Made by a program: the position numbers and the translations under genes. The notes below the pieces were generated by a model. That model was given only the letters and a program-made list of their open reading frames with translations. It was not told where the DNA came from and did not search any database. Shown here one piece after another: positions 1 to 64,000 of a stretch of 64,000 nt of DNA. The stretch lies in the NCBI GenBank assembly GCA_036489885.1, contig DASXEW010000001.1, positions 310,001-374,000 of the forward strand. Direction: 5' to 3'. Position 1 is the first letter of the stretch. Every line of letters begins with the position of its first letter. Source of the DNA: Candidatus Baltobacteraceae bacterium (GTDB taxonomy: Bacteria; Vulcanimicrobiota; Vulcanimicrobiia; Vulcanimicrobiales; Vulcanimicrobiaceae).

Positions 1-1
1 G

Positions 2-91
2 GTGGTTGGCCGCATCGACCGCAAAGCGCAGAAACGGGCTGCGCGTCAGCTCAAGGATCTGCCGGAGCTTACCGGCATCGGAACGCTATAG
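2..91 (+). CDS. C-terminal end of an unidentified protein (partial)
   Basis: An open frame enters from the left edge and ends at the TAG at 89-91, giving 29 residues that finish DLPELTGIGTL. The fragment is basic (RKAQKRAARQ) and too short to name. Its stop codon abuts the stop codon of the convergent hydrolase gene: the CTA at 86-88 is that gene's TAG on the other strand. The frame could be a chance open stretch, but the neat stop-to-stop junction supports a real gene end. Confidence 0.45.
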   Translation: MVGRIDRKAQKRAARQLKDLPELTGIGTL

Positions 92-787
92 CGTTCGTTC
101 GATCCAGGCTATAGCGCGCGCGAGCAGCTCGGGAGATTTCTCGCGCACGAGTGCGATGCCGGTCGATGTCGTTCCCGCGTAAGCGAACGATTCAGTCGGC
201 CGCGATGCTGTTCGCAGCATCGTCTCGGCTCCGCGAGCACTGATAGCGTCTTCCGCTGCGTACATTAAATAAACATTGCGCGGCGCGAACGGTCCCGAAC
301 CCGCGAGGTCGCGCGCGCGGCTGTCATCGAGCCCGATCAGAACGGTGCTTGCGGTTCCCCATCCGCGCGCGGCTGCCGCGTATGAAAGATCGGCCCCGAG
401 TCCGACGCCAATCGCGGCAATCGTCCCACTTTCGGTGTGCGGCTGTCGTTCGATGAACGCAAGTGCAGCTTTGGTGTCGTTCGGATATGCAGTCGGCGAA
501 CGCAGATCGGACTGCTCCGGTATGAGGTCTTGCTGGTGCTGGTCCTGATGTACCGACTCGCCGTGTCCGCGCAGATCGAACGCAAGTATCGCCCATCCGC
601 GCGAACGAAAAAAAGGCACGAACGGAAGCCAATCATTGCGTGAGCCACCGAAGTCGTGAATCAGCGCGACGGAGGAGCGCCCCGATTGCCGCGGCGGCCA
701 ATACGTTCCTTTTAGGTGAACGCTGTCTTCGCTTAGAAACGAGACTTCACGACCATTTTGGGCCGTGGCTGCGGAACCAGAGACCAC
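86..787 (-). CDS. Alpha/beta-hydrolase-fold protein lacking the catalytic Ser and His
   Basis: 233 residues read from a GTG at 787; a stop at 830-832 leaves no better upstream start. The fold is clear: the oxyanion-strand motif IHDFGGSRNDW (43-53), the FDLRGHGES turn (70-78) and an acidic residue at D180 match dienelactone hydrolase-like and BAAT-like proteins. At the nucleophile elbow the expected G-x-S-x-G reads G-V-G-L-G (127-131), so Ser is Gly129. The position that normally carries the catalytic His before Gly reads T209-G210. Two of three triad residues therefore appear lost, and the protein probably binds rather than hydrolyses a ligand. The first residues (SGSAATAQ) resemble the end of a signal peptide, but no hydrophobic core precedes them in this frame. 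The fold assignment is secure; the function is unknown. Confidence 0.8.
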   Translation of the reverse strand: MVSGSAATAQNGREVSFLSEDSVHLKGTYWPPRQSGRSSVALIHDFGGSRNDWLPFVPFFRSRGWAILAFDLRGHGESVHQDQHQQDLIPEQSDLRSPTAYPNDTKAALAFIERQPHTESGTIAAIGVGLGADLSYAAAARGWGTASTVLIGLDDSRARDLAGSGPFAPRNVYLMYAAEDAISARGAETMLRTASRPTESFAYAGTTSTGIALVREKSPELLARAIAWIERTL

Positions 788-892
788 GAACCCCGGTTGG
801 CAAGGACCGGACGGTTGTCCTGCCCTACCTTAGTACCGCTATGAATTTAGCGCGAGAAAATCGCGCGCATCCAGGGGCGGAGCGGCGTTAAT

Positions 893-1633
893 TTGGGAAG
901 GCTCGCGCTCGTTACCGGCGGTGCCGGCGGGCTAGGGAGAGGTATAACCTTTGGCCTCGCGCGTGCGGGTTTCCGGATTGCGTTCACGCATCGGCCCGGC
1001 GGGACGCCGCCGAACGAGACCCTCGAGCTCGTCCGCCGACATGACGCGGAGGCGCTGGCAATTCCGGCGGATGCAACGCGCGAAGCAGAAGCAGCGCGTG
1101 TTGTTCGCATCGCATCAGAGCGCGGTCCGGTAGAAGTGTTGGTGCACGTCGTCGGTCCGATGGTCGTCGGATCGTTTGCGCGCTCGTCTCCCGACGATTA
1201 CCGTGCAATGGTCGACGGCAATTTTGGCAGTGCCGTGTGGATGGCGCGAGCGGTTCTCCCATCGATGCGCGAACGCAACTTTGGACGTCTGATCTTTTTT
1301 GGCACGAACGGTTCGTCGACGACGACGCCGTCGCCGGTCCTCTCACTCTATGCAGCATCAAAGTCTGCGGTTACGTCGTTCGCGCGCACGCTCGCGGCGG
1401 AAGAGGCGAAGCGCGGAATCACCGTCAACGTCGTCGAGCCGGGTGATATCCGGGAGAAGCACGCCGACCGGGAACAGGCGACGCGTCTCCCCGGAAAAAA
1501 TCCGACTGGGCGTGCCGGATCCTGGGAGGACATCGCTGAGGCAGTCGTGTTTTTTGCTTCTGATGGAGCGAGCTTTGTTAACGGACAATCTCTCGCCGTG
1601 ACCGGCGGTTTGCTCGAGGCATACGAAGGGTGA
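893..1633 (+). CDS. Short-chain dehydrogenase/reductase (SDR)
   Basis: 246 residues from a TTG start at 893, preceded by a GGAG-type ribosome site at 879-882. A Rossmann TGGAGGLG motif at 8-15 binds NAD(P), and the active site is Y153-x-x-x-K157 with Ser141/142 upstream. The usual NNAG segment is HVVG (85-88). The end GQSLAVTGG is typical of 3-oxoacyl-ACP-reductase-like SDRs. The substrate cannot be told. A 16-codon open frame (841-891) ends one base before this start. The gene overlaps the next by GTGA, so it heads a coupled operon of cell-envelope and peptidase genes. Confidence 0.92.
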   Translation: MGRLALVTGGAGGLGRGITFGLARAGFRIAFTHRPGGTPPNETLELVRRHDAEALAIPADATREAEAARVVRIASERGPVEVLVHVVGPMVVGSFARSSPDDYRAMVDGNFGSAVWMARAVLPSMRERNFGRLIFFGTNGSSTTTPSPVLSLYAASKSAVTSFARTLAAEEAKRGITVNVVEPGDIREKHADREQATRLPGKNPTGRAGSWEDIAEAVVFFASDGASFVNGQSLAVTGGLLEAYEG

Positions 1634-3165
1634 TCGTCTTCGTGTGGATTGTCATCGCGGTCGTCACGCTGATGCGCGCGATAACGATCTTCAACGTTCC
1701 TCTCGTCGGCGATGAAGCATACTATTGGGAGTGGAGCCGCAGGCTCGCCTTCGGTTACGTCGACGATCCGCCGATGGTCGCGTGGACGATCGCAGCGTTT
1801 TCTTGGATCGGACAGAATGCGGGATTCGTACGGTTTGGCTTCGTGCTCTCCGGAGTCGTCGCAACACTGGCGGCAGCGGCGTGTGCAACCGAGATTACGC
1901 GGGATCGTCGCGCCGGCGCTGCGGCTGCGCTTGCGCTGACGCTCACGCCGTTCATGTCGCTGGCATTCGGTACCGCGCAGCCGGACGGCCCGAGTATCGC
2001 ATTCTGGTGCGTTTCGCTCTGGCTTTCCGCCCGCGCATTCCGGCGCAACGAACGCTGGACGTGGATCGCACTCGGCGTTTCGATGGGGGCGCTCGTCCTT
2101 GCGCGCTTCTTCGGATGGGCGCTCGTCTTCGGTGTCGTGTGCTACGCGCTCGCGCCGCAACGCCGCTTCGCATGGCGAAGCGGTCTACTCGTTTCGCTCG
2201 CAATCGCCGGTATTCTTTACGCGCCGTTCGTCTGGTGGAATGCGACGCACGGATGGCCGACTTTCGAATTCACCTTTTTTGCGCGGCACGTGCCGGCGGC
2301 GTTTTCGATTCGGCGCGTCATCGAGATGTACGCCGTTCAAGCGGCAGCGTATTCGCCCGGGTTGTGGATCGGCGCGCTATTGTGTGCGATTCGACCGCGT
2401 GACGCACTCTTGGCCTGGACGGCAGTACCCCTGATCTTGCTTCTGACGGTCCTCGCGTTCTTCGAGCGTGTTGAGATCAACTGGGTCTCAAGCGCGTACG
2501 CGTCATTGTGCGTTGCAATCGGGATCGCGTTCGTCGGGCTCTCGCAGCGAGCGCGCGTGATTTGGGCGGCAGCTTCGACGGTCCCCGCGCTCGTCTTGCT
2601 GCCCGCGCTCTTCATTGCCGCTGAGATGCCGGCCGACGTCTATCACGTCATCGTGAGCACCGGCTCTGCCATGCGCAATACGGGACCGTGGGAAATCTAC
2701 ACGACCGCACAGCTTGCGCACAACGTCAAAATCATCGCGCGCGAACGCGACGCCGTCGTCATGACCGACGGTTACGGCCTTTCGTCCGTGCTTGATTTCG
2801 ATGCCGGGATTCCGCCGGTTGTCATCGGCTACGACTGGCAGGGCGCGGAATCTCATAGCTGGATAACGCATATTCGCGGTCCACGCACCGCGCTATTCGT
2901 CGACAAGGAGTCGCTCGTGCCGTTGCCTGCCGTCCCCGGTGAACACCCGCTCGAACACGGCCGCCCCGATTTTCAAAAGCAGCTGCACAATGCGTGCGAG
3001 CGCGTTGAAGTCGGACCGATCTTGAAGTATGACGCGGGCATGGGCGTTCCGCCGCGGCCCTACTATCTGACGTGGTGCTACGGTTTGACGGATCAAGGAC
3101 TTGCGCTCTTGCGAATGCCCGGCCCGTGGCCGTCCGCAATTCCGCCGCACGTCGCGCACATCTAA
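1630..3165 (+). CDS. ArnT/PMT-like membrane glycosyltransferase (GT83-type)
   Basis: 511 residues with roughly ten hydrophobic segments, starting at a GTG that overlaps the SDR stop by four bases. The first periplasmic loop carries GDEAYYWEW (27-35) and YVDDPPMVAW, the acidic and YxDxPP motifs of the dolichol-phosphate-mannose/ArnT superfamily, which transfers sugars from polyprenyl-phosphate carriers on the outer face of the inner membrane. The C-terminal 150 residues form a soluble domain. The acceptor (lipid A, another glycolipid or protein) is not indicated by the sequence. The next gene's ATG shares one base with this stop (TAATG). Confidence 0.88.
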   Translation: MIVFVWIVIAVVTLMRAITIFNVPLVGDEAYYWEWSRRLAFGYVDDPPMVAWTIAAFSWIGQNAGFVRFGFVLSGVVATLAAAACATEITRDRRAGAAAALALTLTPFMSLAFGTAQPDGPSIAFWCVSLWLSARAFRRNERWTWIALGVSMGALVLARFFGWALVFGVVCYALAPQRRFAWRSGLLVSLAIAGILYAPFVWWNATHGWPTFEFTFFARHVPAAFSIRRVIEMYAVQAAAYSPGLWIGALLCAIRPRDALLAWTAVPLILLLTVLAFFERVEINWVSSAYASLCVAIGIAFVGLSQRARVIWAAASTVPALVLLPALFIAAEMPADVYHVIVSTGSAMRNTGPWEIYTTAQLAHNVKIIARERDAVVMTDGYGLSSVLDFDAGIPPVVIGYDWQGAESHSWITHIRGPRTALFVDKESLVPLPAVPGEHPLEHGRPDFQKQLHNACERVEVGPILKYDAGMGVPPRPYYLTWCYGLTDQGLALLRMPGPWPSAIPPHVAHI

Positions 3166-5720
3166 TGGGTTACGCAGAAGACCGGCGCAGGTTCGCGCTG
3201 CCGGGATCAGAGCTGCAATACGGTCCCGATCGTCCGCTTCGCGTTCTGAACATCGACTTGCACCTCGAACCGGATCTCGACGCGCATTCGATCGATGGAA
3301 CCTGCACGACACGCGTCGAGGCGGTCGATGAGGGCGTTGAACGGATCACGCTCGACGCGGTCGACATGGAGATCCAAGACGTGCGGTCCGGCAGTGGTGC
3401 GCTGGAATACGAGCGCCGAACCGGCTCTCTGACGATTCATTTCAAACGTCCGCTGCGCAGCGGCGAGCAGCTCGAGTTCGCCGTCACGTATCGCGTCGTC
3501 AAGCCGACGCGGGGCGCATACTTCACCGAGCCCGATCGTGCGAATCCGAAAAAGCCGCGGCAGCTTTGGACGCAGAGTCAAGACAGCGACGCGCGCGCGT
3601 GGTTCCCGTGCGTGGACTATCCCGACAACAAGCAGACCAGCACGACGACCGTCGTCGTAGGCAAGGGCCTATTTGCGCTGGCAAACGGCGCCCTCATCGA
3701 CCGCCGCGACGATGCGAAAACCACGACGTTCGTGTATCGCCAAGAGATCCCGCACCCAACCTATCTTTTTACGCTTGTGGTCGGTGAGTTCACTGAGATC
3801 GCACAAACCGGCGCTAAGGTGCCGGTTCTCTATTATGTTGCCCCCGGCCGTGAAGCCGACGGCGAGCGCAGTTTCGGCGCGACGCCGCGCATGATTCAGG
3901 TATTCAACGAGTTCATCGGCGTCGACTACGCGTTCGCGCGCTATTCCCAGGTGGCGGTTGCCGATTTCATCTTCGGCGGTATGGAGAATACGACCGCCAC
4001 GACGCAAACGGACCGGACGTTGCACGACGAGCGCGCGCATCTCGATTTCTCGAGTGAGCCACTGGTCTCGCACGAGCTTGCGCATCAGTGGTTCGGCGAT
4101 CTGCTAACCACGCGCGATTGGGCGCATGCATGGCTCAACGAAGGTTTCGCTACCTATTTCGAGGCGGTCTGGTTCGAAGCATCACGCGGATGGGATGAGT
4201 ACGCGTACCACGTCGTTTCCATGGTGCGAAACTATTTTGCGGAAGACGACGACCGCTACCGGCGTCCCGTGGTTTTTAATCGATTTGTGTATCCGATCGA
4301 GATCTTTGACCGGCACCTGTACGAAAAAGGCGGTGCCGTTCTGCACATGCTGCGTGGAACGCTCGGACACGAGCGCTTCCGGCGTGCGATTCGTCGTTAT
4401 GTCGAGGACAATCGCGGCGGCAGCGTTGAGACGATCGATCTCGTGCGCGCAATCGAGCATGCCAGCGGCCGCAATCTGCGCGGCTTCTTCGAGCAGTGGA
4501 TTAATCGTGGCGGTTACCCCGAGCTGGAAATCGGCTACAAGTACGACGCGGAGCGAAAGAGCGCGATCGTCGACATTCGGCAGAAGCAGAAGGTCGACGA
4601 CGAGAATCCCGCCTTCCGCTTCGATTTGAACGTCGGCTTTCTCTCGGCAACGCGTGTCCCTTCGGCGATAAGGCGTGACTCCGGCGACAAAGAGGTCGAG
4701 GGCGAACATCGCGTGCGCCTCGAGGTTACGCGTGCACAGGAATCCTTTGCGATCCCCGTCTCCGAAGAACCCTCGCTGGTGCGCATCGATCCAGGCGCGT
4801 ACATTCTCGCGAAAGCCGAATACAAGTTCGGGACCGACATGCTCGTGCGGATCTTGCAAACGGAAGCGGACATCGTTGCCCGTATTCGCGCGGCACAGGC
4901 TCTTGCCAAGGAAGGCAATCGAGATGCACGCGAAGCGCTTGCAGCGGCGCTCGAGAGCGAGCCGTTCTGGGGCGTAAGCCTATCGATCGCGCAAGCGCTC
5001 GCACAAACGCATGCGCCGTGGGCCAAAGAAGCGTTGGTGAAGGCGCGCAAGCACCCGCATCCCAAAGCGCGGCGCGGGATCGCTGCCGCGCTCGGGGCGT
5101 TCCCACGCGATCCAAACGTCGCGAGCGCACTCATCGAAATGCTCGATGATGCGTCGTATTTCGTCGCTGCTGCGGCGCTCGGTAGCTTGGGCAAAACACG
5201 CGACTCGCGCGCACGCGAAATATTGATGCGCCATCTGAGCGCGGCGTCGTGGGCCGACTCAATCGCCGCCGGCGCGGCACGCGGACTCGGCGAGCTGGGT
5301 GATGCTGCCGCAGTGCAGCCGCTCATCGCGGCGACGCGCGACGACCGCAGTGACGAGCTGCGGCGTGCTGCGCTCGGCGCGCTCGCCCGGTTGTATCATC
5401 TTCTTGACGAACGCAAGCCCTCGATCATCGAAGCCATCATCGAGGCGTTCGACGATGACGATCTCCTGGTTCGTCTCGCTGCAGTGGGTGCCGCGGAACG
5501 TCTCGGCGAGACCGCAACAGTCCCTGCATTGCGGCGCATTGCGAATCTCGACGGCGACGGACGTATCCGGCGTAATGCGCTCGAAGCGATCGAACGGATC
5601 GGTGAAGCGCAGCGAACGCCGCCCGAGCTTGCGAAGCTCCGCTCCGACGTCGAGGAGCTGCGCGAAACGGTGCAAGCACTACGCACGCGGCTTGATACGG
5701 AGCTGCCCATAAAGGCATGA
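3165..5720 (+). CDS. M1-family zinc aminopeptidase with C-terminal HEAT repeats
   Basis: 851 residues from the ATG at 3165, chosen because it shares a base with the preceding stop; the frame stays open upstream inside the glycosyltransferase gene. The substrate-binding GGMEN motif is followed by the zinc site HELAHQW (303-309), with the third ligand E326 in WLNEGFATYFE, the gluzincin HExxH-(18)-E pattern. After the catalytic and beta domains (to about 560) the remainder is Ala/Leu-rich helical repeats of HEAT/PBS type, then a short coiled coil at the C-terminus (ELRETVQALRTRL). No signal peptide is visible, so it probably acts in the cytoplasm on peptide N-termini. It sits between envelope genes and the TldD/TldE proteases. 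Confidence 0.94.
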   Translation: MGYAEDRRRFALPGSELQYGPDRPLRVLNIDLHLEPDLDAHSIDGTCTTRVEAVDEGVERITLDAVDMEIQDVRSGSGALEYERRTGSLTIHFKRPLRSGEQLEFAVTYRVVKPTRGAYFTEPDRANPKKPRQLWTQSQDSDARAWFPCVDYPDNKQTSTTTVVVGKGLFALANGALIDRRDDAKTTTFVYRQEIPHPTYLFTLVVGEFTEIAQTGAKVPVLYYVAPGREADGERSFGATPRMIQVFNEFIGVDYAFARYSQVAVADFIFGGMENTTATTQTDRTLHDERAHLDFSSEPLVSHELAHQWFGDLLTTRDWAHAWLNEGFATYFEAVWFEASRGWDEYAYHVVSMVRNYFAEDDDRYRRPVVFNRFVYPIEIFDRHLYEKGGAVLHMLRGTLGHERFRRAIRRYVEDNRGGSVETIDLVRAIEHASGRNLRGFFEQWINRGGYPELEIGYKYDAERKSAIVDIRQKQKVDDENPAFRFDLNVGFLSATRVPSAIRRDSGDKEVEGEHRVRLEVTRAQESFAIPVSEEPSLVRIDPGAYILAKAEYKFGTDMLVRILQTEADIVARIRAAQALAKEGNRDAREALAAALESEPFWGVSLSIAQALAQTHAPWAKEALVKARKHPHPKARRGIAAALGAFPRDPNVASALIEMLDDASYFVAAAALGSLGKTRDSRAREILMRHLSAASWADSIAAGAARGLGELGDAAAVQPLIAATRDDRSDELRRAALGALARLYHLLDERKPSIIEAIIEAFDDDDLLVRLAAVGAAERLGETATVPALRRIANLDGDGRIRRNALEAIERIGEAQRTPPELAKLRSDVEELRETVQALRTRLDTELPIKA

Positions 5721-7207
5721 ACGTGCGAGCGCTTTCGGCTTCGCTCACACTGTTCTGGCTCGTTGGATGCGGATTCACCGCAGCCGGCTCGGATTCTCAA
5801 CCCGTCGCCGTCGCGCACGCGGAGCCCGCACAACAAGTCGTGCGTACGAATTGGTCGCCAAGTGACCTTGCACGCGTGCATTCGATTCTGGAAAGCTCGC
5901 TCGTTTCGCAGTATTTCGCGCATGCCGGCGTGGCAGTCGCGGATGAATCGGGACGGCTGCTCTACGGGAGAAATGTCGACCACGGCTATGCCCCGGCATC
6001 GACACTGAAAGTGCTCGTTGCCGCGACGTCGCTCGCAACGCTCGGCGTCGACGCGCGGCTTGATACCAGTCTTGCGTCCCTGAATGACCCGGATACGGAA
6101 GGCCGCATCGATGATTTGTGGCTTGTCGGCGGCGGCGACCCGACGCTGGATCTCGTCGCGCTGCAGAGCGGCGTCGCGTCGCTTTACAAGAAGGGCGTGC
6201 GGCGCGTCGACGGTGACGTGATCGTCGATGCGACCTCGTTCACGGCGCCGGAGCAAAACATGGCTTGGGCACCGGACGATTTCGAATACGGATATGCTGC
6301 CGGGACAAGCGCGATCTCATTAAACTGGAACGTCATTGAGTTCAAGGTTTTGCCGACGCGCGTCGGAGAGCCGGCGCGGGTTACCGTATTCCCGGCGGAC
6401 CCCTCGATCATCGTTCACGGTACGCCGATGACGGGCTACAACACAACCCTCACAATCGATCGCGTGAAGCAGGGGCGCAACGAGTTCAATATTCGCGGTT
6501 CGATCGCGTACGGATGGGAGCAATCCTATTTCAGGCCGGTTGACGGCATTCCGCTGTGGGCCGCGCAAGTCGTCGCGCAGATGCTGCACGATCAACACAT
6601 TATGTTTGATGGCCGGGCGCGGCTTGGAACCGATCCGATTGCGGTGCAAACGCTCTGGGAGCACCGTTCGCCGCCGCTACACACGATGATAAAGCAAATG
6701 CTTTTCGAATCGGACAACCATATCGCCGAGACGCTGCTACGGGTGCTCGGAACGACCGGTGGTGATGGTTTGATGATAACGGGTGGATCGGAGGCCGCGG
6801 GCGCACGCACCGAGCGCGCCTTCTTGCACGCCAGAGACGTGCCGACGCCGGCTCTTCAAATCGTTGACGGGAGCGGGCTCGCAGAGCGCGACCGGATCGC
6901 GCCGATCACGATCGTGCGTTTGTTGCAGGTAGCCGACCATTTGCCGATCGCGCACGAGTACGTTAGCGCGTTTCCAAGAGCGGGTATCGAGGGAACGGTG
7001 CGACATCACGATTTGGGACCTGCGCTTGGCCGAGTGCATGCAAAAAGCGGCCATATCGATGGCGTGAATTCGCTCGTGGGCTACGTCGATACGCGTCACC
7101 ATGGACGCTTGGCCTTTGCGTTCCTGGTGAACGCACCGTATGCGGACGATGCCACTTCGATTCAGGTCGGAATCGATCGGGCTCTTGACGAACTCGTTTC
7201 CCTATGA
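5717..7207 (+). CDS. dacB: D-alanyl-D-alanine carboxypeptidase/endopeptidase, PBP4 family (S13), lipoprotein
   Basis: 496 residues; the ATG overlaps the aminopeptidase stop as ATGA. The N-terminus has a lipobox LVGC with Cys18, so the protein is probably lipid-anchored to a membrane. The three penicillin-binding motifs are intact: S95-T-L-K98 (nucleophile), S332-D-N334 and K443-S-G445. The long insert between SxxK and SxN is typical of class C PBP4 enzymes, which trim or cleave peptidoglycan cross-links. The gene is coupled to tldD by another ATGA. Confidence 0.95.
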   Translation: MNVRALSASLTLFWLVGCGFTAAGSDSQPVAVAHAEPAQQVVRTNWSPSDLARVHSILESSLVSQYFAHAGVAVADESGRLLYGRNVDHGYAPASTLKVLVAATSLATLGVDARLDTSLASLNDPDTEGRIDDLWLVGGGDPTLDLVALQSGVASLYKKGVRRVDGDVIVDATSFTAPEQNMAWAPDDFEYGYAAGTSAISLNWNVIEFKVLPTRVGEPARVTVFPADPSIIVHGTPMTGYNTTLTIDRVKQGRNEFNIRGSIAYGWEQSYFRPVDGIPLWAAQVVAQMLHDQHIMFDGRARLGTDPIAVQTLWEHRSPPLHTMIKQMLFESDNHIAETLLRVLGTTGGDGLMITGGSEAAGARTERAFLHARDVPTPALQIVDGSGLAERDRIAPITIVRLLQVADHLPIAHEYVSAFPRAGIEGTVRHHDLGPALGRVHAKSGHIDGVNSLVGYVDTRHHGRLAFAFLVNAPYADDATSIQVGIDRALDELVSL

Positions 7208-8613
7208 ACTACGATCTGGATCCGTCGCTGCTGCAGAAAACGATCTCTGCAGCTCTTGAGCGGGGCGGAATCTACGCAGACGTGTTCGTCGAGCATCGCG
7301 TCAGCCAGTCGATTCGGCTTCAGGATTCGAAGATGCATGAAGCCAGCGTCGGAGTAACGTCGGGCGCGGGCGTACGTGTCGTAGAAGACGACCGGCAAGG
7401 CTACGCGTATACTGACGATCTTTCCGAGAAGGCGCTCTTGGATGCCGCGCGGGTTGCCTCGTTGATTGCCCGCAACGGCGCGCGCGCCGACGCGGCAGAC
7501 TTGCGTGCGGTGGCGGTCAAGCCGCGCTACTCGGTTGACGCGCAAGCTCAAGCGACGGGTCTGGGCGATCTGAACACATACGTTGCGTTCCTCGAGCGTA
7601 TCGACGTTACCGGCCGCGCATACGACAAGCGCATCGAGACCGTCAACGGAGCGATGATCGGCGAAGTACAGCATGTGCAGATCGCGACGAGCGACGGAAG
7701 GCTGGTCAACGATACGCGGCCGCTGATCGTGCTGAGCGCGCAAATCGTGGCGCGTGACCAAGTCCGCGGATTCGCGTCGTACGCCGACGGCGGACGCACC
7801 TCGCTTGCATTCTATGAGAAGAAGACGCCTGAAGCGATTGCGACCGAAGCGGCGCGCATCGCCGTGATCAATGCGGAAGCGCGCGAAGCGCCCGCGGGCG
7901 AGATGCCCGTCGTCGTCGGCGCCGGAAGTGGCGGCGTGCTGCTGCATGAAGCGGTTGGTCACGGACTCGAAGGCGACTTCAATCGCGAGGGCACGTCGCT
8001 CTACAGCGGACGTGTCGGCGAGCGTGTCGCAAGTGAGCTCGTGACGATCTTCGACGATGGCGACATCGAGGGCGAGCGTGGCTCGATTTCCGTCGACGAC
8101 GAAGGGACGCCCGGTCAACATAAGGTGCTGATCGAACGCGGCGTTTTGCGCGGCTACATGCTCGACGGTATGAACGGGCGGTTGATGGGCACCGCTTCGA
8201 CGGGCAGCGGCCGGCGTCAGAACTTTCGGTTTCTTCCGATTCCGCGCATGTGCAACACGTATATGCCGCCCGGCGACTCGACGCTGGATGAGATCATTCG
8301 CAGCGTCGATCGTGGAGTTTATGCGAAATCGTTTGCCGGCGGTCAAGTCGATATCAGCCGCGGCGATTTCGTGTTCATGATTTCGGAAGGCTATCTGATC
8401 GAACATGGTAAGATCACGGCGCCGATTCGAGGTGCAAGCTTGGTCGGTAACGGTCCGGCGATCATGGAGAAAGTCGTCGCGGTTGGTTCCGATGCGCGGC
8501 TCGCGAACGGACAATATACGTGCGGTAAAAACGGACAAATGGTCCCGGTCGGCGTGGGCATGCCGACGGTGAAGATTTCGAGCCTAACCGTCGGCGGTTC
8601 CGCGCTCCAATGA
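7204..8613 (+). CDS. tldD: TldD metalloprotease subunit
   Basis: 469 residues. TldD carries the active site of the heterodimeric TldD/TldE protease, which degrades unfolded peptides inside the cell and in some bacteria matures peptide antibiotics. The zinc motif HEAVGH (248-253) is present, followed by GLEGDFNREGTS. The C-terminal half shows the family blocks GxMLDGMNGRLMGTAS and SEGYLIEHGKITAPI. It is coupled to the tldE gene by ATGA, the usual pairing. No modified-peptide precursor is visible nearby, so a housekeeping proteolytic role is more likely. Confidence 0.96.
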   Translation: MNYDLDPSLLQKTISAALERGGIYADVFVEHRVSQSIRLQDSKMHEASVGVTSGAGVRVVEDDRQGYAYTDDLSEKALLDAARVASLIARNGARADAADLRAVAVKPRYSVDAQAQATGLGDLNTYVAFLERIDVTGRAYDKRIETVNGAMIGEVQHVQIATSDGRLVNDTRPLIVLSAQIVARDQVRGFASYADGGRTSLAFYEKKTPEAIATEAARIAVINAEAREAPAGEMPVVVGAGSGGVLLHEAVGHGLEGDFNREGTSLYSGRVGERVASELVTIFDDGDIEGERGSISVDDEGTPGQHKVLIERGVLRGYMLDGMNGRLMGTASTGSGRRQNFRFLPIPRMCNTYMPPGDSTLDEIIRSVDRGVYAKSFAGGQVDISRGDFVFMISEGYLIEHGKITAPIRGASLVGNGPAIMEKVVAVGSDARLANGQYTCGKNGQMVPVGVGMPTVKISSLTVGGSALQ

Positions 8614-9956
8614 GCGACGCTGCGCTCGATATTGCCGAACGCGGATTGCGTTCGGCGCTCGCGGCCGGTGCGCGCGAAGCCGAAGCAACATGCACGATCG
8701 CACGGCGATTCTCGGTGCGCGCACGCGATACCGAAATCGACAAGCTCGAGCAATCGACGGGTCGCGGGCTCTCCTTGCGCGTTTTCGTCGGCGAACCGGG
8801 CAAGTTGCGGCGCGCGACGCTGTCGACGACCGACCTATCCGGCGACGGAATCGAAATCATTGCAAAACGCGTCGTCGATGCCGCGCATCATGTCGGGCAG
8901 GATCCGTTCGCGGGGCTTCCGGAGGCACGGGGCTCGCTCGACGCCGGCGATCTCGAGATCGACGCTCGTGACGTTGAATCACGTCCCAACGACGAGAAGA
9001 TCGCGGACGCTTTAACACTCGAAAGTGAGGCGCGCGCCTTCGATGCGCGCATCGACAATTCGAACGGATCGTACGTCTCCGACGCGCAGGTGACGCTCGG
9101 CTTCGCGAACTCGAGCGGATCGCGTGCGTCGTATCGTTCGACGAGTGCGTCGATGATGGCTAACCCGGTCGGCCGCGACGGCGAGGCAAAGCGCACCGCC
9201 TACTATTCGACCGCGGCACGCTCCTGGAGCGGATGCGAACGCCCGGTAAAAGTCGCGCGGCGTGCAAGCTCACGCATCTTGGCGATGTTCGGTGCGAGGC
9301 CCATCGCGTCGCAGAAGCTGCCCGTCATCTTCGAGCGCGACGTTGCATCCGCCGTTCTCGGCGACATCTTTGCCGCGGTGAGCGCCGCGAACGTCGCGAT
9401 CGACAATTCATATCTTGCCGACAAGGTCGGAGAAAAGGTCGGCAGCAATTTGGTGACGATCGTCGACGACGGCCGCTTGGCGCGCGGCATGGGGACGTCG
9501 CCGTTTGACGGCGAGGGCGTTCCGACGCGCCGCACCGTCGTCTTCCAGAATGGCGTGCTCAAGACGCATCTTTTCGACACCTATTACGCGCGCAAGCTCG
9601 GAGCGCAAACCACCGGAAACGCGGCCGGCGGCGGCATCGGCCCCAACAATTTCTATCTCGAAGCGGGCGAGCTGAGCCTTGAAGATCTGATCGGACAAAC
9701 AAAGCGCGGTCTGCTCGTGCTCTCCATCATCGGCTTCGCAACGGAGTGTGCAACGGGAACCTATAGCCGCGGCGTCAGCGGCGTGCTCATCGAGAACGGC
9801 GAATTGTGTCAGGCCGTCGACGGCGTCACGATCGCGTCGAATTTTCTCACCGGCATTTTGCCGGGGATCGATGCGCTCGCGAGCGATCTACGTTTCGATT
9901 CCGCAATCGCCGCGCCGTCCTTCCGCGTCGCCGAAATGACCGTCTCAGGGGAGTAG
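8610..9956 (+). CDS. tldE: TldE/PmbA, non-catalytic partner of TldD
   Basis: 448 residues with the same fold as its neighbour but no HExxxH motif, as expected for TldE (PmbA), which builds half of the barrel that admits extended peptides. Family blocks include LARGMGTSPFDGEGVPTRR, GGGIGPNNFYLEAGE and ECATGTYSRGVSGVLIENGE. It is the last gene of the coupled operon that begins at 893. A half copy of the dispersed palindromic repeat follows the stop immediately. Confidence 0.95.
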   Translation: MSDAALDIAERGLRSALAAGAREAEATCTIARRFSVRARDTEIDKLEQSTGRGLSLRVFVGEPGKLRRATLSTTDLSGDGIEIIAKRVVDAAHHVGQDPFAGLPEARGSLDAGDLEIDARDVESRPNDEKIADALTLESEARAFDARIDNSNGSYVSDAQVTLGFANSSGSRASYRSTSASMMANPVGRDGEAKRTAYYSTAARSWSGCERPVKVARRASSRILAMFGARPIASQKLPVIFERDVASAVLGDIFAAVSAANVAIDNSYLADKVGEKVGSNLVTIVDDGRLARGMGTSPFDGEGVPTRRTVVFQNGVLKTHLFDTYYARKLGAQTTGNAAGGGIGPNNFYLEAGELSLEDLIGQTKRGLLVLSIIGFATECATGTYSRGVSGVLIENGELCQAVDGVTIASNFLTGILPGIDALASDLRFDSAIAAPSFRVAEMTVSGE

Positions 9957-9976
9957 CCGCTACGCTCGGGATGACA
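9957..9976 (+). repeat. Half copy of the dispersed palindromic repeat
   Basis: The sequence immediately after the tldE stop, CTACGCTCGGGATGACA with a short lead-in, matches the right arm of the copies at 37091-37141 and 55312-55361 and the reverse complement of the left arm at 61589-61631. The left arm is missing here. It lies between two convergent genes. Confidence 0.7.
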
Positions 9977-9987
9977 TGGGGATGCGT

Positions 9988-10737
9988 TTACGACGAAACC
10001 TTATAGATTCGGTCTTCGACTTGTTCGAGATTCGAAAGCATCTTTGGATCGTGGCCGGGGAACCAGCGGCCACCGGAGGCAAGCGTCTCGATCGTCGTAA
10101 ACCCACGCTGATAGTTGTCGTAGTTGTGGATGATCGAGGTCGGGGTGCGCGTTTCGAGATTGGCATAGAAATGCGACGCGTCGCACGCCAGGACCAGCGG
10201 GTTCGATCCCGTGTCAATGACCGTAATCTGATGCCCAGGCGTGTGGCCGCCGACGTGCAGCACCTTGATCGACGGTGAGAAGTTGAAATCGCCGCTCTTG
10301 GCTTTGATCTTTCCTTCGGAACGCAGCCGCCCGATTTGATCGATTGCCGTCGGATCGGCGGATTTGAATGCCGGATGCGTGACGCCGCGCCCCGTGAAAT
10401 ACTCGATGTCATCGCTCTGCACGTAGAAAGTCGCATTCGGGTAACGCTCGGGAACGCAGAAGTGATCGTAATGGAGATGCGAGATTACGATCGACTTCAC
10501 GTCTTTGGCGTCAACGCCAACGCGCGGAAGAAGCTCGCTCGGCGAGAGATAATCGAACACGCCTTTCTCGCCGGCCATCCGTTCCGAAAATCCGGTGTCG
10601 ATCATGACCGTTTCGTTTTTGTCCTTGATCACCCAAAACGGGTAGACGAGTTCGATCTCCTCGGTGCGGTTCGCCAAATTGAACATGTAGTAGTACGGCC
10701 GCTTCGACCGCCCTACGATGCACGCAAAGATATCCAT
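9988..10737 (-). CDS. Metallo-beta-lactamase-fold hydrolase, N-acyl-homoserine-lactonase-like
   Basis: 249 residues. The dinuclear zinc site is complete: HLHYDH at 87-92, GGHTPGH at 163-169, D186 in ACDASHFYAN and H229 in FPGHDP. The N-terminal strand arrangement and the DASHFYAN block resemble AttM/AiiA-type lactonases and related esterases. The substrate may be a lactone signal or another ester, and quorum quenching is only one option. The start ATG at 10737 directly follows the 113-nt conserved element at 10738-10850, so its translation may be under RNA control. It lies downstream of the carboxymuconolactone-decarboxylase-like gene on the same strand. Confidence 0.88.
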   Translation of the reverse strand: MDIFACIVGRSKRPYYYMFNLANRTEEIELVYPFWVIKDKNETVMIDTGFSERMAGEKGVFDYLSPSELLPRVGVDAKDVKSIVISHLHYDHFCVPERYPNATFYVQSDDIEYFTGRGVTHPAFKSADPTAIDQIGRLRSEGKIKAKSGDFNFSPSIKVLHVGGHTPGHQITVIDTGSNPLVLACDASHFYANLETRTPTSIIHNYDNYQRGFTTIETLASGGRWFPGHDPKMLSNLEQVEDRIYKVSS

Positions 10738-10850
10738 CTAAAGGCGCTCCGCCCCGGGCTGCGCGCCCCCCAACTTGAAAGTTGGGGCCCCCAAATGCGC
10801 TCGGCCCATCACCATTTGAAATGGTGTCGCGATTTTTTCGACGGCCTCGC
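10738..10850 (-). promoter_or_regulatory. Candidate structured leader RNA, copy A (upstream of the lactonase-like gene)
   Basis: Read on the minus strand, this 113-nt stretch runs from GCGAGGCC to the base before the ATG and matches 22307-22419 before trxB. Shared blocks are GGGCCGAGCGC, GGGGGCCCC, GGGGGGCGCGCAGCCCGGGG and AGCGCCTTTA. The apical hairpin at 10768-10787 is CCCCAACT, loop TTCA, AGTTGGGG. The flanks GGGCCGAGCGC and GCGCGCAGCCC can pair at 9 of 11 positions. A last small hairpin, GGCG-GAG-CGCC, places GGAG in its loop just before the start codon. A further hairpin CACCATTT-C-AAATGGTG lies upstream in this copy. The position and compensatory changes suggest cis-regulation; the ligand is unknown. 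Confidence 0.6.
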
Positions 10851-10853
10851 AAT

Positions 10854-11237
10854 TCACGCTTTTTGTTTTTCTCGCTCTGCGTAGACGGCCCGCGCGATGC
10901 GGAATGCCTCCGCCGAGACCGGGACGCCGCCGTAAACGCCGGTCTGCAAGAAAATCTCTTTCATCTCTTCCTTGGTTACGCCGTTATTAATTGCGCCGCG
11001 CACGTGAACTTCGAGCTCGTGCCAGCGCCCGAGCACGGTCAGCATCGCGAGATTGAGCATGCTGCGCGTTTTGTGTTCCAAACCGGGACGTACCCAGACG
11101 TTTCCCCAGCAATACTCTTCGGTGAAATCGATGAATGCTTCGGCGAGCGAGTCTCCGGCTGCGCGCTTGAGCATCCCATCGACGTATTCTGCGCCAAGAA
11201 CCTCACGACGGATACGGGCACCCTCTTTGCGATCCAT
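10854..11237 (-). CDS. Carboxymuconolactone-decarboxylase family protein (PcaC-like)
   Basis: 127 residues from the ATG at 11237, chosen because a strong GGAGG ribosome site lies eight bases upstream; the frame continues further but without such a site. The helical core EHKTRSMLNLAMLTVLGRW, followed by HELEVHVRGAINNGVTKEE and IFLQTGVYGGVPVSAEAF, is that of the gamma-carboxymuconolactone decarboxylase group. The AhpD-type CxxC is absent, so a peroxidase role is unlikely. No other beta-ketoadipate genes are here, so the substrate is unknown. It is divergent from the malic enzyme and upstream of the lactonase-like hydrolase. Confidence 0.9.
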   Translation of the reverse strand: MDRKEGARIRREVLGAEYVDGMLKRAAGDSLAEAFIDFTEEYCWGNVWVRPGLEHKTRSMLNLAMLTVLGRWHELEVHVRGAINNGVTKEEMKEIFLQTGVYGGVPVSAEAFRIARAVYAEREKQKA

Positions 11238-11309
11238 TATGTTGCCTCCATAGCTGAGCGGGCTTCGAGCGAGGAGGGTCCTGGACGTGCGCCAATAGAC
11301 CCTTCCGTT

Positions 11310-12752
11310 ATGACTGCCGGTCCCATCGGGTTCACCTTGATAATCCGCGTGGAAGCACCGAACCATCCCGGGGCGTTCGGACTGCTTGCTTCGGCAATCG
11401 GAGATGCCGGTGGCGTGGTCGGCGCCGTCGACGTGCGTTCCGTTTCAAAAGGGACGACTGTACGTGACATCACCGTGACGGTTGGCTCTGAGCAAATTGC
11501 GTCTCTCGTGCGCGCCGCGCTCGAGCGGATCGACGGTGCGCGGGTCGTTAGCGCGTCGGATAGCACGTTTCTCGCCCACCTCGGCGGCAAGATATCGGTA
11601 GAATCCAAGCTGCCCGTGAAAACGCGCGCGGATCTTTCGACCGTCTACACGCCGGGCGTCGCGCGTGTCTCGATGGCAATCGCTGCCGATCCGAGCAAAG
11701 CGTTTCAGTTGACGATCAAACGCAACACCGTAGCCGTCGTCACGGACGGTACGGCCGTACTCGGTCTTGGCGATATCGGTCCGCTAGGAGCTGCACCCGT
11801 AATGGAAGGCAAGTGCATGCTCTTCAAACGGTTTGCGCAGATCGATGCGTGGCCGGTGTGTCTTGACACCAAAGACGTCGACGAGATCGTCGAGACGGTC
11901 GTGCGCATCGCTCCGATATTCGGCGGCATAAATCTCGAAGATATTTCGGCGCCGCGTTGCTTTGAAGTCGAACGGCGATTGATCGAAGCACTCGACATTC
12001 CTGTGATGCATGACGATCAGCATGGTACGGCTGTCGTTGCGCTCGCAGCCTTGATCAACGCAGTTGCCGTCGTGGGTAAAGATCTCGCCGACATGCGGAT
12101 CGTCGTTGCAGGCGGCACGGGCTCAGCCGGAACTGCGACGATCAAGTTGCTACAGCTGGCCGGCGTCGGCGACATCATCGCGGTCGGACGCGAGGGAGTC
12201 ATCAACCGCAAAGAGCGTTACGAGCCCACACACATAACGTGGCTCGCGCAAAATACGAACCGCGAGAATGTCGGCGGTACGCTCAATACCGTTCTGCGTG
12301 GCGCCGATGCGTTCATCGGTGTTTCGGGCCCGGGCGTACTCGAGGCTGACGATCTCAAAAACATGGCTCGCGATCCGATCGTCTTCGCGCTCGCGAACCC
12401 AACACCCGAGATCATGCCCGAGGTCGCAGCACCCTACGTCACCGTTATGGCGACGGGACGTTCCGATTACCCCAATCAGGTCAACAACGTTCTGTCATTT
12501 CCCGGCATCTTCCGCGGCGCGCTCGACTGTAGGGCACGGCGCATAACCGACAACATGAAATTGGCAGCGGCAAAGGCGATTGCTGCAATCGTTGGAGAGG
12601 AACGAAGTGTCGAGTACATTATTCCGAGCGTCTTCGATCAACGCGTCATGGAGGCCGTCGCCAAGGCCGTCTCGCACGCCGCGGTCGAAGACGGCATTGC
12701 TCGTCGGGCCATGGCAGTCGCCGAAGAGGACCACGCTGCCGCTCTCGTTTAG
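11310..12752 (+). CDS. NAD(P)-dependent malic enzyme with N-terminal ACT domain
   Basis: 480 residues from the ATG at 11310. Residues 5-80 form an ACT domain (IIRVEAPNHPGAFGLLASAI), a small-molecule-binding regulatory module. The malic-enzyme N domain follows (VYTPGVARVS, TDGTAVLGLGDIGPLGAAPV, EDISAPRCFEVE, MHDDQHGTAVV), then an NAD(P) Rossmann domain with VVAGGTGSAG and FALANPTPEIMPE. It decarboxylates malate to pyruvate; the ACT domain suggests allosteric control, perhaps by an amino acid. It is divergent from the decarboxylase-like gene across 72 bp that must hold both promoters. The response regulator follows after nine bases. Confidence 0.94.
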   Translation: MTAGPIGFTLIIRVEAPNHPGAFGLLASAIGDAGGVVGAVDVRSVSKGTTVRDITVTVGSEQIASLVRAALERIDGARVVSASDSTFLAHLGGKISVESKLPVKTRADLSTVYTPGVARVSMAIAADPSKAFQLTIKRNTVAVVTDGTAVLGLGDIGPLGAAPVMEGKCMLFKRFAQIDAWPVCLDTKDVDEIVETVVRIAPIFGGINLEDISAPRCFEVERRLIEALDIPVMHDDQHGTAVVALAALINAVAVVGKDLADMRIVVAGGTGSAGTATIKLLQLAGVGDIIAVGREGVINRKERYEPTHITWLAQNTNRENVGGTLNTVLRGADAFIGVSGPGVLEADDLKNMARDPIVFALANPTPEIMPEVAAPYVTVMATGRSDYPNQVNNVLSFPGIFRGALDCRARRITDNMKLAAAKAIAAIVGEERSVEYIIPSVFDQRVMEAVAKAVSHAAVEDGIARRAMAVAEEDHAAALV

Positions 12753-12761
12753 AAATACGCC

Positions 12762-13451
12762 ATGAGCAAGACACGAGTTATGATCGTCGAGGACGACCCT
12801 GATGTGGCCTCGTACGAGCGCACCGTTTGCGAACGCGCCGATTTCACCGTGCAGATCGCGCCCAACGGGGCTCAGGCGCTCGAGCTTGCGGCGCAGTGGT
12901 CTCCGGACGTCGTCTTGCTCGACGTGAACCTGCCCGACATTTCGGGTCTGGACGTGCTCACGTCGCTATCGAACACCAGCGACGCCTTCATTCTAATGGT
13001 GAGCGCGGCGTCGGGCGAGGATGACATTCTCAAGGGCCTCGGCCTCGGCGCGGACGATTACATAACGAAGCCCTTCTCGCCGGGCCAGCTCGTAGCGCGT
13101 ATTCAGTCCTTCTTGCGGCGCCGCGACCGTCACGCGCAGCGCGAACAAGAAGGACGCATGACGGTCGGCAATGTGACGCTCGTTCGCGATCTTCACGTTT
13201 TGCAGAACGGCGAGCGCAACGTTCCACTGACGGCTCTCGAGTTTCGTTTGCTTTGGTATCTCGGCGAAGGCGAAGGCCGTTTGCTGACGCGTGCGCAGAT
13301 TCTCGAGCACGTCTGGAACGACGTCTCCGGCGTTCCGACGCGCGTCGTCGACGTGCACGTTGCCGCGTTGCGTAAGAAGCTGGCCGAGGTGAGTGCAAAT
13401 CTCGCGATCGCGAGCGTTCGCGGCATCGGATACCGGCTGGACAAACCCTAG
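12762..13451 (+). CDS. OmpR/PhoB-family response regulator (orphan)
   Basis: 229 residues. The receiver domain has the acidic pocket EDD (10-12), the phosphoacceptor D54 in VLLDVNLPD, S81 at the switch position and K103 in TKPF. The C-terminal winged-helix domain shows LTALEFRLLWYL and RVVDVHVAALRKKL with GIGYRL at the end. No histidine kinase gene is adjacent. It may be cotranscribed with the malic enzyme before it and the secreted propeller protein after it. Its stop codon TAG forms part of the ribosome site (TAGGAG) of the next gene. Confidence 0.95.
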   Translation: MSKTRVMIVEDDPDVASYERTVCERADFTVQIAPNGAQALELAAQWSPDVVLLDVNLPDISGLDVLTSLSNTSDAFILMVSAASGEDDILKGLGLGADDYITKPFSPGQLVARIQSFLRRRDRHAQREQEGRMTVGNVTLVRDLHVLQNGERNVPLTALEFRLLWYLGEGEGRLLTRAQILEHVWNDVSGVPTRVVDVHVAALRKKLAEVSANLAIASVRGIGYRLDKP

Positions 13452-13461
13452 GAGTCCCAAA

Positions 13462-15873
13462 CTGATCCGCCGCTTTCTTGCGCTTGTGAGCGCGTTCATC
13501 GCCGCGCTCTCATTCGTCTCCATCGGTTTCGCACAGCCAGGCCCCGTCGTCTACGAATCTCCCGCCAAGAACTTGCCGGCCGGACGTATCGGCATCACGC
13601 CGTTTTGGGCCGTTTTGCCGTCGGGACGTTTGGTCAAACCGCAAGGCCGCAGCGTCGTTGCGGGGAGCAGCGCGCTTGCAGTCGCGCTCTCGCCGGATTC
13701 ACGTTATGCGTTCGTGGCGGGATCGACCTTGGCAGCGATCGACGTCGATTCGATGACGGTGGTCGCGCAATATGGGGCGCCGGCCGCGCATCCATACACG
13801 AGCGTCGTGGCCGTGCGCGACCCGCTCGATGCAACGCGCACGCTCGTCGTCGCCTCCTCGGGCGGAGCCGATGCACTCTATTTTTATCGTTTCGACGGCA
13901 CGAATTTGACGCCGGATCGGATCGCGAACATCGGACTTCCGGGTTTCCCGGAGGGACTCGTAGCAACGCCCGACGGCGCCACCGCGTACGCGCTGCAAAG
14001 CGCCGGGAATAGCGTGACCGCGATCGACTTACGCCGCCGCCGTTCGCGCTCGACGCGCCTGGTGGGGTTTGCGCCCATCGGCGCTGCGCTCTTGTTGCGC
14101 AGCGGATTACCCGGTCAGCTGCTGGTTTGCAATGAAGGCTTGATGCGCTACGCGCAACTTGCGACCCCCGCGCTCATACCGATGTTCGGAACGCCGCCGC
14201 CGAACATGGATGCCGCATCCTCGGTCGATGTCGTTGGACTCGACGCGAGTGCTAACGTTTCCGCACAGAACACGGGCGATGGTCCGCTACACCTCGATCG
14301 TCCGCCGGACGGCGTTCGCATCATCGGTGGGGCTCACCCAAGCGCGATCGCGATCTCGCCGGATGGAGCGTACGCGTTCGTTACGATGGCGAACGTCGAT
14401 CGAGTCGCCGTCGTTTCGCTGACTGGTATTCCACACGTCGTTACAGGGACCGAACTGCGTTTGTTCCCGAAGGGTCCGTACGGTACTCAGCCGACCGCGC
14501 TTGCGGTCTCGCACGATGGGCGGCGATTGTACGTTGCGCTCTCGGGTCTCGACGCGATCGCAGTACTCGATTCATCGAACCCGCTGCGGATGCGGCGTCT
14601 GGGATTGATCCCCACCGGAGACTATCCGTCGGCGCTTGCGTTATCCGATGACGACCACTCGCTCTACGCCGTCAACAGCAAGGGTTACGGTCCGGAAGGG
14701 AACGATGTTCCCTCGACGTTGCAACGCATCGACTTGCAGCAGCAGAACCTCGTGCGCGACACGTACACGGCACTCGGTTCGACGCGTATCTCATACACCG
14801 CGCCGCGGAATCCGGTCGTCTCGCCGCTTGGAAGCGGACAGGGAAGCGCGCGGATCAAGCACGTGGTTCTGGTGCTCGAGGAGGACAAGACATTCGACTC
14901 GATGCTTGGCGACCTTGTCGATGCGGCGGGACGTCCGCACGGTAACGGCGATCCGGCCTTGACCACATTCGGCGCGAACGTGACGCCGAATCTTCACCTT
15001 TTGGCGCGAACGTTCGGACTGGCCGATAATTTTTATGCCGATTCGCGCACAATGGTTCTCGGTCATGAATACGCGCTCGGCGGCGTCGCGAGCGATTACG
15101 CGCAGAGGCGCAGCCTCGAAGGCGCGCTGCCGCGCGAAGATCCCGAAGATTACCCGCGCTTCGGCTACATTTTCAACATGCTCGGACTGCACCGGATTTC
15201 GTACCGCGATTATGGTGATCACTTGCTGTTGCGCGGCTACGACATCGACACGAGTCCCGTCGATCCGCTGGACCGCTTTGCGCCCACAACGGGCTTGGGC
15301 GGCACCTATACGCTCGACGTTCCCGCGCTCGCCGCGCTGCGCGGCCACGTTGACGAGCGGTATCCCGGCTGGAATCTGCGCATTCGCGACGAGCGGCGCG
15401 CGCGCGAATTCGTGCGCGATTTCGACGCGCTCGTACTATCGCATCATGCGCCGCGCTTTTCGGTGGTATGGCTACCCGACGATCGCGGGGGTACGGGGGC
15501 CGACGTTCCGCCGCTCCATGAAGAAGTCGCCGATGGCGATCGTGCGCTCGGCGTGATCGTTTCGCACATCACGCGTTCTCTGCTCTGGAAAGACACCGCG
15601 ATCTTCGTGATGCCCGCGGATGCCGCCACCCAGCGCGATCATGTGAACGCTCAGCGTTCCTACGCGCTGGTCATTTCGCCGTATGCGAAGCGAGGATACG
15701 TCGGGCATCGCCATCTCTCGACGGTCAGCGTGCTCAAGACGGAAGAAGAGCTGCTTGGCTTGCCGCCGCTCTCGCTGGGGGATCTCCTCGCCGGCGATAT
15801 GTCCGACTTTTTCTCCGACCGCCCGAACTTCACGCCGTACACGGCAAGACCGGTCGAGAGCCAGACCGAATGA
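13462..15873 (+). CDS. Secreted YncE-type beta-propeller fused to a phosphoesterase domain (CTG start)
   Basis: 803 residues. The signal peptide LIRRFLALVSAFIAALSF..GFA is in frame, but the only start with a ribosome site (GGAG at 13451-13454, seven-base spacing) is a CTG at 13462; a GTG inside the signal core would remove its charged end. Residues 40-440 are repeated propeller blades (ALSPDSRYAFVAGSTLAAID, AISPDGAYAFVTMANVDRVA). The C-terminal half matches bifunctional YncE/alkaline-phosphatase-family proteins: KHVVLVLEEDKTFDSMLGDL, then GNGDPALTTFG, TPNLHLLARTF and ADNFYADS. In that family the first block usually reads ENRT; here it is EDKT. It probably acts outside the inner membrane on a phosphoester. 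Confidence 0.87.
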   Translation: MIRRFLALVSAFIAALSFVSIGFAQPGPVVYESPAKNLPAGRIGITPFWAVLPSGRLVKPQGRSVVAGSSALAVALSPDSRYAFVAGSTLAAIDVDSMTVVAQYGAPAAHPYTSVVAVRDPLDATRTLVVASSGGADALYFYRFDGTNLTPDRIANIGLPGFPEGLVATPDGATAYALQSAGNSVTAIDLRRRRSRSTRLVGFAPIGAALLLRSGLPGQLLVCNEGLMRYAQLATPALIPMFGTPPPNMDAASSVDVVGLDASANVSAQNTGDGPLHLDRPPDGVRIIGGAHPSAIAISPDGAYAFVTMANVDRVAVVSLTGIPHVVTGTELRLFPKGPYGTQPTALAVSHDGRRLYVALSGLDAIAVLDSSNPLRMRRLGLIPTGDYPSALALSDDDHSLYAVNSKGYGPEGNDVPSTLQRIDLQQQNLVRDTYTALGSTRISYTAPRNPVVSPLGSGQGSARIKHVVLVLEEDKTFDSMLGDLVDAAGRPHGNGDPALTTFGANVTPNLHLLARTFGLADNFYADSRTMVLGHEYALGGVASDYAQRRSLEGALPREDPEDYPRFGYIFNMLGLHRISYRDYGDHLLLRGYDIDTSPVDPLDRFAPTTGLGGTYTLDVPALAALRGHVDERYPGWNLRIRDERRAREFVRDFDALVLSHHAPRFSVVWLPDDRGGTGADVPPLHEEVADGDRALGVIVSHITRSLLWKDTAIFVMPADAATQRDHVNAQRSYALVISPYAKRGYVGHRHLSTVSVLKTEEELLGLPPLSLGDLLAGDMSDFFSDRPNFTPYTARPVESQTE

Positions 15874-15880
15874 GCCGACC

Positions 15881-16723
15881 GTGACGGAAAAGGACACTAT
15901 CGCCGCACCATTCGTTCGCGCGCCAAACGCGACGCTCCGTGAAGCGATCTTGGTCGCGCCCGGCGCGGCACTCGATCAGGTCACGCCTCTCTACGGCGAG
16001 CCGAGCACTCTTATCGAACGCGCAAAGGAGCAGCACAGCGTGTTGGCGCGGACGCTCCACGACTGCGGCGTCCGAATTCATCCGCTCGAAACGGATGATG
16101 ATACCGGCCATGCAGCCTTCGTCGCTGATTGTGCGCTGCTGGTTTCCACGGGAGCGATCATTTTGCGGCCGCATCGCGTCGAGCGCCGGCGCGAAGTGAA
16201 CGCGGTTGAGGCGAAGCTGCGCGATCATGGCATTCCGATCCTCGGAAAGATCGAGGCGCCCGGCTTGCTCGACGGCGGCGACATCGTCGTCAACGGCAAT
16301 ACGGCATACATCGGCATCCCAAACAAGAAGTCGCGCAGCAATACGCTGGGGCGCAGTCAGCTCTCGCAGCTATTGGTCACTGTCGGCATGCAGACGCAGG
16401 AGCTGTCGATGGACGCTTCGATTCCGCGCCTGAACGACGTGTTTTCGTCCGCGGCCGATGACTTGATCGTCGCTGCTACCGATTTCGTCGACACTTCGGC
16501 GCTACGCGCACGAGCTCAGATCCTCGCGATTCCGCTCGGAGAGGAGTTCGGCGCGTCGCTGCTGCCGCTTGGTTCGCGCCGCGTCCTCACCAATCTGCGG
16601 TTCCGCTTCGCGGTGCCAATGTTGCGTAAAGCGAAACTGGACGTCGTTGCAATCGACTTATGGGAGTTTGGGAAGCTAGGCGGTGGACCACCGTCGCTGG
16701 TGCTTCCTCTCAAACGAACCTAG
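15881..16723 (+). CDS. Dimethylarginine-dimethylaminohydrolase-like protein lacking catalytic His and Cys
   Basis: 280 residues from a GTG seven bases after the previous stop. The pentein fold is recognisable: EAPGLLDGGDIVV (126-138), SRSNTLGRSQLSQLL where the family has a SxRTNxxG block, and a final KLGGGPPSLVLPL. Matching these to DDAH, the catalytic His of the LHLKSF segment is Arg183 (IPRLNDVFSS), and the C-terminal nucleophilic Cys of the GxLTCxS segment is Ser272 (GGGPPSL). The acidic D131-G-G-D134 is kept. The enzyme is therefore probably inactive or has a changed reaction. The alignment was made by eye, so the exact residue register is less certain than the family. Confidence 0.8.
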   Translation: MTEKDTIAAPFVRAPNATLREAILVAPGAALDQVTPLYGEPSTLIERAKEQHSVLARTLHDCGVRIHPLETDDDTGHAAFVADCALLVSTGAIILRPHRVERRREVNAVEAKLRDHGIPILGKIEAPGLLDGGDIVVNGNTAYIGIPNKKSRSNTLGRSQLSQLLVTVGMQTQELSMDASIPRLNDVFSSAADDLIVAATDFVDTSALRARAQILAIPLGEEFGASLLPLGSRRVLTNLRFRFAVPMLRKAKLDVVAIDLWEFGKLGGGPPSLVLPLKRT

Positions 16724-16732
16724 AGGTCCTTT

Positions 16733-17473
16733 GTGCCCAATGCGATCGAAATTGACGGTCTCGTCAAACGATATGGTGATTTCACTGCCGTAGACGGCGT
16801 TTCGCTGGCCGTCGAAGAGGGCGATTTTTTCGGTTTCCTTGGCCCGAACGGTGCCGGGAAAACCACAACGATCAACGCAGTCGTCGGTCTCGCTACCTTT
16901 CAAGCCGGTTCGATTCGCATTTTTGGTCACGACATCACGCGCGAATGGCGTGAAGCGCGTCCGCTCATCGGCGTTGCCCCGCAGGAATTCAATTTCGACC
17001 GCTATCTCTCGATTCGCGACGTCCTTCTGTATCAAGCCGGATATTACGGCTTGCAAGGTGTGACGATAGAGCGTCGCGCCGACGCGCTGCTGGAACGTTT
17101 TGGTTTGAGCGACAAAGCCAATCAGGTTTTTACACGCCTTTCCGGCGGACAGAAGCGGCGTCTGACGCTTGCGCGAGCGATGATCCACGAACCGCGTCTC
17201 ATCATTCTCGACGAGCCGACGGCCGGCGTTGACGTTGAGCTGCGTCTCGAACTGTGGGACTTGGTTCGCGATTTGAATCGCGCCGGAACGACGATCTTCT
17301 TGACAACCCACTATCTCGAAGAAGCCGAAGCGCTTTGCAAGAACATCGCCATCATCGAGGGCGGGCACATCATCGCGCGCGAATCGACGGCGAAGCTCAT
17401 CGGTGACCGTTCGCTGCAAGACGTGTTCCTCGGTTTAATCAGTCAAGAGCGCGCCGGAGCGCAAGTTCCGTGA
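16733..17473 (+). CDS. ABC transporter ATP-binding protein
   Basis: 246 residues from a GTG with GAGGT upstream. All nucleotide-binding motifs are present: Walker A GPNGAGKT (37-44), Q-loop PQEF, signature LSGGQ (136-140), Walker B LIILDEPTAGVD (156-167) and the switch His in LTTHYLEEAE. The sequence style (GLVKRYGDFTAVDGVSL) is that of exporter ATPases of the NodI/DrrA type. It overlaps the permease gene by GTGA. The cargo may be a lipid, polysaccharide or drug. Confidence 0.95.
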   Translation: MPNAIEIDGLVKRYGDFTAVDGVSLAVEEGDFFGFLGPNGAGKTTTINAVVGLATFQAGSIRIFGHDITREWREARPLIGVAPQEFNFDRYLSIRDVLLYQAGYYGLQGVTIERRADALLERFGLSDKANQVFTRLSGGQKRRLTLARAMIHEPRLIILDEPTAGVDVELRLELWDLVRDLNRAGTTIFLTTHYLEEAEALCKNIAIIEGGHIIARESTAKLIGDRSLQDVFLGLISQERAGAQVP

Positions 17474-18261
17474 CGATCGCCCCAGGCTCGTTCACCATAA
17501 AGAACTACGTCGGCCTCTGGACGCTCATCAAGCGCGAGATGAAGCGCATGTGGGTAGTGATCAATCAGGTCGTCTGGCCACCCGTGATCACGACCATCTT
17601 GTACGTGTTCGTATTCGGACTTGCGCTCGGAAGCCGCATCGGGACGACGCAGGGAGTTCCGTACGGTACGTTCTTGATTCCGGGATTGATCATGCTGCAA
17701 GTGATCAATGAATCGTACGGCGAGGCGTCGAGCAGCGTTTTTCAGGGACGCTTCCTGAACCACGTGCAAGAGATGTTGATCTCGCCCATGTCGGCGCTCG
17801 AGATCGTAGTCGGATTCGTCGTAGCCGGAATCGTGCGAGCCTTTATTATCGCCGGTCTCATCACGGCCCTAGGCGTGCTGCTCGTACACGTCGGTCCACA
17901 CAATTGGGGACTCTATCTATTGGTCGTCAGCCTCGTCGCCGTGCTGTTCTCGTCGATCGGGGTCATCTTCGGCCTGATGGCGGAGAAGTTCGATCACATT
18001 GCGATTTTTACGACGTTCGTCATCACGCCGCTCGTCTTCGTCGGTGGTGTGTTCACGTCGAGCCACTTCTTGCCGCCGCTCGTCCAGAAGCTCTCGCTGT
18101 TCAATCCGATGTTCTACATGATCGACGCGTTCCGTTACTCGTTCACAGGACGCAGCGACGTGGAGCTAGGATTATCGCTCCTGGTTGTTTTCGTGCTCGC
18201 CATCGGGGCGTTCGGGGGCGCGCTGACGATGACCGCGGTTGGATACAAACTCCGTTTGTGA
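17470..18261 (+). CDS. ABC-2-type transporter permease
   Basis: 263 residues with six hydrophobic spans, starting at a GTG within the ATPase stop. The stretch FGLALGSRIGTTQGVPYGTF and the block SSSVFQGRFLNHVQEMLISP followed by MSALEIVVGFVVAGIVRA are characteristic of the NodJ/DrrB group of ABC-2 permeases, and the end HFLPPLVQKLSLFNPMFYMI fits the family. With the preceding ATPase it makes a homodimeric-style exporter in the inner membrane. Confidence 0.93.
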   Translation: MTIAPGSFTIKNYVGLWTLIKREMKRMWVVINQVVWPPVITTILYVFVFGLALGSRIGTTQGVPYGTFLIPGLIMLQVINESYGEASSSVFQGRFLNHVQEMLISPMSALEIVVGFVVAGIVRAFIIAGLITALGVLLVHVGPHNWGLYLLVVSLVAVLFSSIGVIFGLMAEKFDHIAIFTTFVITPLVFVGGVFTSSHFLPPLVQKLSLFNPMFYMIDAFRYSFTGRSDVELGLSLLVVFVLAIGAFGGALTMTAVGYKLRL

Positions 18262-18277
18262 ACCCTTGGGGGCCGCC

Positions 18278-19951
18278 ATGCGTTCTAAACTAGACATGAA
18301 GATAATGCGACTTTTTGCCGCTCTCGTTTTTGGTCTCGCAGCAGCGCTGCCTGCGGTTGCAGCCGAGCCTACAGCGCCTGCGCCGGGATTGGTTGTGGGA
18401 GATCCGGCTCCGGCATTCGATCTTCCGACGATCGACGGTAAGCGCGTCACGCTCGATGGCCTGCGCGGAAAGACCGTTGTCATCAACGTCTGGGCGACGT
18501 GGTGCCCGCCGTGCCAAGAGGAGACCGCCAACCTCATCAAGGCGTACAACCAGACCGCCGGCAACGACGTCGTCTTCATGGGCGTCGACTCGACCGAGAC
18601 CGCGCCGCTCGTGAAAGCGTTTGCGGCGGCTAAAGACATCAAGTTTCTCGAGACCGTCGACGCGGACCAGACATTCGCCAACGCCTACCACATCAAGTAT
18701 TTCCCGACGACGTATGTGATCGGACCGGATGGCGTTCTGCGCATGGTTTACATCGATCTCGTGACTCCGAAGCTCATCGCGCAGTTCGTTGCCGACGCAC
18801 AGGCGGGCCGCAATTCGCAGCTCGCGTCGCCGATTCAAGACAAGATCGACGCTCTGCTCGCGCCTTCCAAGTATTCGTTCAAGGGCGATGCGGCACACGT
18901 CACCGCAACCGTAGACCGCTTTCAAAAAGCCGTCGCACAAGTCAGCGAGATGATCGACAACTCGGATCCCGTGGCCGGCAATCCCATCGATGTGCCGCGG
19001 ACCGAAGCCGAAGAGAATGCTCTGCGCAGCGAAGCGATTGCAGCGATGACGCCGATTGCGACGGCGCGCGCACAGAAGATCGCTCTCGATTTGCTCCAGG
19101 GCGATGCGAACGAGTATGAGGGCAAGCACGAAGAGGCACTTAGCGCATACACCGCGGCCCACATGCTCGACCCGAAGAACGAAGATGCCCTCAGCGGGAT
19201 GTCGACCGCAGCCAGCCGGCTGAAGAGACACGACATTGTGCTTCGTGCCGACGAGCAGCTCGTGGCTCTCGAGCCGAAGAGCGTCTCGGCCTACGTCGAT
19301 CTTGGCGTGCAATCCGGATCTGCGAAGCGCTTCGACGAAGGCCGCCGCGCATTCGATCGCGCCATCGCACTCGCAAGCGCGAAGGCTGATGCCCCGCGTG
19401 CAAAAACGACGGACATTCGTATGCTCGCGTGGGCGCATCTCTACTACGGCCGCATGGAAGCCAAAGCCGGAAATATTCCGGCGGCGCGGCAGCAGTTCGC
19501 CGAAGCGACGCAAACGACGCTGAGGCTTCCGAAGACTAACTCGCGTTACTCAATCTATCTCGAGCAAGCGCAGGAAGAGACCGTAGCGCTCGACATCCGT
19601 AGTGCATCGCGCACCTCAACCGCGCTCTCATTCGCGCCGTGGACCGGTCCGCAGTTGCCCGGCAGTTCGCCGGACACCGCGAAGTACCGGCTCGTCGTTA
19701 CCGGAAAGCCCGGAGGGAGCATCCACTTACACGCGGTCGATCTTCCGAAAGGTTGGATCGCCTCATTCTGCACCGATCGCATCTGCGCTCCGCTGCAAGT
19801 CGCGACGACGTTGCCGGATTCAGGCGTGAAGGTGATCGAGTTTCAGGTCGTCCCGCCGGACGAAAAGTCGCTGAGTCACGTACCCAGCGTCCGAGTAGTC
19901 GTCACCGACGGAAAGTCGACCGCATCGGCTCGGACGCTGGCGTTCCGCTAG
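18278..19951 (+). CDS. Secreted TlpA-like thioredoxin domain fused to TPR repeats
   Basis: 557 residues from the ATG at 18278 (GGGGG six bases upstream); a second in-frame ATG at 18296 would also give a good signal peptide (MRLFAALVFGLAAALPAVAA). Residues 37-180 are a thioredoxin/TlpA domain with active site W-C76-P-P-C79 and the cis-Pro segment FPTTYVIGPDGVL. Residues 290-450 look like TPR-type helical repeats (EALSAYTAAHMLDPKNEDAL). The last 100 residues look like a beta-sandwich. It probably reduces disulfides in the envelope, with the repeats recruiting a partner. The fusion is less common than stand-alone TlpA. Confidence 0.88.
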   Translation: MRSKLDMKIMRLFAALVFGLAAALPAVAAEPTAPAPGLVVGDPAPAFDLPTIDGKRVTLDGLRGKTVVINVWATWCPPCQEETANLIKAYNQTAGNDVVFMGVDSTETAPLVKAFAAAKDIKFLETVDADQTFANAYHIKYFPTTYVIGPDGVLRMVYIDLVTPKLIAQFVADAQAGRNSQLASPIQDKIDALLAPSKYSFKGDAAHVTATVDRFQKAVAQVSEMIDNSDPVAGNPIDVPRTEAEENALRSEAIAAMTPIATARAQKIALDLLQGDANEYEGKHEEALSAYTAAHMLDPKNEDALSGMSTAASRLKRHDIVLRADEQLVALEPKSVSAYVDLGVQSGSAKRFDEGRRAFDRAIALASAKADAPRAKTTDIRMLAWAHLYYGRMEAKAGNIPAARQQFAEATQTTLRLPKTNSRYSIYLEQAQEETVALDIRSASRTSTALSFAPWTGPQLPGSSPDTAKYRLVVTGKPGGSIHLHAVDLPKGWIASFCTDRICAPLQVATTLPDSGVKVIEFQVVPPDEKSLSHVPSVRVVVTDGKSTASARTLAFR

Positions 19952-19952
19952 T

Positions 19953-20399
19953 TTAGAAGAATGCCGCGGCAGGTGTAGCGAGCGGCTTCGATTTGTCGAC
20001 CACGTAGACCGAAAGGATCTTGAGCGGATTCCTCGCGCTCGTGTTGACCGCGCCGTGCGGGATGCCGGCCGGATTCAGGAACGAGTCCCCCGTCTTCACG
20101 TGCCTCTTCGGTTGGCCTTGGACGTAGAGATCCGCCTCGCCGTCGATTACGTAGCCCAGCTCGACGCCCGGATGCGTGTGCGATGCGGCCGTAGCACCCG
20201 GTGCGATCACGACGTACGCCTGGATCGTTGAATATTCGTCGCCGGGAAAACTCGCGGTTTGCAGGACCGTTCTCGTGATCGGGCTTGCTGCAGCAGCCGG
20301 TGCCGGAGTTGCCGGCGGCATCCCATACTGTGCGAATGCTGCGGTCGCAGCCATACTGAACGCTAGAATTGCAACGGAAAAGACCGTTTTCTTGAGCAT
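19953..20399 (-). CDS. Secreted cupin-domain protein
   Basis: 148 residues with a clear signal peptide (KKTVFSVAILAFSMAATAAF, cut after AFA). The cupin barrel shows motif 1 HTHPGVELGYVIDGEADLYV and motif 2 GDSFLNPAGIPHGAVN, with the metal-binding His/Glu set present. A GAGGGG ribosome site lies seven bases before the ATG. Small periplasmic cupins of this type have no known single reaction. It is convergent with the thioredoxin-TPR gene (one base apart) and downstream of pdxA on the same strand. Confidence 0.9.
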   Translation of the reverse strand: MLKKTVFSVAILAFSMAATAAFAQYGMPPATPAPAAAASPITRTVLQTASFPGDEYSTIQAYVVIAPGATAASHTHPGVELGYVIDGEADLYVQGQPKRHVKTGDSFLNPAGIPHGAVNTSARNPLKILSVYVVDKSKPLATPAAAFF

Positions 20400-20420
20400 G
20401 CTTATCCCCTCAAGCGAGTA

Positions 20421-20449
20421 GTCTGCCGACTATTGTCGGACGAGCAGAC
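20421..20449. terminator. Hairpin between pdxA and the cupin gene
   Basis: GTCTG and CAGAC enclose an inner stem CCGAC-TATT-GTCGG, giving a broken hairpin of ten pairs with an asymmetric bulge. It lies just after the pdxA stop and before the cupin gene. No T-run follows, so it may be a factor-dependent terminator, an attenuator for the cupin gene or a protein-binding site. Confidence 0.4.
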
Positions 20450-20454
20450 GATCC

Positions 20455-21417
20455 CTACCGGATCGCGCTCTGCGCTCGCGCCATGCTACAGCAGATTTTT
20501 AAGGCTTCTCTGAGGCCGTCGGGGAGAGCGATGCCCTTACCCGCGATGTCGTATGCCGTTCCATGTCCGACCGTTGTTATCGGAACGGGCAAGCCCGCGA
20601 GGACGGTCACGCCGCTGCCGAACTTGAGGAGCTTCATCGCGATCTGGCCCTGATCGTGATACATGGTGACGACCGCATCGTAATCGCCACGCATCGCGGC
20701 GACGAAAACCGTGTCGGCGGGAAACGGTCCGCCGGCGTTTATGCCGTCGTTCTTGGCGCGCTCGACAGCGGGCGCGATCTCCCGAGTCTCTTCGTCGCCG
20801 TACGTTCCGCCGTCGCCGGCGTGCGGATTCAATCCGGCAACCGCCAAACGCGGTGCGGCGATCCCGGCTGCGCGCAACGCGTCGTTTACGAGAAGGATCG
20901 CATCGTAGACGCGTTTCTTTGTGATCAAATCGCCGACGTCGCGCAACGGTACATGTGAGGTAACGCGGGAGGTCCACAAATTTCCGAGCACATTGAGCTC
21001 GCCGCAGTTTCCTGTAAACCCAAGTCGTTCAACGATAAAATCGAGCTCGTCGCCTTCGGGTAATCCACCGAGCCGCATCGCGTTCTTGTTGAGCGGCGCG
21101 AACACGATCCCATCGATCTCGCTGCGTTGCGCGCTTGCCAGCATCGTTGCGAGCTGCTCGAGAGTCTCCGCCCCCGCAGGCGCACTTACTTTCCCGGTGC
21201 CGAACGGCTCGGCCTTACCTGACGTCATATCGACCGCTCGAACCGGTCCCGCGTACTCGGCGCCGGTCACGCGCTTTCCGAATTCGATTACTTGCGAATC
21301 GCCGAAAACGGTGATTTCAGCTTGCTCGAAAATCTCGGATTCGGCGAGCAACCGAGCGACGAGCTCCGCCCCGATGCCGTTGCGATCGCCGACACCGATG
21401 CCGATCTTCGGTTTCAC
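20455..21417 (-). CDS. pdxA: 4-hydroxythreonine-4-phosphate dehydrogenase (PdxA family)
   Basis: 320 residues. Family blocks are present: GVGDRNGIGAEL at the N-terminus (most relatives read GDPAGIGPE), FAPLNKNAMRLGG, GLNPHAGDGGTYGDEE with the metal His, and MYHDQGQIAMKLLKFG then HGTAYDIAGKG. PdxA oxidises 4-phosphohydroxy-L-threonine in pyridoxal-phosphate synthesis; some paralogues act on other 4-hydroxy-acid phosphates. No other vitamin B6 gene is here, so a paralogue role is possible. It follows the HTH-lactamase gene by five bases. Confidence 0.92.
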   Translation of the reverse strand: MKPKIGIGVGDRNGIGAELVARLLAESEIFEQAEITVFGDSQVIEFGKRVTGAEYAGPVRAVDMTSGKAEPFGTGKVSAPAGAETLEQLATMLASAQRSEIDGIVFAPLNKNAMRLGGLPEGDELDFIVERLGFTGNCGELNVLGNLWTSRVTSHVPLRDVGDLITKKRVYDAILLVNDALRAAGIAAPRLAVAGLNPHAGDGGTYGDEETREIAPAVERAKNDGINAGGPFPADTVFVAAMRGDYDAVVTMYHDQGQIAMKLLKFGSGVTVLAGLPVPITTVGHGTAYDIAGKGIALPDGLREALKICCSMARAQSAIR

Positions 21418-21422
21418 CGCAG

Positions 21423-22250
21423 CTAGAAGCCGTTAAAGAACGGGTTGTGCTGTTTCTCGAGACCGATCGTGCTCGGCGGTCCGTGTCCCGGCATAACCAC
21501 GGTCTCTTCATCGAGCTTGAACAGTTTGGTCGATACGCTTCGTAGGATGTCTTGGTAGCCGGTGTTCTCCCCGAACGCCCCGCCGACGCTTCCTGCGAAG
21601 AGCGTGTCGCCCGTGAACACGGTTGATTTGAACAGATAGCACGACGATCCGTCCGTGTGTCCGGGCGTGTGCAGCATGCGGATCGCGGCGGCGTCGCCGA
21701 ACGGGAGCTGCTCGCCGTCTTGGACCGGGATCGCTTTGCTCGCAAGCGCGCCGATCGCGTGCACGTCGGACTTATGCATCACGATATTCGCATCCGGGAA
21801 TTGCTTCGCAATGTCCGCGGTTGCATCGCAGTGATCGAGATGCTTGTGAGTTATTAAAATGTAACGAAGGACGTACGGACCCTCTGCGATCGCGCGCCGC
21901 AAATTATTTGGATCGCCGGCGGGATCGACGAGCGCTGCCGTCTTACCGTCTTCGAGGAAGAAGATGTAGCCGTTCGACGGATGCGGATTTTGCGGATGAT
22001 GGCGCACGTCTTCGGGCGACGCGACGTGCGGCTCCCAGCGTTGTGCCGCGCTGTCGGCGAGTTTGCCGGGATCGAGCCGCAGGACGCGCGCGATCTCGCG
22101 CGCTTCGGCGTCGGTCGGCGCGCCCTCACCGCCGATCCACGCTTTGAGCTCGCTTTGAGCAAGCCCGGTGCGTGAAGCGAGCGTCGCTACGTCGATTCCG
22201 AGGCCCCGGCTTGCCTTGCGAACGATGTCGGAAAATTCGTCTTCGAGCAT
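21423..22250 (-). CDS. Metallo-beta-lactamase-fold hydrolase with N-terminal helix-turn-helix domain
   Basis: 275 residues from the ATG at 22250. Alternatives are a TTG at 22277 or an ATT at 22274, the latter better spaced from AGGAAGG at 22279-22285; the start is unsettled. Residues 5-68 look like an XRE-type HTH (GIDVATLASRTGLAQSELKA, then IARVLRLDPGKLA). Residues 90-275 are a glyoxalase-II-like domain with HKHLDH (135-140), HTPGHTDGSS, FTGDTLFAGSVGG and MPGHGP. The fusion suggests a hydrolase tied to DNA or to a regulatory HTH used for dimerisation. The substrate is unknown; a thioester is typical. Confidence 0.87.
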   Translation of the reverse strand: MLEDEFSDIVRKASRGLGIDVATLASRTGLAQSELKAWIGGEGAPTDAEAREIARVLRLDPGKLADSAAQRWEPHVASPEDVRHHPQNPHPSNGYIFFLEDGKTAALVDPAGDPNNLRRAIAEGPYVLRYILITHKHLDHCDATADIAKQFPDANIVMHKSDVHAIGALASKAIPVQDGEQLPFGDAAAIRMLHTPGHTDGSSCYLFKSTVFTGDTLFAGSVGGAFGENTGYQDILRSVSTKLFKLDEETVVMPGHGPPSTIGLEKQHNPFFNGF

Positions 22251-22306
22251 CAAAAAATGTCTGTGAAACCCAATCAACCTTCCTGCCTATCAAACAAAAT
22301 GTTGTT

Positions 22307-22419
22307 GCGAGGCCAGCGAGAAAATGGTGACATGATGACAGTGGTGATGGGCCGAGCGCGCTCGGGGGCCCCACGCGTTAGCGTGGGGGGCGCGCAGCCC
22401 GGGGCGAAGCGCCTTTAAG
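22307..22419 (+). promoter_or_regulatory. Candidate structured leader RNA, copy B (upstream of trxB)
   Basis: This 113-nt stretch runs from GCGAGGCC to the base before the trxB ATG and matches 10738-10850 on the other strand. The apical hairpin at 22369-22388 is CCCCACGC, loop GTTA, GCGTGGGG. Compared with copy A, three base pairs differ on both sides so that pairing is kept. The outer stem GGGCCGAGCGC/GCGCGCAGCCC is identical in both copies. The final hairpin is GGCG-AAG-CGCC, immediately before TTTAAG and the ATG. The region between the first block and GGGCC differs more between copies, and the extra hairpin of copy A is not formed here. Confidence 0.6.
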
Positions 22420-23364
22420 ATGGAGAAGTTGATCATCATCGGCTCCGGCCCCGCCGGCTTGACTGCCGCGATTTACGCGGCGCGTGCGAACTTACAGCCG
22501 CTCGTTTTCGCAGGCGCTCTCTACGGCGGCCAGCTGATGCTCACGACCGAGGTCGAGAATTTCCCCGGCTTTCCGGAAGGCATCATGGGCCCGGAGCTCA
22601 TGGAAAACTTCCGCATGCAAGCCGAGCGTTTCGGCGCACGGCTGGAGTTTGTCGACGTCACTGCCGTCGATCTCGGTTCGCGTCCGTTTACGGTGCTGAC
22701 GTCGGAAGGCGAGTTTCGCTCGCAGTCGGTTATTGTCGCGACCGGTGCGAGTGCGCGTTGGCTCGGTATTCCGGGCGAAGAACGCTTACGCGGACGCGGC
22801 GTTTCGACGTGCGCGACCTGCGACGGTGCATTTTTCAAGGAGAAGAGAATCGTCGTCGCGGGCGGCGGCGATTCCGCGATGGAAGAAGCGTTGTTTCTGA
22901 CGCGTTTCGGCTCGCAGGTTACCGTCATACACCGGCGCGACACGCTGCGTGCCAGTAAGATCATGGCCGAGCGCGCTCACAACCACGCGAAGATCGACTT
23001 CATCTGGAATACGGTGATTGAGGAAGTCCACGGCGATCCGGTGATGACGGGCCTAGGCTTGCGCAACCTCATTACCGAGAAAAGCTATGATTTTGAAGCC
23101 GACGCAATGTTCATCGCGATCGGACACGATCCGAACACGTCGATCTTTAGGGGACAGCTGGAGCTTGATCGTGCGGGTTACATCGTTTCGCCGGACGGCG
23201 TTCACACGAACGTCGAAGGCGTGTTCGTTGGCGGCGACGTTTTCGACATCAGGTACAAGCAAGCGATCACCGCCGCTGGAATGGGATGCAAAGCGTCGAT
23301 GGAGGCCGAGCGTTTTCTGGAAATGCTCGAGTCGTCCGAAGCGGAGCAGAGCCTCTCAGCGTAA
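22420..23364 (+). CDS. trxB: Thioredoxin reductase
   Basis: 314 residues. The FAD site IIGSGPAGLTAAIYAAR is at the N-terminus, the redox-active pair is in STCATCDGAFF (CATC), the NADPH domain carries VVAGGGDSAMEEALFL, and GVFVGGDVFDIRYKQAITAA closes the FAD domain. It transfers electrons from NADPH to thioredoxin in the cytoplasm. The start ATG abuts the conserved element at 22307-22419. A monofunctional low-molecular-weight enzyme of usual length. Confidence 0.96.
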   Translation: MEKLIIIGSGPAGLTAAIYAARANLQPLVFAGALYGGQLMLTTEVENFPGFPEGIMGPELMENFRMQAERFGARLEFVDVTAVDLGSRPFTVLTSEGEFRSQSVIVATGASARWLGIPGEERLRGRGVSTCATCDGAFFKEKRIVVAGGGDSAMEEALFLTRFGSQVTVIHRRDTLRASKIMAERAHNHAKIDFIWNTVIEEVHGDPVMTGLGLRNLITEKSYDFEADAMFIAIGHDPNTSIFRGQLELDRAGYIVSPDGVHTNVEGVFVGGDVFDIRYKQAITAAGMGCKASMEAERFLEMLESSEAEQSLSA

Positions 23365-23374
23365 CGCAGATCAC

Positions 23375-23392
23375 AGGGGCCGACCTGCCCCT
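23375..23392 (+). terminator. Possible terminator hairpin after trxB
   Basis: AGGGGC, loop CGACCT, GCCCCT lies ten bases after the trxB stop. No clear T-run follows, so this is a weak call. The 154-nt gap between trxB and the convergent epimerase gene (23365-23518) shows no convincing gene. Confidence 0.35.
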
Positions 23393-23518
23393 CGGCGTGG
23401 CGGCGCGCGGCGTGGGGTACGAGCGTGCGGATGCGAAAACGCGGCCGCGATATCACCTGGGACGTTGAAGCGATACTTGTCGTGAACGCGATCGCGCGCG
23501 TCGGCTATATCCCCGCGT

Positions 23519-24367
23519 TCATCGCAACAGCGAACGTAATGCGGGTTCGAGATCAGGATATCGAAAGCGATATCCACTTGCCAGCGTGCGTTCCGGTAGC
23601 ACGCGCTGCCCTTCGCTGAGGATCATCGCACCCTCACCGAACAAAGCCTTGAGCGCCAACTCGGGAACCGGAAAAACCGTCGGGCGCCGTAAGACCTCGC
23701 CGAGCACATGCGTGAACTCCGCGTTCGTCACGGGTTCGGGCGCGGTTGCATTGAGCGCGCCATCCGTGCCGTCGATCGCGTGGAGATAGGCATCGATCAA
23801 ATCCTCAATGTGAATCCACGACATCCACTGCTTTCCGCTCGCGAGCTTCCCGCCTAAGCCGAAGCGAAAGGCGGGGAGCATCATGGGAAGCGCACCACCG
23901 TCCGGCCCCAACACCACGCCGGTTCGAACGATCGCAACTCGCATCCCGAGCTCGGTGGCGCGATTGGCCTCACGTTCCCAATCAAGACAGACGCGCGCGA
24001 GAAAATCCGTCCCCGGCGAGCTTGTCTCAATGAACGTTTCGGTGAGGCTCGTCCCGTAATAGCCGACCGCTGACGCGGAAACGTACGCAACCGGCTTTTT
24101 CTCGAGTTGTGCGATCCGTTCGAGAAGAGCGCGCGTCAGCTCGACGCGCGAGTACCGAATCGCTACCTTGTGCGAATTTGTCCAACGTTGAGCGACGGGG
24201 GCGCCGGCGAGGTTGATGACGACGTCGGCATGCGCGCAGGCGCGCGCCGCCGCGTCGAGGTTGCCCAGCGACGTGACCACGACGTCGTCACCACGTGCGC
24301 GCAACGCATCGATCAGATGCCGGCCGACGAAGCCCGTTCCGCCGGCTATCGTTAGATGAAGATTCAG
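23519..24367 (-). CDS. TIGR01777-family NAD-dependent epimerase/dehydratase-like protein (CTG start)
   Basis: 282 residues if translation starts at a CTG at 24367 that overlaps the pepP stop as CTGA. This start restores the N-terminus LNLHLTIAGGTGFVGRHLI with the NAD-binding GGTGFVG (9-15). The first ATG, GTG or TTG in frame lies inside or after this motif and would destroy the fold. Further blocks are INLAGAPVAQRWT, YVSASAVGYYG, RTGVVLGPDGGALPMMLP and WIHIEDLIDAYLHA, and the DUF1731-like end VLPERTLASGYRFRYPDLEP. The family function is poorly defined (YfcH/SulA-like). It is cotranscribed with pepP. Confidence 0.88.
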   Translation of the reverse strand: MNLHLTIAGGTGFVGRHLIDALRARGDDVVVTSLGNLDAAARACAHADVVINLAGAPVAQRWTNSHKVAIRYSRVELTRALLERIAQLEKKPVAYVSASAVGYYGTSLTETFIETSSPGTDFLARVCLDWEREANRATELGMRVAIVRTGVVLGPDGGALPMMLPAFRFGLGGKLASGKQWMSWIHIEDLIDAYLHAIDGTDGALNATAPEPVTNAEFTHVLGEVLRRPTVFPVPELALKALFGEGAMILSEGQRVLPERTLASGYRFRYPDLEPALRSLLR

Positions 24368-25686
24368 GTTTTAGCGAGCTCTTTTGCGTCCGCGCCGACC
24401 AGCGCTTCGATTTCATCGATTTCTTTGGGAATGCCGGGCGTGAGATTTTCGGGACCGCTCGCGGTGCACAGGATGTCGTCCTCGATGCGTACGCCGATGC
24501 CCTTAAAGCGTTCGGGAACGTTGAGGTCTTCTTGCACGTAAAGGCCGGGTTCGACCGTCATAACCATACCGGGCTCGAGCTTGCGCCAGTGGTCGGCGTG
24601 ATCGCGATAGCGGCCGACGTCATGGACGTCGAGGCCGATCCAGTGTCCCGTGTTGTGCGGATAGAAATCGCGGTACGTTTCGTTTTGAATCACTTCATCG
24701 AGCGAGCCTGAGAGTAACCCGATCTCAATGAGGCCTTCACTCAACACGCGAACCGCCGCATCGTGGTACGCCCGGAACGTTTTTCCGGGGCGAACCTCTT
24801 CGATGCCGGCTTTCTGCGCGGCGAGTACGATCTCATAGATCGCGCGTTGCTCCGCGGTGAAACGGCCGTTGACGGGCCACGTGCGCGTCACATCCGAAGC
24901 GTAGACGTCGAGCTCGGCGGCGGAGTCGATCAACACCAGCGTTCCGTCGCGAAGCTGTTCGCGATTCGTGTTGTAATGCAAGATTGTCGCATTCGAGCCG
25001 CCTGCGACGATCGACGTATAGGCGGTTGATTGCGCGCCGTTACGCATGTACGCGTACTCGATGACCGCCTCCAACTCGTACTCCCACATCCCCGGACGCG
25101 TCGCGCGCATTCCCGCAATGTGTCCCAGCCGTGTGATCGCTCCGGCGCTGCGCATCACCTCAATTTCGTCCTGCGACTTCCGTAAGCGCATTTCGTGTAA
25201 GACCGTTCCGGGCTCGAAAAATTCGATCGGTGCTTTGCCGCCGCGCCGTACGGCGTGGCGCGCTTCGGCGACCGCAGCGTGCACTTTGCGATCGAACGCT
25301 TCGTCGCGGCCGAAGCCGTACGCGAGCCGCTCCCAGCCGGTGAGCATCTCGCCCAACTTGTCATCGAGCTCGTCGATGGCGAAGGCCGCCTCAACGTTCA
25401 GTGCAGCCGGCGCATTTTCGATGCCAAGCCGCTTTCCCGTCCAGATCTCCATCTCGCGATCGCGCCGTCGCAAAAATAACGTGTCGCGCTGTTCGCGACC
25501 GGGCGCGATGATGAGGACCGCCTCGGGCTCCGTGAAGCCCGTTAGGTAGTAAAAATCCGAGTTTTGCCGGTATTCGTACTCGGCGTCGTTGTTGCGAATG
25601 TGATGAAGTGCAGCCGGTATGACGGCAATCGCCTCGTCGCCCAGCTTTTGGGCGACCGCATCCCGGCGGTTGCGGTAGATGCTCAT
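24364..25686 (-). CDS. pepP: Xaa-Pro aminopeptidase (M24B)
   Basis: 440 residues from the ATG at 25686, giving the canonical N-terminus MSIYRNRRDAVAQKLGDEAI. The creatinase N-domain (RQNSDFYYLTGFTEPEAVL) is followed by the pita-bread fold with dinuclear metal ligands: D in LIDSAAELDVYASDVTRTWP, H in FYPHNTGHWIGLDVHDVG, E in MVMTVEPGLYV and E in GVRIEDDIL. It removes an N-terminal residue before proline. The start codon pairs with that of the divergent MFS gene in the same CATG (25684-25687), and no clear ribosome site precedes it. Confidence 0.95.
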   Translation of the reverse strand: MSIYRNRRDAVAQKLGDEAIAVIPAALHHIRNNDAEYEYRQNSDFYYLTGFTEPEAVLIIAPGREQRDTLFLRRRDREMEIWTGKRLGIENAPAALNVEAAFAIDELDDKLGEMLTGWERLAYGFGRDEAFDRKVHAAVAEARHAVRRGGKAPIEFFEPGTVLHEMRLRKSQDEIEVMRSAGAITRLGHIAGMRATRPGMWEYELEAVIEYAYMRNGAQSTAYTSIVAGGSNATILHYNTNREQLRDGTLVLIDSAAELDVYASDVTRTWPVNGRFTAEQRAIYEIVLAAQKAGIEEVRPGKTFRAYHDAAVRVLSEGLIEIGLLSGSLDEVIQNETYRDFYPHNTGHWIGLDVHDVGRYRDHADHWRKLEPGMVMTVEPGLYVQEDLNVPERFKGIGVRIEDDILCTASGPENLTPGIPKEIDEIEALVGADAKELAKT

Positions 25687-26917
25687 GGGGGACTTGGGTT
25701 CGCCGGTCAGCGAAAGCGGCCCCGTGAAGAAGCGGGATTGGGACCGTCGCGGCCTACTGGTCATCGCCGCGAGTCACGGGACCAGCGACTTTTACGCCGG
25801 CTTCGTCCCGCTGATCGTGTACTACGTCGCGAGCCACAACGGGCTCTCGCCGATCTTTCAGGGCATCGTCGGTTTCATCTGGTATTTCACCAGCTCGATT
25901 GTGCAGCCGATCTTCGGCGCATACTCCGACCGCTACGGTCGTTGGTGGTTCCTACCGGCTGCAGTCGGCGTAACCACGCTCGGCGTGTCGCTCGCGGGTC
26001 TCGCAACCTCACCCGCATTGTTGATCGCGCTTGTGATCCTCGGCGGATTTGGTTCCGCGCTCATGCATCCGGAGGCGGGTCGCTATTCGTCGATGCTGAG
26101 CGGTTCGCACAAATCGACCGGCATGTCGATCTTCGTCATCGGCGGGCAAATCGGATATTCGATCGGACCTGCGTTCGCTGCGGTCGCGCTCGCGCACTGG
26201 CGTGGCGGCACGGTATGGCTTGCGATTCCAGGCATCTTCGCAGTAGCAGCCTTGTTCTGGGCGATGAGCAAAGTCGGCCCGCGCGCCGAGCGCCGTCATG
26301 AAGCCGCGCTCCATATCGACGCTCCGAAGGCTGATCCGTACGGCATCGGATTGTTGGTCGTCAGCACGGCGTTACGCAATCTCGTCAACTCGTCATTTAT
26401 GATTTTCTTGCCCAATTTGCTGGTCGCGCGTGGACATTCACTCGTGGAAGCAGGTCAGATCGTCACGATGTTTTTGCTCGTGGGCGTGCTTGGAACGTAT
26501 GCGGGGGGAATGCTGGCCGATCGTTTCGGTGCATTGTTCGTCTCGATTGCAACGCTTGTTGCTGCCGTGCCGTGTCTGCTTGGGTTCTTTGTTTTCGGAG
26601 GTCCTTTCGGACTGTTGGCACTTGTGGCGGGGAGCATTTTGCTGTCGGCAAATACCGGCCCGGGCGTTGCGCTCGTGCAAGCGATGCTGCCTCAGAATCT
26701 CGGAATGGCGCTTGGTCTCATGAACGGCGTCGCTTTCGGAATCGGCTCGGCGCTCGTTACCGGAGTCGGAGTGATCGTCGCGCGTGAGGGCCCGGGGCCC
26801 GCGCTCTCGCTCGTAAGCTTCGTTCCGCTCGTCTCCGCGGTCGCGTTTGCGCTGGTTAAATTCCGCCGAGAAAGCGGCCCGGCGCCAGCGTTGCACGCGG
26901 GTCGAACCGCGCCTTAA
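25685..26917 (+). CDS. Major facilitator superfamily transporter, fosmidomycin-resistance-like
   Basis: About 410 residues with twelve membrane spans. Motifs YSDRYGRWWF after the second span and MLADRFGALF in the second half fit MFS exporters; ASHGTSDFYAGFVPLIVYYV and EAGRYSSMLSGSHKSTGMSI are Fsr-type blocks. Start options are ATG 25679, ATG 25685 (sharing CATG with the pepP start) and GTG 25724; the last leaves room for promoters, none has a good ribosome site. The last 20 codons overlap the 3' end of the convergent glcE gene (26856-26917). The substrate is unknown. Confidence 0.9.
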   Translation: MGDLGSPVSESGPVKKRDWDRRGLLVIAASHGTSDFYAGFVPLIVYYVASHNGLSPIFQGIVGFIWYFTSSIVQPIFGAYSDRYGRWWFLPAAVGVTTLGVSLAGLATSPALLIALVILGGFGSALMHPEAGRYSSMLSGSHKSTGMSIFVIGGQIGYSIGPAFAAVALAHWRGGTVWLAIPGIFAVAALFWAMSKVGPRAERRHEAALHIDAPKADPYGIGLLVVSTALRNLVNSSFMIFLPNLLVARGHSLVEAGQIVTMFLLVGVLGTYAGGMLADRFGALFVSIATLVAAVPCLLGFFVFGGPFGLLALVAGSILLSANTGPGVALVQAMLPQNLGMALGLMNGVAFGIGSALVTGVGVIVAREGPGPALSLVSFVPLVSAVAFALVKFRRESGPAPALHAGRTAP

Positions 26918-28116
26918 GATCGCGCATCACGTCGATTGCGGGAGGCAGCGTCCCCCACGCATCGATGTCGCCCTCAAGCGCCAATCCGCGCGCAAGCACC
27001 GTCGCATCGGGAAGCCGTGCGCGTAACGCGGCGACCGCATCGGAGAGCGTTCCACGCACCGCCAGTTGATCGAGCTTTCCATCGACGAAGACGCGCGCGA
27101 TGAGGTCGCCGCAGCGCAGATCGACGATCGTGTCGAGCAGTGCAGCTGTCGGCGCGATCCCTTCGCGTGCCGCAGCCTCGCGTTTGAGTACGCCGTCCGG
27201 CAGACCGAGCGCGCGCAGCGTTACCGAACGTTCCGCAACGCTTGCGACGTACGCATCAATCGTGCGCGCGAACGTTTGGTGCGCGCCGGTGTCAATGATG
27301 CGCGTCTCGGGGACGCCCGCCGAGCCCAGCGCCGAACGAACGCTCCGCGTTGCGCGCTCGATCGCCGCGGCAGAACCCTCGAAGGCCAGCAGAATCGCGC
27401 CTTCCGCGCCGAGCTCGAAAGGCAATATTTCGCGAAATCCATCAATCAAAAGCGCAGCCGTAGGCTCGACGTCGAGGCCTTGTACGTTCGCTGCCGCGCG
27501 TGCGCGCGTGCCTTCGGGAAGCCGGGCGACCGTCAAGCGAAATGCAGCCGGCATCGGAAGAATCTTGAGATTTGCGCGCGTGATGACGCCGAGCGTTCCG
27601 AGCGAAGATACGTACAAACGCGACATGTCGTAACCGCTGACGTTCTTGACGACCATGCCGCCTGCGTGCGCGAGCGTTCCGTCGGCGAGTGCGGTCGTGG
27701 TTCCGATCAAGAGATCGCGCGGACGACCGTAGGTTGCGCGCCGCGGTCCGAGCCAACCGGCGGCCAACGTCCCGCCGAGCGTCGCGGCAGCCGCGCGCGG
27801 AGCGTCGAGCGGCACGAACTGACGGTGCTTTGCCAGCAACGATGCCAAGTGTCCGAGCGTCATGCCGGCGCCGGCGCCGATCGTCAGATCGCGATGATCG
27901 TAGACATGCACGCTATCGAGACGTAGCGTCGAGAGCGCGATCTCATAGTGACGTGGTGGATTACCGACGCCGAGCAACGTTCCGCCGCCGATCGGAACGA
28001 CCGCATCGCCGGCTGCATCCGCCGCGCGAAGGATATCTGCTACTTCCTGTTCGTTCGTGGGCTCAACGACTCGAGTGGGCCGACGTCCGTCGATCTCGTA
28101 GACGTTTGCGCGTGCT

Positions 28117-28130
<14 letters not shown>
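26856..28130 (-). CDS. glcE: FAD-binding oxidase, glycolate oxidase subunit GlcE-like (first copy)
   Basis: 424 residues from a GTG at 28130 that overlaps the glcD stop by 14 bases; longer readings run backwards inside glcD. FAD-binding blocks are PIGGGTLLGVGNPP, GGTLAAGWLGPRRATYGRPR, GGMVVKNVSGYDMSRLYVSS and LGTLGVITRANLKILP. The C-terminus RFDPRATLAPGRFLGG ends at the same place as the second copy at 54413-55576, so the convergent overlap with the MFS gene is real. Only glcD accompanies it; no glcF iron-sulfur subunit gene is adjacent. It might borrow the glcF of the second cluster or serve another 2-hydroxy acid. Confidence 0.88.
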
Positions 28131-29511
<1,381 letters not shown>

Positions 29512-29562
29512 GCGCCCCCTTACGGAGGGCTGCGCGGATAGTCCTGGAAAGCGAGAACTCCG

Positions 29563-30129
29563 ATGTTCAGGTTTGGTGGCGAGAGAAAGCGTACGGCTGG
29601 TGGCTCGGCTGAAAGCGCGGCGACAGTAGCGCGCGGCGGCGGACCAGCGGCCGCAGGCGGTCCCAACAATAAACGTACTGCGTTTCGCGCCGAAGTTGAG
29701 TTTCCGGTGTATTACGAAGTTGTTGGACGTCCTGGCGAACGCCGCGCGATGGCGAACGATCTTTCCGCCGGCGGTTTGCGCGTTCTGCTCGATGAGGATT
29801 TAGTTCGCGAGCAAGAGCTGCTTTTGCACTTTACGCTGCCGTGCGATTTTCTCGAGCATTTTCCGGAGTGGAAAGAAGTCTCTGAGGATACGCCCTTTGG
29901 GCCTCGCAAGAAGCGTGTTAAGAAGCCACCGCGCAAATTCAGCGAGATGCACGTCCGCGGAAAATCTCTGATTACGTTCTTCAATCTTCCGCGCGCGTTG
30001 TTCGTCCACGGCATACAGTTCGTCGACATAAGCGAAGGCACGATGGACGAGATCCAGCGCTTCGCGCACTACTTTCAGCTGAATCAGCTGCGAATCAAAA
30101 CCGAACGCGACAAACGCGTTATTTACTAA
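29563..30129 (+). CDS. PilZ-domain protein (probable c-di-GMP receptor)
   Basis: 188 residues. After a Gly/Ala-rich disordered N-terminus (1-35), the PilZ signature appears as KRTAFRAEV (RxxxR at 38-42) and NDLSAGGLRV (D66, S68, G71). Both c-di-GMP-binding motifs are intact, so ligand binding is likely. The C-terminal half carries an insertion rich in Lys/Arg (FGPRKKRVKKPPRKF) before the last strands VHGIQFVDISEGTMDEIQRF. It may control motility, adhesion or polysaccharide output. Its stop overlaps that of the convergent namZ gene. Confidence 0.9.
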   Translation: MFRFGGERKRTAGGSAESAATVARGGGPAAAGGPNNKRTAFRAEVEFPVYYEVVGRPGERRAMANDLSAGGLRVLLDEDLVREQELLLHFTLPCDFLEHFPEWKEVSEDTPFGPRKKRVKKPPRKFSEMHVRGKSLITFFNLPRALFVHGIQFVDISEGTMDEIQRFAHYFQLNQLRIKTERDKRVIY

Positions 30130-31343
30130 TACAGTAAGTACTTCGCGCGGAGCGTTTCGAACTGGGCGAGTCGCGGCTGCCATCCCGCGATGATGTCATC
30201 GGCAGATTTCCCGGCGAGCAAGCCTTCGCGAAGCGAATCCGTGCCCCAATCGCGATCGATGCCGGTCCTGCTTTGAATCGAGATGATGTTCGGTGCGATC
30301 TGATGTGCAGTGACGAGTAGCTCGACGGCAGTGCGCACGGCGAGAAACGCGTGCGGATCGGTGACTCCGAGAGCTACTCCGGTGAGCTGCTTCCCCGCCC
30401 AAAATCCGGAGGCCGGCACCCAAACGACGCCCTGAAAACTGACGCCAGGCAGATGGCGTGCATTCATCGCGTCGGCATAACGTTGTGCGTCGAGTTTATA
30501 GGCGCCGGCGTATTGAAACGGTTTTGGCGTTCCGGTCGCATTGTTCAGGCCGGCCGAAGCGACGAGACCGGTGCACGGATACAGCAGCGTCGTGTTCCAC
30601 GACGGAATGTTCGGCGAACTCTGAATCCACGGGAGCTTCGTCGCATCCCAAAGCATCGTACGCTGCCAACCGCGCATCGGAATGACGCGCAGCTTTGCGT
30701 GAATTCCGAAGGCGCCATTGAACATCTGCGCCAGCTCGCCGACCGTCATGCCGTGCCGCATCGCGATCGGGTAGAGGCCGATGAACGATTTGTACTCGGG
30801 CTCGAGCACCGGACCTTCGACGACGGTACCGCCGATCGGATTGGGACGATCCAGAATCCAGATTTCTTTGCCGTGCTGTGCGGCCGCTTGCATGACATAG
30901 GCCATCGTCGAGATGAACGTGTACGCACGCGCACCGACGTCTTGAATGTCGAAGAGCAAAAGATCGATGCCGGAAAGCATTGCCGCGCTTGGATGCCGCG
31001 TCGCGCCGTACAGGCTGTAGACCGGCAGACCCGTTGATGGATCGGTATACGACGGTACATAGGCGCCGGCCGGCCGGTCGCCGCGTAACCCATGTTCGGG
31101 TGCGAACAGAGCTTTGACGCAGACCTGTGGATTGCGTCGCAAGGCGTCGACGATCGTTCCGTGATTCGACGTAACACCGGTTTGGTTGGTAACAATGCCG
31201 ACGCATCGATTGCCGATCTCATGCCAGACGCCGTTCAGAAGGGCGTCGTCGCCGAGCACGACCTGTAGGTGCGATTGTGCCGCGGCTGCCCGCGGGGCGA
31301 GCGCGGCTGCCGCCGACGCTGCGAGGAATCCGCGCCGGTTCAT
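30126..31343 (-). CDS. namZ: Exo-beta-N-acetylmuramidase NamZ-like (DUF1343), Tat-type signal
   Basis: 405 residues. The N-terminus MNRRGFLAASAAAALAPRAA resembles a twin-arginine signal. The DUF1343 blocks are clear: GIVTNQTGVTSNHGTIVDAL, ALFAPEHGLRGDRPAG, PVYSLYGATRHPSAAML, LLLFDIQDVGARAYTFISTM, ILDRPNPIGG and EGPVLEPEYKSFIGLYPIAM. The founding NamZ removes terminal N-acetylmuramic acid from peptidoglycan fragments outside the cytoplasm, so a role in wall turnover is expected. It is the last gene of the minus-strand operon that starts at 37036 and is coupled to mqnD by ATGA. Confidence 0.93.
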   Translation of the reverse strand: MNRRGFLAASAAAALAPRAAAAQSHLQVVLGDDALLNGVWHEIGNRCVGIVTNQTGVTSNHGTIVDALRRNPQVCVKALFAPEHGLRGDRPAGAYVPSYTDPSTGLPVYSLYGATRHPSAAMLSGIDLLLFDIQDVGARAYTFISTMAYVMQAAAQHGKEIWILDRPNPIGGTVVEGPVLEPEYKSFIGLYPIAMRHGMTVGELAQMFNGAFGIHAKLRVIPMRGWQRTMLWDATKLPWIQSSPNIPSWNTTLLYPCTGLVASAGLNNATGTPKPFQYAGAYKLDAQRYADAMNARHLPGVSFQGVVWVPASGFWAGKQLTGVALGVTDPHAFLAVRTAVELLVTAHQIAPNIISIQSRTGIDRDWGTDSLREGLLAGKSADDIIAGWQPRLAQFETLRAKYLLY

Positions 31344-32185
31344 CCGACGAATTCGGGCTTTACGTCCGTCGGGATCAAGCCCGCCGATGAAGCGCGCGCA
31401 AAGAGGGTATCGACAGCCGCCCGGCCCTCGTTACCGACGTCGTCGCTGAAGTCGTTGACGTAGAGTCCGATGTGCTTGCGCATGACGTCATCGGACATTT
31501 CGGTTGCGTGCGCCCGCACGTAGTCGATGATCGCGTCCTCGCGCTTCCGCGCGAACTGTAAGCTGCGGCGCACGGCCTCATCGACTTCAAGCGCCTCGTG
31601 GTCGCCGAGATCGCGTCGCGCCAGAATTGCGCCGAGCGGTATCGGGGTTCGCGTTTTTCCTTCCCACCATTCGCCGAGATCGACGATCGAGCGTAGCCCA
31701 CGCACTTGATACGTAAATCGTGATTCGTGGATGATGAGGCCGGCGTCGACTTCGCCTTTCGCGACGGCGTCAACGATTTTATCGAAGCGCATCTCCGCGA
31801 TTTGCGGAGTGCGCTCGAGCGCAAGCCGCACGAGCAAGAATGCGGTCGTCAGAATGCCCGGGATTGCGATTACCGCGTCGGGCGAAAGCTCCTCGAGCGT
31901 CGGCACGCTGCCGTCCGCGCGCGGTTTTGCAATCAAGAGTGGGCCGCAGCCGCGACCGAGTGCGCCACCCGCGCGCAAGATACGATAGCGGTCGAGCAGA
32001 TACGGAATGGCACCGTAGCTGACTTTGGTAAGCGCGTACGCACCGCGTCGCGCGGCCGCGTTCAGGCCTTCGACGTCATCTAGAACGGCGTCGACCTTCG
32101 GAGCGTCTTTCAGCAAGCCGTTGGTAAGGGCCGCGAAGATGTACGTGTCGTTGGGACAAGGCGTGTACGCGAGTGAATAACTCAT
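31340..32185 (-). CDS. mqnD: 1,4-dihydroxy-6-naphthoate synthase, menaquinone (futalosine) pathway
   Basis: 281 residues. Diagnostic blocks are YTPCPNDTYIFAALTNG at the N-terminus, LTKVSYGAIPYLLDRY, GGALGRGCGPLLIA and AGLIIHESRFTYQVRGL. MqnD splits cyclic dehypoxanthinyl futalosine to the naphthoate precursor of menaquinone. Its partner mqnB is upstream and overlaps by ATGA. mqnA, mqnC and mqnE are not in the window. Confidence 0.94.
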   Translation of the reverse strand: MSYSLAYTPCPNDTYIFAALTNGLLKDAPKVDAVLDDVEGLNAAARRGAYALTKVSYGAIPYLLDRYRILRAGGALGRGCGPLLIAKPRADGSVPTLEELSPDAVIAIPGILTTAFLLVRLALERTPQIAEMRFDKIVDAVAKGEVDAGLIIHESRFTYQVRGLRSIVDLGEWWEGKTRTPIPLGAILARRDLGDHEALEVDEAVRRSLQFARKREDAIIDYVRAHATEMSDDVMRKHIGLYVNDFSDDVGNEGRAAVDTLFARASSAGLIPTDVKPEFVG

Positions 32186-32793
32186 TTTTCTACAAACGTA
32201 TCCAGGAAGCGATCCAGCAGCATCGCGACGGCACGCGCACCTGCATCGAAGTCCCAGCCCGCGCGCTCGCGCGCGCCGACGAGATTCGAGACGCCCCGCA
32301 ACTCGAGGGCAGGTATTCCGGCCACCGCTGCAGAGCGCAACACTGCAAAACCTTCCATCGCTTCAACCTCGGCTTCGAATCGCTGTGCCAGACCCTCGGC
32401 ACGGGCGTCACTCGTTGTAATCGTTGAGACCGTGATCGCGCTTCCGATGCGTGCACCGACGCGGGCGCACGCCTCGACAAGATCTTCGGCGCTGTCCGTT
32501 TTTTCTACGAGGCGTACGCCGCCGGGTAAGGGCGGCAGCGGGCTACCGTCTTCGAGTCCGAGCTCGGCGAGATGATCGGTCTCGATTGCAAATGCGTCGC
32601 CGACTGCGGCCCGTCCGCGAAAACCACCACCGATGCCGGCGTTGATCACGATGCTCGGCGCCGAAGTTGCGAGCGCGCGTGATGTTGCAGCCGCAGCCTC
32701 AACCGGACCAATACCCGTTACGAGCATCTCGACATGGTCGCGGGGCTTCCAGTGCCGCAGCTCTTGCGCAACGGCACAAACGACGAGGATCAA
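32182..32793 (-). CDS. mqnB: Futalosine hydrolase
   Basis: 203 residues from a TTG at 32793 that overlaps the queE stop as TTGA. The nucleoside-phosphorylase-like fold shows VTGIGPVEAAAATSRAL, VINAGIGGGFRGRAAVGD and EVEAMEGFAVLRSAAVAGIP, then LRGVSNLVGARERAGWDFD with the catalytic Asp. It removes hypoxanthine from futalosine in menaquinone synthesis, consistent with the adjacent mqnD. Confidence 0.93.
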   Translation of the reverse strand: MILVVCAVAQELRHWKPRDHVEMLVTGIGPVEAAAATSRALATSAPSIVINAGIGGGFRGRAAVGDAFAIETDHLAELGLEDGSPLPPLPGGVRLVEKTDSAEDLVEACARVGARIGSAITVSTITTSDARAEGLAQRFEAEVEAMEGFAVLRSAAVAGIPALELRGVSNLVGARERAGWDFDAGARAVAMLLDRFLDTFVEK

Positions 32794-33371
32794 CGAATGC
32801 CGATGAACTTGTGCGTCTGGAGCGATAGCCGGAAAAGATTCGGCTCCGCTTTAGCCGCTTCGACCGCAAGCTCGACATTCTCGGGCTTGTTGCCTTCGGG
32901 CTGGAGAAAGATCGGCGTCTCTGAGGCAAACTGTTCCGTCCATTCGCGCGGCACGCGACGGTCGACGATCAGTTTCGCTTCGTTTGCGCGCCGCGCCATA
33001 CCGGAGTCGAGCCGCTCTTTCGGCGAGACAGTCAACCAGACATCGGATGGAAGATCGGCGTCGACCGGAATCGTACCGTTCGATTCAACGTGGACGCGTT
33101 TTCCGGCGGTCCGCAGTGCTGAAATCAGCGCAAGCGTCTCGCGCTGCGCAAACGGCTCGCCACCGGTGATCACCACCATCGGACAATCTCCGCCAATTTC
33201 TCGCACGCGGCCGACGACGTCATCGACCGATGAGAGGAACCTGAGCGCGTAATCAGTGTCGCAGAAACCGCAGGAAAGATTGCAGCCTGCGAGACGCACA
33301 AATACGGCCGGCGTTCCAGCATAACTGCCTTCGCCTTGCAAGCTGTAGAAGATCTCGACCATCTGCAGCAT
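32790..33371 (-). CDS. queE: 7-carboxy-7-deazaguanine synthase (radical SAM)
   Basis: 193 residues from the ATG at 33371, which shares one base with the queD stop; the open frame extends upstream inside queD. The motif SLQGEGSYAGTPAVFVRL precedes the cluster cysteines C30-x3-C34-x2-C37 (CNLSCGFC), and MVVITGGEPFAQ binds SAM. QueE makes the deazapurine ring for queuosine from carboxytetrahydropterin, the product of the adjacent queD. A fairly short member of the family. Confidence 0.95.
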   Translation of the reverse strand: MLQMVEIFYSLQGEGSYAGTPAVFVRLAGCNLSCGFCDTDYALRFLSSVDDVVGRVREIGGDCPMVVITGGEPFAQRETLALISALRTAGKRVHVESNGTIPVDADLPSDVWLTVSPKERLDSGMARRANEAKLIVDRRVPREWTEQFASETPIFLQPEGNKPENVELAVEAAKAEPNLFRLSLQTHKFIGIR

Positions 33372-33733
33372 TAGAGATCGCCCCTTCGGAAAACGGCACA
33401 CGCAGTCGCGGTTTCCCAGAGTACCAGCTCGGTGAGTCCGTCGAGTGACGGATCGAGGCGGCGCCAAATCCACATAATGATGTTTTCGCTCGTGGGATTC
33501 GGCATGAGCTCGTTTAGCGAAACGTGATCCAATTGATCGATGATCGTGACTTGCACGACGTTGTCGATCTCATCGAAGTCGATCACCATGCCTTGGCTCG
33601 GCCCGTCACTTTGAATCGAACCGTTGACGGCAACTTCGAGACGATACGAATGCCCGTGCAAACGCGAACATTTGCCGGGATGATGCGGGAGAACGTGCGC
33701 GGCTTCGAAATGGAACGATTTGCGGACTTGCAC
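33371..33733 (-). CDS. queD: 6-carboxy-5,6,7,8-tetrahydropterin synthase
   Basis: 120 residues from a GTG at 33733. The zinc ligands are H13 (FEAAHVL) and H26/H28 (LHGHSY), with catalytic Cys22 in GKCSRLHGH. The central VIDFDEIDNVV and the later PTSENIIMWIW match QueD, which converts dihydroneopterin triphosphate for queuosine synthesis. It is followed by queE with a one-base overlap and preceded by the E2 gene by five bases. Confidence 0.95.
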   Translation of the reverse strand: MQVRKSFHFEAAHVLPHHPGKCSRLHGHSYRLEVAVNGSIQSDGPSQGMVIDFDEIDNVVQVTIIDQLDHVSLNELMPNPTSENIIMWIWRRLDPSLDGLTELVLWETATACAVFRRGDL

Positions 33734-33738
33734 CGAGT

Positions 33739-35004
33739 TTAGAGCGTGCCGGCCGGACCCATCGCTTCGAGCCGCTTCTTGACGTCGGAAAGAAATGCGC
33801 TGGCGATGCCGCCGTCGACGACGCGATGATCGAGCGACAAGCAGACGTTCATGATCGAACGGATTGCAATGGCGTCGCCGGTCACGACGACCGGACGCTT
33901 TACGACCGCCTCCATCGTGATGATGCCGGCTTGTCCGGTTGGAAGAATCGGCGCCGACATGATCGACCCGTTTGCTCCGGTGTTGTTGACGGTGAACGTC
34001 CCGCCCGCGAGATCGTCGGCACCGAGCTGACCGCGCCGAGCGCGATCGATTAACGTACCGGCCGCAACGGCGAGACCTTTGACCGAAAGTTTGTCGGCAT
34101 TGCGTACGACCGGAAGAATCAAATTGTCGGGGAGCGCGACCGCGATCGAGACGTTGATGTCTTTGTGGATCTTGATGCCGGTGTCGGCGAAGGAGGCATT
34201 CATCAGCGGATAGGCCGCGAGCGATCCAACGACGGCGCGCATGAAGAAGGGCAACAGCGTGAGCTTTTGACCGTTCTCACGCTCGAACGCGTCCTTCTCG
34301 CGCGTGCGCCACGTCCACAGATTCGAAACGTCGACCTCGACCATCGTCCACGCATGCGGCGCTGTATGGCGCGACTCGACCATGCGCTGCGCGATGATCT
34401 TGCGCGCCTGCGTCAGCGGGATCGTCGTTCCCGGAATTGGATTCGTGTAGGAGGAGCGACCGTCGCTGGGGACTGCTTGCGTACGCGCCGGCGCAGCTGA
34501 CGCCGCGGCGCCGCCACGCGAGGCTTCCAATATATCTTGCGCCGTGATGCGTCCGTTCGCGCCGGTTCCGCGGATGCGCGTCACGTCGACGTTGTGTTCG
34601 CGCGCGAGTTTGCGCACTGCCGGCGAGACGCCACGCAGGGACGTATCGGCACGCGAAACGCCGTTCGTCTTCGATGCGCTTGCGGCCGGAGCAGCGGCGG
34701 TGTGAACGGCAGCCGCGGGCGCTGCCATGATCGCATCCGCGACCGGCTCCGCATTCGCGGGTGCGCCGGCTTCCTCGATGACGGCGATTGCCGCCCCGGT
34801 CGGAACGGTCTCACCCTCTTGAACGATGATCTCGCGCAGGATGCCGCTCACGGGCGCGGGGACTTCAGCGTTGACTTTGTCGGTCGAGACTTCGACGAAC
34901 GCTTCGTATTTTTCGATGCGGTCGCCGGGCTTCTTGAGCCATTGCGCAACCGTGCCTTCCGTAACGGTCTCACCGAGCTGAGGCATCTTGATCGTCGTCG
35001 GCAT
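33739..35004 (-). CDS. 2-oxo acid dehydrogenase E2, dihydrolipoamide acyltransferase
   Basis: 421 residues. A lipoyl domain (1-75) carries the attachment Lys43 in VSTDKVNAEVP, an Ala/Pro linker follows, the subunit-binding domain reads SPAVRKLAREHNVDVTRIRG with GTGANGRITAQDI, and the catalytic domain has HTAPHAWTMVEVD and the active site LDHRVVDGGIA. The sequence and the adjacent E1 type suggest a branched-chain 2-oxo acid complex rather than pyruvate dehydrogenase, though this is not decisive. It shares one base with the E1-beta stop. Confidence 0.94.
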   Translation of the reverse strand: MPTTIKMPQLGETVTEGTVAQWLKKPGDRIEKYEAFVEVSTDKVNAEVPAPVSGILREIIVQEGETVPTGAAIAVIEEAGAPANAEPVADAIMAAPAAAVHTAAAPAASASKTNGVSRADTSLRGVSPAVRKLAREHNVDVTRIRGTGANGRITAQDILEASRGGAAASAAPARTQAVPSDGRSSYTNPIPGTTIPLTQARKIIAQRMVESRHTAPHAWTMVEVDVSNLWTWRTREKDAFERENGQKLTLLPFFMRAVVGSLAAYPLMNASFADTGIKIHKDINVSIAVALPDNLILPVVRNADKLSVKGLAVAAGTLIDRARRGQLGADDLAGGTFTVNNTGANGSIMSAPILPTGQAGIITMEAVVKRPVVVTGDAIAIRSIMNVCLSLDHRVVDGGIASAFLSDVKKRLEAMGPAGTL

Positions 35005-36005
35005 CAGAAGTTCACGAGTTCTCGCATCGCTTCACGCATCCGTTCGGGTGAGATCATGAACTCCTCTTCGAGCGTGATCGCGTAGCCCATTGCAGGAACG
35101 TCGGGACCGCACAGACGTTTGATCGGCGCGTCCAAATCGAAGAGTGCCTCTTCGGCGACCATCGCCGCGATCTCGGCGCCGATGCCGCCGAACTTGTTGT
35201 CCTCGTGAATGATGAGAAGCTTGCGCGTCTTCCGTACGCTCTCCAAAATCGTTTCGCGATCCATAGGCCGGATCGAACGCAGGTCGATCACCTCGACCGA
35301 TACGTCTTCGGTTTCGAGCTGACGCGCCGCGTCGAGGGCCTGATGCACGTACAGTCCGTACGAGACGACCGTCAGTTGCGAGCCTTCCTTCTTAACGTCG
35401 GCCTTGCCGATCGGTAGAACGAAGTGGCCTTCAGGGACCGGACCCTTGACGAGGCGATACGTCTTCTTGTGTTCGAGGAACAGCACCGGATCGGGGTCCT
35501 CGATCGCTGCGGTCAGCAGACCTTTGATGTCGGCCGGCGTCGAGGGCGCGAGAATTTTCAGGCCGGGGACGTGATAGAACAGCGCTTCGATCGAGACGGA
35601 GTGCGAGAGCGCGCCGCGGACGCCGCCGCCGTAAGGCGTGCGGATCACGAGCGGACACGTGTAGTCGCCATTACTGCGGTAGCGCGTCTTCGCAGCCTCA
35701 CCAACGATCTGATTGAACGCCGGGTAGATGAAGTCGGCGAATTGAATCTCGGCGATGGGGCGCAATCCTTCCATTGCCATGCCGATCGCAACGCCGACGA
35801 TTGAGGCTTCGGCCAGCGGTGTATCGATGATGCGCTTCGGACCGAACTCTTCAAGGAAGCCTTTGGTGATCAGAAAGACGTTGCCGCGCGCGCCGACGTC
35901 TTCGCCCATAATGAGGACGCGCTCGTCGTTCACCAAAGCGTCGTGCAGCGCTTCGCGCACGGCTTCAACGTTATTCATCTCGCGCGTTTGCGTTGCTATT
36001 GCCAC
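35004..36005 (-). CDS. 2-oxo acid dehydrogenase E1 beta subunit
   Basis: 333 residues from a GTG at 36005 with GGGAG nine bases upstream; an ATG at 35978 lacks a ribosome site. Transketolase-like blocks are VLIMGEDVGARGNVFLITKG, IIDTPLAEASIVGVAIGMAM, IAEIQFADFIYPAFNQI and RTPYGGGVRGALSHS. Together with the alpha subunit it binds thiamine diphosphate and decarboxylates a 2-oxo acid. It overlaps the alpha gene by ten bases. Confidence 0.95.
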   Translation of the reverse strand: MAIATQTREMNNVEAVREALHDALVNDERVLIMGEDVGARGNVFLITKGFLEEFGPKRIIDTPLAEASIVGVAIGMAMEGLRPIAEIQFADFIYPAFNQIVGEAAKTRYRSNGDYTCPLVIRTPYGGGVRGALSHSVSIEALFYHVPGLKILAPSTPADIKGLLTAAIEDPDPVLFLEHKKTYRLVKGPVPEGHFVLPIGKADVKKEGSQLTVVSYGLYVHQALDAARQLETEDVSVEVIDLRSIRPMDRETILESVRKTRKLLIIHEDNKFGGIGAEIAAMVAEEALFDLDAPIKRLCGPDVPAMGYAITLEEEFMISPERMREAMRELVNF

Positions 36006-37036
36006 GGCTCGTAGTCTCCCGCGTACACTTGCTTGTAGAGATCCGAGGGCTCTGGAAGCGGCATCGCTTCGGCCCGGTCGGTCGCATCGTTCGTTTCCTC
36101 GAGAATCTCGCGACGTAACGACTCGATCTTCGCTTCATCGACGACTCGGTTTGCGAGCAAGATGGCTTCGTAGGTCGCGATGGGATCGCGCTTGCGCAGC
36201 TCTTGCACGATCTCGCGCGAACGATAGGTACGATCGTCGTCATCGGTCGAGTGCGAGAGAAAGCGCGCGCATTTGGCTTCGAGTAGCGTCGGGCCGCCGC
36301 CGGTCCGCGCGCGGTCGAGCGCGCGCTTGACGGCGTCATAGCTGATCAGCGGATCCATTCCGTCGAAAGTTTCGCCCGGGATGCCGTACGCGACGGCTTT
36401 TTGCGCCACGTCTTTGACGTGCATCTGCTGCGACTGCGGGACCGAAATCGCAATCCCGTTGTTCTGGCAGAGAAAGACAATCGGCAAGTTGTGGATCGAC
36501 GCGAAGTTGATCGATTCGTGCCATTCGCCTTCACTCGTTCCACCTTCGCCAAACGTCACGAGCACTGCGCGTCCCGTTTCACCGCGATACGTGAACGCGT
36601 AGGCCGCTCCGACGGCATGCGGAATGTGTGCCGAGATAATCGAGGAGATGTTCATGATCCCGAGATCGTGATTTCCGAAATGATTCGGGAACTGGCGTCC
36701 GCCCGAACGATCCGCACCGCGCGCAAACATGGAAAGCAGCAAATCGAGAATGGGATAGCCGATGCCGAGGACGAGACCGAGATCGCGATAATACGGAACG
36801 AAAATGTCTTTACCGCGCGTAAATGCCAACGCAGCGCCGGCTTGGACCGCTTCGTGTCCCTCACTGCCCAGCGCGAACGGCACCTTGCCTTGCCGGTTGA
36901 GTTGAAAGCCGCGATTGTCAACAATCCGCTGCATCAACATGTTGCGCAAGATCGTGATCAACTGTTCGTCCGACAGTCCGAAGCGCTCGAACGTCGTCGC
37001 GCCGGAACCCGTCTGCGGCCTCAGCGCTCGCGCCAT
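35996..37036 (-). CDS. 2-oxo acid dehydrogenase E1 alpha subunit, probably branched-chain type
   Basis: 346 residues with a strong GAGGGAGG ribosome site. The thiamine-diphosphate motif is GEGGTSEGEWHESINFASI, preceded by YYRDLGLVLGIGYPI. The phosphorylation-loop region FLSHSTDDDDRTYRS resembles branched-chain more than pyruvate E1 enzymes. It opens an eight-gene minus-strand operon (E1a, E1b, E2, queD, queE, mqnB, mqnD, namZ). An E3 gene is absent here. Confidence 0.94.
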   Translation of the reverse strand: MARALRPQTGSGATTFERFGLSDEQLITILRNMLMQRIVDNRGFQLNRQGKVPFALGSEGHEAVQAGAALAFTRGKDIFVPYYRDLGLVLGIGYPILDLLLSMFARGADRSGGRQFPNHFGNHDLGIMNISSIISAHIPHAVGAAYAFTYRGETGRAVLVTFGEGGTSEGEWHESINFASIHNLPIVFLCQNNGIAISVPQSQQMHVKDVAQKAVAYGIPGETFDGMDPLISYDAVKRALDRARTGGGPTLLEAKCARFLSHSTDDDDRTYRSREIVQELRKRDPIATYEAILLANRVVDEAKIESLRREILEETNDATDRAEAMPLPEPSDLYKQVYAGDYEPWQ

Positions 37037-37090
37037 CCAACCTCCCTCAGATTCTGGCCTTTCATTCCCGGCGGCTCCCTTCTATAGACG

Positions 37091-37141
37091 TGTCGTACCC
37101 CCCGCACCGACCCCCTGCGGGGCGCTACGCTCGGGATGACA
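37091..37141. repeat. Dispersed palindromic repeat copy upstream of the amidohydrolase gene
   Basis: This 51-bp copy begins TGTCGTACC and ends CTACGCTCGGGATGACA, with inverted ends TGTCRT/ATGACA and a central CCGCACCGACCCCCTGCGG imperfect palindrome. It lies in the gap between the divergent E1-alpha and amidohydrolase genes. An ATG at 37136 inside the repeat is in frame with the amidohydrolase. Confidence 0.7.
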
Positions 37142-37153
37142 AATGAGGATGGC

Positions 37154-38311
37154 ATGCTGCTCGATCGTCCGCAAGTCTCCGAAGAACTCGTCCAGGTCCG
37201 CCGGCATCTCCACATGTATCCCGAGCTCTCGCTCGTGGAACACGACACCGCAAAATATCTCGAGGAGCATCTTCGTAAGATGCGTCTTGACGATCTGCGG
37301 ACGGGAATCGGAAAGACCGGACTACTAGGGACGCTCAAGGGCGGCAAACCTGGTCCGGTGACGCTGCTGCGTGCCGATATCGACGCACTTCCGGTTACCG
37401 AGCTCGGCGAGGCGCCGTATCGCTCGAAGAACGTCGGCAAAATGCACGCGTGTGGGCACGACGGACACATGTCGATCTTGCTCAACGCTGCCAAGACGCT
37501 GGCCGAGCGTCGCGCCGAGGTTCCGGGGACGCTCGTCTTTTGTTTTCAGCCCGGTGAAGAAGGCGCAGCCGGTAACAAGCTGATGATCGACGATGGAGCA
37601 CTCGAGAATCCGCACGTCGACCGAACGTTCGCGCTTCATTTGTATACCGGACTCGACGTCGGAAAAATCGGCGTGCGCGATGGTGCGTTTTTTGCGTCGG
37701 CCGACGAATTTACGCTGCATATCCGCGGAAAAGGCGGCCACGGCGGAATGCCGCAGACCACGCACGATCCGATCGCGGCGGCCGGTTACTTCATCACGAT
37801 GGTCCAGACGCTGGTGAGCCGCGAGATCGCTCCGAAAGATGCCGTGGTCGTAACCGTCGGGCACATCGAAGCCGGGACGACGTTCAACGTGATTCCCGAT
37901 GAAGTCATGTTACGCGGAACGGTGCGAACCTTCGATCCGGAGATCCGCAAGAGCATGCCCGAGCGCATCGAGCGCATTGCCAAAGGCGTTGGTGACGCAA
38001 TGCGCGTGCAGCCATCGATGGATTATCGCTTTAACTATCCCCCGACGGTAAATGACAAGGCAATGAACGACGTCGTGCGCGGGGTTGGCCGCAAGACGCT
38101 CGGCGCCGAGAACGTCATCGAGCACGACCTTGTCAGCTGGGCCGAAGACATGTCGTTCATGCAAGAGCAGCGGCCGGGGGCGTACTTCATTGTCGGCGCG
38201 CGCGGCGACGAACGGACGGCCTTCCCGCACCACTCGGCGCGCTTCGACATCGACGAGCGGGCCCTCGAGGTTGGTTATCAGATGATGGTGGCGCTCGGCC
38301 TTCGGGGCTAA
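37154..38311 (+). CDS. M20-family amidohydrolase/carboxypeptidase
   Basis: 385 residues from the ATG at 37154, five bases after TGAGG; an in-frame ATG at 37136 lies inside the repeat and is less likely. Motifs are RRHLHMYPELS, MHACGHDGHMSILL with metal-binding Cys/His, PGEEGAAGNKLMIDDGAL with the catalytic Glu, and a dimerisation domain RGKGGHGGMPQTTHDPIAAA. This is the hippurate hydrolase/N-acyl-amino-acid hydrolase group. The acyl substrate is not predictable. It stands alone between the E1 operon and gltB. Confidence 0.93.
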   Translation: MLLDRPQVSEELVQVRRHLHMYPELSLVEHDTAKYLEEHLRKMRLDDLRTGIGKTGLLGTLKGGKPGPVTLLRADIDALPVTELGEAPYRSKNVGKMHACGHDGHMSILLNAAKTLAERRAEVPGTLVFCFQPGEEGAAGNKLMIDDGALENPHVDRTFALHLYTGLDVGKIGVRDGAFFASADEFTLHIRGKGGHGGMPQTTHDPIAAAGYFITMVQTLVSREIAPKDAVVVTVGHIEAGTTFNVIPDEVMLRGTVRTFDPEIRKSMPERIERIAKGVGDAMRVQPSMDYRFNYPPTVNDKAMNDVVRGVGRKTLGAENVIEHDLVSWAEDMSFMQEQRPGAYFIVGARGDERTAFPHHSARFDIDERALEVGYQMMVALGLRG

Positions 38312-38355
38312 GTCGTAGCGCCGGGCCAGCGCGTTACGTTAAAATGTATACAAAT

Positions 38356-38369
38356 TCGACAATTGTCGA
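38356..38369. promoter_or_regulatory. 14-bp perfect palindrome, candidate operator for gltB
   Basis: TCGACAATTGTCGA is a perfect palindrome that ends exactly where the proposed -35 box begins. A second short palindrome TGTATACA lies at 38345-38352. The placement fits binding by a dimeric regulator that could activate from upstream or block polymerase. Confidence 0.5.
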
Positions 38370-38398
38370 TTGACCCTATAGCCGGCTTGGCCTAAAGT
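38370..38398 (+). promoter_or_regulatory. Predicted sigma-70-type promoter of gltB
   Basis: TTGACC (38370-38375) and TAAAGT (38393-38398) are 17 bases apart, matching the -35 and -10 consensus at five and four of six positions. Transcription would begin near 38405, about six bases before the ATG, and no ribosome site is visible in 38385-38410. The messenger is therefore probably leaderless or nearly so. Confidence 0.5.
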
Positions 38399-38410
38399 CG
38401 AAACTTACAC

Positions 38411-41400
38411 ATGCGCGCCCTGACAGATCTTGAAGAGGGACCGGCGCGCGAACACGACGCCTGCGGCGTCGGATTCATCGCCGACCTTTCGCACACCGCA
38501 TCTCACGAAATCGTGCGCCTCGCGCTCGAGGCTGTCGGCTGCATGGTCCACCGCGGCGCGCGAGCCTCGGACGGCCGGACCGGTGACGGCGCTGGTCTGC
38601 TGATCGAGACGCCGCGCAGTCTGTTGATCCGCGAGCTGCCGCCCATGAGCCGGCGCGTTCCCGAGCGTCACCTGGCCGCGATCGCGCTCTTTTTGCCGCA
38701 CGATCCTGAAGAAGCGACCGGACTGCGCGGCCAGATCGAGGCCGCCGTCTTCGCCACTGACGTGAAGCCGCTGCTCTGGCGGCGCCCGAAGGTTGATCCC
38801 GAGGTGCTCGGCGAGCACGCGCGCGCAACTCGTCCGCTCTACGAGCAGCTGCTCGTCGACATGGGTCCCGGCAATGTTCGCGAGCGCATGCGTCAGGTGC
38901 GTCGCAACCTCATTCGTACGCTGCGCGATACCGGCGGCGGAGCAGCGCTCGTCAGCGCATCGCCCGACAGCGTCATCTACAAGGGCTTGCTCTCGAGCAA
39001 CGAGCTTGGCTCGTACTTCAAAGATTTACGCGACCCCGCGTTCACGTCGCGATACGCGGTCTTCCACCAGCGCTTCTCGACGAACACGTCGCCGTCGTGG
39101 AAGCTCGTTCAGCCATTCAATCTCATCGCGCACAACGGCGAGATCAACACGATCACGGGCAATCGCGCGTGGATGCGCGCGCGCGGCATGCAGCCGATTC
39201 GCGGCGCGAGCGATTCGCTCGACTTCGACACGACGCTCGACATGATGCTCGGATCCGGGCATCGCATTGATGTCGCCATCGACTTCATGCTGGCGCCAGC
39301 GATCGATGCAGACGACGATCGCTTGCACGCGTATTATGACGCGCACGTTCCGACGATCGAGCCGTGGGACGGCCCGGCAGCGATGATCTTCACCGACGGT
39401 GACATCGTCGGCGCTGCGCTCGATCGCAACGGGTTCCGTCCGCTTCGTTGGTGCCGCACCGAATCCGGTAAAGTTTTGTGCGCGAGCGAAGCGGGCGTCG
39501 TCGATTTCGGCAACGACGCAATCGTGCAACGTGGCCGTCTCGGTCCGGGTGAACGGCTCGTCGTGCGTTTTGCGACCGGTGAGTTGGTCGAGCCCAAGAC
39601 GTTTCGCGAGGAGCGGCGGGCGCGCGGTGATTACCGCCCGATCGTGCGCTCGTGGCAGTTCGACTTATCGCGTGCACAGGCACTCACGGCGCCGCCGGCG
39701 GCGAGCGATGCGGATCTCGTTCGCTTTGCGTACGCAAAAGACGAGATCAAAGACGTCGTCGACGTCGTCGCTTCCGGCGGAGGCGAGCCGATCTTTTCGA
39801 TGGGCGACGATGCAGCACTGCCGTTTCTCGAGCGTCGCATGCCAATTGCTTATTACTTGCGCCAACGCTTCGCGCAGGTTACGAATCCGCCGATCGATCC
39901 GTATCGCGAAGGACTCGTTTTCGACATGCGTGCGTGGATCGGCTCGGGTCCAACCAACGGCGACGTTCCGTCGTTCGGTTCGCTGGTCATGCTGGAGCAC
40001 GCGGTGCTCGACGAGCACGCATTCGATCTCGTGCGCTCCGACGAGCGGATGGCGCAGCACGTCGTTCGACTGGAACTCGGTGCATCGCGTCTCGGTGAAC
40101 GGTTGCGTGAGATCGCACACGAAGCGGAAGAAGCGGTGCGGCACGGCGCCAGCCTGATCGTCCTCGACGATCGCGATGCGCAGACGCCGGTTCCGGCCGT
40201 GCTTGCGGTTGGAGCCGTGCATCAAACATTGACGAGCGCAGGCTTGCGCATGCAGTCGAGCATAGCGGTCGCGGACGGTTTCGGACGCGACTCGCATTCG
40301 ATCGCTTCGGTGATCTCGGCCGGCGCAAACGTCGTTTGTCCGTGGCTCGGGTTGCGTATTGCAGCACATAACGGCGGCACGAGTCGCGCATTCCTCGACG
40401 CCGTGCGTTCCGGTGTTCTAAAGGTGATGTCGAAGCTCGGGATCTGCACGTTGCGCTCGTACATCGGTGCTCAAACATTCGAGACGGTTGGTCTCGGCCG
40501 CGACGTCGTCGACCTGTGTTTCCCGGGGATGCGCACGCACGTCCCGACCATCGGTTTACGCGAGCTGGAAGAAGATATTCGCGCCTGGAGCGGTGCTGCT
40601 GCCGAGGGCGCTGCGCCGCAAGATCGTGGTTTGTTCCGCTACCGGCGCGAAGGAGTGCGGCGCGGATTCGATCCGAACGTCATCAAGTTCTTGCGCGCCG
40701 CCGCGATGAACGGCGATTATGCCGCATTTGAAAAGCTGTCGGACGAAATGGAAGCGCGTCCGCCGATTGCGCTGCGCGATTTGATCCAGCCGCAATCGAT
40801 CGGTGATGCGGTTCCTCTGGACGAAACGCAAAGTGTCGGCGACATCGTGCGAAAGTTCACGACCGCCGCGATGTCACTCGGTGCGCTCGGGCCCGAGGCG
40901 CACGCTACGATCGCAACCGGAGTGAACGTCATCGGAGCGCGCAGCAACTCGGGTGAAGGCGGAGAAGAACCGTCGCGTTTCTGGGGGCCTTCGCGCAGTG
41001 CGATCAAGCAAGTCGCTTCGGCGCGCTTCGGAGTCGGCGCCGAATACTTGGCGAGTGCCGACGAGCTCGAGATCAAGATGGCGCAGGGCAGCAAGCCCGG
41101 CGAAGGCGGACAGATTCCGGGCTTCAAGGTTTCCGTTGATATTGCGCGCCTGCGCGGCGCGAGTCCCGGACAGCAATTGATCTCACCGCCCCCGCATCAT
41201 GATATCTATTCAATCGAAGACTTAGCACAGCTGATCTACGACTTGCGGCGTGCGGCGCCGCAAGCCAAGATTGCGGTCAAGCTCGTCAGCCAATCAGGAA
41301 TCGGCGTCGTTGCAAGCGGCGTCGCGAAGGCGCGTGCGGACGTCATTCATATCAGCGGTTTCGATGGTGGCACGGGTGCGTCGCCGCTGTCTTCGATCAA

Positions 41401-42625
41401 GCACGCCGGCTTGCCGTGGGAGCTGGGTCTAGTCGAAACGCATCATGCACTCGTTGCGAATGGTCTTCGTTCGCGCGTCAAGCTCCGCGTCGACGGCGGA
41501 TTCAAGAGCGGCCGTGACGTGATCGTCGCGGCGATGCTCGGTGCAGATCTGTATGGATTCGGCACCGCGCTGTTGATTGCGCTCGGATGCATCTACGCAC
41601 GACAGTGCCACAAGAACACGTGTCCGGTTGGTATCGCCAGTCAAGATCCGAAATTTCGCGAGAAGTTCAAGGGAAAGCCGGAGGAAGCGATCGCGTTCTT
41701 CGAGTTTATCGCGAACGACATTCGGCGCCGCCTATCGAAATTGGGTGCACGTAGCCTTGAAGAGATCCACGGCCGCTCCGATCTGTTGCGCGTCGCCGAC
41801 GCGACGCTCGATCTCGGCGTTGACGTCGATCTGACGGAAGTACTGCGCCTGCCGGAACAAATGGTTGAGCCGCGCGACGTTGCCCAGGAAGAAGGTCACG
41901 TCGACGATCGCGCCTCGGCGAGGAACGAGCGTTTCGTGCTGACGCCGGCGGATCGTACGGTCGGCGCGCGCATCGCGCATTCGATCGTGCTTCAGCGCAA
42001 GAGCGGTGAAGACGTGCGCCCGATTACGCTACGCTATCGTGGAACGGCCGGCCAAAGTTTCGGTGCGTTCATTACGACCGGGTTGACGCTCGAGCTCGAC
42101 GGGGATGCCAACGATTTCGTCGGCAAGGGAATGGAAGGCGGTAAAATCATCGTCCGCTCTCCTGGCGAGCCGCACGAACCTGCGATCGGCAACGCCTGTT
42201 TCTACGGCTCGCGCGGCGGCGAAGCGTTTGTACGCGGCGCCGCGGGAGAGCGGCTTGCCGTGCGCAACTCCGGCACGACCGTCGTAACCGAGGGCGCCGG
42301 CGATCACGCTTGCGAGTATATGACGAAGGGCATCGTCGCAATTCTGGGACCGATCGGCCGGAATTTTGCGAGCGGCATGACCGGTGGTACCGTCTTCGTG
42401 CTGGGGAGCGATCTGATCGCCAGACCGCACGAGGCAATGACGACGATGAATGCGTCCGATCCCGACGCCGGCGTCCTGCGCGACCTGCTGGAGCGGCATC
42501 ATGCAGCCACTAACTCGGCGTTGGCGCGCGAGCTTATCGCCTCGTGGCCGCAGTCAGCTGAGAAGTTTTTGAAATACGCCCCGGCGGTCGAGACGCCGGT
42601 TCCGGTCGCGGCAAAAAGCCGCTAG
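38411..42625 (+). CDS. gltB: Glutamate synthase large subunit
   Basis: 1404 residues. The N-terminal glutaminase domain begins after a short propeptide with the nucleophile C18 (DACGVGFIADLS). The central domain follows, then the FMN synthase domain with NSGEGGEEPSRFWG, MAQGSKPGEGGQIPG, VKLVSQSGIGVVASGVAKA and HISGFDGGTGASPLSSI. The 3Fe-4S cysteines are in CIYARQCHKNTCPVGIASQD. The C-terminal GXGXG domain has GRNFASGMTGGTVFVLG. It makes two glutamates from glutamine and 2-oxoglutarate. No gltD small subunit is adjacent, so electrons may come from a distant gltD or ferredoxin. Confidence 0.96.
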   Translation: MRALTDLEEGPAREHDACGVGFIADLSHTASHEIVRLALEAVGCMVHRGARASDGRTGDGAGLLIETPRSLLIRELPPMSRRVPERHLAAIALFLPHDPEEATGLRGQIEAAVFATDVKPLLWRRPKVDPEVLGEHARATRPLYEQLLVDMGPGNVRERMRQVRRNLIRTLRDTGGGAALVSASPDSVIYKGLLSSNELGSYFKDLRDPAFTSRYAVFHQRFSTNTSPSWKLVQPFNLIAHNGEINTITGNRAWMRARGMQPIRGASDSLDFDTTLDMMLGSGHRIDVAIDFMLAPAIDADDDRLHAYYDAHVPTIEPWDGPAAMIFTDGDIVGAALDRNGFRPLRWCRTESGKVLCASEAGVVDFGNDAIVQRGRLGPGERLVVRFATGELVEPKTFREERRARGDYRPIVRSWQFDLSRAQALTAPPAASDADLVRFAYAKDEIKDVVDVVASGGGEPIFSMGDDAALPFLERRMPIAYYLRQRFAQVTNPPIDPYREGLVFDMRAWIGSGPTNGDVPSFGSLVMLEHAVLDEHAFDLVRSDERMAQHVVRLELGASRLGERLREIAHEAEEAVRHGASLIVLDDRDAQTPVPAVLAVGAVHQTLTSAGLRMQSSIAVADGFGRDSHSIASVISAGANVVCPWLGLRIAAHNGGTSRAFLDAVRSGVLKVMSKLGICTLRSYIGAQTFETVGLGRDVVDLCFPGMRTHVPTIGLRELEEDIRAWSGAAAEGAAPQDRGLFRYRREGVRRGFDPNVIKFLRAAAMNGDYAAFEKLSDEMEARPPIALRDLIQPQSIGDAVPLDETQSVGDIVRKFTTAAMSLGALGPEAHATIATGVNVIGARSNSGEGGEEPSRFWGPSRSAIKQVASARFGVGAEYLASADELEIKMAQGSKPGEGGQIPGFKVSVDIARLRGASPGQQLISPPPHHDIYSIEDLAQLIYDLRRAAPQAKIAVKLVSQSGIGVVASGVAKARADVIHISGFDGGTGASPLSSIKHAGLPWELGLVETHHALVANGLRSRVKLRVDGGFKSGRDVIVAAMLGADLYGFGTALLIALGCIYARQCHKNTCPVGIASQDPKFREKFKGKPEEAIAFFEFIANDIRRRLSKLGARSLEEIHGRSDLLRVADATLDLGVDVDLTEVLRLPEQMVEPRDVAQEEGHVDDRASARNERFVLTPADRTVGARIAHSIVLQRKSGEDVRPITLRYRGTAGQSFGAFITTGLTLELDGDANDFVGKGMEGGKIIVRSPGEPHEPAIGNACFYGSRGGEAFVRGAAGERLAVRNSGTTVVTEGAGDHACEYMTKGIVAILGPIGRNFASGMTGGTVFVLGSDLIARPHEAMTTMNASDPDAGVLRDLLERHHAATNSALARELIASWPQSAEKFLKYAPAVETPVPVAAKSR

Positions 42626-42981
42626 TCGTCCTTTGCGGCGCCCTGCTCGAAGGCGCTGGTCGTCTCGTAGGCGCGGCGAGCGTGGCCGACCATGTCTTGG
42701 GCCATAGCGCGAGCCTGCTCAGCATTTGCGCGCATGGCCTCTGAGCCGAGCTTCATGAGTTCTGAGAGATGCCCTAAGGCCTGATTCGCATATTCCTGAT
42801 TGAACGCAGCAGACTTCGAGGCGTGCTCCGCGAGGGTCTTCTGAAGCTCACCCGCGGTTGTCATCGACTGCTCGATGAAGGGCTTCATCTGTTCCGCCGA
42901 TTGGGTGGCAGCTTGCGAGACTTTGTTTTGTAGCTCGCGAGCCTGGGACATGATGCGTTCCGTGAGGTCGGACGGATTCAT
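42622..42981 (-). CDS. Phasin-family protein
   Basis: 119 residues from the ATG at 42981 (AAGGA upstream); longer readings have no ribosome site. The whole protein is amphipathic helix rich in Ala, Gln and Glu (ELQNKVSQAATQSAEQMKPF; MKLGSEAMRANAEQARAMAQ), typical of phasins that coat polyhydroxyalkanoate granules. No PHA synthase gene is in the window, so other stress-related roles are possible. Its stop overlaps the gltB stop. Confidence 0.75.
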   Translation of the reverse strand: MNPSDLTERIMSQARELQNKVSQAATQSAEQMKPFIEQSMTTAGELQKTLAEHASKSAAFNQEYANQALGHLSELMKLGSEAMRANAEQARAMAQDMVGHARRAYETTSAFEQGAAKDD

Positions 42982-43020
42982 GAGCGTCCTTTCATTGGGT
43001 CGACGGCCTTTGGCGCTTCC

Positions 43021-43053
43021 TGTGAGGTCATCCCCCATCTGAGCGACCTCACA
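43021..43053. promoter_or_regulatory. Nine-base inverted repeat between the phasin and lipoprotein genes
   Basis: TGTGAGGTC (43021-43029) and GACCTCACA (43045-43053) form a perfect inverted repeat with a 15-base spacer in a divergent intergenic region. A single TGTGAGGTC half-site recurs at 58088-58096 upstream of the M14 gene. It could be a regulator site or a hairpin. Confidence 0.4.
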
Positions 43054-43127
43054 CTTCGTTAACCGTTGCAAGGTCAGACAAGGCCATCCCCGAACCGCTT
43101 ACCTGGTCAGCAAGGAAGATGGAATTT

Positions 43128-45098
43128 TTGGATAACAGGGCGCGTCGTTCAGCACTTTCGGCAGCCGGTTTGATGTTGATCGCCGGATGTTCCGGCGGGG
43201 GGCATACGGTTGGATCTGCGCCGCCTTCGGGCGGAAGTGGAAGTCCGTCCAGCCTTGCAAATGGTGCAAAAGTTACGCTGAGCATTTCGCTCGCGCAGAA
43301 ACAAACGCTCAAGGGCCGACACATCAACTCCAAGGTTAGGCCCGCGATAGCCGGCAAGCGCGTTCCGAGCTTCGTGAGTCCATCGACATATAGCATCGAG
43401 CTTAGCGCTTTCTACGGCGGCGCAAGTGTTTTCAACACGTACGTCTACCTGAACCAGTGCGCTAATTATTCGGCCGTTTATTCGTGCTCGACCAACTTAC
43501 CGGTCGGAACATTCACGATCTACACGAGTCTCTTCGATTCGAACAACAATTGGCTCGGTACGAATCTGTACAGTAGTCCAAGCCCACAAACGATTTACGC
43601 GAACGGAGCCTCTCCGTACGGCAATTATCTGTACGCCGATGTGGCCGGAATCGCACAGTACGTTTTCGTCGCGGCGCCGTTGAATTGCACGACGACTCAA
43701 GGCTCGGGCAACTATGCCGCGATCTATGCGGTCGATGCGGCCGGCAACGAGATCGTAGGCCCGTTGGCAAATCCGATTACGGGTTACGTTGCGGCTGTGA
43801 ACGGCGCAGGGCTGGGGGCGGTCGACCTTTACGAAGCGTCAACGTACGGCTTGTTCGCAGCGGACCATAACACGATTTACGACACGTCCTTGTACCAGCT
43901 GTTTATCAATGAGGCTGGACCCGAGGGCGCGGGCACCCTGTACGGCTCTACCTACAATATTACGGCTTATTTTGGTTCAGGCAGCAACGGAGGCGCCGGC
44001 TTCCAGCTTGGGTCAATCGCGAGCCCCGCGTCTTCGACAATAACAGTCGGTACGTACATCGCGGTCGCGATGACGCCCGGAAGTCCGACGCTGAACGCGT
44101 ACGACATCGAAGAGAGCGTTCCGGCCATCGAGACCTGCAATAGTATTTCGCTCTACCCGTCACTCAGTAGCCCATCGCTCCTGGGTTCTCTCGAGGATTC
44201 GTCGGGTCAGTATCGCGACATCCTCATCGTTGACGGACAGAACATCGTCATGACCGGGTCGGGCAATCCCGTCATCTACCTGACCGGCAGCGTGCCTCAA
44301 GTGGCCTTCCCAATTACGGGGACCTACACGCTGGGCAGCAATGAGACGCCGATCAATCTCTTCGAGTCACCGGACGTTACCGGCCGGTTCTTCGTGATAA
44401 CGAACAACTCGAATAATTCCGGGAATGGTCAAGCCGATCAGTTCCTCGCCACGAACGGCGCCACGGTCTATTCGGGATCGTATTCGTTCCAATTTCCGGC
44501 CACAAACTTATTGCGCATCGCAGGCACGGGCGCAAACAACATCTACGCGCTCTACTACACCAATCCAAGCGGTTCGAATCTGTTGTACGGAGTCGACCGC
44601 ACGAACGGGAATCAGTATCCGACGATTACGGCTTTCACCAGCGGAAGTACGATTTTCGAGCTGTCGCCGGCTGGGCCCACCGTCGACAACATCTTTTTCC
44701 GGGGTTATAACGCATATGCATCCACATATCAGTTGTGCGTCTTCGATGCCCAATCGGGTTTCGGTTCGAACCATTGTGTCCCGGCTGGCGGCTCGAACAC
44801 GAATCAAGGCGCCGTGCGATATGAAACGTTTACGGGACAGATAATGTCAGTCGAGGGAACTTCCATATACGGAGATCCCGCCAACGTAACGCCTTCGAGC
44901 TTTACTTCCGCTACGCTATACACGGGCTTCCCGAATGCGGAGCAGCGATTTACTCCTGGAGAGGCGACGGCTGGATTTATCGGAGTTTATTCGTCGGTAT
45001 CGCCCTATACGACGACGTTCTTGCAGTGGAACGGAAGTGCGTGGGCAAGCGAAGGTTCTATCCAGTGGCCGAACGCCTGGGTGGCACCGCTCTACTAG
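43128..45098 (+). CDS. Large surface lipoprotein, novel family (copy 1)
   Basis: 656 residues from a TTG at 43128, nine bases after AAGGAAG; this start makes the N-terminus MDNRARRSALSAAGLMLIAG line up with copies 2 and 3. The lipobox is LIAGC with Cys21, then a Gly/Ser linker. The mature protein is rich in Tyr, Asn, Ser, Thr and Gly and almost free of Lys, as in secreted beta-rich proteins. Blocks shared with copy 2 include YANGASPYGNYLYADVAGIA, PLANPITGYVAA and NNSNNSGNGQADQFLAT. I recognise no known domain. It is probably on the cell surface; the function is unknown. Confidence 0.85.
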   Translation: MDNRARRSALSAAGLMLIAGCSGGGHTVGSAPPSGGSGSPSSLANGAKVTLSISLAQKQTLKGRHINSKVRPAIAGKRVPSFVSPSTYSIELSAFYGGASVFNTYVYLNQCANYSAVYSCSTNLPVGTFTIYTSLFDSNNNWLGTNLYSSPSPQTIYANGASPYGNYLYADVAGIAQYVFVAAPLNCTTTQGSGNYAAIYAVDAAGNEIVGPLANPITGYVAAVNGAGLGAVDLYEASTYGLFAADHNTIYDTSLYQLFINEAGPEGAGTLYGSTYNITAYFGSGSNGGAGFQLGSIASPASSTITVGTYIAVAMTPGSPTLNAYDIEESVPAIETCNSISLYPSLSSPSLLGSLEDSSGQYRDILIVDGQNIVMTGSGNPVIYLTGSVPQVAFPITGTYTLGSNETPINLFESPDVTGRFFVITNNSNNSGNGQADQFLATNGATVYSGSYSFQFPATNLLRIAGTGANNIYALYYTNPSGSNLLYGVDRTNGNQYPTITAFTSGSTIFELSPAGPTVDNIFFRGYNAYASTYQLCVFDAQSGFGSNHCVPAGGSNTNQGAVRYETFTGQIMSVEGTSIYGDPANVTPSSFTSATLYTGFPNAEQRFTPGEATAGFIGVYSSVSPYTTTFLQWNGSAWASEGSIQWPNAWVAPLY

Positions 45099-45107
45099 TA
45101 GAGTGAC

Positions 45108-47069
45108 ATGAGGAACGCCCGGGCCGCAGCGCTGTCCGCAGCCGGAATGATGTTCATCGCAGGATGTTCCGGCGGAGGGCATTCTGTAGGTTCCGCGCCG
45201 CCCAGCGGCGGCGGCTCAGGCCCATCGAGCCTTACAAATGGCGCGAAGGTGACGGTAAGCATCGCGGTCGCTCAGAAAACGCCGATGAACGGGCGGCGCA
45301 TCAATAATAAGGTTCGTCCGCAAGCTGCGAGCAAACGCGCCCCGGCCTTCATCAGTCCCTCCACATCAAGCATCGCGATTAGCGCCGTCTACAACGGCGC
45401 CGGCGTGTTTACAACAACGATCAATCTGTCACAATGCACCGATTTATACTCAATCTATCAGTGCTCGACGAGTCTTCCCGTCGGAACGTACACGCTCTAT
45501 ACGAATCTCTACGATGGCCCAAGCGCGAACGGTAATTGGCTCGGGACGAATCTTTATCTGAGCCCGGCGCCACAGACGATTTATGCCAATGGAGCAGCGC
45601 CGTACGGCAACTACCTCTACGCCGATGTCGCAGGAATCGCTCAGTACGTTTTCATCGCAGTGCCGAACAATTGCACGACGACGACGGGCTCGAGCGCCTA
45701 CGCCCCAATCTACGCATTCGACGCCGACGCCAACGAGATCGTCGGCCCATTAGCGAATCCGCTCACGGGTTACGTTAGTGCGGGGAACGGCGTTGGGCTG
45801 GGCGCGGTTGACCTCTACGAGAGCTCGACGTACGGCGTCTCTTCCGCGGATCATAATACGATCTACGACACATCGCTGTACCAGCTGTTCGTGTACGAGG
45901 GAGGCCCCGAGGGCTCAGGCGTGTTGTACGGCGCGACGTACAATCTTCCGGCGTATTTCGGCTCCGGTAGTAATGGAGCCGCCGGCTTCCAACTCGGCTC
46001 GATCGCGAGCCCGGCATTCTCGCAATTAACCGTCGGCACGTACATCGCTGTTGCGATGACGCCCGGTAACCCGGTGCTGAACGCGTACGATGTCCAAGAG
46101 AGCGTTCCGGCTATTGCGAGCTGCAACAGTTTCTCGGTCTATCCGTCGCTCAGCAGCCCAGCCTTATTGGGCACTACCGGCGATTCGTCGGGTTCGAATC
46201 GCAATATCATCATCATCGACGGAAATAACATCGATATGATGGGGTCCGGCAATCCCGTTTTCTATGTCGCCGGCGGCGTTCCTCAAGCTGCTTTCACGAT
46301 TACCTCGACCTACACGCTGGGCAGCAACGAAACGCCGATCAATCTCTTTACATCGCCGGACGCCGTTGGCCGCTTCTTCGTCATAACGAATAACTCGAAC
46401 AACTCCGGGAACGGTCAAGCCGATCAATTCCTCGCTACGAGCGCTAATACGGTTTACCAAGGATCGTACCAGTTCTCATTCGCGGCAACGACGTCGACGC
46501 GGATCGCAGGTGAGGGCGGACCCGGACAATACGCGCTTTACTACTCAAGCGGTTCGAATAATCTGCTATACGGCGTCGATCGCACGAACGGCAATGCGTA
46601 TCCGACGATCACCGCGTTTACCAGCGGAACCGTGTACACTCTTCAGCCCTCCGGCGCAGGCTGGAATTATATTTTCTTCCGCGGCTTTGACGCCTCGGCG
46701 CCCCAATACTCGTTGTGCGAGTTCGATCCCACGGTCGGAATCGGAAGCAAAGATTGCCTCTATATCAGCAGTTCGAATTCGAACCCGGTCAGCATTCGCT
46801 ATGACAATTTGTCGGGCGATGTGCTGGTTGTGAACGGAACCGCCATGAAAGAGTACTACGCACACGTACCGCCGGTGAGCCTCGCTCAGACCGGCACCTA
46901 CACTTTTCCGGCGGCGCAAGCGCGATTCGTGCCGGGCGAAGCCGCGCCTGGGTTCGTGGGTGTCTACGACGGAACGTCTACGACGACGTTCATGCAATGG
47001 AACGGCAGTTCTTGGATCAGCGAAGGTTCGGTTCAATGGCCGAATGCATGGCTAGCGCCCCTCTACTAG
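45108..47069 (+). CDS. Large surface lipoprotein, novel family (copy 2, tandem)
   Basis: 653 residues; lipobox FIAGC with Cys20. It is a tandem duplicate of the preceding gene, ten bases downstream, alignable over its whole length and ending alike (SVQWPNAWLAPLY against SIQWPNAWVAPLY). In the block NNSNNSGNGQADQFLAT the two genes differ at several bases, nearly all at third codon positions, so the copies are old and kept under protein-level selection. The composition is the same Tyr/Asn/Ser-rich type. The function is unknown. Confidence 0.85.
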   Translation: MRNARAAALSAAGMMFIAGCSGGGHSVGSAPPSGGGSGPSSLTNGAKVTVSIAVAQKTPMNGRRINNKVRPQAASKRAPAFISPSTSSIAISAVYNGAGVFTTTINLSQCTDLYSIYQCSTSLPVGTYTLYTNLYDGPSANGNWLGTNLYLSPAPQTIYANGAAPYGNYLYADVAGIAQYVFIAVPNNCTTTTGSSAYAPIYAFDADANEIVGPLANPLTGYVSAGNGVGLGAVDLYESSTYGVSSADHNTIYDTSLYQLFVYEGGPEGSGVLYGATYNLPAYFGSGSNGAAGFQLGSIASPAFSQLTVGTYIAVAMTPGNPVLNAYDVQESVPAIASCNSFSVYPSLSSPALLGTTGDSSGSNRNIIIIDGNNIDMMGSGNPVFYVAGGVPQAAFTITSTYTLGSNETPINLFTSPDAVGRFFVITNNSNNSGNGQADQFLATSANTVYQGSYQFSFAATTSTRIAGEGGPGQYALYYSSGSNNLLYGVDRTNGNAYPTITAFTSGTVYTLQPSGAGWNYIFFRGFDASAPQYSLCEFDPTVGIGSKDCLYISSSNSNPVSIRYDNLSGDVLVVNGTAMKEYYAHVPPVSLAQTGTYTFPAAQARFVPGEAAPGFVGVYDGTSTTTFMQWNGSSWISEGSVQWPNAWLAPLY

Positions 47070-47087
47070 GGAAAACGTGAAGCGGGG

Positions 47088-47159
47088 CTAGAGATCCGAT
47101 AATCCGGTCTGGAACTGATCCGCGGTGCCGACAACACGAATGCGTTCTAGTGCGCGCGT
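47088..47159 (-). other. Possible decayed gene end in the 219-bp gap 47070-47288
   Basis: On the minus strand an open stretch ends at a TAG at 47088-47090 with residues ALERIRVVGTADQFQTGLSDL; an in-frame stop lies just upstream. It resembles the C-terminus of a luciferase-like oxidoreductase but is too short to be sure. Otherwise the gap holds no gene that I can support. Confidence 0.2.
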
Positions 47160-47288
47160 TCAGCTCATCGGCATTTACCGGTAGCGGAACGTGTCACAGC
47201 ACGAGCAGCACGACACGAATCCCGCTAGCCTCAGCACGATCCACGTCCGTAGAGGCGCGCGCCTAACGGCAGAGCGAAAGGGTCGCGC

Positions 47289-49013
47289 GTGGCGATCCTA
47301 GCCTTCGGCGATGAAGCACGAGCTTGGGCGCGCCGTTTCGACGAGATGGACGATCAACTCATCATCGTCGATCCCAGCGGCGCGTCTTCTGCATTTTTAA
47401 CCGCAATCGAAACGAAAAAGCGCGGCGAACCCGTATTGGCCGCGATCGCGCTCGACGAATCGCGCTCTTCGCTCGCCTGGGCACTTTCGGCAACAGTGCT
47501 CAACAAACACAAGTACCGTGATGACCGGATGCAGATGTTCGAAGAGATCGCGAATCATCGTGCCGTCTTCGACGGGAAACCGATGGCGCAGATGACGACG
47601 GTCGATCCGCGCGCTTTTGATACCTTGCGCGATTTTGCGCGCATGGCCGACGTGCTCGTCGTGCGAAGCTGGTCCGAAGCGACGCGCATAACGCGCACGC
47701 TGGGAATCGAGCCGGCGGAAGTACGAAGAGTCGTATCGCGCAAACCCTTGACCTTGCCCGGTCCGAAGAGCGATGCCGAGAAAATCGTTCTGTGGGCGCC
47801 GGAGCTGCAAACCTCGCACCTCGGCTTGCTCGTCTACGGGCTTCTGGACTTCCATCGGCCGCTCGTCGTGATTTGCAAGAGCGGAACGTTTCGCGATCCG
47901 GAACTCGATGTTCGCCGGCCGCAGGCCGCCGGCGAGGTTCTTGCGGATGCAGCCGTTGTCATCGATGCGTCGCTCTCCGATCCGCACGACGCCATCGAGT
48001 TGACGCGCCTCGGACATCGTGTCGCGACGCCTATGCCCAACGGCGCGCACGAATACGTCCCGGGCGTAAGTGGATACGTGCCGTGGATGCGCCGCAGCAT
48101 TCGTGAAAGCGTGCAGGTCGCGCTCGGGCGCTCGCCTACGACGGTGGCCGTGCAATCGCCGCCGGCTCTGCTGCGTGCGCCGGAACTTCGCACGAACGGC
48201 CCGCTGACGTCGCTCATCGTCCGCACGTATAATCGTCCGCGCTTTCTCGAACGGGCGCTCGAGAGCATCGCATCACAAACCTATCGCGACATCGAGGCCG
48301 TCGTCGTGAACGATGCGGGCGAGGCGGTCGACGACGTCGTGGCGCGGTTTCCATTCGCCCGCCTGGTCGTCAACGAGAAAAATCTTGGTACGACTCCGTC
48401 GGCGAACGTCGGCCTTCGCGCCGCGCGTGGAACCTACGTCGGCTTGTTGGATGACGATGACATGATCTTTCCCGATCACGTCTCGCGTTTGGTCGATGCA
48501 ATGGAGCGGATCGGAGGGGCGGCCGCAAATTCGCACGCCATTACCTGCTATCTCGAGCTGACGCCCTTTTCGGACTACGCCGTTTACGGCTATCGCGTCG
48601 CGCTGGCGCGTCATATCGATCGTTCGGATATCTATGTGCGCGATCCGATTGCCCCGATGTCGATGCTCATGCGTCGTTCCGTTCTCGAGGATTTAGGCGG
48701 ATTCGAAGAGTCCGTGGATTTTGCCGAGGATTGGGAGTTGTGGATCCGCATTGCGGAACACTACGACGTGCAATACGTCCCGTACGTAACCGGAATCTAT
48801 TCGGTGCGCACCGATGCGACGAACACGGTCGTCACGCTCGCAGCACGCTTTGGAAGTGCGTACGCGCGGATCGTCGAGCTGCATCCGCTCGTCGATCGTC
48901 CGCAGATCGATACGATGCGGCAGCAGATGATCGATCAGCACCGCGGTGTGGACATGACGCCGCGCTGGGGAACGCCCGCGATTCGTTTCGAGCCGCCGCG
49001 TCCGCTGCCGTGA
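47289..49013 (+). CDS. Two-domain glycosyltransferase: degenerate GT-B-like domain plus family-2 (GT-A) domain
   Basis: 574 residues from a GTG. Residues 1-290 are alpha/beta; the part ADAAVVIDASLSDPHDAIEL followed by TRLGHRVATPMPNGAHEYV has the layout of the nucleotide-sugar half of GT4-type enzymes, with the usual EGFGL replaced by DPHDA. Residues 300-540 are a family-2 domain: SLIVRTYNRPRFLERALESI, VVNDAGEAVDD, the metal-binding GLLDDDDMIF and later FAEDWELWIRIAEHYD. No membrane span is seen. It is coupled by GTGA to a second gene of the same architecture, between lipoprotein genes, so it may glycosylate them or a surface glycan. Confidence 0.85.
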   Translation: MAILAFGDEARAWARRFDEMDDQLIIVDPSGASSAFLTAIETKKRGEPVLAAIALDESRSSLAWALSATVLNKHKYRDDRMQMFEEIANHRAVFDGKPMAQMTTVDPRAFDTLRDFARMADVLVVRSWSEATRITRTLGIEPAEVRRVVSRKPLTLPGPKSDAEKIVLWAPELQTSHLGLLVYGLLDFHRPLVVICKSGTFRDPELDVRRPQAAGEVLADAAVVIDASLSDPHDAIELTRLGHRVATPMPNGAHEYVPGVSGYVPWMRRSIRESVQVALGRSPTTVAVQSPPALLRAPELRTNGPLTSLIVRTYNRPRFLERALESIASQTYRDIEAVVVNDAGEAVDDVVARFPFARLVVNEKNLGTTPSANVGLRAARGTYVGLLDDDDMIFPDHVSRLVDAMERIGGAAANSHAITCYLELTPFSDYAVYGYRVALARHIDRSDIYVRDPIAPMSMLMRRSVLEDLGGFEESVDFAEDWELWIRIAEHYDVQYVPYVTGIYSVRTDATNTVVTLAARFGSAYARIVELHPLVDRPQIDTMRQQMIDQHRGVDMTPRWGTPAIRFEPPRPLP

Positions 49014-50776
49014 TCAAAGCATTCGGAGAGCGCGCCAAGCGCTGGGCGAAGAGCGCGCAGGCGAGCGGGAACATCATTGCCGCCGACGAGTCAGCGTTTC
49101 TCGAAGCGGTTCTCGAGGGTGTGCGCCGGCGTGCGCGCGGAGAGAGCTTTGGCGTCGCGATGTTTCTCGACGAAGATCCGAACCGTTTCGTGCGCAGTTG
49201 GGCTGCAAAGCTCTTGTCATCTGCGAAAACGTTCGACGATCGCCGGGGTCTCTGCGGCGCAATCGCAATGGGCGCGGTCGTCGTCGATGGAAAGCGTCAA
49301 CCCGAGCTGAGCGGTATCGATGGCGACGCTTTCGCGCACGCGCGCGCGCTCTGGTGTTTGGCCGATAGCGCGGTCATCATTTCGGAAGCTGCCTACACCC
49401 GTCTCGCGTTCGTGTTCGGACGTTGGCACCTGTCGCGCACGGAAGTCGTGCAAGGTGATATAACGATCCCTGAACCTGCGGCACCCGCGCAAGATGCCGA
49501 TCACGTCGTCATTTGGGCGGGCAATCGGAGCGCGGACGAGATCGCGATCACGTTGTGCGCGCTCGAAGAGCTGCATCTTCCGGTTTACGTCGTCTGCAAG
49601 GGCGGAAAGATTCCGGATACGATCCATCGCGTGACGGTTGAACAAGCAGAACCACTGCTTCGTTCGGCCGCAGCGATCGTTGATACGAGCGACGATCAAC
49701 CCGGGACTGCAATTGCACTGGCACGCTTTGGCGTTCCGCTGGCGGTCGCGCGGACATCGGGTGCGCACGAGTTCGTCGCCAACGTCGCGCCCTATGACGG
49801 TTGGAACCGGGATTCAATTCTCGCTGCAACGCTCCGCGCACTCGCCGGCGGTTCGCCACATCCTGTTACCCTGAGCCCTTCGACTCCGCTTACGCTACGC
49901 TCAGGTCAGGCGAAGTCGAAGGGGAGCAGAAGTCGGGCCGCCGTTCGGGAGCGCGCTCCGCTCGTGAGCGTGATCGCACCGACCTACAATCGGCGAACGC
50001 TCCTGCCACGCGCACTCGAGAGCATCAAACGCCAAGATTATCCCGCGGTCGAGATCGTCGTCGTCAACGATGCAGGCGAGGATATCTCGGACATTGCAGA
50101 GCGTTTCGGCGCGACGCTCGTCAGACGTGACGCGAATGGCGGGCACGGAGCCGCGCTCAACTCGGGCATCGAGCGCGCGGCCGGCAAATACATCGCGTTC
50201 CTGGACGACGACGACATCTTTTTCCCCGATCATCTTTCCTCGCTCGTCGATGCCCTTGAGGGGGCACGCGCCGAGGTCGCGCACGCGGATGCACTTATGG
50301 GAATCCGCGGCGCCCCCGATGAGCTGGTCGGTTTTTCGCCGGGCGCCGTTACCGGCGTCGATATCGAAGAGGCGCTCGTCGTGTGTCCGTTCCTCGGAAT
50401 GATCTCCGCCGTGATTCGCCGCGACGTTTTCCGCGAAGTCGGCTTGTTCGATACGGCGCTTTCCCCCAACGACGACTACGAGATGATCTTGCGCATCGCG
50501 CTTCGCTACGACTGGCTACATGTCGACCGGGTCACGTCGCTGTGGTCTTTCGGCGGCGAGTACACTCACTGGCTGCAGCGTACCGGTGCCTCGTACGCCG
50601 GTCTCTATGAGGAGGCGTACAAGCGTCACCCTTTCCCGGACCGGCCGCTTCTTGCGATCCGGCGGCGCGATTTCGTTCAGAACATTCGCGCCAAAGGCGG
50701 AATCGTTCTCAACGTCACGAGTGCGCGGTTAAGCAAGCCCGCGCGACTCAAGGAAGAAGGCCCGATAGGTAAGTGA
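49010..50776 (+). CDS. Two-domain glycosyltransferase, paralogue of the preceding gene, with repeat-derived linker
   Basis: 588 residues from the GTG at 49010 overlapping the previous stop; the open frame continues upstream inside that gene. The N-terminal GT-B-like part shows SAAAIVDTSDDQPGTAIALA then RFGVPLAVARTSGAHEFV, and the GT-A part VSVIAPTYNRRTLLPRALES, VVNDAGEDISD and AFLDDDDIFFPDHL. The linker between them (about residues 285-305) is encoded by an in-frame copy of the dispersed palindromic repeat. The donor and acceptor are unknown. Confidence 0.85.
   Translation: MIKAFGERAKRWAKSAQASGNIIAADESAFLEAVLEGVRRRARGESFGVAMFLDEDPNRFVRSWAAKLLSSAKTFDDRRGLCGAIAMGAVVVDGKRQPELSGIDGDAFAHARALWCLADSAVIISEAAYTRLAFVFGRWHLSRTEVVQGDITIPEPAAPAQDADHVVIWAGNRSADEIAITLCALEELHLPVYVVCKGGKIPDTIHRVTVEQAEPLLRSAAAIVDTSDDQPGTAIALARFGVPLAVARTSGAHEFVANVAPYDGWNRDSILAATLRALAGGSPHPVTLSPSTPLTLRSGQAKSKGSRSRAAVRERAPLVSVIAPTYNRRTLLPRALESIKRQDYPAVEIVVVNDAGEDISDIAERFGATLVRRDANGGHGAALNSGIERAAGKYIAFLDDDDIFFPDHLSSLVDALEGARAEVAHADALMGIRGAPDELVGFSPGAVTGVDIEEALVVCPFLGMISAVIRRDVFREVGLFDTALSPNDDYEMILRIALRYDWLHVDRVTSLWSFGGEYTHWLQRTGASYAGLYEEAYKRHPFPDRPLLAIRRRDFVQNIRAKGGIVLNVTSARLSKPARLKEEGPIGK
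49864..49923. repeat. Dispersed palindromic repeat inserted in frame in a glycosyltransferase gene
   Basis: About 60 bp beginning TGTTACCCTGAGC and ending CGAAGTCGAAGGGGA, with inverted segments CCCTTCGACT and AGTCGAAGGG. It is related to the copy at 55156-55200. The insertion adds about 20 codons (TLSPSTPLTLRSGQAKSKG) to the interdomain linker without breaking the frame. Confidence 0.75.
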
Positions 50777-50834
50777 GCGCAGGCACAGCCGTCCACGAGG
50801 GCGAGCCCCCCAAGACGCGAAACTCGGCTAACTA

Positions 50835-52910
50835 ATGGATGCACGAAAGGCCACTGCGGCCGTCTCGGCCGCGGGAATGATTCTTATCGCGGGCTGTGGT
50901 GGTGGCGGCAAGATGGGCGGCGGCTCGCTTCCGAGCACCGGGAACGGCCTTCATAACACGACGGCACCGGCGAATTCGTCGAAGATCGGGCTGAAATTCA
51001 CGCTGCCTCCGCGCAACGCGAACGTCTGGACGACGCCTGCTTATCAACCGGCATACAAGCAGCGACGTTCGAAAGCGTTCACACCGAAGAGAAACTCTAC
51101 GTCGTTGCGGCGCAAGCCTCAGTACATCAACTACGGTCTCATCGGCGGTTCGATTACGATCGCCGTCTACCAGACGCAAAATGGAACGGCGCAGCTCGCT
51201 CTCACCCAGGGACCGTTCACCGCCGGAACGACCTACGGCGCCTACGATTTTTACTGCGCGTACGTCCCGGCGGCTGGTACGTACCAGTGCGCGAACTATT
51301 CCAATGTTTTCGCACCGCTGGGCAACGATACGTTTTACGTCGTCACGTCAAATTCGGCAGGGCAGCCGCTTTCGGTTACGCCCGGTTGGCCGGGAACGAA
51401 CTATGTTGCGGCAACGCAGCCTTCGTACACGATTACGTCGTCGGGATATCCGACTCCGATCTCGATTCAGACGTATGCGGTGGCATCATATCTTGGCATC
51501 GATGCGCCCACGTCGTGCATCGATCCGAGCAGCACGCCTCTCGTCGCTGAGGCCTTCCTGGCGGACGCCTCGGGTTATCCCGTCGCCGGTTATCTTGCCA
51601 ATCCTGTGACCATCAACATGACCGGAAACTTCGCGCTTTACAACCTTTACGCGCAGCCGCTCGCGACACCGTACACGGCCGGCTATGCCGCCGGGTTCTT
51701 CAATGGGTTCGAATTCGTCGCTTCGGCAAGCGGCAGCGCCGGCGTTGTCAGCGTCAGCTCTACCGCTGGTTCCGTGGGTATCAATTTGACTCCGAGCACG
51801 TCCAGGAATCTCTATGCGGTAGACCGGCTTGCGCTTTCTCCGTCAACGAGCGGGATTAGCGTTACCGGACTTGTCGATTCGGGGCCGGCCACGTACGCCT
51901 GCGGCACGCTGCCGATGGGAAATTACGCCACCGGGTCCCCGGTCACTTCGTTTTCGAATCCTGTTGCAATCGGCGAGGATGATTACGCTCCCGGCGCGGC
52001 CGTTCTCGATAGCGTTTCTGGCACGCCCTATCTCACCGTAATTGATCTCAACCGGTTCGATTTCGGTGATTTCCTGTCGACCGGTGGAATAGTGAACGCG
52101 GTGCCGGTTCTTCCCATACAGGTTGGCGGGCACAATCCACTGACGCTCGCCGTTTCGCCGAGTGAAGGCGTTGGCTCGGGGATGATTTACATCTTGAACG
52201 CCGATGGCTCGATTCAAACGGTCAACGACAACACTTTCTCGTCCATCACGACCGCGCAACTTGAATCCGCGGGGACGATCACGGGGCCCTCCGATCTCGT
52301 CGTCTCCTGGAACACGGGCGGCGGTGGCGACTATGTGTTCGCGACCAGTAACAATTCGCAGAACATTTTCGAAATCAGCGATGCGAACAGCGATCCGAGT
52401 TTCACGACGATCGACCTCGAGGATGGTCCGTCGATTAGTGGGCAATCGCTCTTCACGCCGGTCACGTACGCCGCTTCGGCCGAGAACATTTCCGGCGAGC
52501 AGTACGTGTCGTTCCTAGCGTTCGATGCTGGGAACGGCAACTCGCAAAACATTCTCACCTGTCTCTATCTTTTCTGTGGCGTTGAGATGGGGAATACCGT
52601 CTTCAGCTACAGCGCTAATCTCGCTCCGGGGCAAGCTTCGTTCGCATATCCCGGCGGCTCGCTATACCTTTTGGCTGCTAACAGCAACGCTGTCCAACCG
52701 TTCATCGCTAACGTGCCCGCGCAGCCAACAAGTGCGCCCTTGCCGTCCTTCAGCAATCCGGTCACGCAGATCATTGCCTCGTACGACGGAGCGTGGAACG
52801 GCGCCAGCACCGGCGGCCTCGTACAATTCTTCTACGATCTGGGCGGAACCGTGGCTGGCTCGATGAGCGGCGTGCGCGCGACGATCGTCAGCCCGTTCAC
52901 AGCGTACTAG
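50835..52910 (+). CDS. Large surface lipoprotein, novel family (copy 3, divergent)
   Basis: 691 residues from the ATG at 50835. The signal MDARKATAAVSAAGMILIAG with Cys21 is very like those of copies 1 and 2. The middle keeps related blocks (YAVASYLGIDAPTSCIDPSS; AFLADASGYPVAGYLANPV) but the rest has diverged, including a basic stretch at 70-95 (YKQRRSKAFTPKRN). The later half is again Asn/Ser/Gly-rich with repeated short beta-like segments. It lies 58 bases after the second glycosyltransferase. The function is unknown. Confidence 0.83.
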   Translation: MDARKATAAVSAAGMILIAGCGGGGKMGGGSLPSTGNGLHNTTAPANSSKIGLKFTLPPRNANVWTTPAYQPAYKQRRSKAFTPKRNSTSLRRKPQYINYGLIGGSITIAVYQTQNGTAQLALTQGPFTAGTTYGAYDFYCAYVPAAGTYQCANYSNVFAPLGNDTFYVVTSNSAGQPLSVTPGWPGTNYVAATQPSYTITSSGYPTPISIQTYAVASYLGIDAPTSCIDPSSTPLVAEAFLADASGYPVAGYLANPVTINMTGNFALYNLYAQPLATPYTAGYAAGFFNGFEFVASASGSAGVVSVSSTAGSVGINLTPSTSRNLYAVDRLALSPSTSGISVTGLVDSGPATYACGTLPMGNYATGSPVTSFSNPVAIGEDDYAPGAAVLDSVSGTPYLTVIDLNRFDFGDFLSTGGIVNAVPVLPIQVGGHNPLTLAVSPSEGVGSGMIYILNADGSIQTVNDNTFSSITTAQLESAGTITGPSDLVVSWNTGGGGDYVFATSNNSQNIFEISDANSDPSFTTIDLEDGPSISGQSLFTPVTYAASAENISGEQYVSFLAFDAGNGNSQNILTCLYLFCGVEMGNTVFSYSANLAPGQASFAYPGGSLYLLAANSNAVQPFIANVPAQPTSAPLPSFSNPVTQIIASYDGAWNGASTGGLVQFFYDLGGTVAGSMSGVRATIVSPFTAY

Positions 52911-52952
52911 CGTCCCCTTAGGAATTTCACCTCAGCGTCGAAGGGCGTTGAG

Positions 52953-54416
52953 ATGATCGCTTTGCCGTCGCGAGATGTCGTCGACCGTTTGCGGCTTGCC
53001 GTCGGCGCGTCGCAGTGCATTACCGATCCGACCGAATTGCGGACGTACGAATCCGACGGGTTGACCGGTTATCGTGTTCGTCCGCGGATCGTCGTTCTGC
53101 CAAGCACGACCGAACAGGTTGCGGATTGCGTGCAGATTGCGCGCGATGCCAACATGCCGGTCGTGCCGCGAGGTTCGGGTACGGGTCTTTCCGGCGGCGC
53201 GCTGCCGACCGAAGGCTGTCTCGTCGTCGGGCTCTCGCGCATGAACGCGATTCTCGATGTGGACTTGCCGAATCTGCGGATGCGCGTCCAACCGGGCGTC
53301 ATCAATCTCTCCATGAGCGCGTATCTTGCCCCGCTCGGCTACTATTACGCGCCCGATCCCAGCTCGCAAAGCGTCTGTTCGATCGGCGGAAACATCGCCG
53401 AAAATTCCGGCGGAGCGCATTGCCTCAAGTACGGCTTTACGACCAATCACGTCGTTGCGGTAAAGATGGTCCTCGAAGACGGGAGCATCATCGATGTGGG
53501 CGCAGAACACGGCGATCCGCTCGGCTACGATCTCACGAAAGCCATCGTCGGGAGTGAAGGAATGCTCGGAATCGTAACCGAGGCCGTGGTCCGAATTCTG
53601 CGCAAACCGCAGTCGACGCGCACGTTGTTTGCAACGTTCCCGACGACTGACGAAGCCGGAGAAGCTGTTTCGAAAATCATCGCTGCGGGAATCGTGCCGG
53701 CTGCGATCGAGATGTGCGATACGCTCGCGATCGAAGCGATCGTCGCCGCGACCGGCGTCGATTGGCCGCTTGACGTCGGCGCGGTTTTGTTGATGGACGT
53801 CGACGGCGTTGAAGCGGAAGCTGGGCACACGGCCTCAGAAGCGGAGCGTATCGCAAAGGCATCCGGGGCAATCGAGATTCGGACGCCACGCGACGCATTC
53901 GAGCGCGACTTGATGTGGAAGGGCCGCAAGAGCGCCTTCGCGGCGGTTGGGCGAATCAGTCCCGACTACTACGTCGGCGATGGCGTCGTACCGCGGCGCT
54001 CGATCGGGCCGGTCTTGCGCGAGATCGCGGAGCTCGCGGCGCGGGAAGGCGTGCGTGTGGCGAACGTCTTTCATGCCGGCGACGGAAATTTGCACCCGCT
54101 CGTTTTATACGATGCGCGCAAACCGGGCGAAAGCGAGCGTGCGGAACAGGTCTCCGGCGAGATCTTGCGCATCTGCATCCGCTACGGCGGCTCGATCACC
54201 GGCGAACACGGCGTCGGGCACGACAAGCAATTTTATATGGGCGAGCTGTTCAGCGACGACGACTTGGAAACGATGAATCGCGTGCGCTGTGCGTTCGATC
54301 CACAGCGCATCTTCAATCCCACCAAGGTTTTCCCGACGCCGCGCTTGTGCGGCGATCGACCCGGACCGTACGTCGCCCACCAGACGGAAAAAGAAGATCT
54401 GGCCGGCCGGGGATGA
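52953..54416 (+). CDS. glcD: Glycolate oxidase subunit GlcD (second copy)
   Basis: 487 residues from an ATG seven bases after AGGG. FAD-domain blocks are VPRGSGTGLSGGALPTEGCL, YYAPDPSSQSVCSIGGNIAE and GGAHCLKYGFTTNHVVAVKM; the C-domain has NVFHAGDGNLHPLVLYD and GSITGEHGVGHDKQFYMGE. It is the catalytic subunit that oxidises glycolate or a related 2-hydroxy acid. Here it heads a complete glcDEF unit with ATGA overlaps. It extends about 20 residues beyond the first copy at the C-terminus. Confidence 0.95.
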   Translation: MIALPSRDVVDRLRLAVGASQCITDPTELRTYESDGLTGYRVRPRIVVLPSTTEQVADCVQIARDANMPVVPRGSGTGLSGGALPTEGCLVVGLSRMNAILDVDLPNLRMRVQPGVINLSMSAYLAPLGYYYAPDPSSQSVCSIGGNIAENSGGAHCLKYGFTTNHVVAVKMVLEDGSIIDVGAEHGDPLGYDLTKAIVGSEGMLGIVTEAVVRILRKPQSTRTLFATFPTTDEAGEAVSKIIAAGIVPAAIEMCDTLAIEAIVAATGVDWPLDVGAVLLMDVDGVEAEAGHTASEAERIAKASGAIEIRTPRDAFERDLMWKGRKSAFAAVGRISPDYYVGDGVVPRRSIGPVLREIAELAAREGVRVANVFHAGDGNLHPLVLYDARKPGESERAEQVSGEILRICIRYGGSITGEHGVGHDKQFYMGELFSDDDLETMNRVRCAFDPQRIFNPTKVFPTPRLCGDRPGPYVAHQTEKEDLAGRG

Positions 54417-55576
54417 CGCAAACTCTCGAACCAAAGACCGTCGAGGAAGTCGCGGAATCCGTACGCTCGACTGGAAGCCGAGCGATTGCGACCGTCGGTT
54501 CCGGAACGGCGCTTGGCCTTGGTAATCCCGCTTCTCGTGAAGATATCGCGTTGCAGATGCGCGGACTCGATCGAATCGTCGATTATGTGCCTGAAGATCA
54601 GGTTGTGGTCGTCGAGGCGGGCGTTACGCTAAGCGAGCTGCAAAACGAGCTTGGCAAGCGCGGACAACGGTTGGCGCTCGACCCGGTCGGCGGCGACGGC
54701 GCAACAATCGGTGGGATGCTCGCGACGAATGCGTATGGACCCCGCGCGCTGCGTTACGGAACGCTCAAAGATTTGATCGTCGGCGTAGAGCTCGTCCGTG
54801 CCGACGGCGTCGTCGCGCACGCCGGCGGCAAGGTCGTCAAGAACGTCGCAGGGTTCGACGTCTCGAAGCTAATCGTCGGTTCGCTCGGCACCCTGGCGAT
54901 CATCACAAAGGCGACGTTCCGCGTCCATCCGCTTCCGGAGAAAACGACGCGTCTTGCCTTCAACACGAAGCTCGAGCACGTGTTTCCGTTCGTGCTCGCG
55001 CTACGCGAATCGCAGCTTGAACCCGCTGCTATCGCGGTGCATCTGAATCGGGCGACGAACGCCGGCGGCGCCGAAGCGACGATTGAGGTCGTCTTTGAAG
55101 GTTTCGGCCCCGGAGTCGACGCGCAAAGCGTAGCCTGCGAAGATGCTGCCTCCCGTGTCACCCTGAGCATAGCGAGCGCAGCGAGCGAAGTCGAAGGGCA
55201 AAGGAAGTATCGCTTCAAGGCAACATTTCCGCCGGCGGAATTCGCTCGCGTCGCGCGCGAGATCGAGGGTGAAGCGCTCACGTTCCCGAGTCTCGGTGCC
55301 ATTTATTTCGGTGGTCCCTCGACTACGGGCGCACAAGGTGCGCCCTACGCTCGGGATGACACAAGCCACCAATCTCTCGAGCGCGCACAAGAGCTTCGTG
55401 CCATCTTCGAATCTTTGGGCGGGACGCTCGTCGTGCAAGATATGCCGGATGAGTGGCGCGGCGAAATCGACGCGTGGGGCACGCCGCCGCCGGCCTTCAA
55501 ATTGATGCGCGCGCTCAAAGAGCGCTTCGATCCACACAATCGTTTGAATCCGGGCCGGTTCGTGGGAGGCCTATGA
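54413..55576 (+). CDS. glcE: Glycolate oxidase subunit GlcE (second copy), carrying two in-frame repeats
   Basis: 387 residues from the ATG in the glcD stop (ATGA). FAD blocks are VGSGTALGLGNPASREDIAL, GGMLATNAYGPRALRYG and GGKVVKNVAGFDVSKLIVGS, with LGTLAIITKATFRVHPLP after them. The end DAWGTPPPAFKLMRALKERF then DPHNRLNPGRFVGGL matches the first copy. Two dispersed repeats lie inside the coding frame (55156-55200 encoding VTLSIASAASEVEGQ, and 55312-55361 encoding STTGAQGAPYARDDTS), in loops of the cap region, so the protein has probably tolerated both insertions. Confidence 0.93.
   Translation: MTQTLEPKTVEEVAESVRSTGSRAIATVGSGTALGLGNPASREDIALQMRGLDRIVDYVPEDQVVVVEAGVTLSELQNELGKRGQRLALDPVGGDGATIGGMLATNAYGPRALRYGTLKDLIVGVELVRADGVVAHAGGKVVKNVAGFDVSKLIVGSLGTLAIITKATFRVHPLPEKTTRLAFNTKLEHVFPFVLALRESQLEPAAIAVHLNRATNAGGAEATIEVVFEGFGPGVDAQSVACEDAASRVTLSIASAASEVEGQRKYRFKATFPPAEFARVAREIEGEALTFPSLGAIYFGGPSTTGAQGAPYARDDTSHQSLERAQELRAIFESLGGTLVVQDMPDEWRGEIDAWGTPPPAFKLMRALKERFDPHNRLNPGRFVGGL
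55156..55200. repeat. Dispersed palindromic repeat in glcE (first of two)
   Basis: A 45-bp copy, TGTCACCCTGAGC at the left and CGAAGTCGAAGGGCA at the right, with AGCGAGCGCAGCGAGCG in the centre. Its length is a multiple of three and the glcE frame is kept. Confidence 0.75.
55312..55361. repeat. Dispersed palindromic repeat in glcE (second of two)
   Basis: About 50 bp, TCCCTCGACTACGG at the left and CTACGCTCGGGATGACA at the right around GCGCACAAGGTGCGC. It is the inverted form of the copy at 61589-61631. The glcE frame continues through it. Confidence 0.75.
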
Positions 55577-56844
55577 GCACGCGAACCTATGCGGACTTGA
55601 TCTCCGACTGCGTGCATTGCGGTTTCTGCTTGCCGGCCTGTCCGACGTATCGCTCGTGGGGCGTCGAGATGGATTCGCCGCGCGGGCGCATCGACTTGAT
55701 GAAAGGCGTCGAGGAAAACGCCATCCCGCTCTCCGAGACCGTGCGCACGCACTTCGACCGTTGTCTCGGGTGCATGGCGTGCGTTACCGCTTGTCCATCG
55801 GGCGTGCGCTACGACCTCTTGATTGAGTCGACGCGCGCGAAAGTCGAAGATCAAACGAAGCGCTCGTTCTTCGATCGGCTCTTCCGCGACTTTGTGTTCT
55901 CGATCTTCCCGTATCCCGAGAGGCTCGAGATTCTTCGAGCGCCGTTGCAACTCTACGTCCGCAGCGGCTTGCAAACGCTGATCCGCCGTTCGGGGCTACT
56001 GAGTCTCTTGCCGGCGCGCTTGCAGCAGCTTGCGGATCTTGCCCCGCCGGCAGCCGCAAATGAAGATTTGCCTACGCATGTCGATGCGCACGGAGCCAAA
56101 CGCACGCACGTCGGACTCGTCGCGGGTTGCGTGCAGCGTGTCTTTTTTCCGAACGTGAACGCGGCGACCTTGCGCGTCCTTTCCGCCGAGGGTTGCGAGG
56201 TCGACGTTCCGGAGGGCCAGGGTTGCTGCGGCGCACTCTCGCTGCACTCCGGCCGCGAAGAAGAAGCCAAGGGCTTTGCGCGCGCGCTCATCGACCGGTT
56301 CGATGAGAAACCTTACGACGCGATCGTGATCAACGCGGCGGGCTGCGGTTCTGCGATGAAAGGCTACGGCGAGCTATTTGCAAACGATCTCGCGTATCGC
56401 GAGAAGGCGGCCAGATTCGCGTCGCGCGTGCGCGACGTCAACGAGCTGCTTGCCGGACTCGAACCGCAAGCGCCGCGCGGACGAATCGAGGCCCGCGTCG
56501 CCTATCACGACGCATGCCATCTCGCGCACGCGCAGCGGATCCGTACCGAGCCGCGCCGTCTGCTGCAACAAATCCCCGGCCTCGAGTTGTGCGAGATCCC
56601 GGACGGCGATCAGTGCTGCGGAAGCGCCGGTACCTACAACTTATTCGAGCCGGAAAGCGCGCGTGAGATCGGCGATCGCAAAGCCGACAACGTTCTCAAG
56701 ACCGGCACGCGTTTGATCGCGAGCGCGAATCCCGGATGCACGCTGCAGATTCAGTCGCGTCTTCGCGCCCGCGGCGAATCAATCGAATCGATGCACCCTA
56801 TCGAACTATTAGATCTCTCAATTCAAAAGGGTAATGTAGCGTAA
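55573..56844 (+). CDS. glcF: Glycolate oxidase iron-sulfur subunit GlcF
   Basis: 423 residues; the ATG lies in the glcE stop. Two 4Fe-4S sets are C13-x2-C16-x2-C19-x3-C23 (CVHCGFCLPACP) and C64-x2-C67-x2-C70-x3-C74 (CLGCMACVTACP). Two CCG domains follow, with GCCGALSLHSGREEEAKGFA and QCCGSAGTYNLFEPESA. It passes electrons from GlcD/GlcE to the quinone pool. It is the only glcF in the window, so it may also serve the first glcDE pair. Confidence 0.95.
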   Translation: MSTRTYADLISDCVHCGFCLPACPTYRSWGVEMDSPRGRIDLMKGVEENAIPLSETVRTHFDRCLGCMACVTACPSGVRYDLLIESTRAKVEDQTKRSFFDRLFRDFVFSIFPYPERLEILRAPLQLYVRSGLQTLIRRSGLLSLLPARLQQLADLAPPAAANEDLPTHVDAHGAKRTHVGLVAGCVQRVFFPNVNAATLRVLSAEGCEVDVPEGQGCCGALSLHSGREEEAKGFARALIDRFDEKPYDAIVINAAGCGSAMKGYGELFANDLAYREKAARFASRVRDVNELLAGLEPQAPRGRIEARVAYHDACHLAHAQRIRTEPRRLLQQIPGLELCEIPDGDQCCGSAGTYNLFEPESAREIGDRKADNVLKTGTRLIASANPGCTLQIQSRLRARGESIESMHPIELLDLSIQKGNVA

Positions 56845-56872
56845 GGGCCCCCTCCGGGAATGTTGACAAGAA

Positions 56873-56898
56873 GAAGCCCCTGATTGCTCAGGGGCTTC
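56873..56898. terminator. Bidirectional terminator between glcF and the FecR gene
   Basis: GAAGCCCCTGA, loop TTGC, TCAGGGGCTTC is a perfect 11-bp stem between two convergent genes. T-rich bases follow on both strands (GGTTTATTT on the plus strand, TTCTTGT on the minus strand). It probably ends transcripts from both sides. Confidence 0.8.
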
Positions 56899-56905
56899 GC
56901 TTGGT

Positions 56906-58003
56906 TTATTTCCGTTGCGGCGGCATCGGTACCGGCAGCGGAGGTGGAGTCGGTGCCGCGCTTGGTGCGGTCTCCGGTCCTTTCCTCGCATGACTGCCGA
57001 CTGAGATGACGACACTCGCGGTCGGTGATGGTGTCGGGCTTGCAGTCGCCTGCGGCGTCGACGCCGTTACACCGGAGTTCGCGGATGCTGCTGCTGCCGC
57101 AAGACCACCCGCTGCTGCTGCAGCGGCTGCGCCTGTAACGACCGCGGTTCCGGCTGCAGAGCTTGCTGCCGCCGACGTACCGGCTGAGACCGCGCTCGAA
57201 CCCGCACCTGCGGCTGCGCTTGCGGTAGACGAGAGCGTACCACCGACGCCGAGTGCGGCGCTCGAGAGGACGAACTGACCGACCACAACGCCGTTCACGG
57301 TAACGGTTGCTGTGAAGCCTTGCGCCAATGCGGTGAAGACGACTTGCACTTGTGCGACGAGACGCGGTTCGGGCGCCATGTTTGCAAGCTGCATTTCATC
57401 AGTCGGATCCGCCCGCAGGAAGAGTCGCAGATCCTTTGCGTTCCCGGTCGTCGGGAAATAGGACGTCTGCATCTTCGCGGGCGCGACTTGAACGTCGTTC
57501 GGCTGATTCGACACTGTCGTCGAAACTTGCGTCACGTCCGTCTTGACGGTGCCGAGGCCTTCCGTACCGCGTACAGCAATCTGAGAGGTCGGTGTTACGA
57601 ACTTGTAGTTCGAGACACCGCCCGCCGGATGCTGAACTTTGAAGCGGAACGATCCGTTGTAAATCGTGATCGTATTTTCACCGGTACCCGGATCGTGGAA
57701 CGCGCCGACTTGAATCGACGCAGCTTGTGCAATACGAATGACCGACGAGTCGGGCATCACCAAGTCGGCGACGCCGCTCGCTCGCGTGACAACATACGCG
57801 TTGTCCGGGACAGCTTGTTGTCCCGTAATTGGAATGAAGGGTGTGTTTGCGCCCGTTTGATAGCCAACATCGCCCGAAACCCGGACGACCGTCTTTTCTG
57901 TGACGGCACGGCTGACATGAGGGGCTTGCATCAACACAAAAGCCGCGGCTAACGCTACCGAAAGTAAGCGTCCGATTACGCGGTGACCCCGGCCCTGAAA
58001 CAT
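56906..58003 (-). CDS. Secreted FecR-domain protein
   Basis: 365 residues from the ATG at 58003, six bases after GGGAGGT. A signal peptide (RLLSVALAAAFVLMQ, cut near SRA) is followed by a FecR-like beta domain: NAYVVTRASGVADLVMPDSS, TITIYNGSFRFKVQHPAGG and TPTSQIAVRGTEGLG. The second half is Ala/Gly-rich (including a run near TGAAAAAAAGGLAAAAASAN) and ends in a Pro-rich tail (PSAAPTPPPLPVPMPP). No sigma factor or TonB receptor is nearby, so it is likely a stand-alone envelope protein. The Ala run could be a membrane segment. Confidence 0.88.
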   Translation of the reverse strand: MFQGRGHRVIGRLLSVALAAAFVLMQAPHVSRAVTEKTVVRVSGDVGYQTGANTPFIPITGQQAVPDNAYVVTRASGVADLVMPDSSVIRIAQAASIQVGAFHDPGTGENTITIYNGSFRFKVQHPAGGVSNYKFVTPTSQIAVRGTEGLGTVKTDVTQVSTTVSNQPNDVQVAPAKMQTSYFPTTGNAKDLRLFLRADPTDEMQLANMAPEPRLVAQVQVVFTALAQGFTATVTVNGVVVGQFVLSSAALGVGGTLSSTASAAAGAGSSAVSAGTSAAASSAAGTAVVTGAAAAAAAGGLAAAAASANSGVTASTPQATASPTPSPTASVVISVGSHARKGPETAPSAAPTPPPLPVPMPPQRK

Positions 58004-58119
58004 CCCTACCTCCCTGACAAAAACCGCCGGTTGCAACATTGATTGGTTGTGCGGCTGACGACCGTCCCCTGCGTAACGAAGGAAACCTGTGAGGTCAATC
58101 GTTCATTGGAACCGGTAAC

Positions 58120-58935
58120 GTGAGGAACGTCACCTGTTATGAGGCCCTGCTGGAGGCCTGGCAAAAGGCCTGTATCCGCCGGGGTTTTCGCTTCCGGGAG
58201 GTCTCCTGCGACACCGGCGACCGTGCCCTGATGCTGGTCGAGTTCGGTGCCCCTACGGACGCTGTGGTCCACATCACGTCCGGCGTGCACGGCGACGAAC
58301 CTGCGGGGCCATGGGCGCTGCTTTCCAGCGTGGAAGGCGGTTTGCTGGACTCAACGTTCTCTTATCGATTGTGGCCCTGCACGAATCCCACGGGCTATCG
58401 CGCCGGAACGCGCGTAAACGCTGACGGAAACGACGTCAATCGCAGCTTCAGCTACGAACGATCGACGCCGGAGTCTCGCGCGATGATGGCCGAGAATCGC
58501 GATTGCCGTTTCGCACTGGCAATGGACCTTCACGAAGATTTTGAAGCCGACGGCTTTTATTGCTATGAGCCGGTCGTCGATGGGCGCGCGCCGCTCAGCG
58601 AGGGGATCTTGGAAGCGATCGAGCTTGCCGGCTTTCCTTTACAATCTCTCGACCATCTCTTCGACCTCGGATATCCGCGCGATCCGCGCAAGGCGGATCA
58701 GCTGCGAACGCTCGAACGCGGCCGGGTATTGGTGAATGCCGGTGCCGAGACGCGATTTTTCCCCGGTCTGCCGCTGTCGCTCTACTTGCTTCGTTCGGCG
58801 ACAGGTCGCTATATAACCGCGGAGACGCCACGGCGGCGTTCTTGGGAAGATCGTATTGCAATGCATCGTCTCGTTGTAACCACGGCCCTGGCGGGGGCTA
58901 AATCACTGCCCGCGAAAGCGCGGCCGCATGCCTGA
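58120..58935 (+). CDS. M14-family zinc carboxypeptidase / aspartoacylase-like hydrolase
   Basis: 271 residues from a GTG. The zinc site is SGVHGDEPAGPWA (H and E ligands) and the third His in AMDLHEDFEADGFY; the substrate-binding RVNADGNDVNRSF segment has the NxNR-type block of M14/succinylglutamate desuccinylase enzymes. The basic C-terminus contains RRRSWEDRIAMH. It probably cleaves a peptide or N-acyl amino acid. It overlaps the next gene by eight bases. Confidence 0.86.
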   Translation: MRNVTCYEALLEAWQKACIRRGFRFREVSCDTGDRALMLVEFGAPTDAVVHITSGVHGDEPAGPWALLSSVEGGLLDSTFSYRLWPCTNPTGYRAGTRVNADGNDVNRSFSYERSTPESRAMMAENRDCRFALAMDLHEDFEADGFYCYEPVVDGRAPLSEGILEAIELAGFPLQSLDHLFDLGYPRDPRKADQLRTLERGRVLVNAGAETRFFPGLPLSLYLLRSATGRYITAETPRRRSWEDRIAMHRLVVTTALAGAKSLPAKARPHA

Positions 58936-60586
58936 GCGCGATAGCCTTGAAGTCGATGTGCTCTTCGTCGGAGGAGGCCCGGCCAGTTTGGGGGGTGCGA
59001 TCCGCCTGCGGCGCCTAGCCGCGGAGCAAGGCCGTGAGATCTCGGTGATGGTGATCGAGAAGGGCGGCGAGATCGGCAATCACGGGATATCGGGCGCCGT
59101 CCTCGATCCGCGCTCGTTCGATGAGCTTTTCGAGGATTGGCGGACGCAGGCACCGGTTGAAGCCGCGGTTTCGACCGACGAGCTGTGGTTTCTCACGCTG
59201 TCAGGCAAGATCAAGGCGCCGGTCGTACCGCCGATGCTCAATAACCGCGGCAAATACGTCGCGTCGCTGCAAAAGCTGACCAAGTGGATGGGTGAGCAAG
59301 CCGAAGCCGCGGGTGCCGACGTGTTTCCGTCGTTTCCGGGTCAAGAGTTGTTGTGGGATGGTTCGCGTGTCATCGGCGTGCGAGTCGGCGACAAGGGCGT
59401 CGACAAGAACGGTCAGCCGAAATCAAACTACGAACCGGGTCCCGATCTTTTTGCGAAGATCACGATCCTCGGCGAAGGCCCACGTGGGACGCTTGCAAAG
59501 CAGGCGATTCCGAAACTCGGGCTCGATTCCGGCCGCGAACCCGAAGTTTACGCGACGGGCGTAAAAGAAATTTGGCAGTGCAAACCGGGCAGCGTACCTG
59601 CGGGCATGGTGATTCACACCATGGGCTTTCCGCTTACAAGCGATGAGTTCGGCGGCGGTTTTGTCTACGGGATGAAAGACGACGTTCTCGACGTCGGGTT
59701 CGTGACCGGACTCGACTATCGTGATCCGCAAACCGATCCGCACAACAACTTCCAACGCTTCAAAACGCATCCCGCGATCAAGCGCATGCTCGAGGGCGCG
59801 AAGCTCTTACGTTACGGCGCGAAGGCGATTCCCGAGGGTGGGCTATACGCGATGCCCCGTCTCTACGCCGACGGATTGATGTTGATCGGCGACACGGGCG
59901 GTTTTCTGAACGGCATGCGGCTTAAAGGCATTCATCTCGCCGTCAAGTCCGGAATGCTGGCCGCCGATGCTGCGTTCGCCGCGCTCACACAAGACAAGAG
60001 CGACTCGGGCGCGCTCTCGGCCTATCAAAGCGCCTTCGAGGCCTCGTGGGCGTACACGGAGCTGCACGCGGCGCGCAACTTTCATCAAGGCTTTGAGGGT
60101 GGTCTGTTCCTCGGGATGCTGAACGCCGGACTCGGAACGCTCTTCGGCGGCAAAGGCTTTGCACTGCGCGACCGGCTCGCAGGCGAGCCCGGATATTCAC
60201 GCATGCAGAAAATAACCGAACATCCGCGTCCCGTTCGGCCTCGCGTCGTCCCCGACAACGTGCTCACGTTCGACAAGGTGACCGATGTCTTCAACTCCGG
60301 CACGATGCACGACGAAGATCAGCCCGTCCATTTGCACGTCGCCGATACGAATATCTGCGCGCAGAAGTGCACGCACGAATACGGCAACCCGTGTCAGTAT
60401 TTTTGTCCAGCCGCGGTCTACGAGCCCCAATTCACCGCTTCGGCAGATGGAAACGTCGAAGGCCGGCTGCAGATCAACTTCTCGAATTGCGTCCACTGCA
60501 AGACCTGCGACATCATGGATCCGTACCAGATCATCACTTGGGTGCCGCCGCAAGGCGGCGAGGGACCGGTCTACACGGGGCTCTAG
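58928..60586 (+). CDS. Electron transfer flavoprotein-ubiquinone oxidoreductase
   Basis: 552 residues, the usual family length. FAD motif GGGPASLGGAIRLRR starts at 15; VIEKGGEIGNHGISGAVLDP and GVKEIWQCKPGSVPAGMVIH are ETF-QO blocks, as is GDTGGFLNGMRLKGIHLAVK. The C-terminal 4Fe-4S domain has CQYFCPAAVYEP and FSNCVHCKTCDIMDPYQIIT. It passes electrons from ETF (fatty-acid and amino-acid oxidation) to membrane quinone. The ETF genes themselves are not in the window. Confidence 0.96.
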   Translation: MPERDSLEVDVLFVGGGPASLGGAIRLRRLAAEQGREISVMVIEKGGEIGNHGISGAVLDPRSFDELFEDWRTQAPVEAAVSTDELWFLTLSGKIKAPVVPPMLNNRGKYVASLQKLTKWMGEQAEAAGADVFPSFPGQELLWDGSRVIGVRVGDKGVDKNGQPKSNYEPGPDLFAKITILGEGPRGTLAKQAIPKLGLDSGREPEVYATGVKEIWQCKPGSVPAGMVIHTMGFPLTSDEFGGGFVYGMKDDVLDVGFVTGLDYRDPQTDPHNNFQRFKTHPAIKRMLEGAKLLRYGAKAIPEGGLYAMPRLYADGLMLIGDTGGFLNGMRLKGIHLAVKSGMLAADAAFAALTQDKSDSGALSAYQSAFEASWAYTELHAARNFHQGFEGGLFLGMLNAGLGTLFGGKGFALRDRLAGEPGYSRMQKITEHPRPVRPRVVPDNVLTFDKVTDVFNSGTMHDEDQPVHLHVADTNICAQKCTHEYGNPCQYFCPAAVYEPQFTASADGNVEGRLQINFSNCVHCKTCDIMDPYQIITWVPPQGGEGPVYTGL

Positions 60587-60605
60587 TGATCGGGCAAATC
60601 ATCAA

Positions 60606-60809
60606 ATGAAGCTGATCGTCAACGGCGACGAGCGCAACGTAGGCGAGGGCCTGACGCTCGCGCAGATCTTGGACGAATTCGGACTGAGCCCGAGTTACGG
60701 CATCGCGGTCGCGGTAAACGACACGGTTGTGTCGCGCGGACGGCTGCAGGAATATCGTCCCGCAGACGGCGATGCAATCGAAATCATCAACGCAGTGGCC
60801 GGTGGATAG
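60606..60809 (+). CDS. thiS: Sulfur-carrier protein ThiS
   Basis: 67 residues, a ubiquitin-like fold ending in the required GG (NAVAGG). The start [20 protein letters not shown] is standard for ThiS. Its C-terminus is thiocarboxylated and gives sulfur to the thiazole made by ThiG, encoded four bases downstream. Confidence 0.94.
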
Positions 60810-60813
60810 AAGC

Positions 60814-61605
60814 ATGCAAGACGACGTTTTAAGAATCGGAAAGTACGAGTTTTCTTCGCGACTGATCGTCGGTACCGGAAAGTATCCGACGCTCGACGTG
60901 ATGCAGGAAGCCCATGCAGCCAGCGGCGCCGAGCTCGTCACCGTTGCGATACGCCGGATTCATCTCGACGATCCTAGCGGGAAGACGCTGCTCGACTATT
61001 TGGATCGCGACCGGTACAAGATTCTTCCGAATACCGCGGGGTGTTACAACGCCAAGGAAGCGATCCTCACCGCGCACCTGGCGCGTGAAGCGCTCGGGAC
61101 CGATTTGATCAAGCTCGAAGTGATCGGCGATGCGCAGACGCTTTATCCCGATACGCGCGAAACGATCGCTGCCGCCGAAGCGCTGATTCGCGACGGCTTT
61201 ACGGTGCTGCCGTATGTGGTCGACGATCCGATCGCGTGCCAGCGTCTCGAAGCAGCCGGCTGCGCGGCCGTGATGCCGCTGGCGGCGCCGATCGGCAGCG
61301 GCCTCGGCGTTTGCAATCCGTATTCGATTCGGATCATCAAGGAACGCGCAAAGGTGCCGGTCATCGTCGACGCCGGCGTCGGGACGGCGAGCGATGCCGC
61401 AATCGTGATGGAGCTCGGCGCCGACGCCGTGCTTATGAACACGGGTATCGCGGCCGCGAAACAGCCGGTGCGTATGGCGCACGCGATGCGCTTGGCCGTC
61501 GAAGCCGGACGCGCCGCGTTTCTGGCGGGACGGATGGAGAAGCGGCTTTACGCGAATGCGTCGAGCCCGATGAGCGACCTTATATCGTTGTCATCCCGAG
61601 CGTAG
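60814..61605 (+). CDS. thiG: Thiazole synthase ThiG
   Basis: 263 residues. Blocks are [55 protein letters not shown], the Schiff-base Lys in [17 protein letters not shown], and [17 protein letters not shown]. It forms the thiazole phosphate of thiamine from deoxyxylulose phosphate, ThiS thiocarboxylate and dehydroglycine. The last residues (LSSRA) and the stop codon are supplied by a dispersed palindromic repeat starting at 61589. Confidence 0.95.
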
Positions 61606-61631
61606 GCGCGAAGCGCCGTAGTCGAGGGACA
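61589..61631. repeat. Dispersed palindromic repeat at the end of thiG
   Basis: A 43-bp copy, TGTCATCCCGAGCGTAG at the left and CTCGACTACGG-type right arm reading CCGTAGTCGAGGGACA, with GGCGCGAAGCGCC as a central hairpin. The thiG stop TAG at 61603-61605 lies inside the left arm. Confidence 0.8.
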
Positions 61632-61639
61632 GCGCTAAA

Positions 61640-62230
61640 TCAGGCCTTTCGCGCTTCCACGAACCAATGAACCTTGCCGGGAGGTTCGTCCTCGAGATGA
61701 GCCCATTTGCCGACGATCGTGTCGACATTCACTTCGTCCATCGAGACAATAACGAGCGGGCGTAGCAGCTCGAGGATTCCGTCTCGGTCGAAATATCCGT
61801 GTGGGACGCCTTGTTCGGGGCCGTCGCCGGGCGCGAAGGTCTGCGGGTCGAGCGCATCGCCGAAACCATAGCGCACGTCCCGAATCGATCCGAAGCTCAG
61901 AAACGCCGGTGCATCGCCTTCCAACACCCGCGCGAGCTCGGCGACGCCCAACCTGATCTTTGACGTCGTGCCATGGAGATAAGCGTGCGTGGAGAGCGCT
62001 CCGGCGAAATGTCGCGCAGGGTAGGCGAGCTGCGTATAAGGCGCTTCATCGGGTATCGCAACGACGCTCAGCCCCGCCTCAGTAAGCGCGCGAGAATTGC
62101 GGCCTGTGCCGTCGCCTACGACGACAATTGGCTTGCTGCCCTTGCCGATGCGCTCGTAGAGGCGTTGCGCCAAAGGGTGCGCGTTTTGGAAAGTGCCCGC
62201 GGTAGCGGGCGACGAAGAGGCGTCAGCCAT
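61640..62230 (-). CDS. Class I SAM-dependent methyltransferase-like protein
   Basis: 196 residues. Motif I is PIVVVGDGTGRNSRALTEAG; the later TTSKIRLGVAELARVLEGD and GDAPAFLSFGSIRDVRYGFG fit a small class I methyltransferase, though the C-terminal part is unusual. The ATG at 62230 shares a CATG with the start of the divergent channel gene, and no ribosome site is visible upstream, so the messenger may be leaderless. The substrate is unknown. Confidence 0.7.
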   Translation of the reverse strand: MADASSSPATAGTFQNAHPLAQRLYERIGKGSKPIVVVGDGTGRNSRALTEAGLSVVAIPDEAPYTQLAYPARHFAGALSTHAYLHGTTSKIRLGVAELARVLEGDAPAFLSFGSIRDVRYGFGDALDPQTFAPGDGPEQGVPHGYFDRDGILELLRPLVIVSMDEVNVDTIVGKWAHLEDEPPGKVHWFVEARKA

Positions 62231-63959
62231 GGTTCAGCAACCACTGATTTTGGTCGTGGGTGGCGATAAACTTGCCTTGCGGGTGACCGAAGAGCTGTGC
62301 GCCACGGCTGGTCATCGTGTTGCGCTTATGTGGCATCACGATCCCGAGATCGCTGCATACGTCGAGAAATTGGGCGCCGAGTTCCTCGGTTTCCCCCCAA
62401 ACGATTTCGACAGCCTGCACGCGGCCGGCGTCGATGACGCCGCGTCGATCATGGCGCTCTCGGACGACGATCGCATGAATCTTCAAGTCGCGTTGAAAGC
62501 GCGCGACATCAATCCGAAGATTCGCGTCGTGCTGCGTCAGTTCAATCGTCAGCTCGGCCGCAAGATCGCCCAAAATCTTCCGGACTGCTCAGTCGTCTCG
62601 CTCTCGGGTCATGCGGCCGCAACATTTGCTGCGTGTGCCGTCGATCGTTCGGTTTTTTACGCGGTGCAGTTCCCGGATCTCGATGGGCCGCTCGTTGCCT
62701 TTGCGCGGCGGCCGGCTTCGGTTTTCGGTGAAATCAATACTCAAACGATCGCCGAGCTCGAAGCGCAGCACAAGATTCGGGTCGTCGGCTACAACGGCAT
62801 GGATTTTTTCGTCCCGGGCATCATTCCGAGACCCGAAGACGAAGTCGTTCTGTTTGGTGACGTAGCGACGCTCGAAGCACTCGTTCCAAAACGCCAAGTC
62901 GTCATCGAACGGCGGCCGTGGCGCGAAGTCTTGAGCGAAGTGCCGGGCCTCCTAAAGACTTTTTTCCGCAGGCTCGATCCCATCATCAAGCTGGTCGCCG
63001 TCATCGCAACCGGCTTGTTCGTCGCATTCAGCACGTTTTTCAATTTCGTCTATCACAAGGATCCCGTGACGGCGATCTACTTCGTGCTGACGACCATGAC
63101 GACGACGGGATACGGCGATATCACGCCGATCGACAAAGGTCCGTTCCCGATGCTCATGGCCAACGGCCTTATGATCGTCGGGACGATCTTGACCGGTATC
63201 TTCATCGCATTCATGGCCGAGGGTTTCAGCCGTGCGCAGTATGTCGCGACGCAAGGCTTGCGCATGCTCAAACACAAGGATCACATCGTCGTGGTGGGCA
63301 CCGGGCAGGTCGGCACGCGTGTCATCGATTATTTGGTCGAGCTGCGCAAGAAAGTCGTCGTCATCGATCCGAGCCCGGACACGACGATCGTCGATCGCGT
63401 TCGCAACCGCGACTTCACGCTGCTCACCGGCGACGCGACGCGCGAAGAAGTCTTGCTGATGTGCAATCTAATGGAAGCGCAATCGGTCGTCGCATTGACC
63501 GGCAACGAGACGGCAAACCTCGAAGTGGCGCTTGGCGCGCGCGCCCGCAATCCTGACCTTCCGGTCATCATGCGCGTTCAAGACGAAACCTTTGCGCGGC
63601 TCGTCGAGCATCAGTTCAGCCTCGATCACAGCTTCTCGACGTCAGAGCTCTCAGCGCCGGGCTTTGCGGGTCTCTCCCGCTTCCCCGGAACGCGCGGCCG
63701 GATCGCCTACGGCGACGAGACGTATAACGTTGGCGAACGCCAGCAAGGCGAAATCCCCCAGCCGCCGCCGGCTCAAGATTGCATTCCGCTCTGCGTCTGG
63801 AGGGAGAGTGGACTCGTGCTCATCAACGATTTCGGCCAGATGAAGCCTTTCGACCGGCTCCTATTCCTCGTGCCGCTCTCGCAGTTCAAGGCCAAGCCCC
63901 CGGTCCCCAAGACTGAACCTGAAGAAGCGGCCGAAATGGAAACGGCGGCGACAGGTTAA
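62229..63959 (+). CDS. Potassium channel with RCK/TrkA-N domains on both sides of the pore
   Basis: 576 residues from the ATG at 62229 with GAGG nine bases upstream (an in-frame GTG at 62193 is less likely). Residues 5-140 are a TrkA-N-like domain (LILVVGGDKLALRVTEELCA). A two-helix pore domain follows (spans near 255-275 and 312-338), with the selectivity filter T292-T-G-Y-G-D297 in TTMTTTGYGDITPI. A second RCK domain has VVVGTGQVGTRVIDYLVELR and LLTGDATREEVLLMCNL, then a C-terminal regulatory part. It is probably a ligand-gated K+ channel of the inner membrane. An N-terminal RCK domain before the pore is less usual. Confidence 0.92.
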   Translation: MVQQPLILVVGGDKLALRVTEELCATAGHRVALMWHHDPEIAAYVEKLGAEFLGFPPNDFDSLHAAGVDDAASIMALSDDDRMNLQVALKARDINPKIRVVLRQFNRQLGRKIAQNLPDCSVVSLSGHAAATFAACAVDRSVFYAVQFPDLDGPLVAFARRPASVFGEINTQTIAELEAQHKIRVVGYNGMDFFVPGIIPRPEDEVVLFGDVATLEALVPKRQVVIERRPWREVLSEVPGLLKTFFRRLDPIIKLVAVIATGLFVAFSTFFNFVYHKDPVTAIYFVLTTMTTTGYGDITPIDKGPFPMLMANGLMIVGTILTGIFIAFMAEGFSRAQYVATQGLRMLKHKDHIVVVGTGQVGTRVIDYLVELRKKVVVIDPSPDTTIVDRVRNRDFTLLTGDATREEVLLMCNLMEAQSVVALTGNETANLEVALGARARNPDLPVIMRVQDETFARLVEHQFSLDHSFSTSELSAPGFAGLSRFPGTRGRIAYGDETYNVGERQQGEIPQPPPAQDCIPLCVWRESGLVLINDFGQMKPFDRLLFLVPLSQFKAKPPVPKTEPEEAAEMETAATG

Positions 63960-63990
63960 AAGGAAATCCTGCTTGCTTAACCTGTTTTTT
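63951..63990 (+). terminator. Rho-independent terminator overlapping the channel gene stop
   Basis: ACAGGTTAA (63951-63959), which includes the TAA stop, pairs with TTAACCTGT (63977-63985) across a 17-base loop that contains a small inner stem AGGA/TCCT. A run of six T follows. No further gene is visible before the right edge of the window. Confidence 0.75.
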
Positions 63991-64000
63991 AGACGGGGGC

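Follow-up and report, generated by a model that had tools for sequence, protein, structure and literature searches.

A dispersed palindromic repeat at start codons in Eremiobacterota, probably mobile and a candidate translationally coupled mini-cistron

The window analysed here, a stretch of 64,000 nucleotides (C1:310001-374000) from a source genome of 3.48 Mb in four contigs (G000), contains two copies of a structured element. Both were found to be 113 nt long and to adjoin an ATG, as an earlier note on this DNA had claimed: copy A at 10738..10850 on the minus strand, followed by the ATG at 10737-10735, and copy B at 22307..22419 on the plus strand, followed by the ATG at 22420-22422. Two perfect matches to the core pattern GGGCCGAGCGCNNNNGGGGGCCCC are present in the window, compared to 0.02 expected occurrences in shuffles with three mismatches allowed. 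Copy A lies between a carboxymuconolactone decarboxylase (CMD) family gene upstream (10854..11366, minus strand) and a metallo-beta-lactamase (MBL) superfamily gene downstream (9988..10737, minus strand, ATG start). Copy B precedes a trxB-like gene (22420..23364, plus strand) encoding a pyridine nucleotide-disulphide oxidoreductase, and its upstream gene is divergent. Two further duplications were seen in the window: a second interspersed repeat (TGTCATCCCGAGCGTAG..., 9941-9976 and 61589-61624), unrelated to the element, and a probably duplicated gene (43150-43839 and 45127-45825, 73–77% identical and ~1.98 kb apart).

According to the ORF listing, both copies are covered by a small open reading frame, here called the mini-ORF. 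In copy A it occupies 10738..10857 (minus strand; 39 aa, GTG start, TAG stop), with the GTG overlapping the TGA stop of the CMD gene (GTGA) and the TAG followed immediately by the ATG of the MBL-fold gene. The mini-ORF of copy B, MLLRGQRENGDMMTVVMGRARSGAPRVSVGGAQPGAKRL, occupies 22299..22418 (plus strand; ATG start, 39 codons) and its TAA stop lies 1 nt before the trxB ATG; the same frame can also be read from an ATG at 22257. The ATG boundary proposed earlier stands. On the 5' side, the functional limit is set by the small ORF, whose start codon (10857 in copy A, 22299 in copy B) lies 7-8 nt outside the element as first delimited.

Three helices can be drawn in each copy. P1 of copy A (10799..10850, minus strand) pairs GCGAGGCC (10850-10843) with GGCCGAGC (10806-10799) across a tandem G-A mismatch, is supported by sequence, MFE fold and covariation, and encloses the hairpin CACCATT-TCA-AATGGTG; in copy B (22307..22357, plus strand) the same arms lie at 22307-22314 and 22350-22357. 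P2 consists of CCCCAACT (10787-10780) and AGTTGGGG (10775-10768) in copy A (10768..10787, minus strand) and of CCCCACGC and GCGTGGGG in copy B (22369..22388, plus strand), and the three compensated pairs that had been claimed between these apical stems are indeed present. The last hairpin, P3, is present too; its pairing is better represented by GGCGC-GNA-GCC...GGC-GRA-GCGCC, which places the GGAG inside the 3' side. Its sequence is GGCGC-GCA-GCC-CGG-GGC-GGA-GCGCC in copy A (10743..10767, minus strand), where the Shine-Dalgarno-like GGAG at 10750-10747 falls in the 3' side, and GGCGC-GCA-GCC-CGG-GGC-GAA-GCGCC in copy B (22389..22413, plus strand), which has GAAG at the Shine-Dalgarno position.

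While two copies are present in the window, they belong to a much larger set. A BLAST search with copy B returned about 30 clear copies in its own genome, and a covariance model built from 18 own-genome copies, with the ATG excluded, gave 41 matches there at E<=0.01, together with 20 in G001 of the same genus, 20-21 in G009 and 11 in G008. In a class-wide search the element was detected in 48 of 117 genomes (E<=1e-6), with 1-32 copies each, and all 48 belong to one Eremiobacterota family (f1). When 84,980 species genomes were scanned for the exact pattern, most of the matches listed were Eremiobacterota/WPS-2 records and the remainder were scattered GC-rich chance matches; the public names of element-bearing genomes are Candidatus Eremiobacterota, WPS-2 or Vulcanimicrobiota, and the genome of the window probably belongs to this phylum as well. 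In the searches made here, the range of the family is accordingly one family of Eremiobacterota, in which the element forms a palindromic repeat of ~105-115 nt dispersed in tens of copies. Some loci carry related or composite structures. Two of them (L149, L178) have another palindromic repeat (CTTCGAC...GCTCAG...AGGCTCC) within the P2/P3 loops, as if by nested insertion, and shorter palindromes comprising only P2 and P3 occur away from start codons (L144-L148 and L150 in G009, L183, L204, L240, L241), frequently close to GGGGTCCCC motifs and in one case in tandem, possibly representing a related intergenic repeat.

The three helices recur throughout the family: P1 closes the 5' domain, P2 has the form CCCC-NNNN-loop-NNNN-GGGG, and P3 has the form GGCGC-GNA-inner stem-GRA-GCGCC and is followed by TTTNAAA. 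Covariation was confirmed in the 18 own-genome copies, with nine pairs showing double changes and none of 500 shuffles reaching the observed score. Across 54 distinct sequences, 98.4% of the P3 cells were paired and 24 showed double changes, compared to 3.5 in shuffles; longer inner stems, e.g. GCATCG/CGATGC, were also found. The outer stem of the earlier note fared less well as a conserved helix: in this genome 81.5% of its cells pair and a single double change was seen, and by inspection it is not retained in other genera, whereas the local stem P1 covaries strongly. The arms of P1 are almost wholly different between genera with complementarity retained (CGAGCCC/GGGCTCG, GCGGCCC/GGGCCGC, GGGGCGC/GCGCCCC, GTGTGCGC/GCGCACAC), and a P1 helix score of at least 7 was reached by 83% of copies versus 10% of shuffles. 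Folding energies were unremarkable (z -0.5 to -1.2). By inspection, the 5' domain has three forms: B (with CC-N-GGGGAAT), A (with tandem G-A mismatches; the window copies are both of this form) and P, apparently a circularly permuted version of A. At nine loci (L074, L075, L097, L151-L153, L160-L162) GGASCGAGC...GCGAGSTC stands against the GCGAGGCC...GGCCGAGC of the window, apparently permuted with the tandem G-A mismatch kept.

The association with start codons was found to hold across the family. An ATG opening an ORF of at least 60 aa lies at offset 6 after GCGCC in 49 of 142 copies, with eight at offset 5, nine at offset 7 and one to four at most others. Among the Eremiobacterota matches listed from a pattern scan with no ATG requirement, the offset was exactly 6 in 26 of 71 and 5-8 in 37 of 71. 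In G000, 29 of 42 model matches are of the start-codon type, and over all copies about 35–40% are not at a start codon. The non-adjacent copies of G000 have no ATG at the offset position; those at tkt and yebC lie at a greater distance upstream and leave a native-looking ribosome site in place. The GGAG in P3, ten nt before the ATG, is present in 81 of 87 gene-adjacent copies and 40 of 55 others (p 0.0013). Two irregularities were noted at individual sites: at trxB in G001 (L118), the element is followed by ATC where the ATG of the gene would be expected, and its mini-ORF is likewise broken, reflecting either use of an alternative start or a draft-sequence error, and three non-adjacent copies in G009 (L138, L139, L143) end a few bases from the stop codon of a convergent gene.

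A cis-regulatory RNA, i.e. a riboswitch, thermometer or protein-binding leader in which P3 hides the GGAG until a signal opens it and a regulon is thereby controlled, would account for the conserved covarying helices, the constant 6-nt spacing and the better preservation of the GGAG beside genes. No Rfam match was found, whether in a gathering-cutoff scan of the whole window or at a permissive cut-off for eight loci, which leaves room for a new class; no literature pairing Eremiobacterota with a riboswitch was found. The identity of the target genes speaks against such a role. Named from sequence by us except where Pfam was run, the downstream genes include trxB, rpmJ, atpA, alaS, valS, fabZ, nadD, ureC, rpsI, rpsE, gyrA, glmS, a mutase subunit gene and many others. 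They share no pathway, with partial exceptions in the recurrence of rpmJ, rimI and rbfA, and the redox link suggested by trxB finds no support among genes as unrelated as rpmJ, atpA, alaS, valS, nadD, fabZ, ureC and the mutase subunit. A redox riboswitch was rejected on these grounds and on the lack of conservation of the sites.

This lack of conservation was evident even within the genus. All six G000 sites compared (atpA, valS, mutase subunit, alaS, tkt, yebC) are empty in G001, and most other relatives tested also have no element there. At atpA, a 4-nt ATGA overlap in G001 corresponds to ATGA-element-ATGA in G000; at the mutase gene, ...TAACATG... in G001 corresponds to ...TAGGTATG-element-ATG... 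in G000; and at alaS the element lies directly before the ATG despite a leader of ~45 nt on offer, so that the old leader is separated from the start codon. The element is not a conserved regulon, because its targets are unrelated and six of six sites are empty in a congener, and the empty orthologous sites point to a mobile repeat. Some targets nevertheless recur: rpmJ carries a copy in five genomes (G000, G009, G019, G005, G049), and rimI, trxB, rbfA, atpA, the mutase subunit gene, purC, ruvA and glmS each do so in at least two. Recurrence across genera, as for rpmJ, rimI, rbfA and purC, favors regulation, and recurrence between genera, as for rpmJ, rimI, trxB, atpA and rbfA, exceeds what purely random insertion would lead one to expect, which leaves room for a selected role. 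At recurrent targets, however, the 5' domain type often differs between genomes, and three interchangeable domains, one an apparent circular permutation, stand before orthologous genes, and regulation accounts neither for the sizeable share of copies away from start codons nor for the selected open frame described below. The earlier proposal of a cis-regulatory RNA is therefore upheld as regards a structured, covarying, Rfam-absent and start-codon-tied element that probably acts in cis on translation, and not as regards a riboswitch-like conserved regulon, since most orthologous sites are empty. We regard a signal-controlled regulon as unlikely, and any regulatory role of the element as one that we infer.

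The earlier reasoning that two stops at an ATG would not be expected of a transposed repeat likewise found no support, as the repeat behaves as a mobile one and its ATG boundary accompanies the mini-ORF. No transposase was identified for the element, and no clear terminal inverted repeats were found when the ends were inspected (TTGTTNCGAG vs GCGCCTTTNAAA). An ATG on both sides of many copies gives the appearance of a target duplication, but the 5' ATG and the 3' start codon look independent: among copies of type B, the 5' ATG is present in 12 of 22 lacking a 3' start and in 16 of 31 having one, which makes a duplicated start-codon target an unlikely origin of the ATG boundary. If a Y1 (HUH) transposase of the RAYT or IS200-IS605 type were at work, the copies would be REP-like palindromes, which resemble this family in being short, palindromic, present in many copies and, in this genus, flanked on the left by a conserved ATG. 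This origin is largely refuted, and in our judgement extremely improbable, as no Y1 transposase was found in the assembled contigs of six element-bearing genomes (G000, G001, G005, G008, G009, G019), though one may lie in missing contigs.

Most gene-adjacent copies have a mini-ORF of ~38-42 codons, running from the 5' end of the element to the downstream start codon, often with its start overlapping the stop of the upstream gene and with a junction of the type ATGA, TAAaATG or TAGATG. In 20 of 30 copies, an upstream gene in the same direction terminates between -14 and +1 nt from where the mini-ORF starts. A start codon immediately precedes the element in 40 copies, and the frame that it opens runs to the downstream start in 28 of them, compared to 1 and 4 for the other frames. 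When the ATG was defined by motif, 43 of 44 gene-adjacent copies were open and 38 of 44 stopped at the gene start (other-frame stops: 5 and 9), while the corresponding counts for other copies were 13 and 9 of 24. About a third of gene-adjacent copies have no clean mini-ORF with a canonical start (e.g. those at rpmJ, L107, and fabZ, L060).

An open frame could have been inherited by chance from the ancestor of a mobile repeat, with gene-adjacent copies surviving as the non-disruptive ones and the mini-ORF having no part in expression. High turnover and the many non-genic copies fit this reading, as does the frequency at which GC-rich frames are open by chance. The copies were compared to a null in which the ends were fixed and the interior was dinucleotide-shuffled. 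In the first set, from which the mini-ORF definition arose, 36 of 53 gene-adjacent copies had the frame (20.2 expected, z 5.4), as did 6 of 37 others (5.8 expected). The definition was then tested on two further sets, partly overlapping in that a few pattern-scan records duplicate first-set genomes and some third-set loci (e.g. in G106, G109 and G110) coincide with pattern-scan records. Among the matches listed from the pattern scan, the counts were 27 of 41 (16.1 expected, z 4.4) for gene-adjacent and 7 of 27 (6.7 expected) for other copies, and in the third set, 40 model-selected loci from further genomes, they were 19 of 27 (11.9 expected, z 3.4) and 3 of 13 (3.3 expected). Non-adjacent copies were thus above the null in none of the three sets. 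In 39 high-scoring copies the contrast was weaker but persisted (20 of 26 vs 5 of 13, p 0.033), at equally good preservation, with mean model scores of 100 bits for gene-adjacent and 99 bits for other copies; decay alone was consequently rejected as the cause of the broken frames in non-adjacent copies.

The stop codon was furthermore found to follow the phase of the frame. TAA or TAG is used in 20 of 23 copies with the TTTAA frame and in 3 of 15 with the other phase, and the TGA of ATGA serves as stop in 12 of 15 other-phase and 7 of 23 TTTAA-frame copies (Fisher 9e-5 and 7e-3). A change of phase by an indel is thus accompanied by a change of stop codon (Fisher 9e-5), and such matched stops are not easily accounted for unless a stop at the start of the gene is selected for. 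Together with the frequent absence of the frame from equally preserved copies elsewhere, this makes the chance origin about as improbable as the regulon. The peptide itself is unlikely to be what matters, because the 3' module is read in two alternative frames; a conserved peptide was rejected, with no relevant Pfam match for five mini-ORF peptides. Another possibility would be a portable ribosome-binding site, whose GGAG initiates the gene directly while the mini-ORF is untranslated. The position of the GGAG in nearly all gene-adjacent copies and the displaced leader at alaS would suit it, but a GC-rich stem lying 6 nt from the ATG sequesters the GGAG, and both the mini-ORF excess and the phase-matched stops are left unexplained, so that we consider it quite unlikely.

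The explanation that we favor, and consider rather probable, is that the element is a mobile palindrome acting as a mini-cistron, with expression of the host gene maintained by translational coupling. Upon insertion, the start codon of the element would replace the old gene start, often overlapping the stop of the upstream gene, and the frame would remain open across the three hairpins until a stop that overlaps or abuts the host gene's start codon. A ribosome on the mini-ORF would melt P2 and P3, releasing the GGAG held in P3, and would terminate at the ATG of the gene and reinitiate there; ribosomes can thus probably translate through the mini-ORF and on into the gene. The gene would stay expressed through this termination and reinitiation, and the element, as a complete coupled cistron, would be tolerated where it precedes a gene. 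The family, its covarying helices, the 6-nt register, the empty orthologous sites and the excess of phase-matched mini-ORFs beside genes are seen in the sequences themselves, while translation of the mini-ORF, coupling as what preserves expression, and transposition are inferred. Whether such elements constitute an undescribed class of mobile elements, inserting at bacterial start codons, including those of operon-internal essential genes, and surviving as complete mini-cistrons that take over the native start site and hand ribosomes to the displaced gene via the stop/start overlap, we hold to be a nearly even matter, leaning slightly towards no.

If the favored explanation is true, a repeat can enter the sites with least room in a compact genome, the operon stop/start junctions of essential genes (e.g. 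atpA, rpmJ, alaS, valS), without destroying them, and the question is raised of how insertion locates a start codon. The natural insertions, empty and filled in related species, would offer material for studying coupling through strong RNA structure. They also carry a warning, as such elements get called riboswitch candidates because they covary and precede start codons.

When compared to known systems, the element resembles uORF-linked riboswitches and leader-peptide attenuators, e.g. the M. tuberculosis B12 riboswitch/uORF (PMC11260477), in combining a short upstream frame with an RNA structure that holds the ribosome site. Here, in contrast, there is no conserved peptide or regulon, and the element is multi-copy and mobile. 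BOX elements and other MITEs share its length of ~100 bp, modular build, hairpin formation, tens of copies and location near genes, some with ORFs. Such modular intergenic repeats are exemplified by the BOX elements of pneumococcus in the review PMC10969869; the present family differs in that neither clear terminal inverted repeats nor a clear target duplication were found and in its exact 6-nt start-codon register. Bacteria are known to couple genes by termination and reinitiation at ATGA/TGATG overlaps (PMC6728339), and such gene pairs have the same stop/start geometry as seen at both mini-ORF ends. When the ATG was defined by motif, the stop of the mini-ORF overlapped or touched the gene start in 38 of 44 gene-adjacent copies; here too, the upstream ribosome would melt structure in front of the downstream start. 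Coupled pairs are, however, ordinary neighboring genes, whereas the upstream cistron here is a mobile hairpin repeat.

The nearest described kind is the Rickettsia palindromic elements (RPE; Ogata et al. 2000/2002), presented in the same review as ORF-carrying palindromes compatible with host genes, with the Wolbachia palindromic elements as a related case (PMC10969869). The likeness, drawn from the published description of RPE, lies in a short (~100-150 bp), palindromic, dispersed and apparently mobile element with an ORF compatible with unrelated host genes. RPE belong to a different phylum and are often inserted within ORFs, where they form in-frame fusions and have a conserved peptide, whereas the element described here lies between genes with its own start and stop, leaves the downstream protein unchanged and, in most gene-adjacent copies, ends with its own stop at the gene start instead of continuing into a fusion. 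Start-codon targeting and coupling, if confirmed, would make it more than a variant of RPE-like elements. Compatibility with host genes is achieved here between genes, unlike in RPE, where it is achieved inside them.
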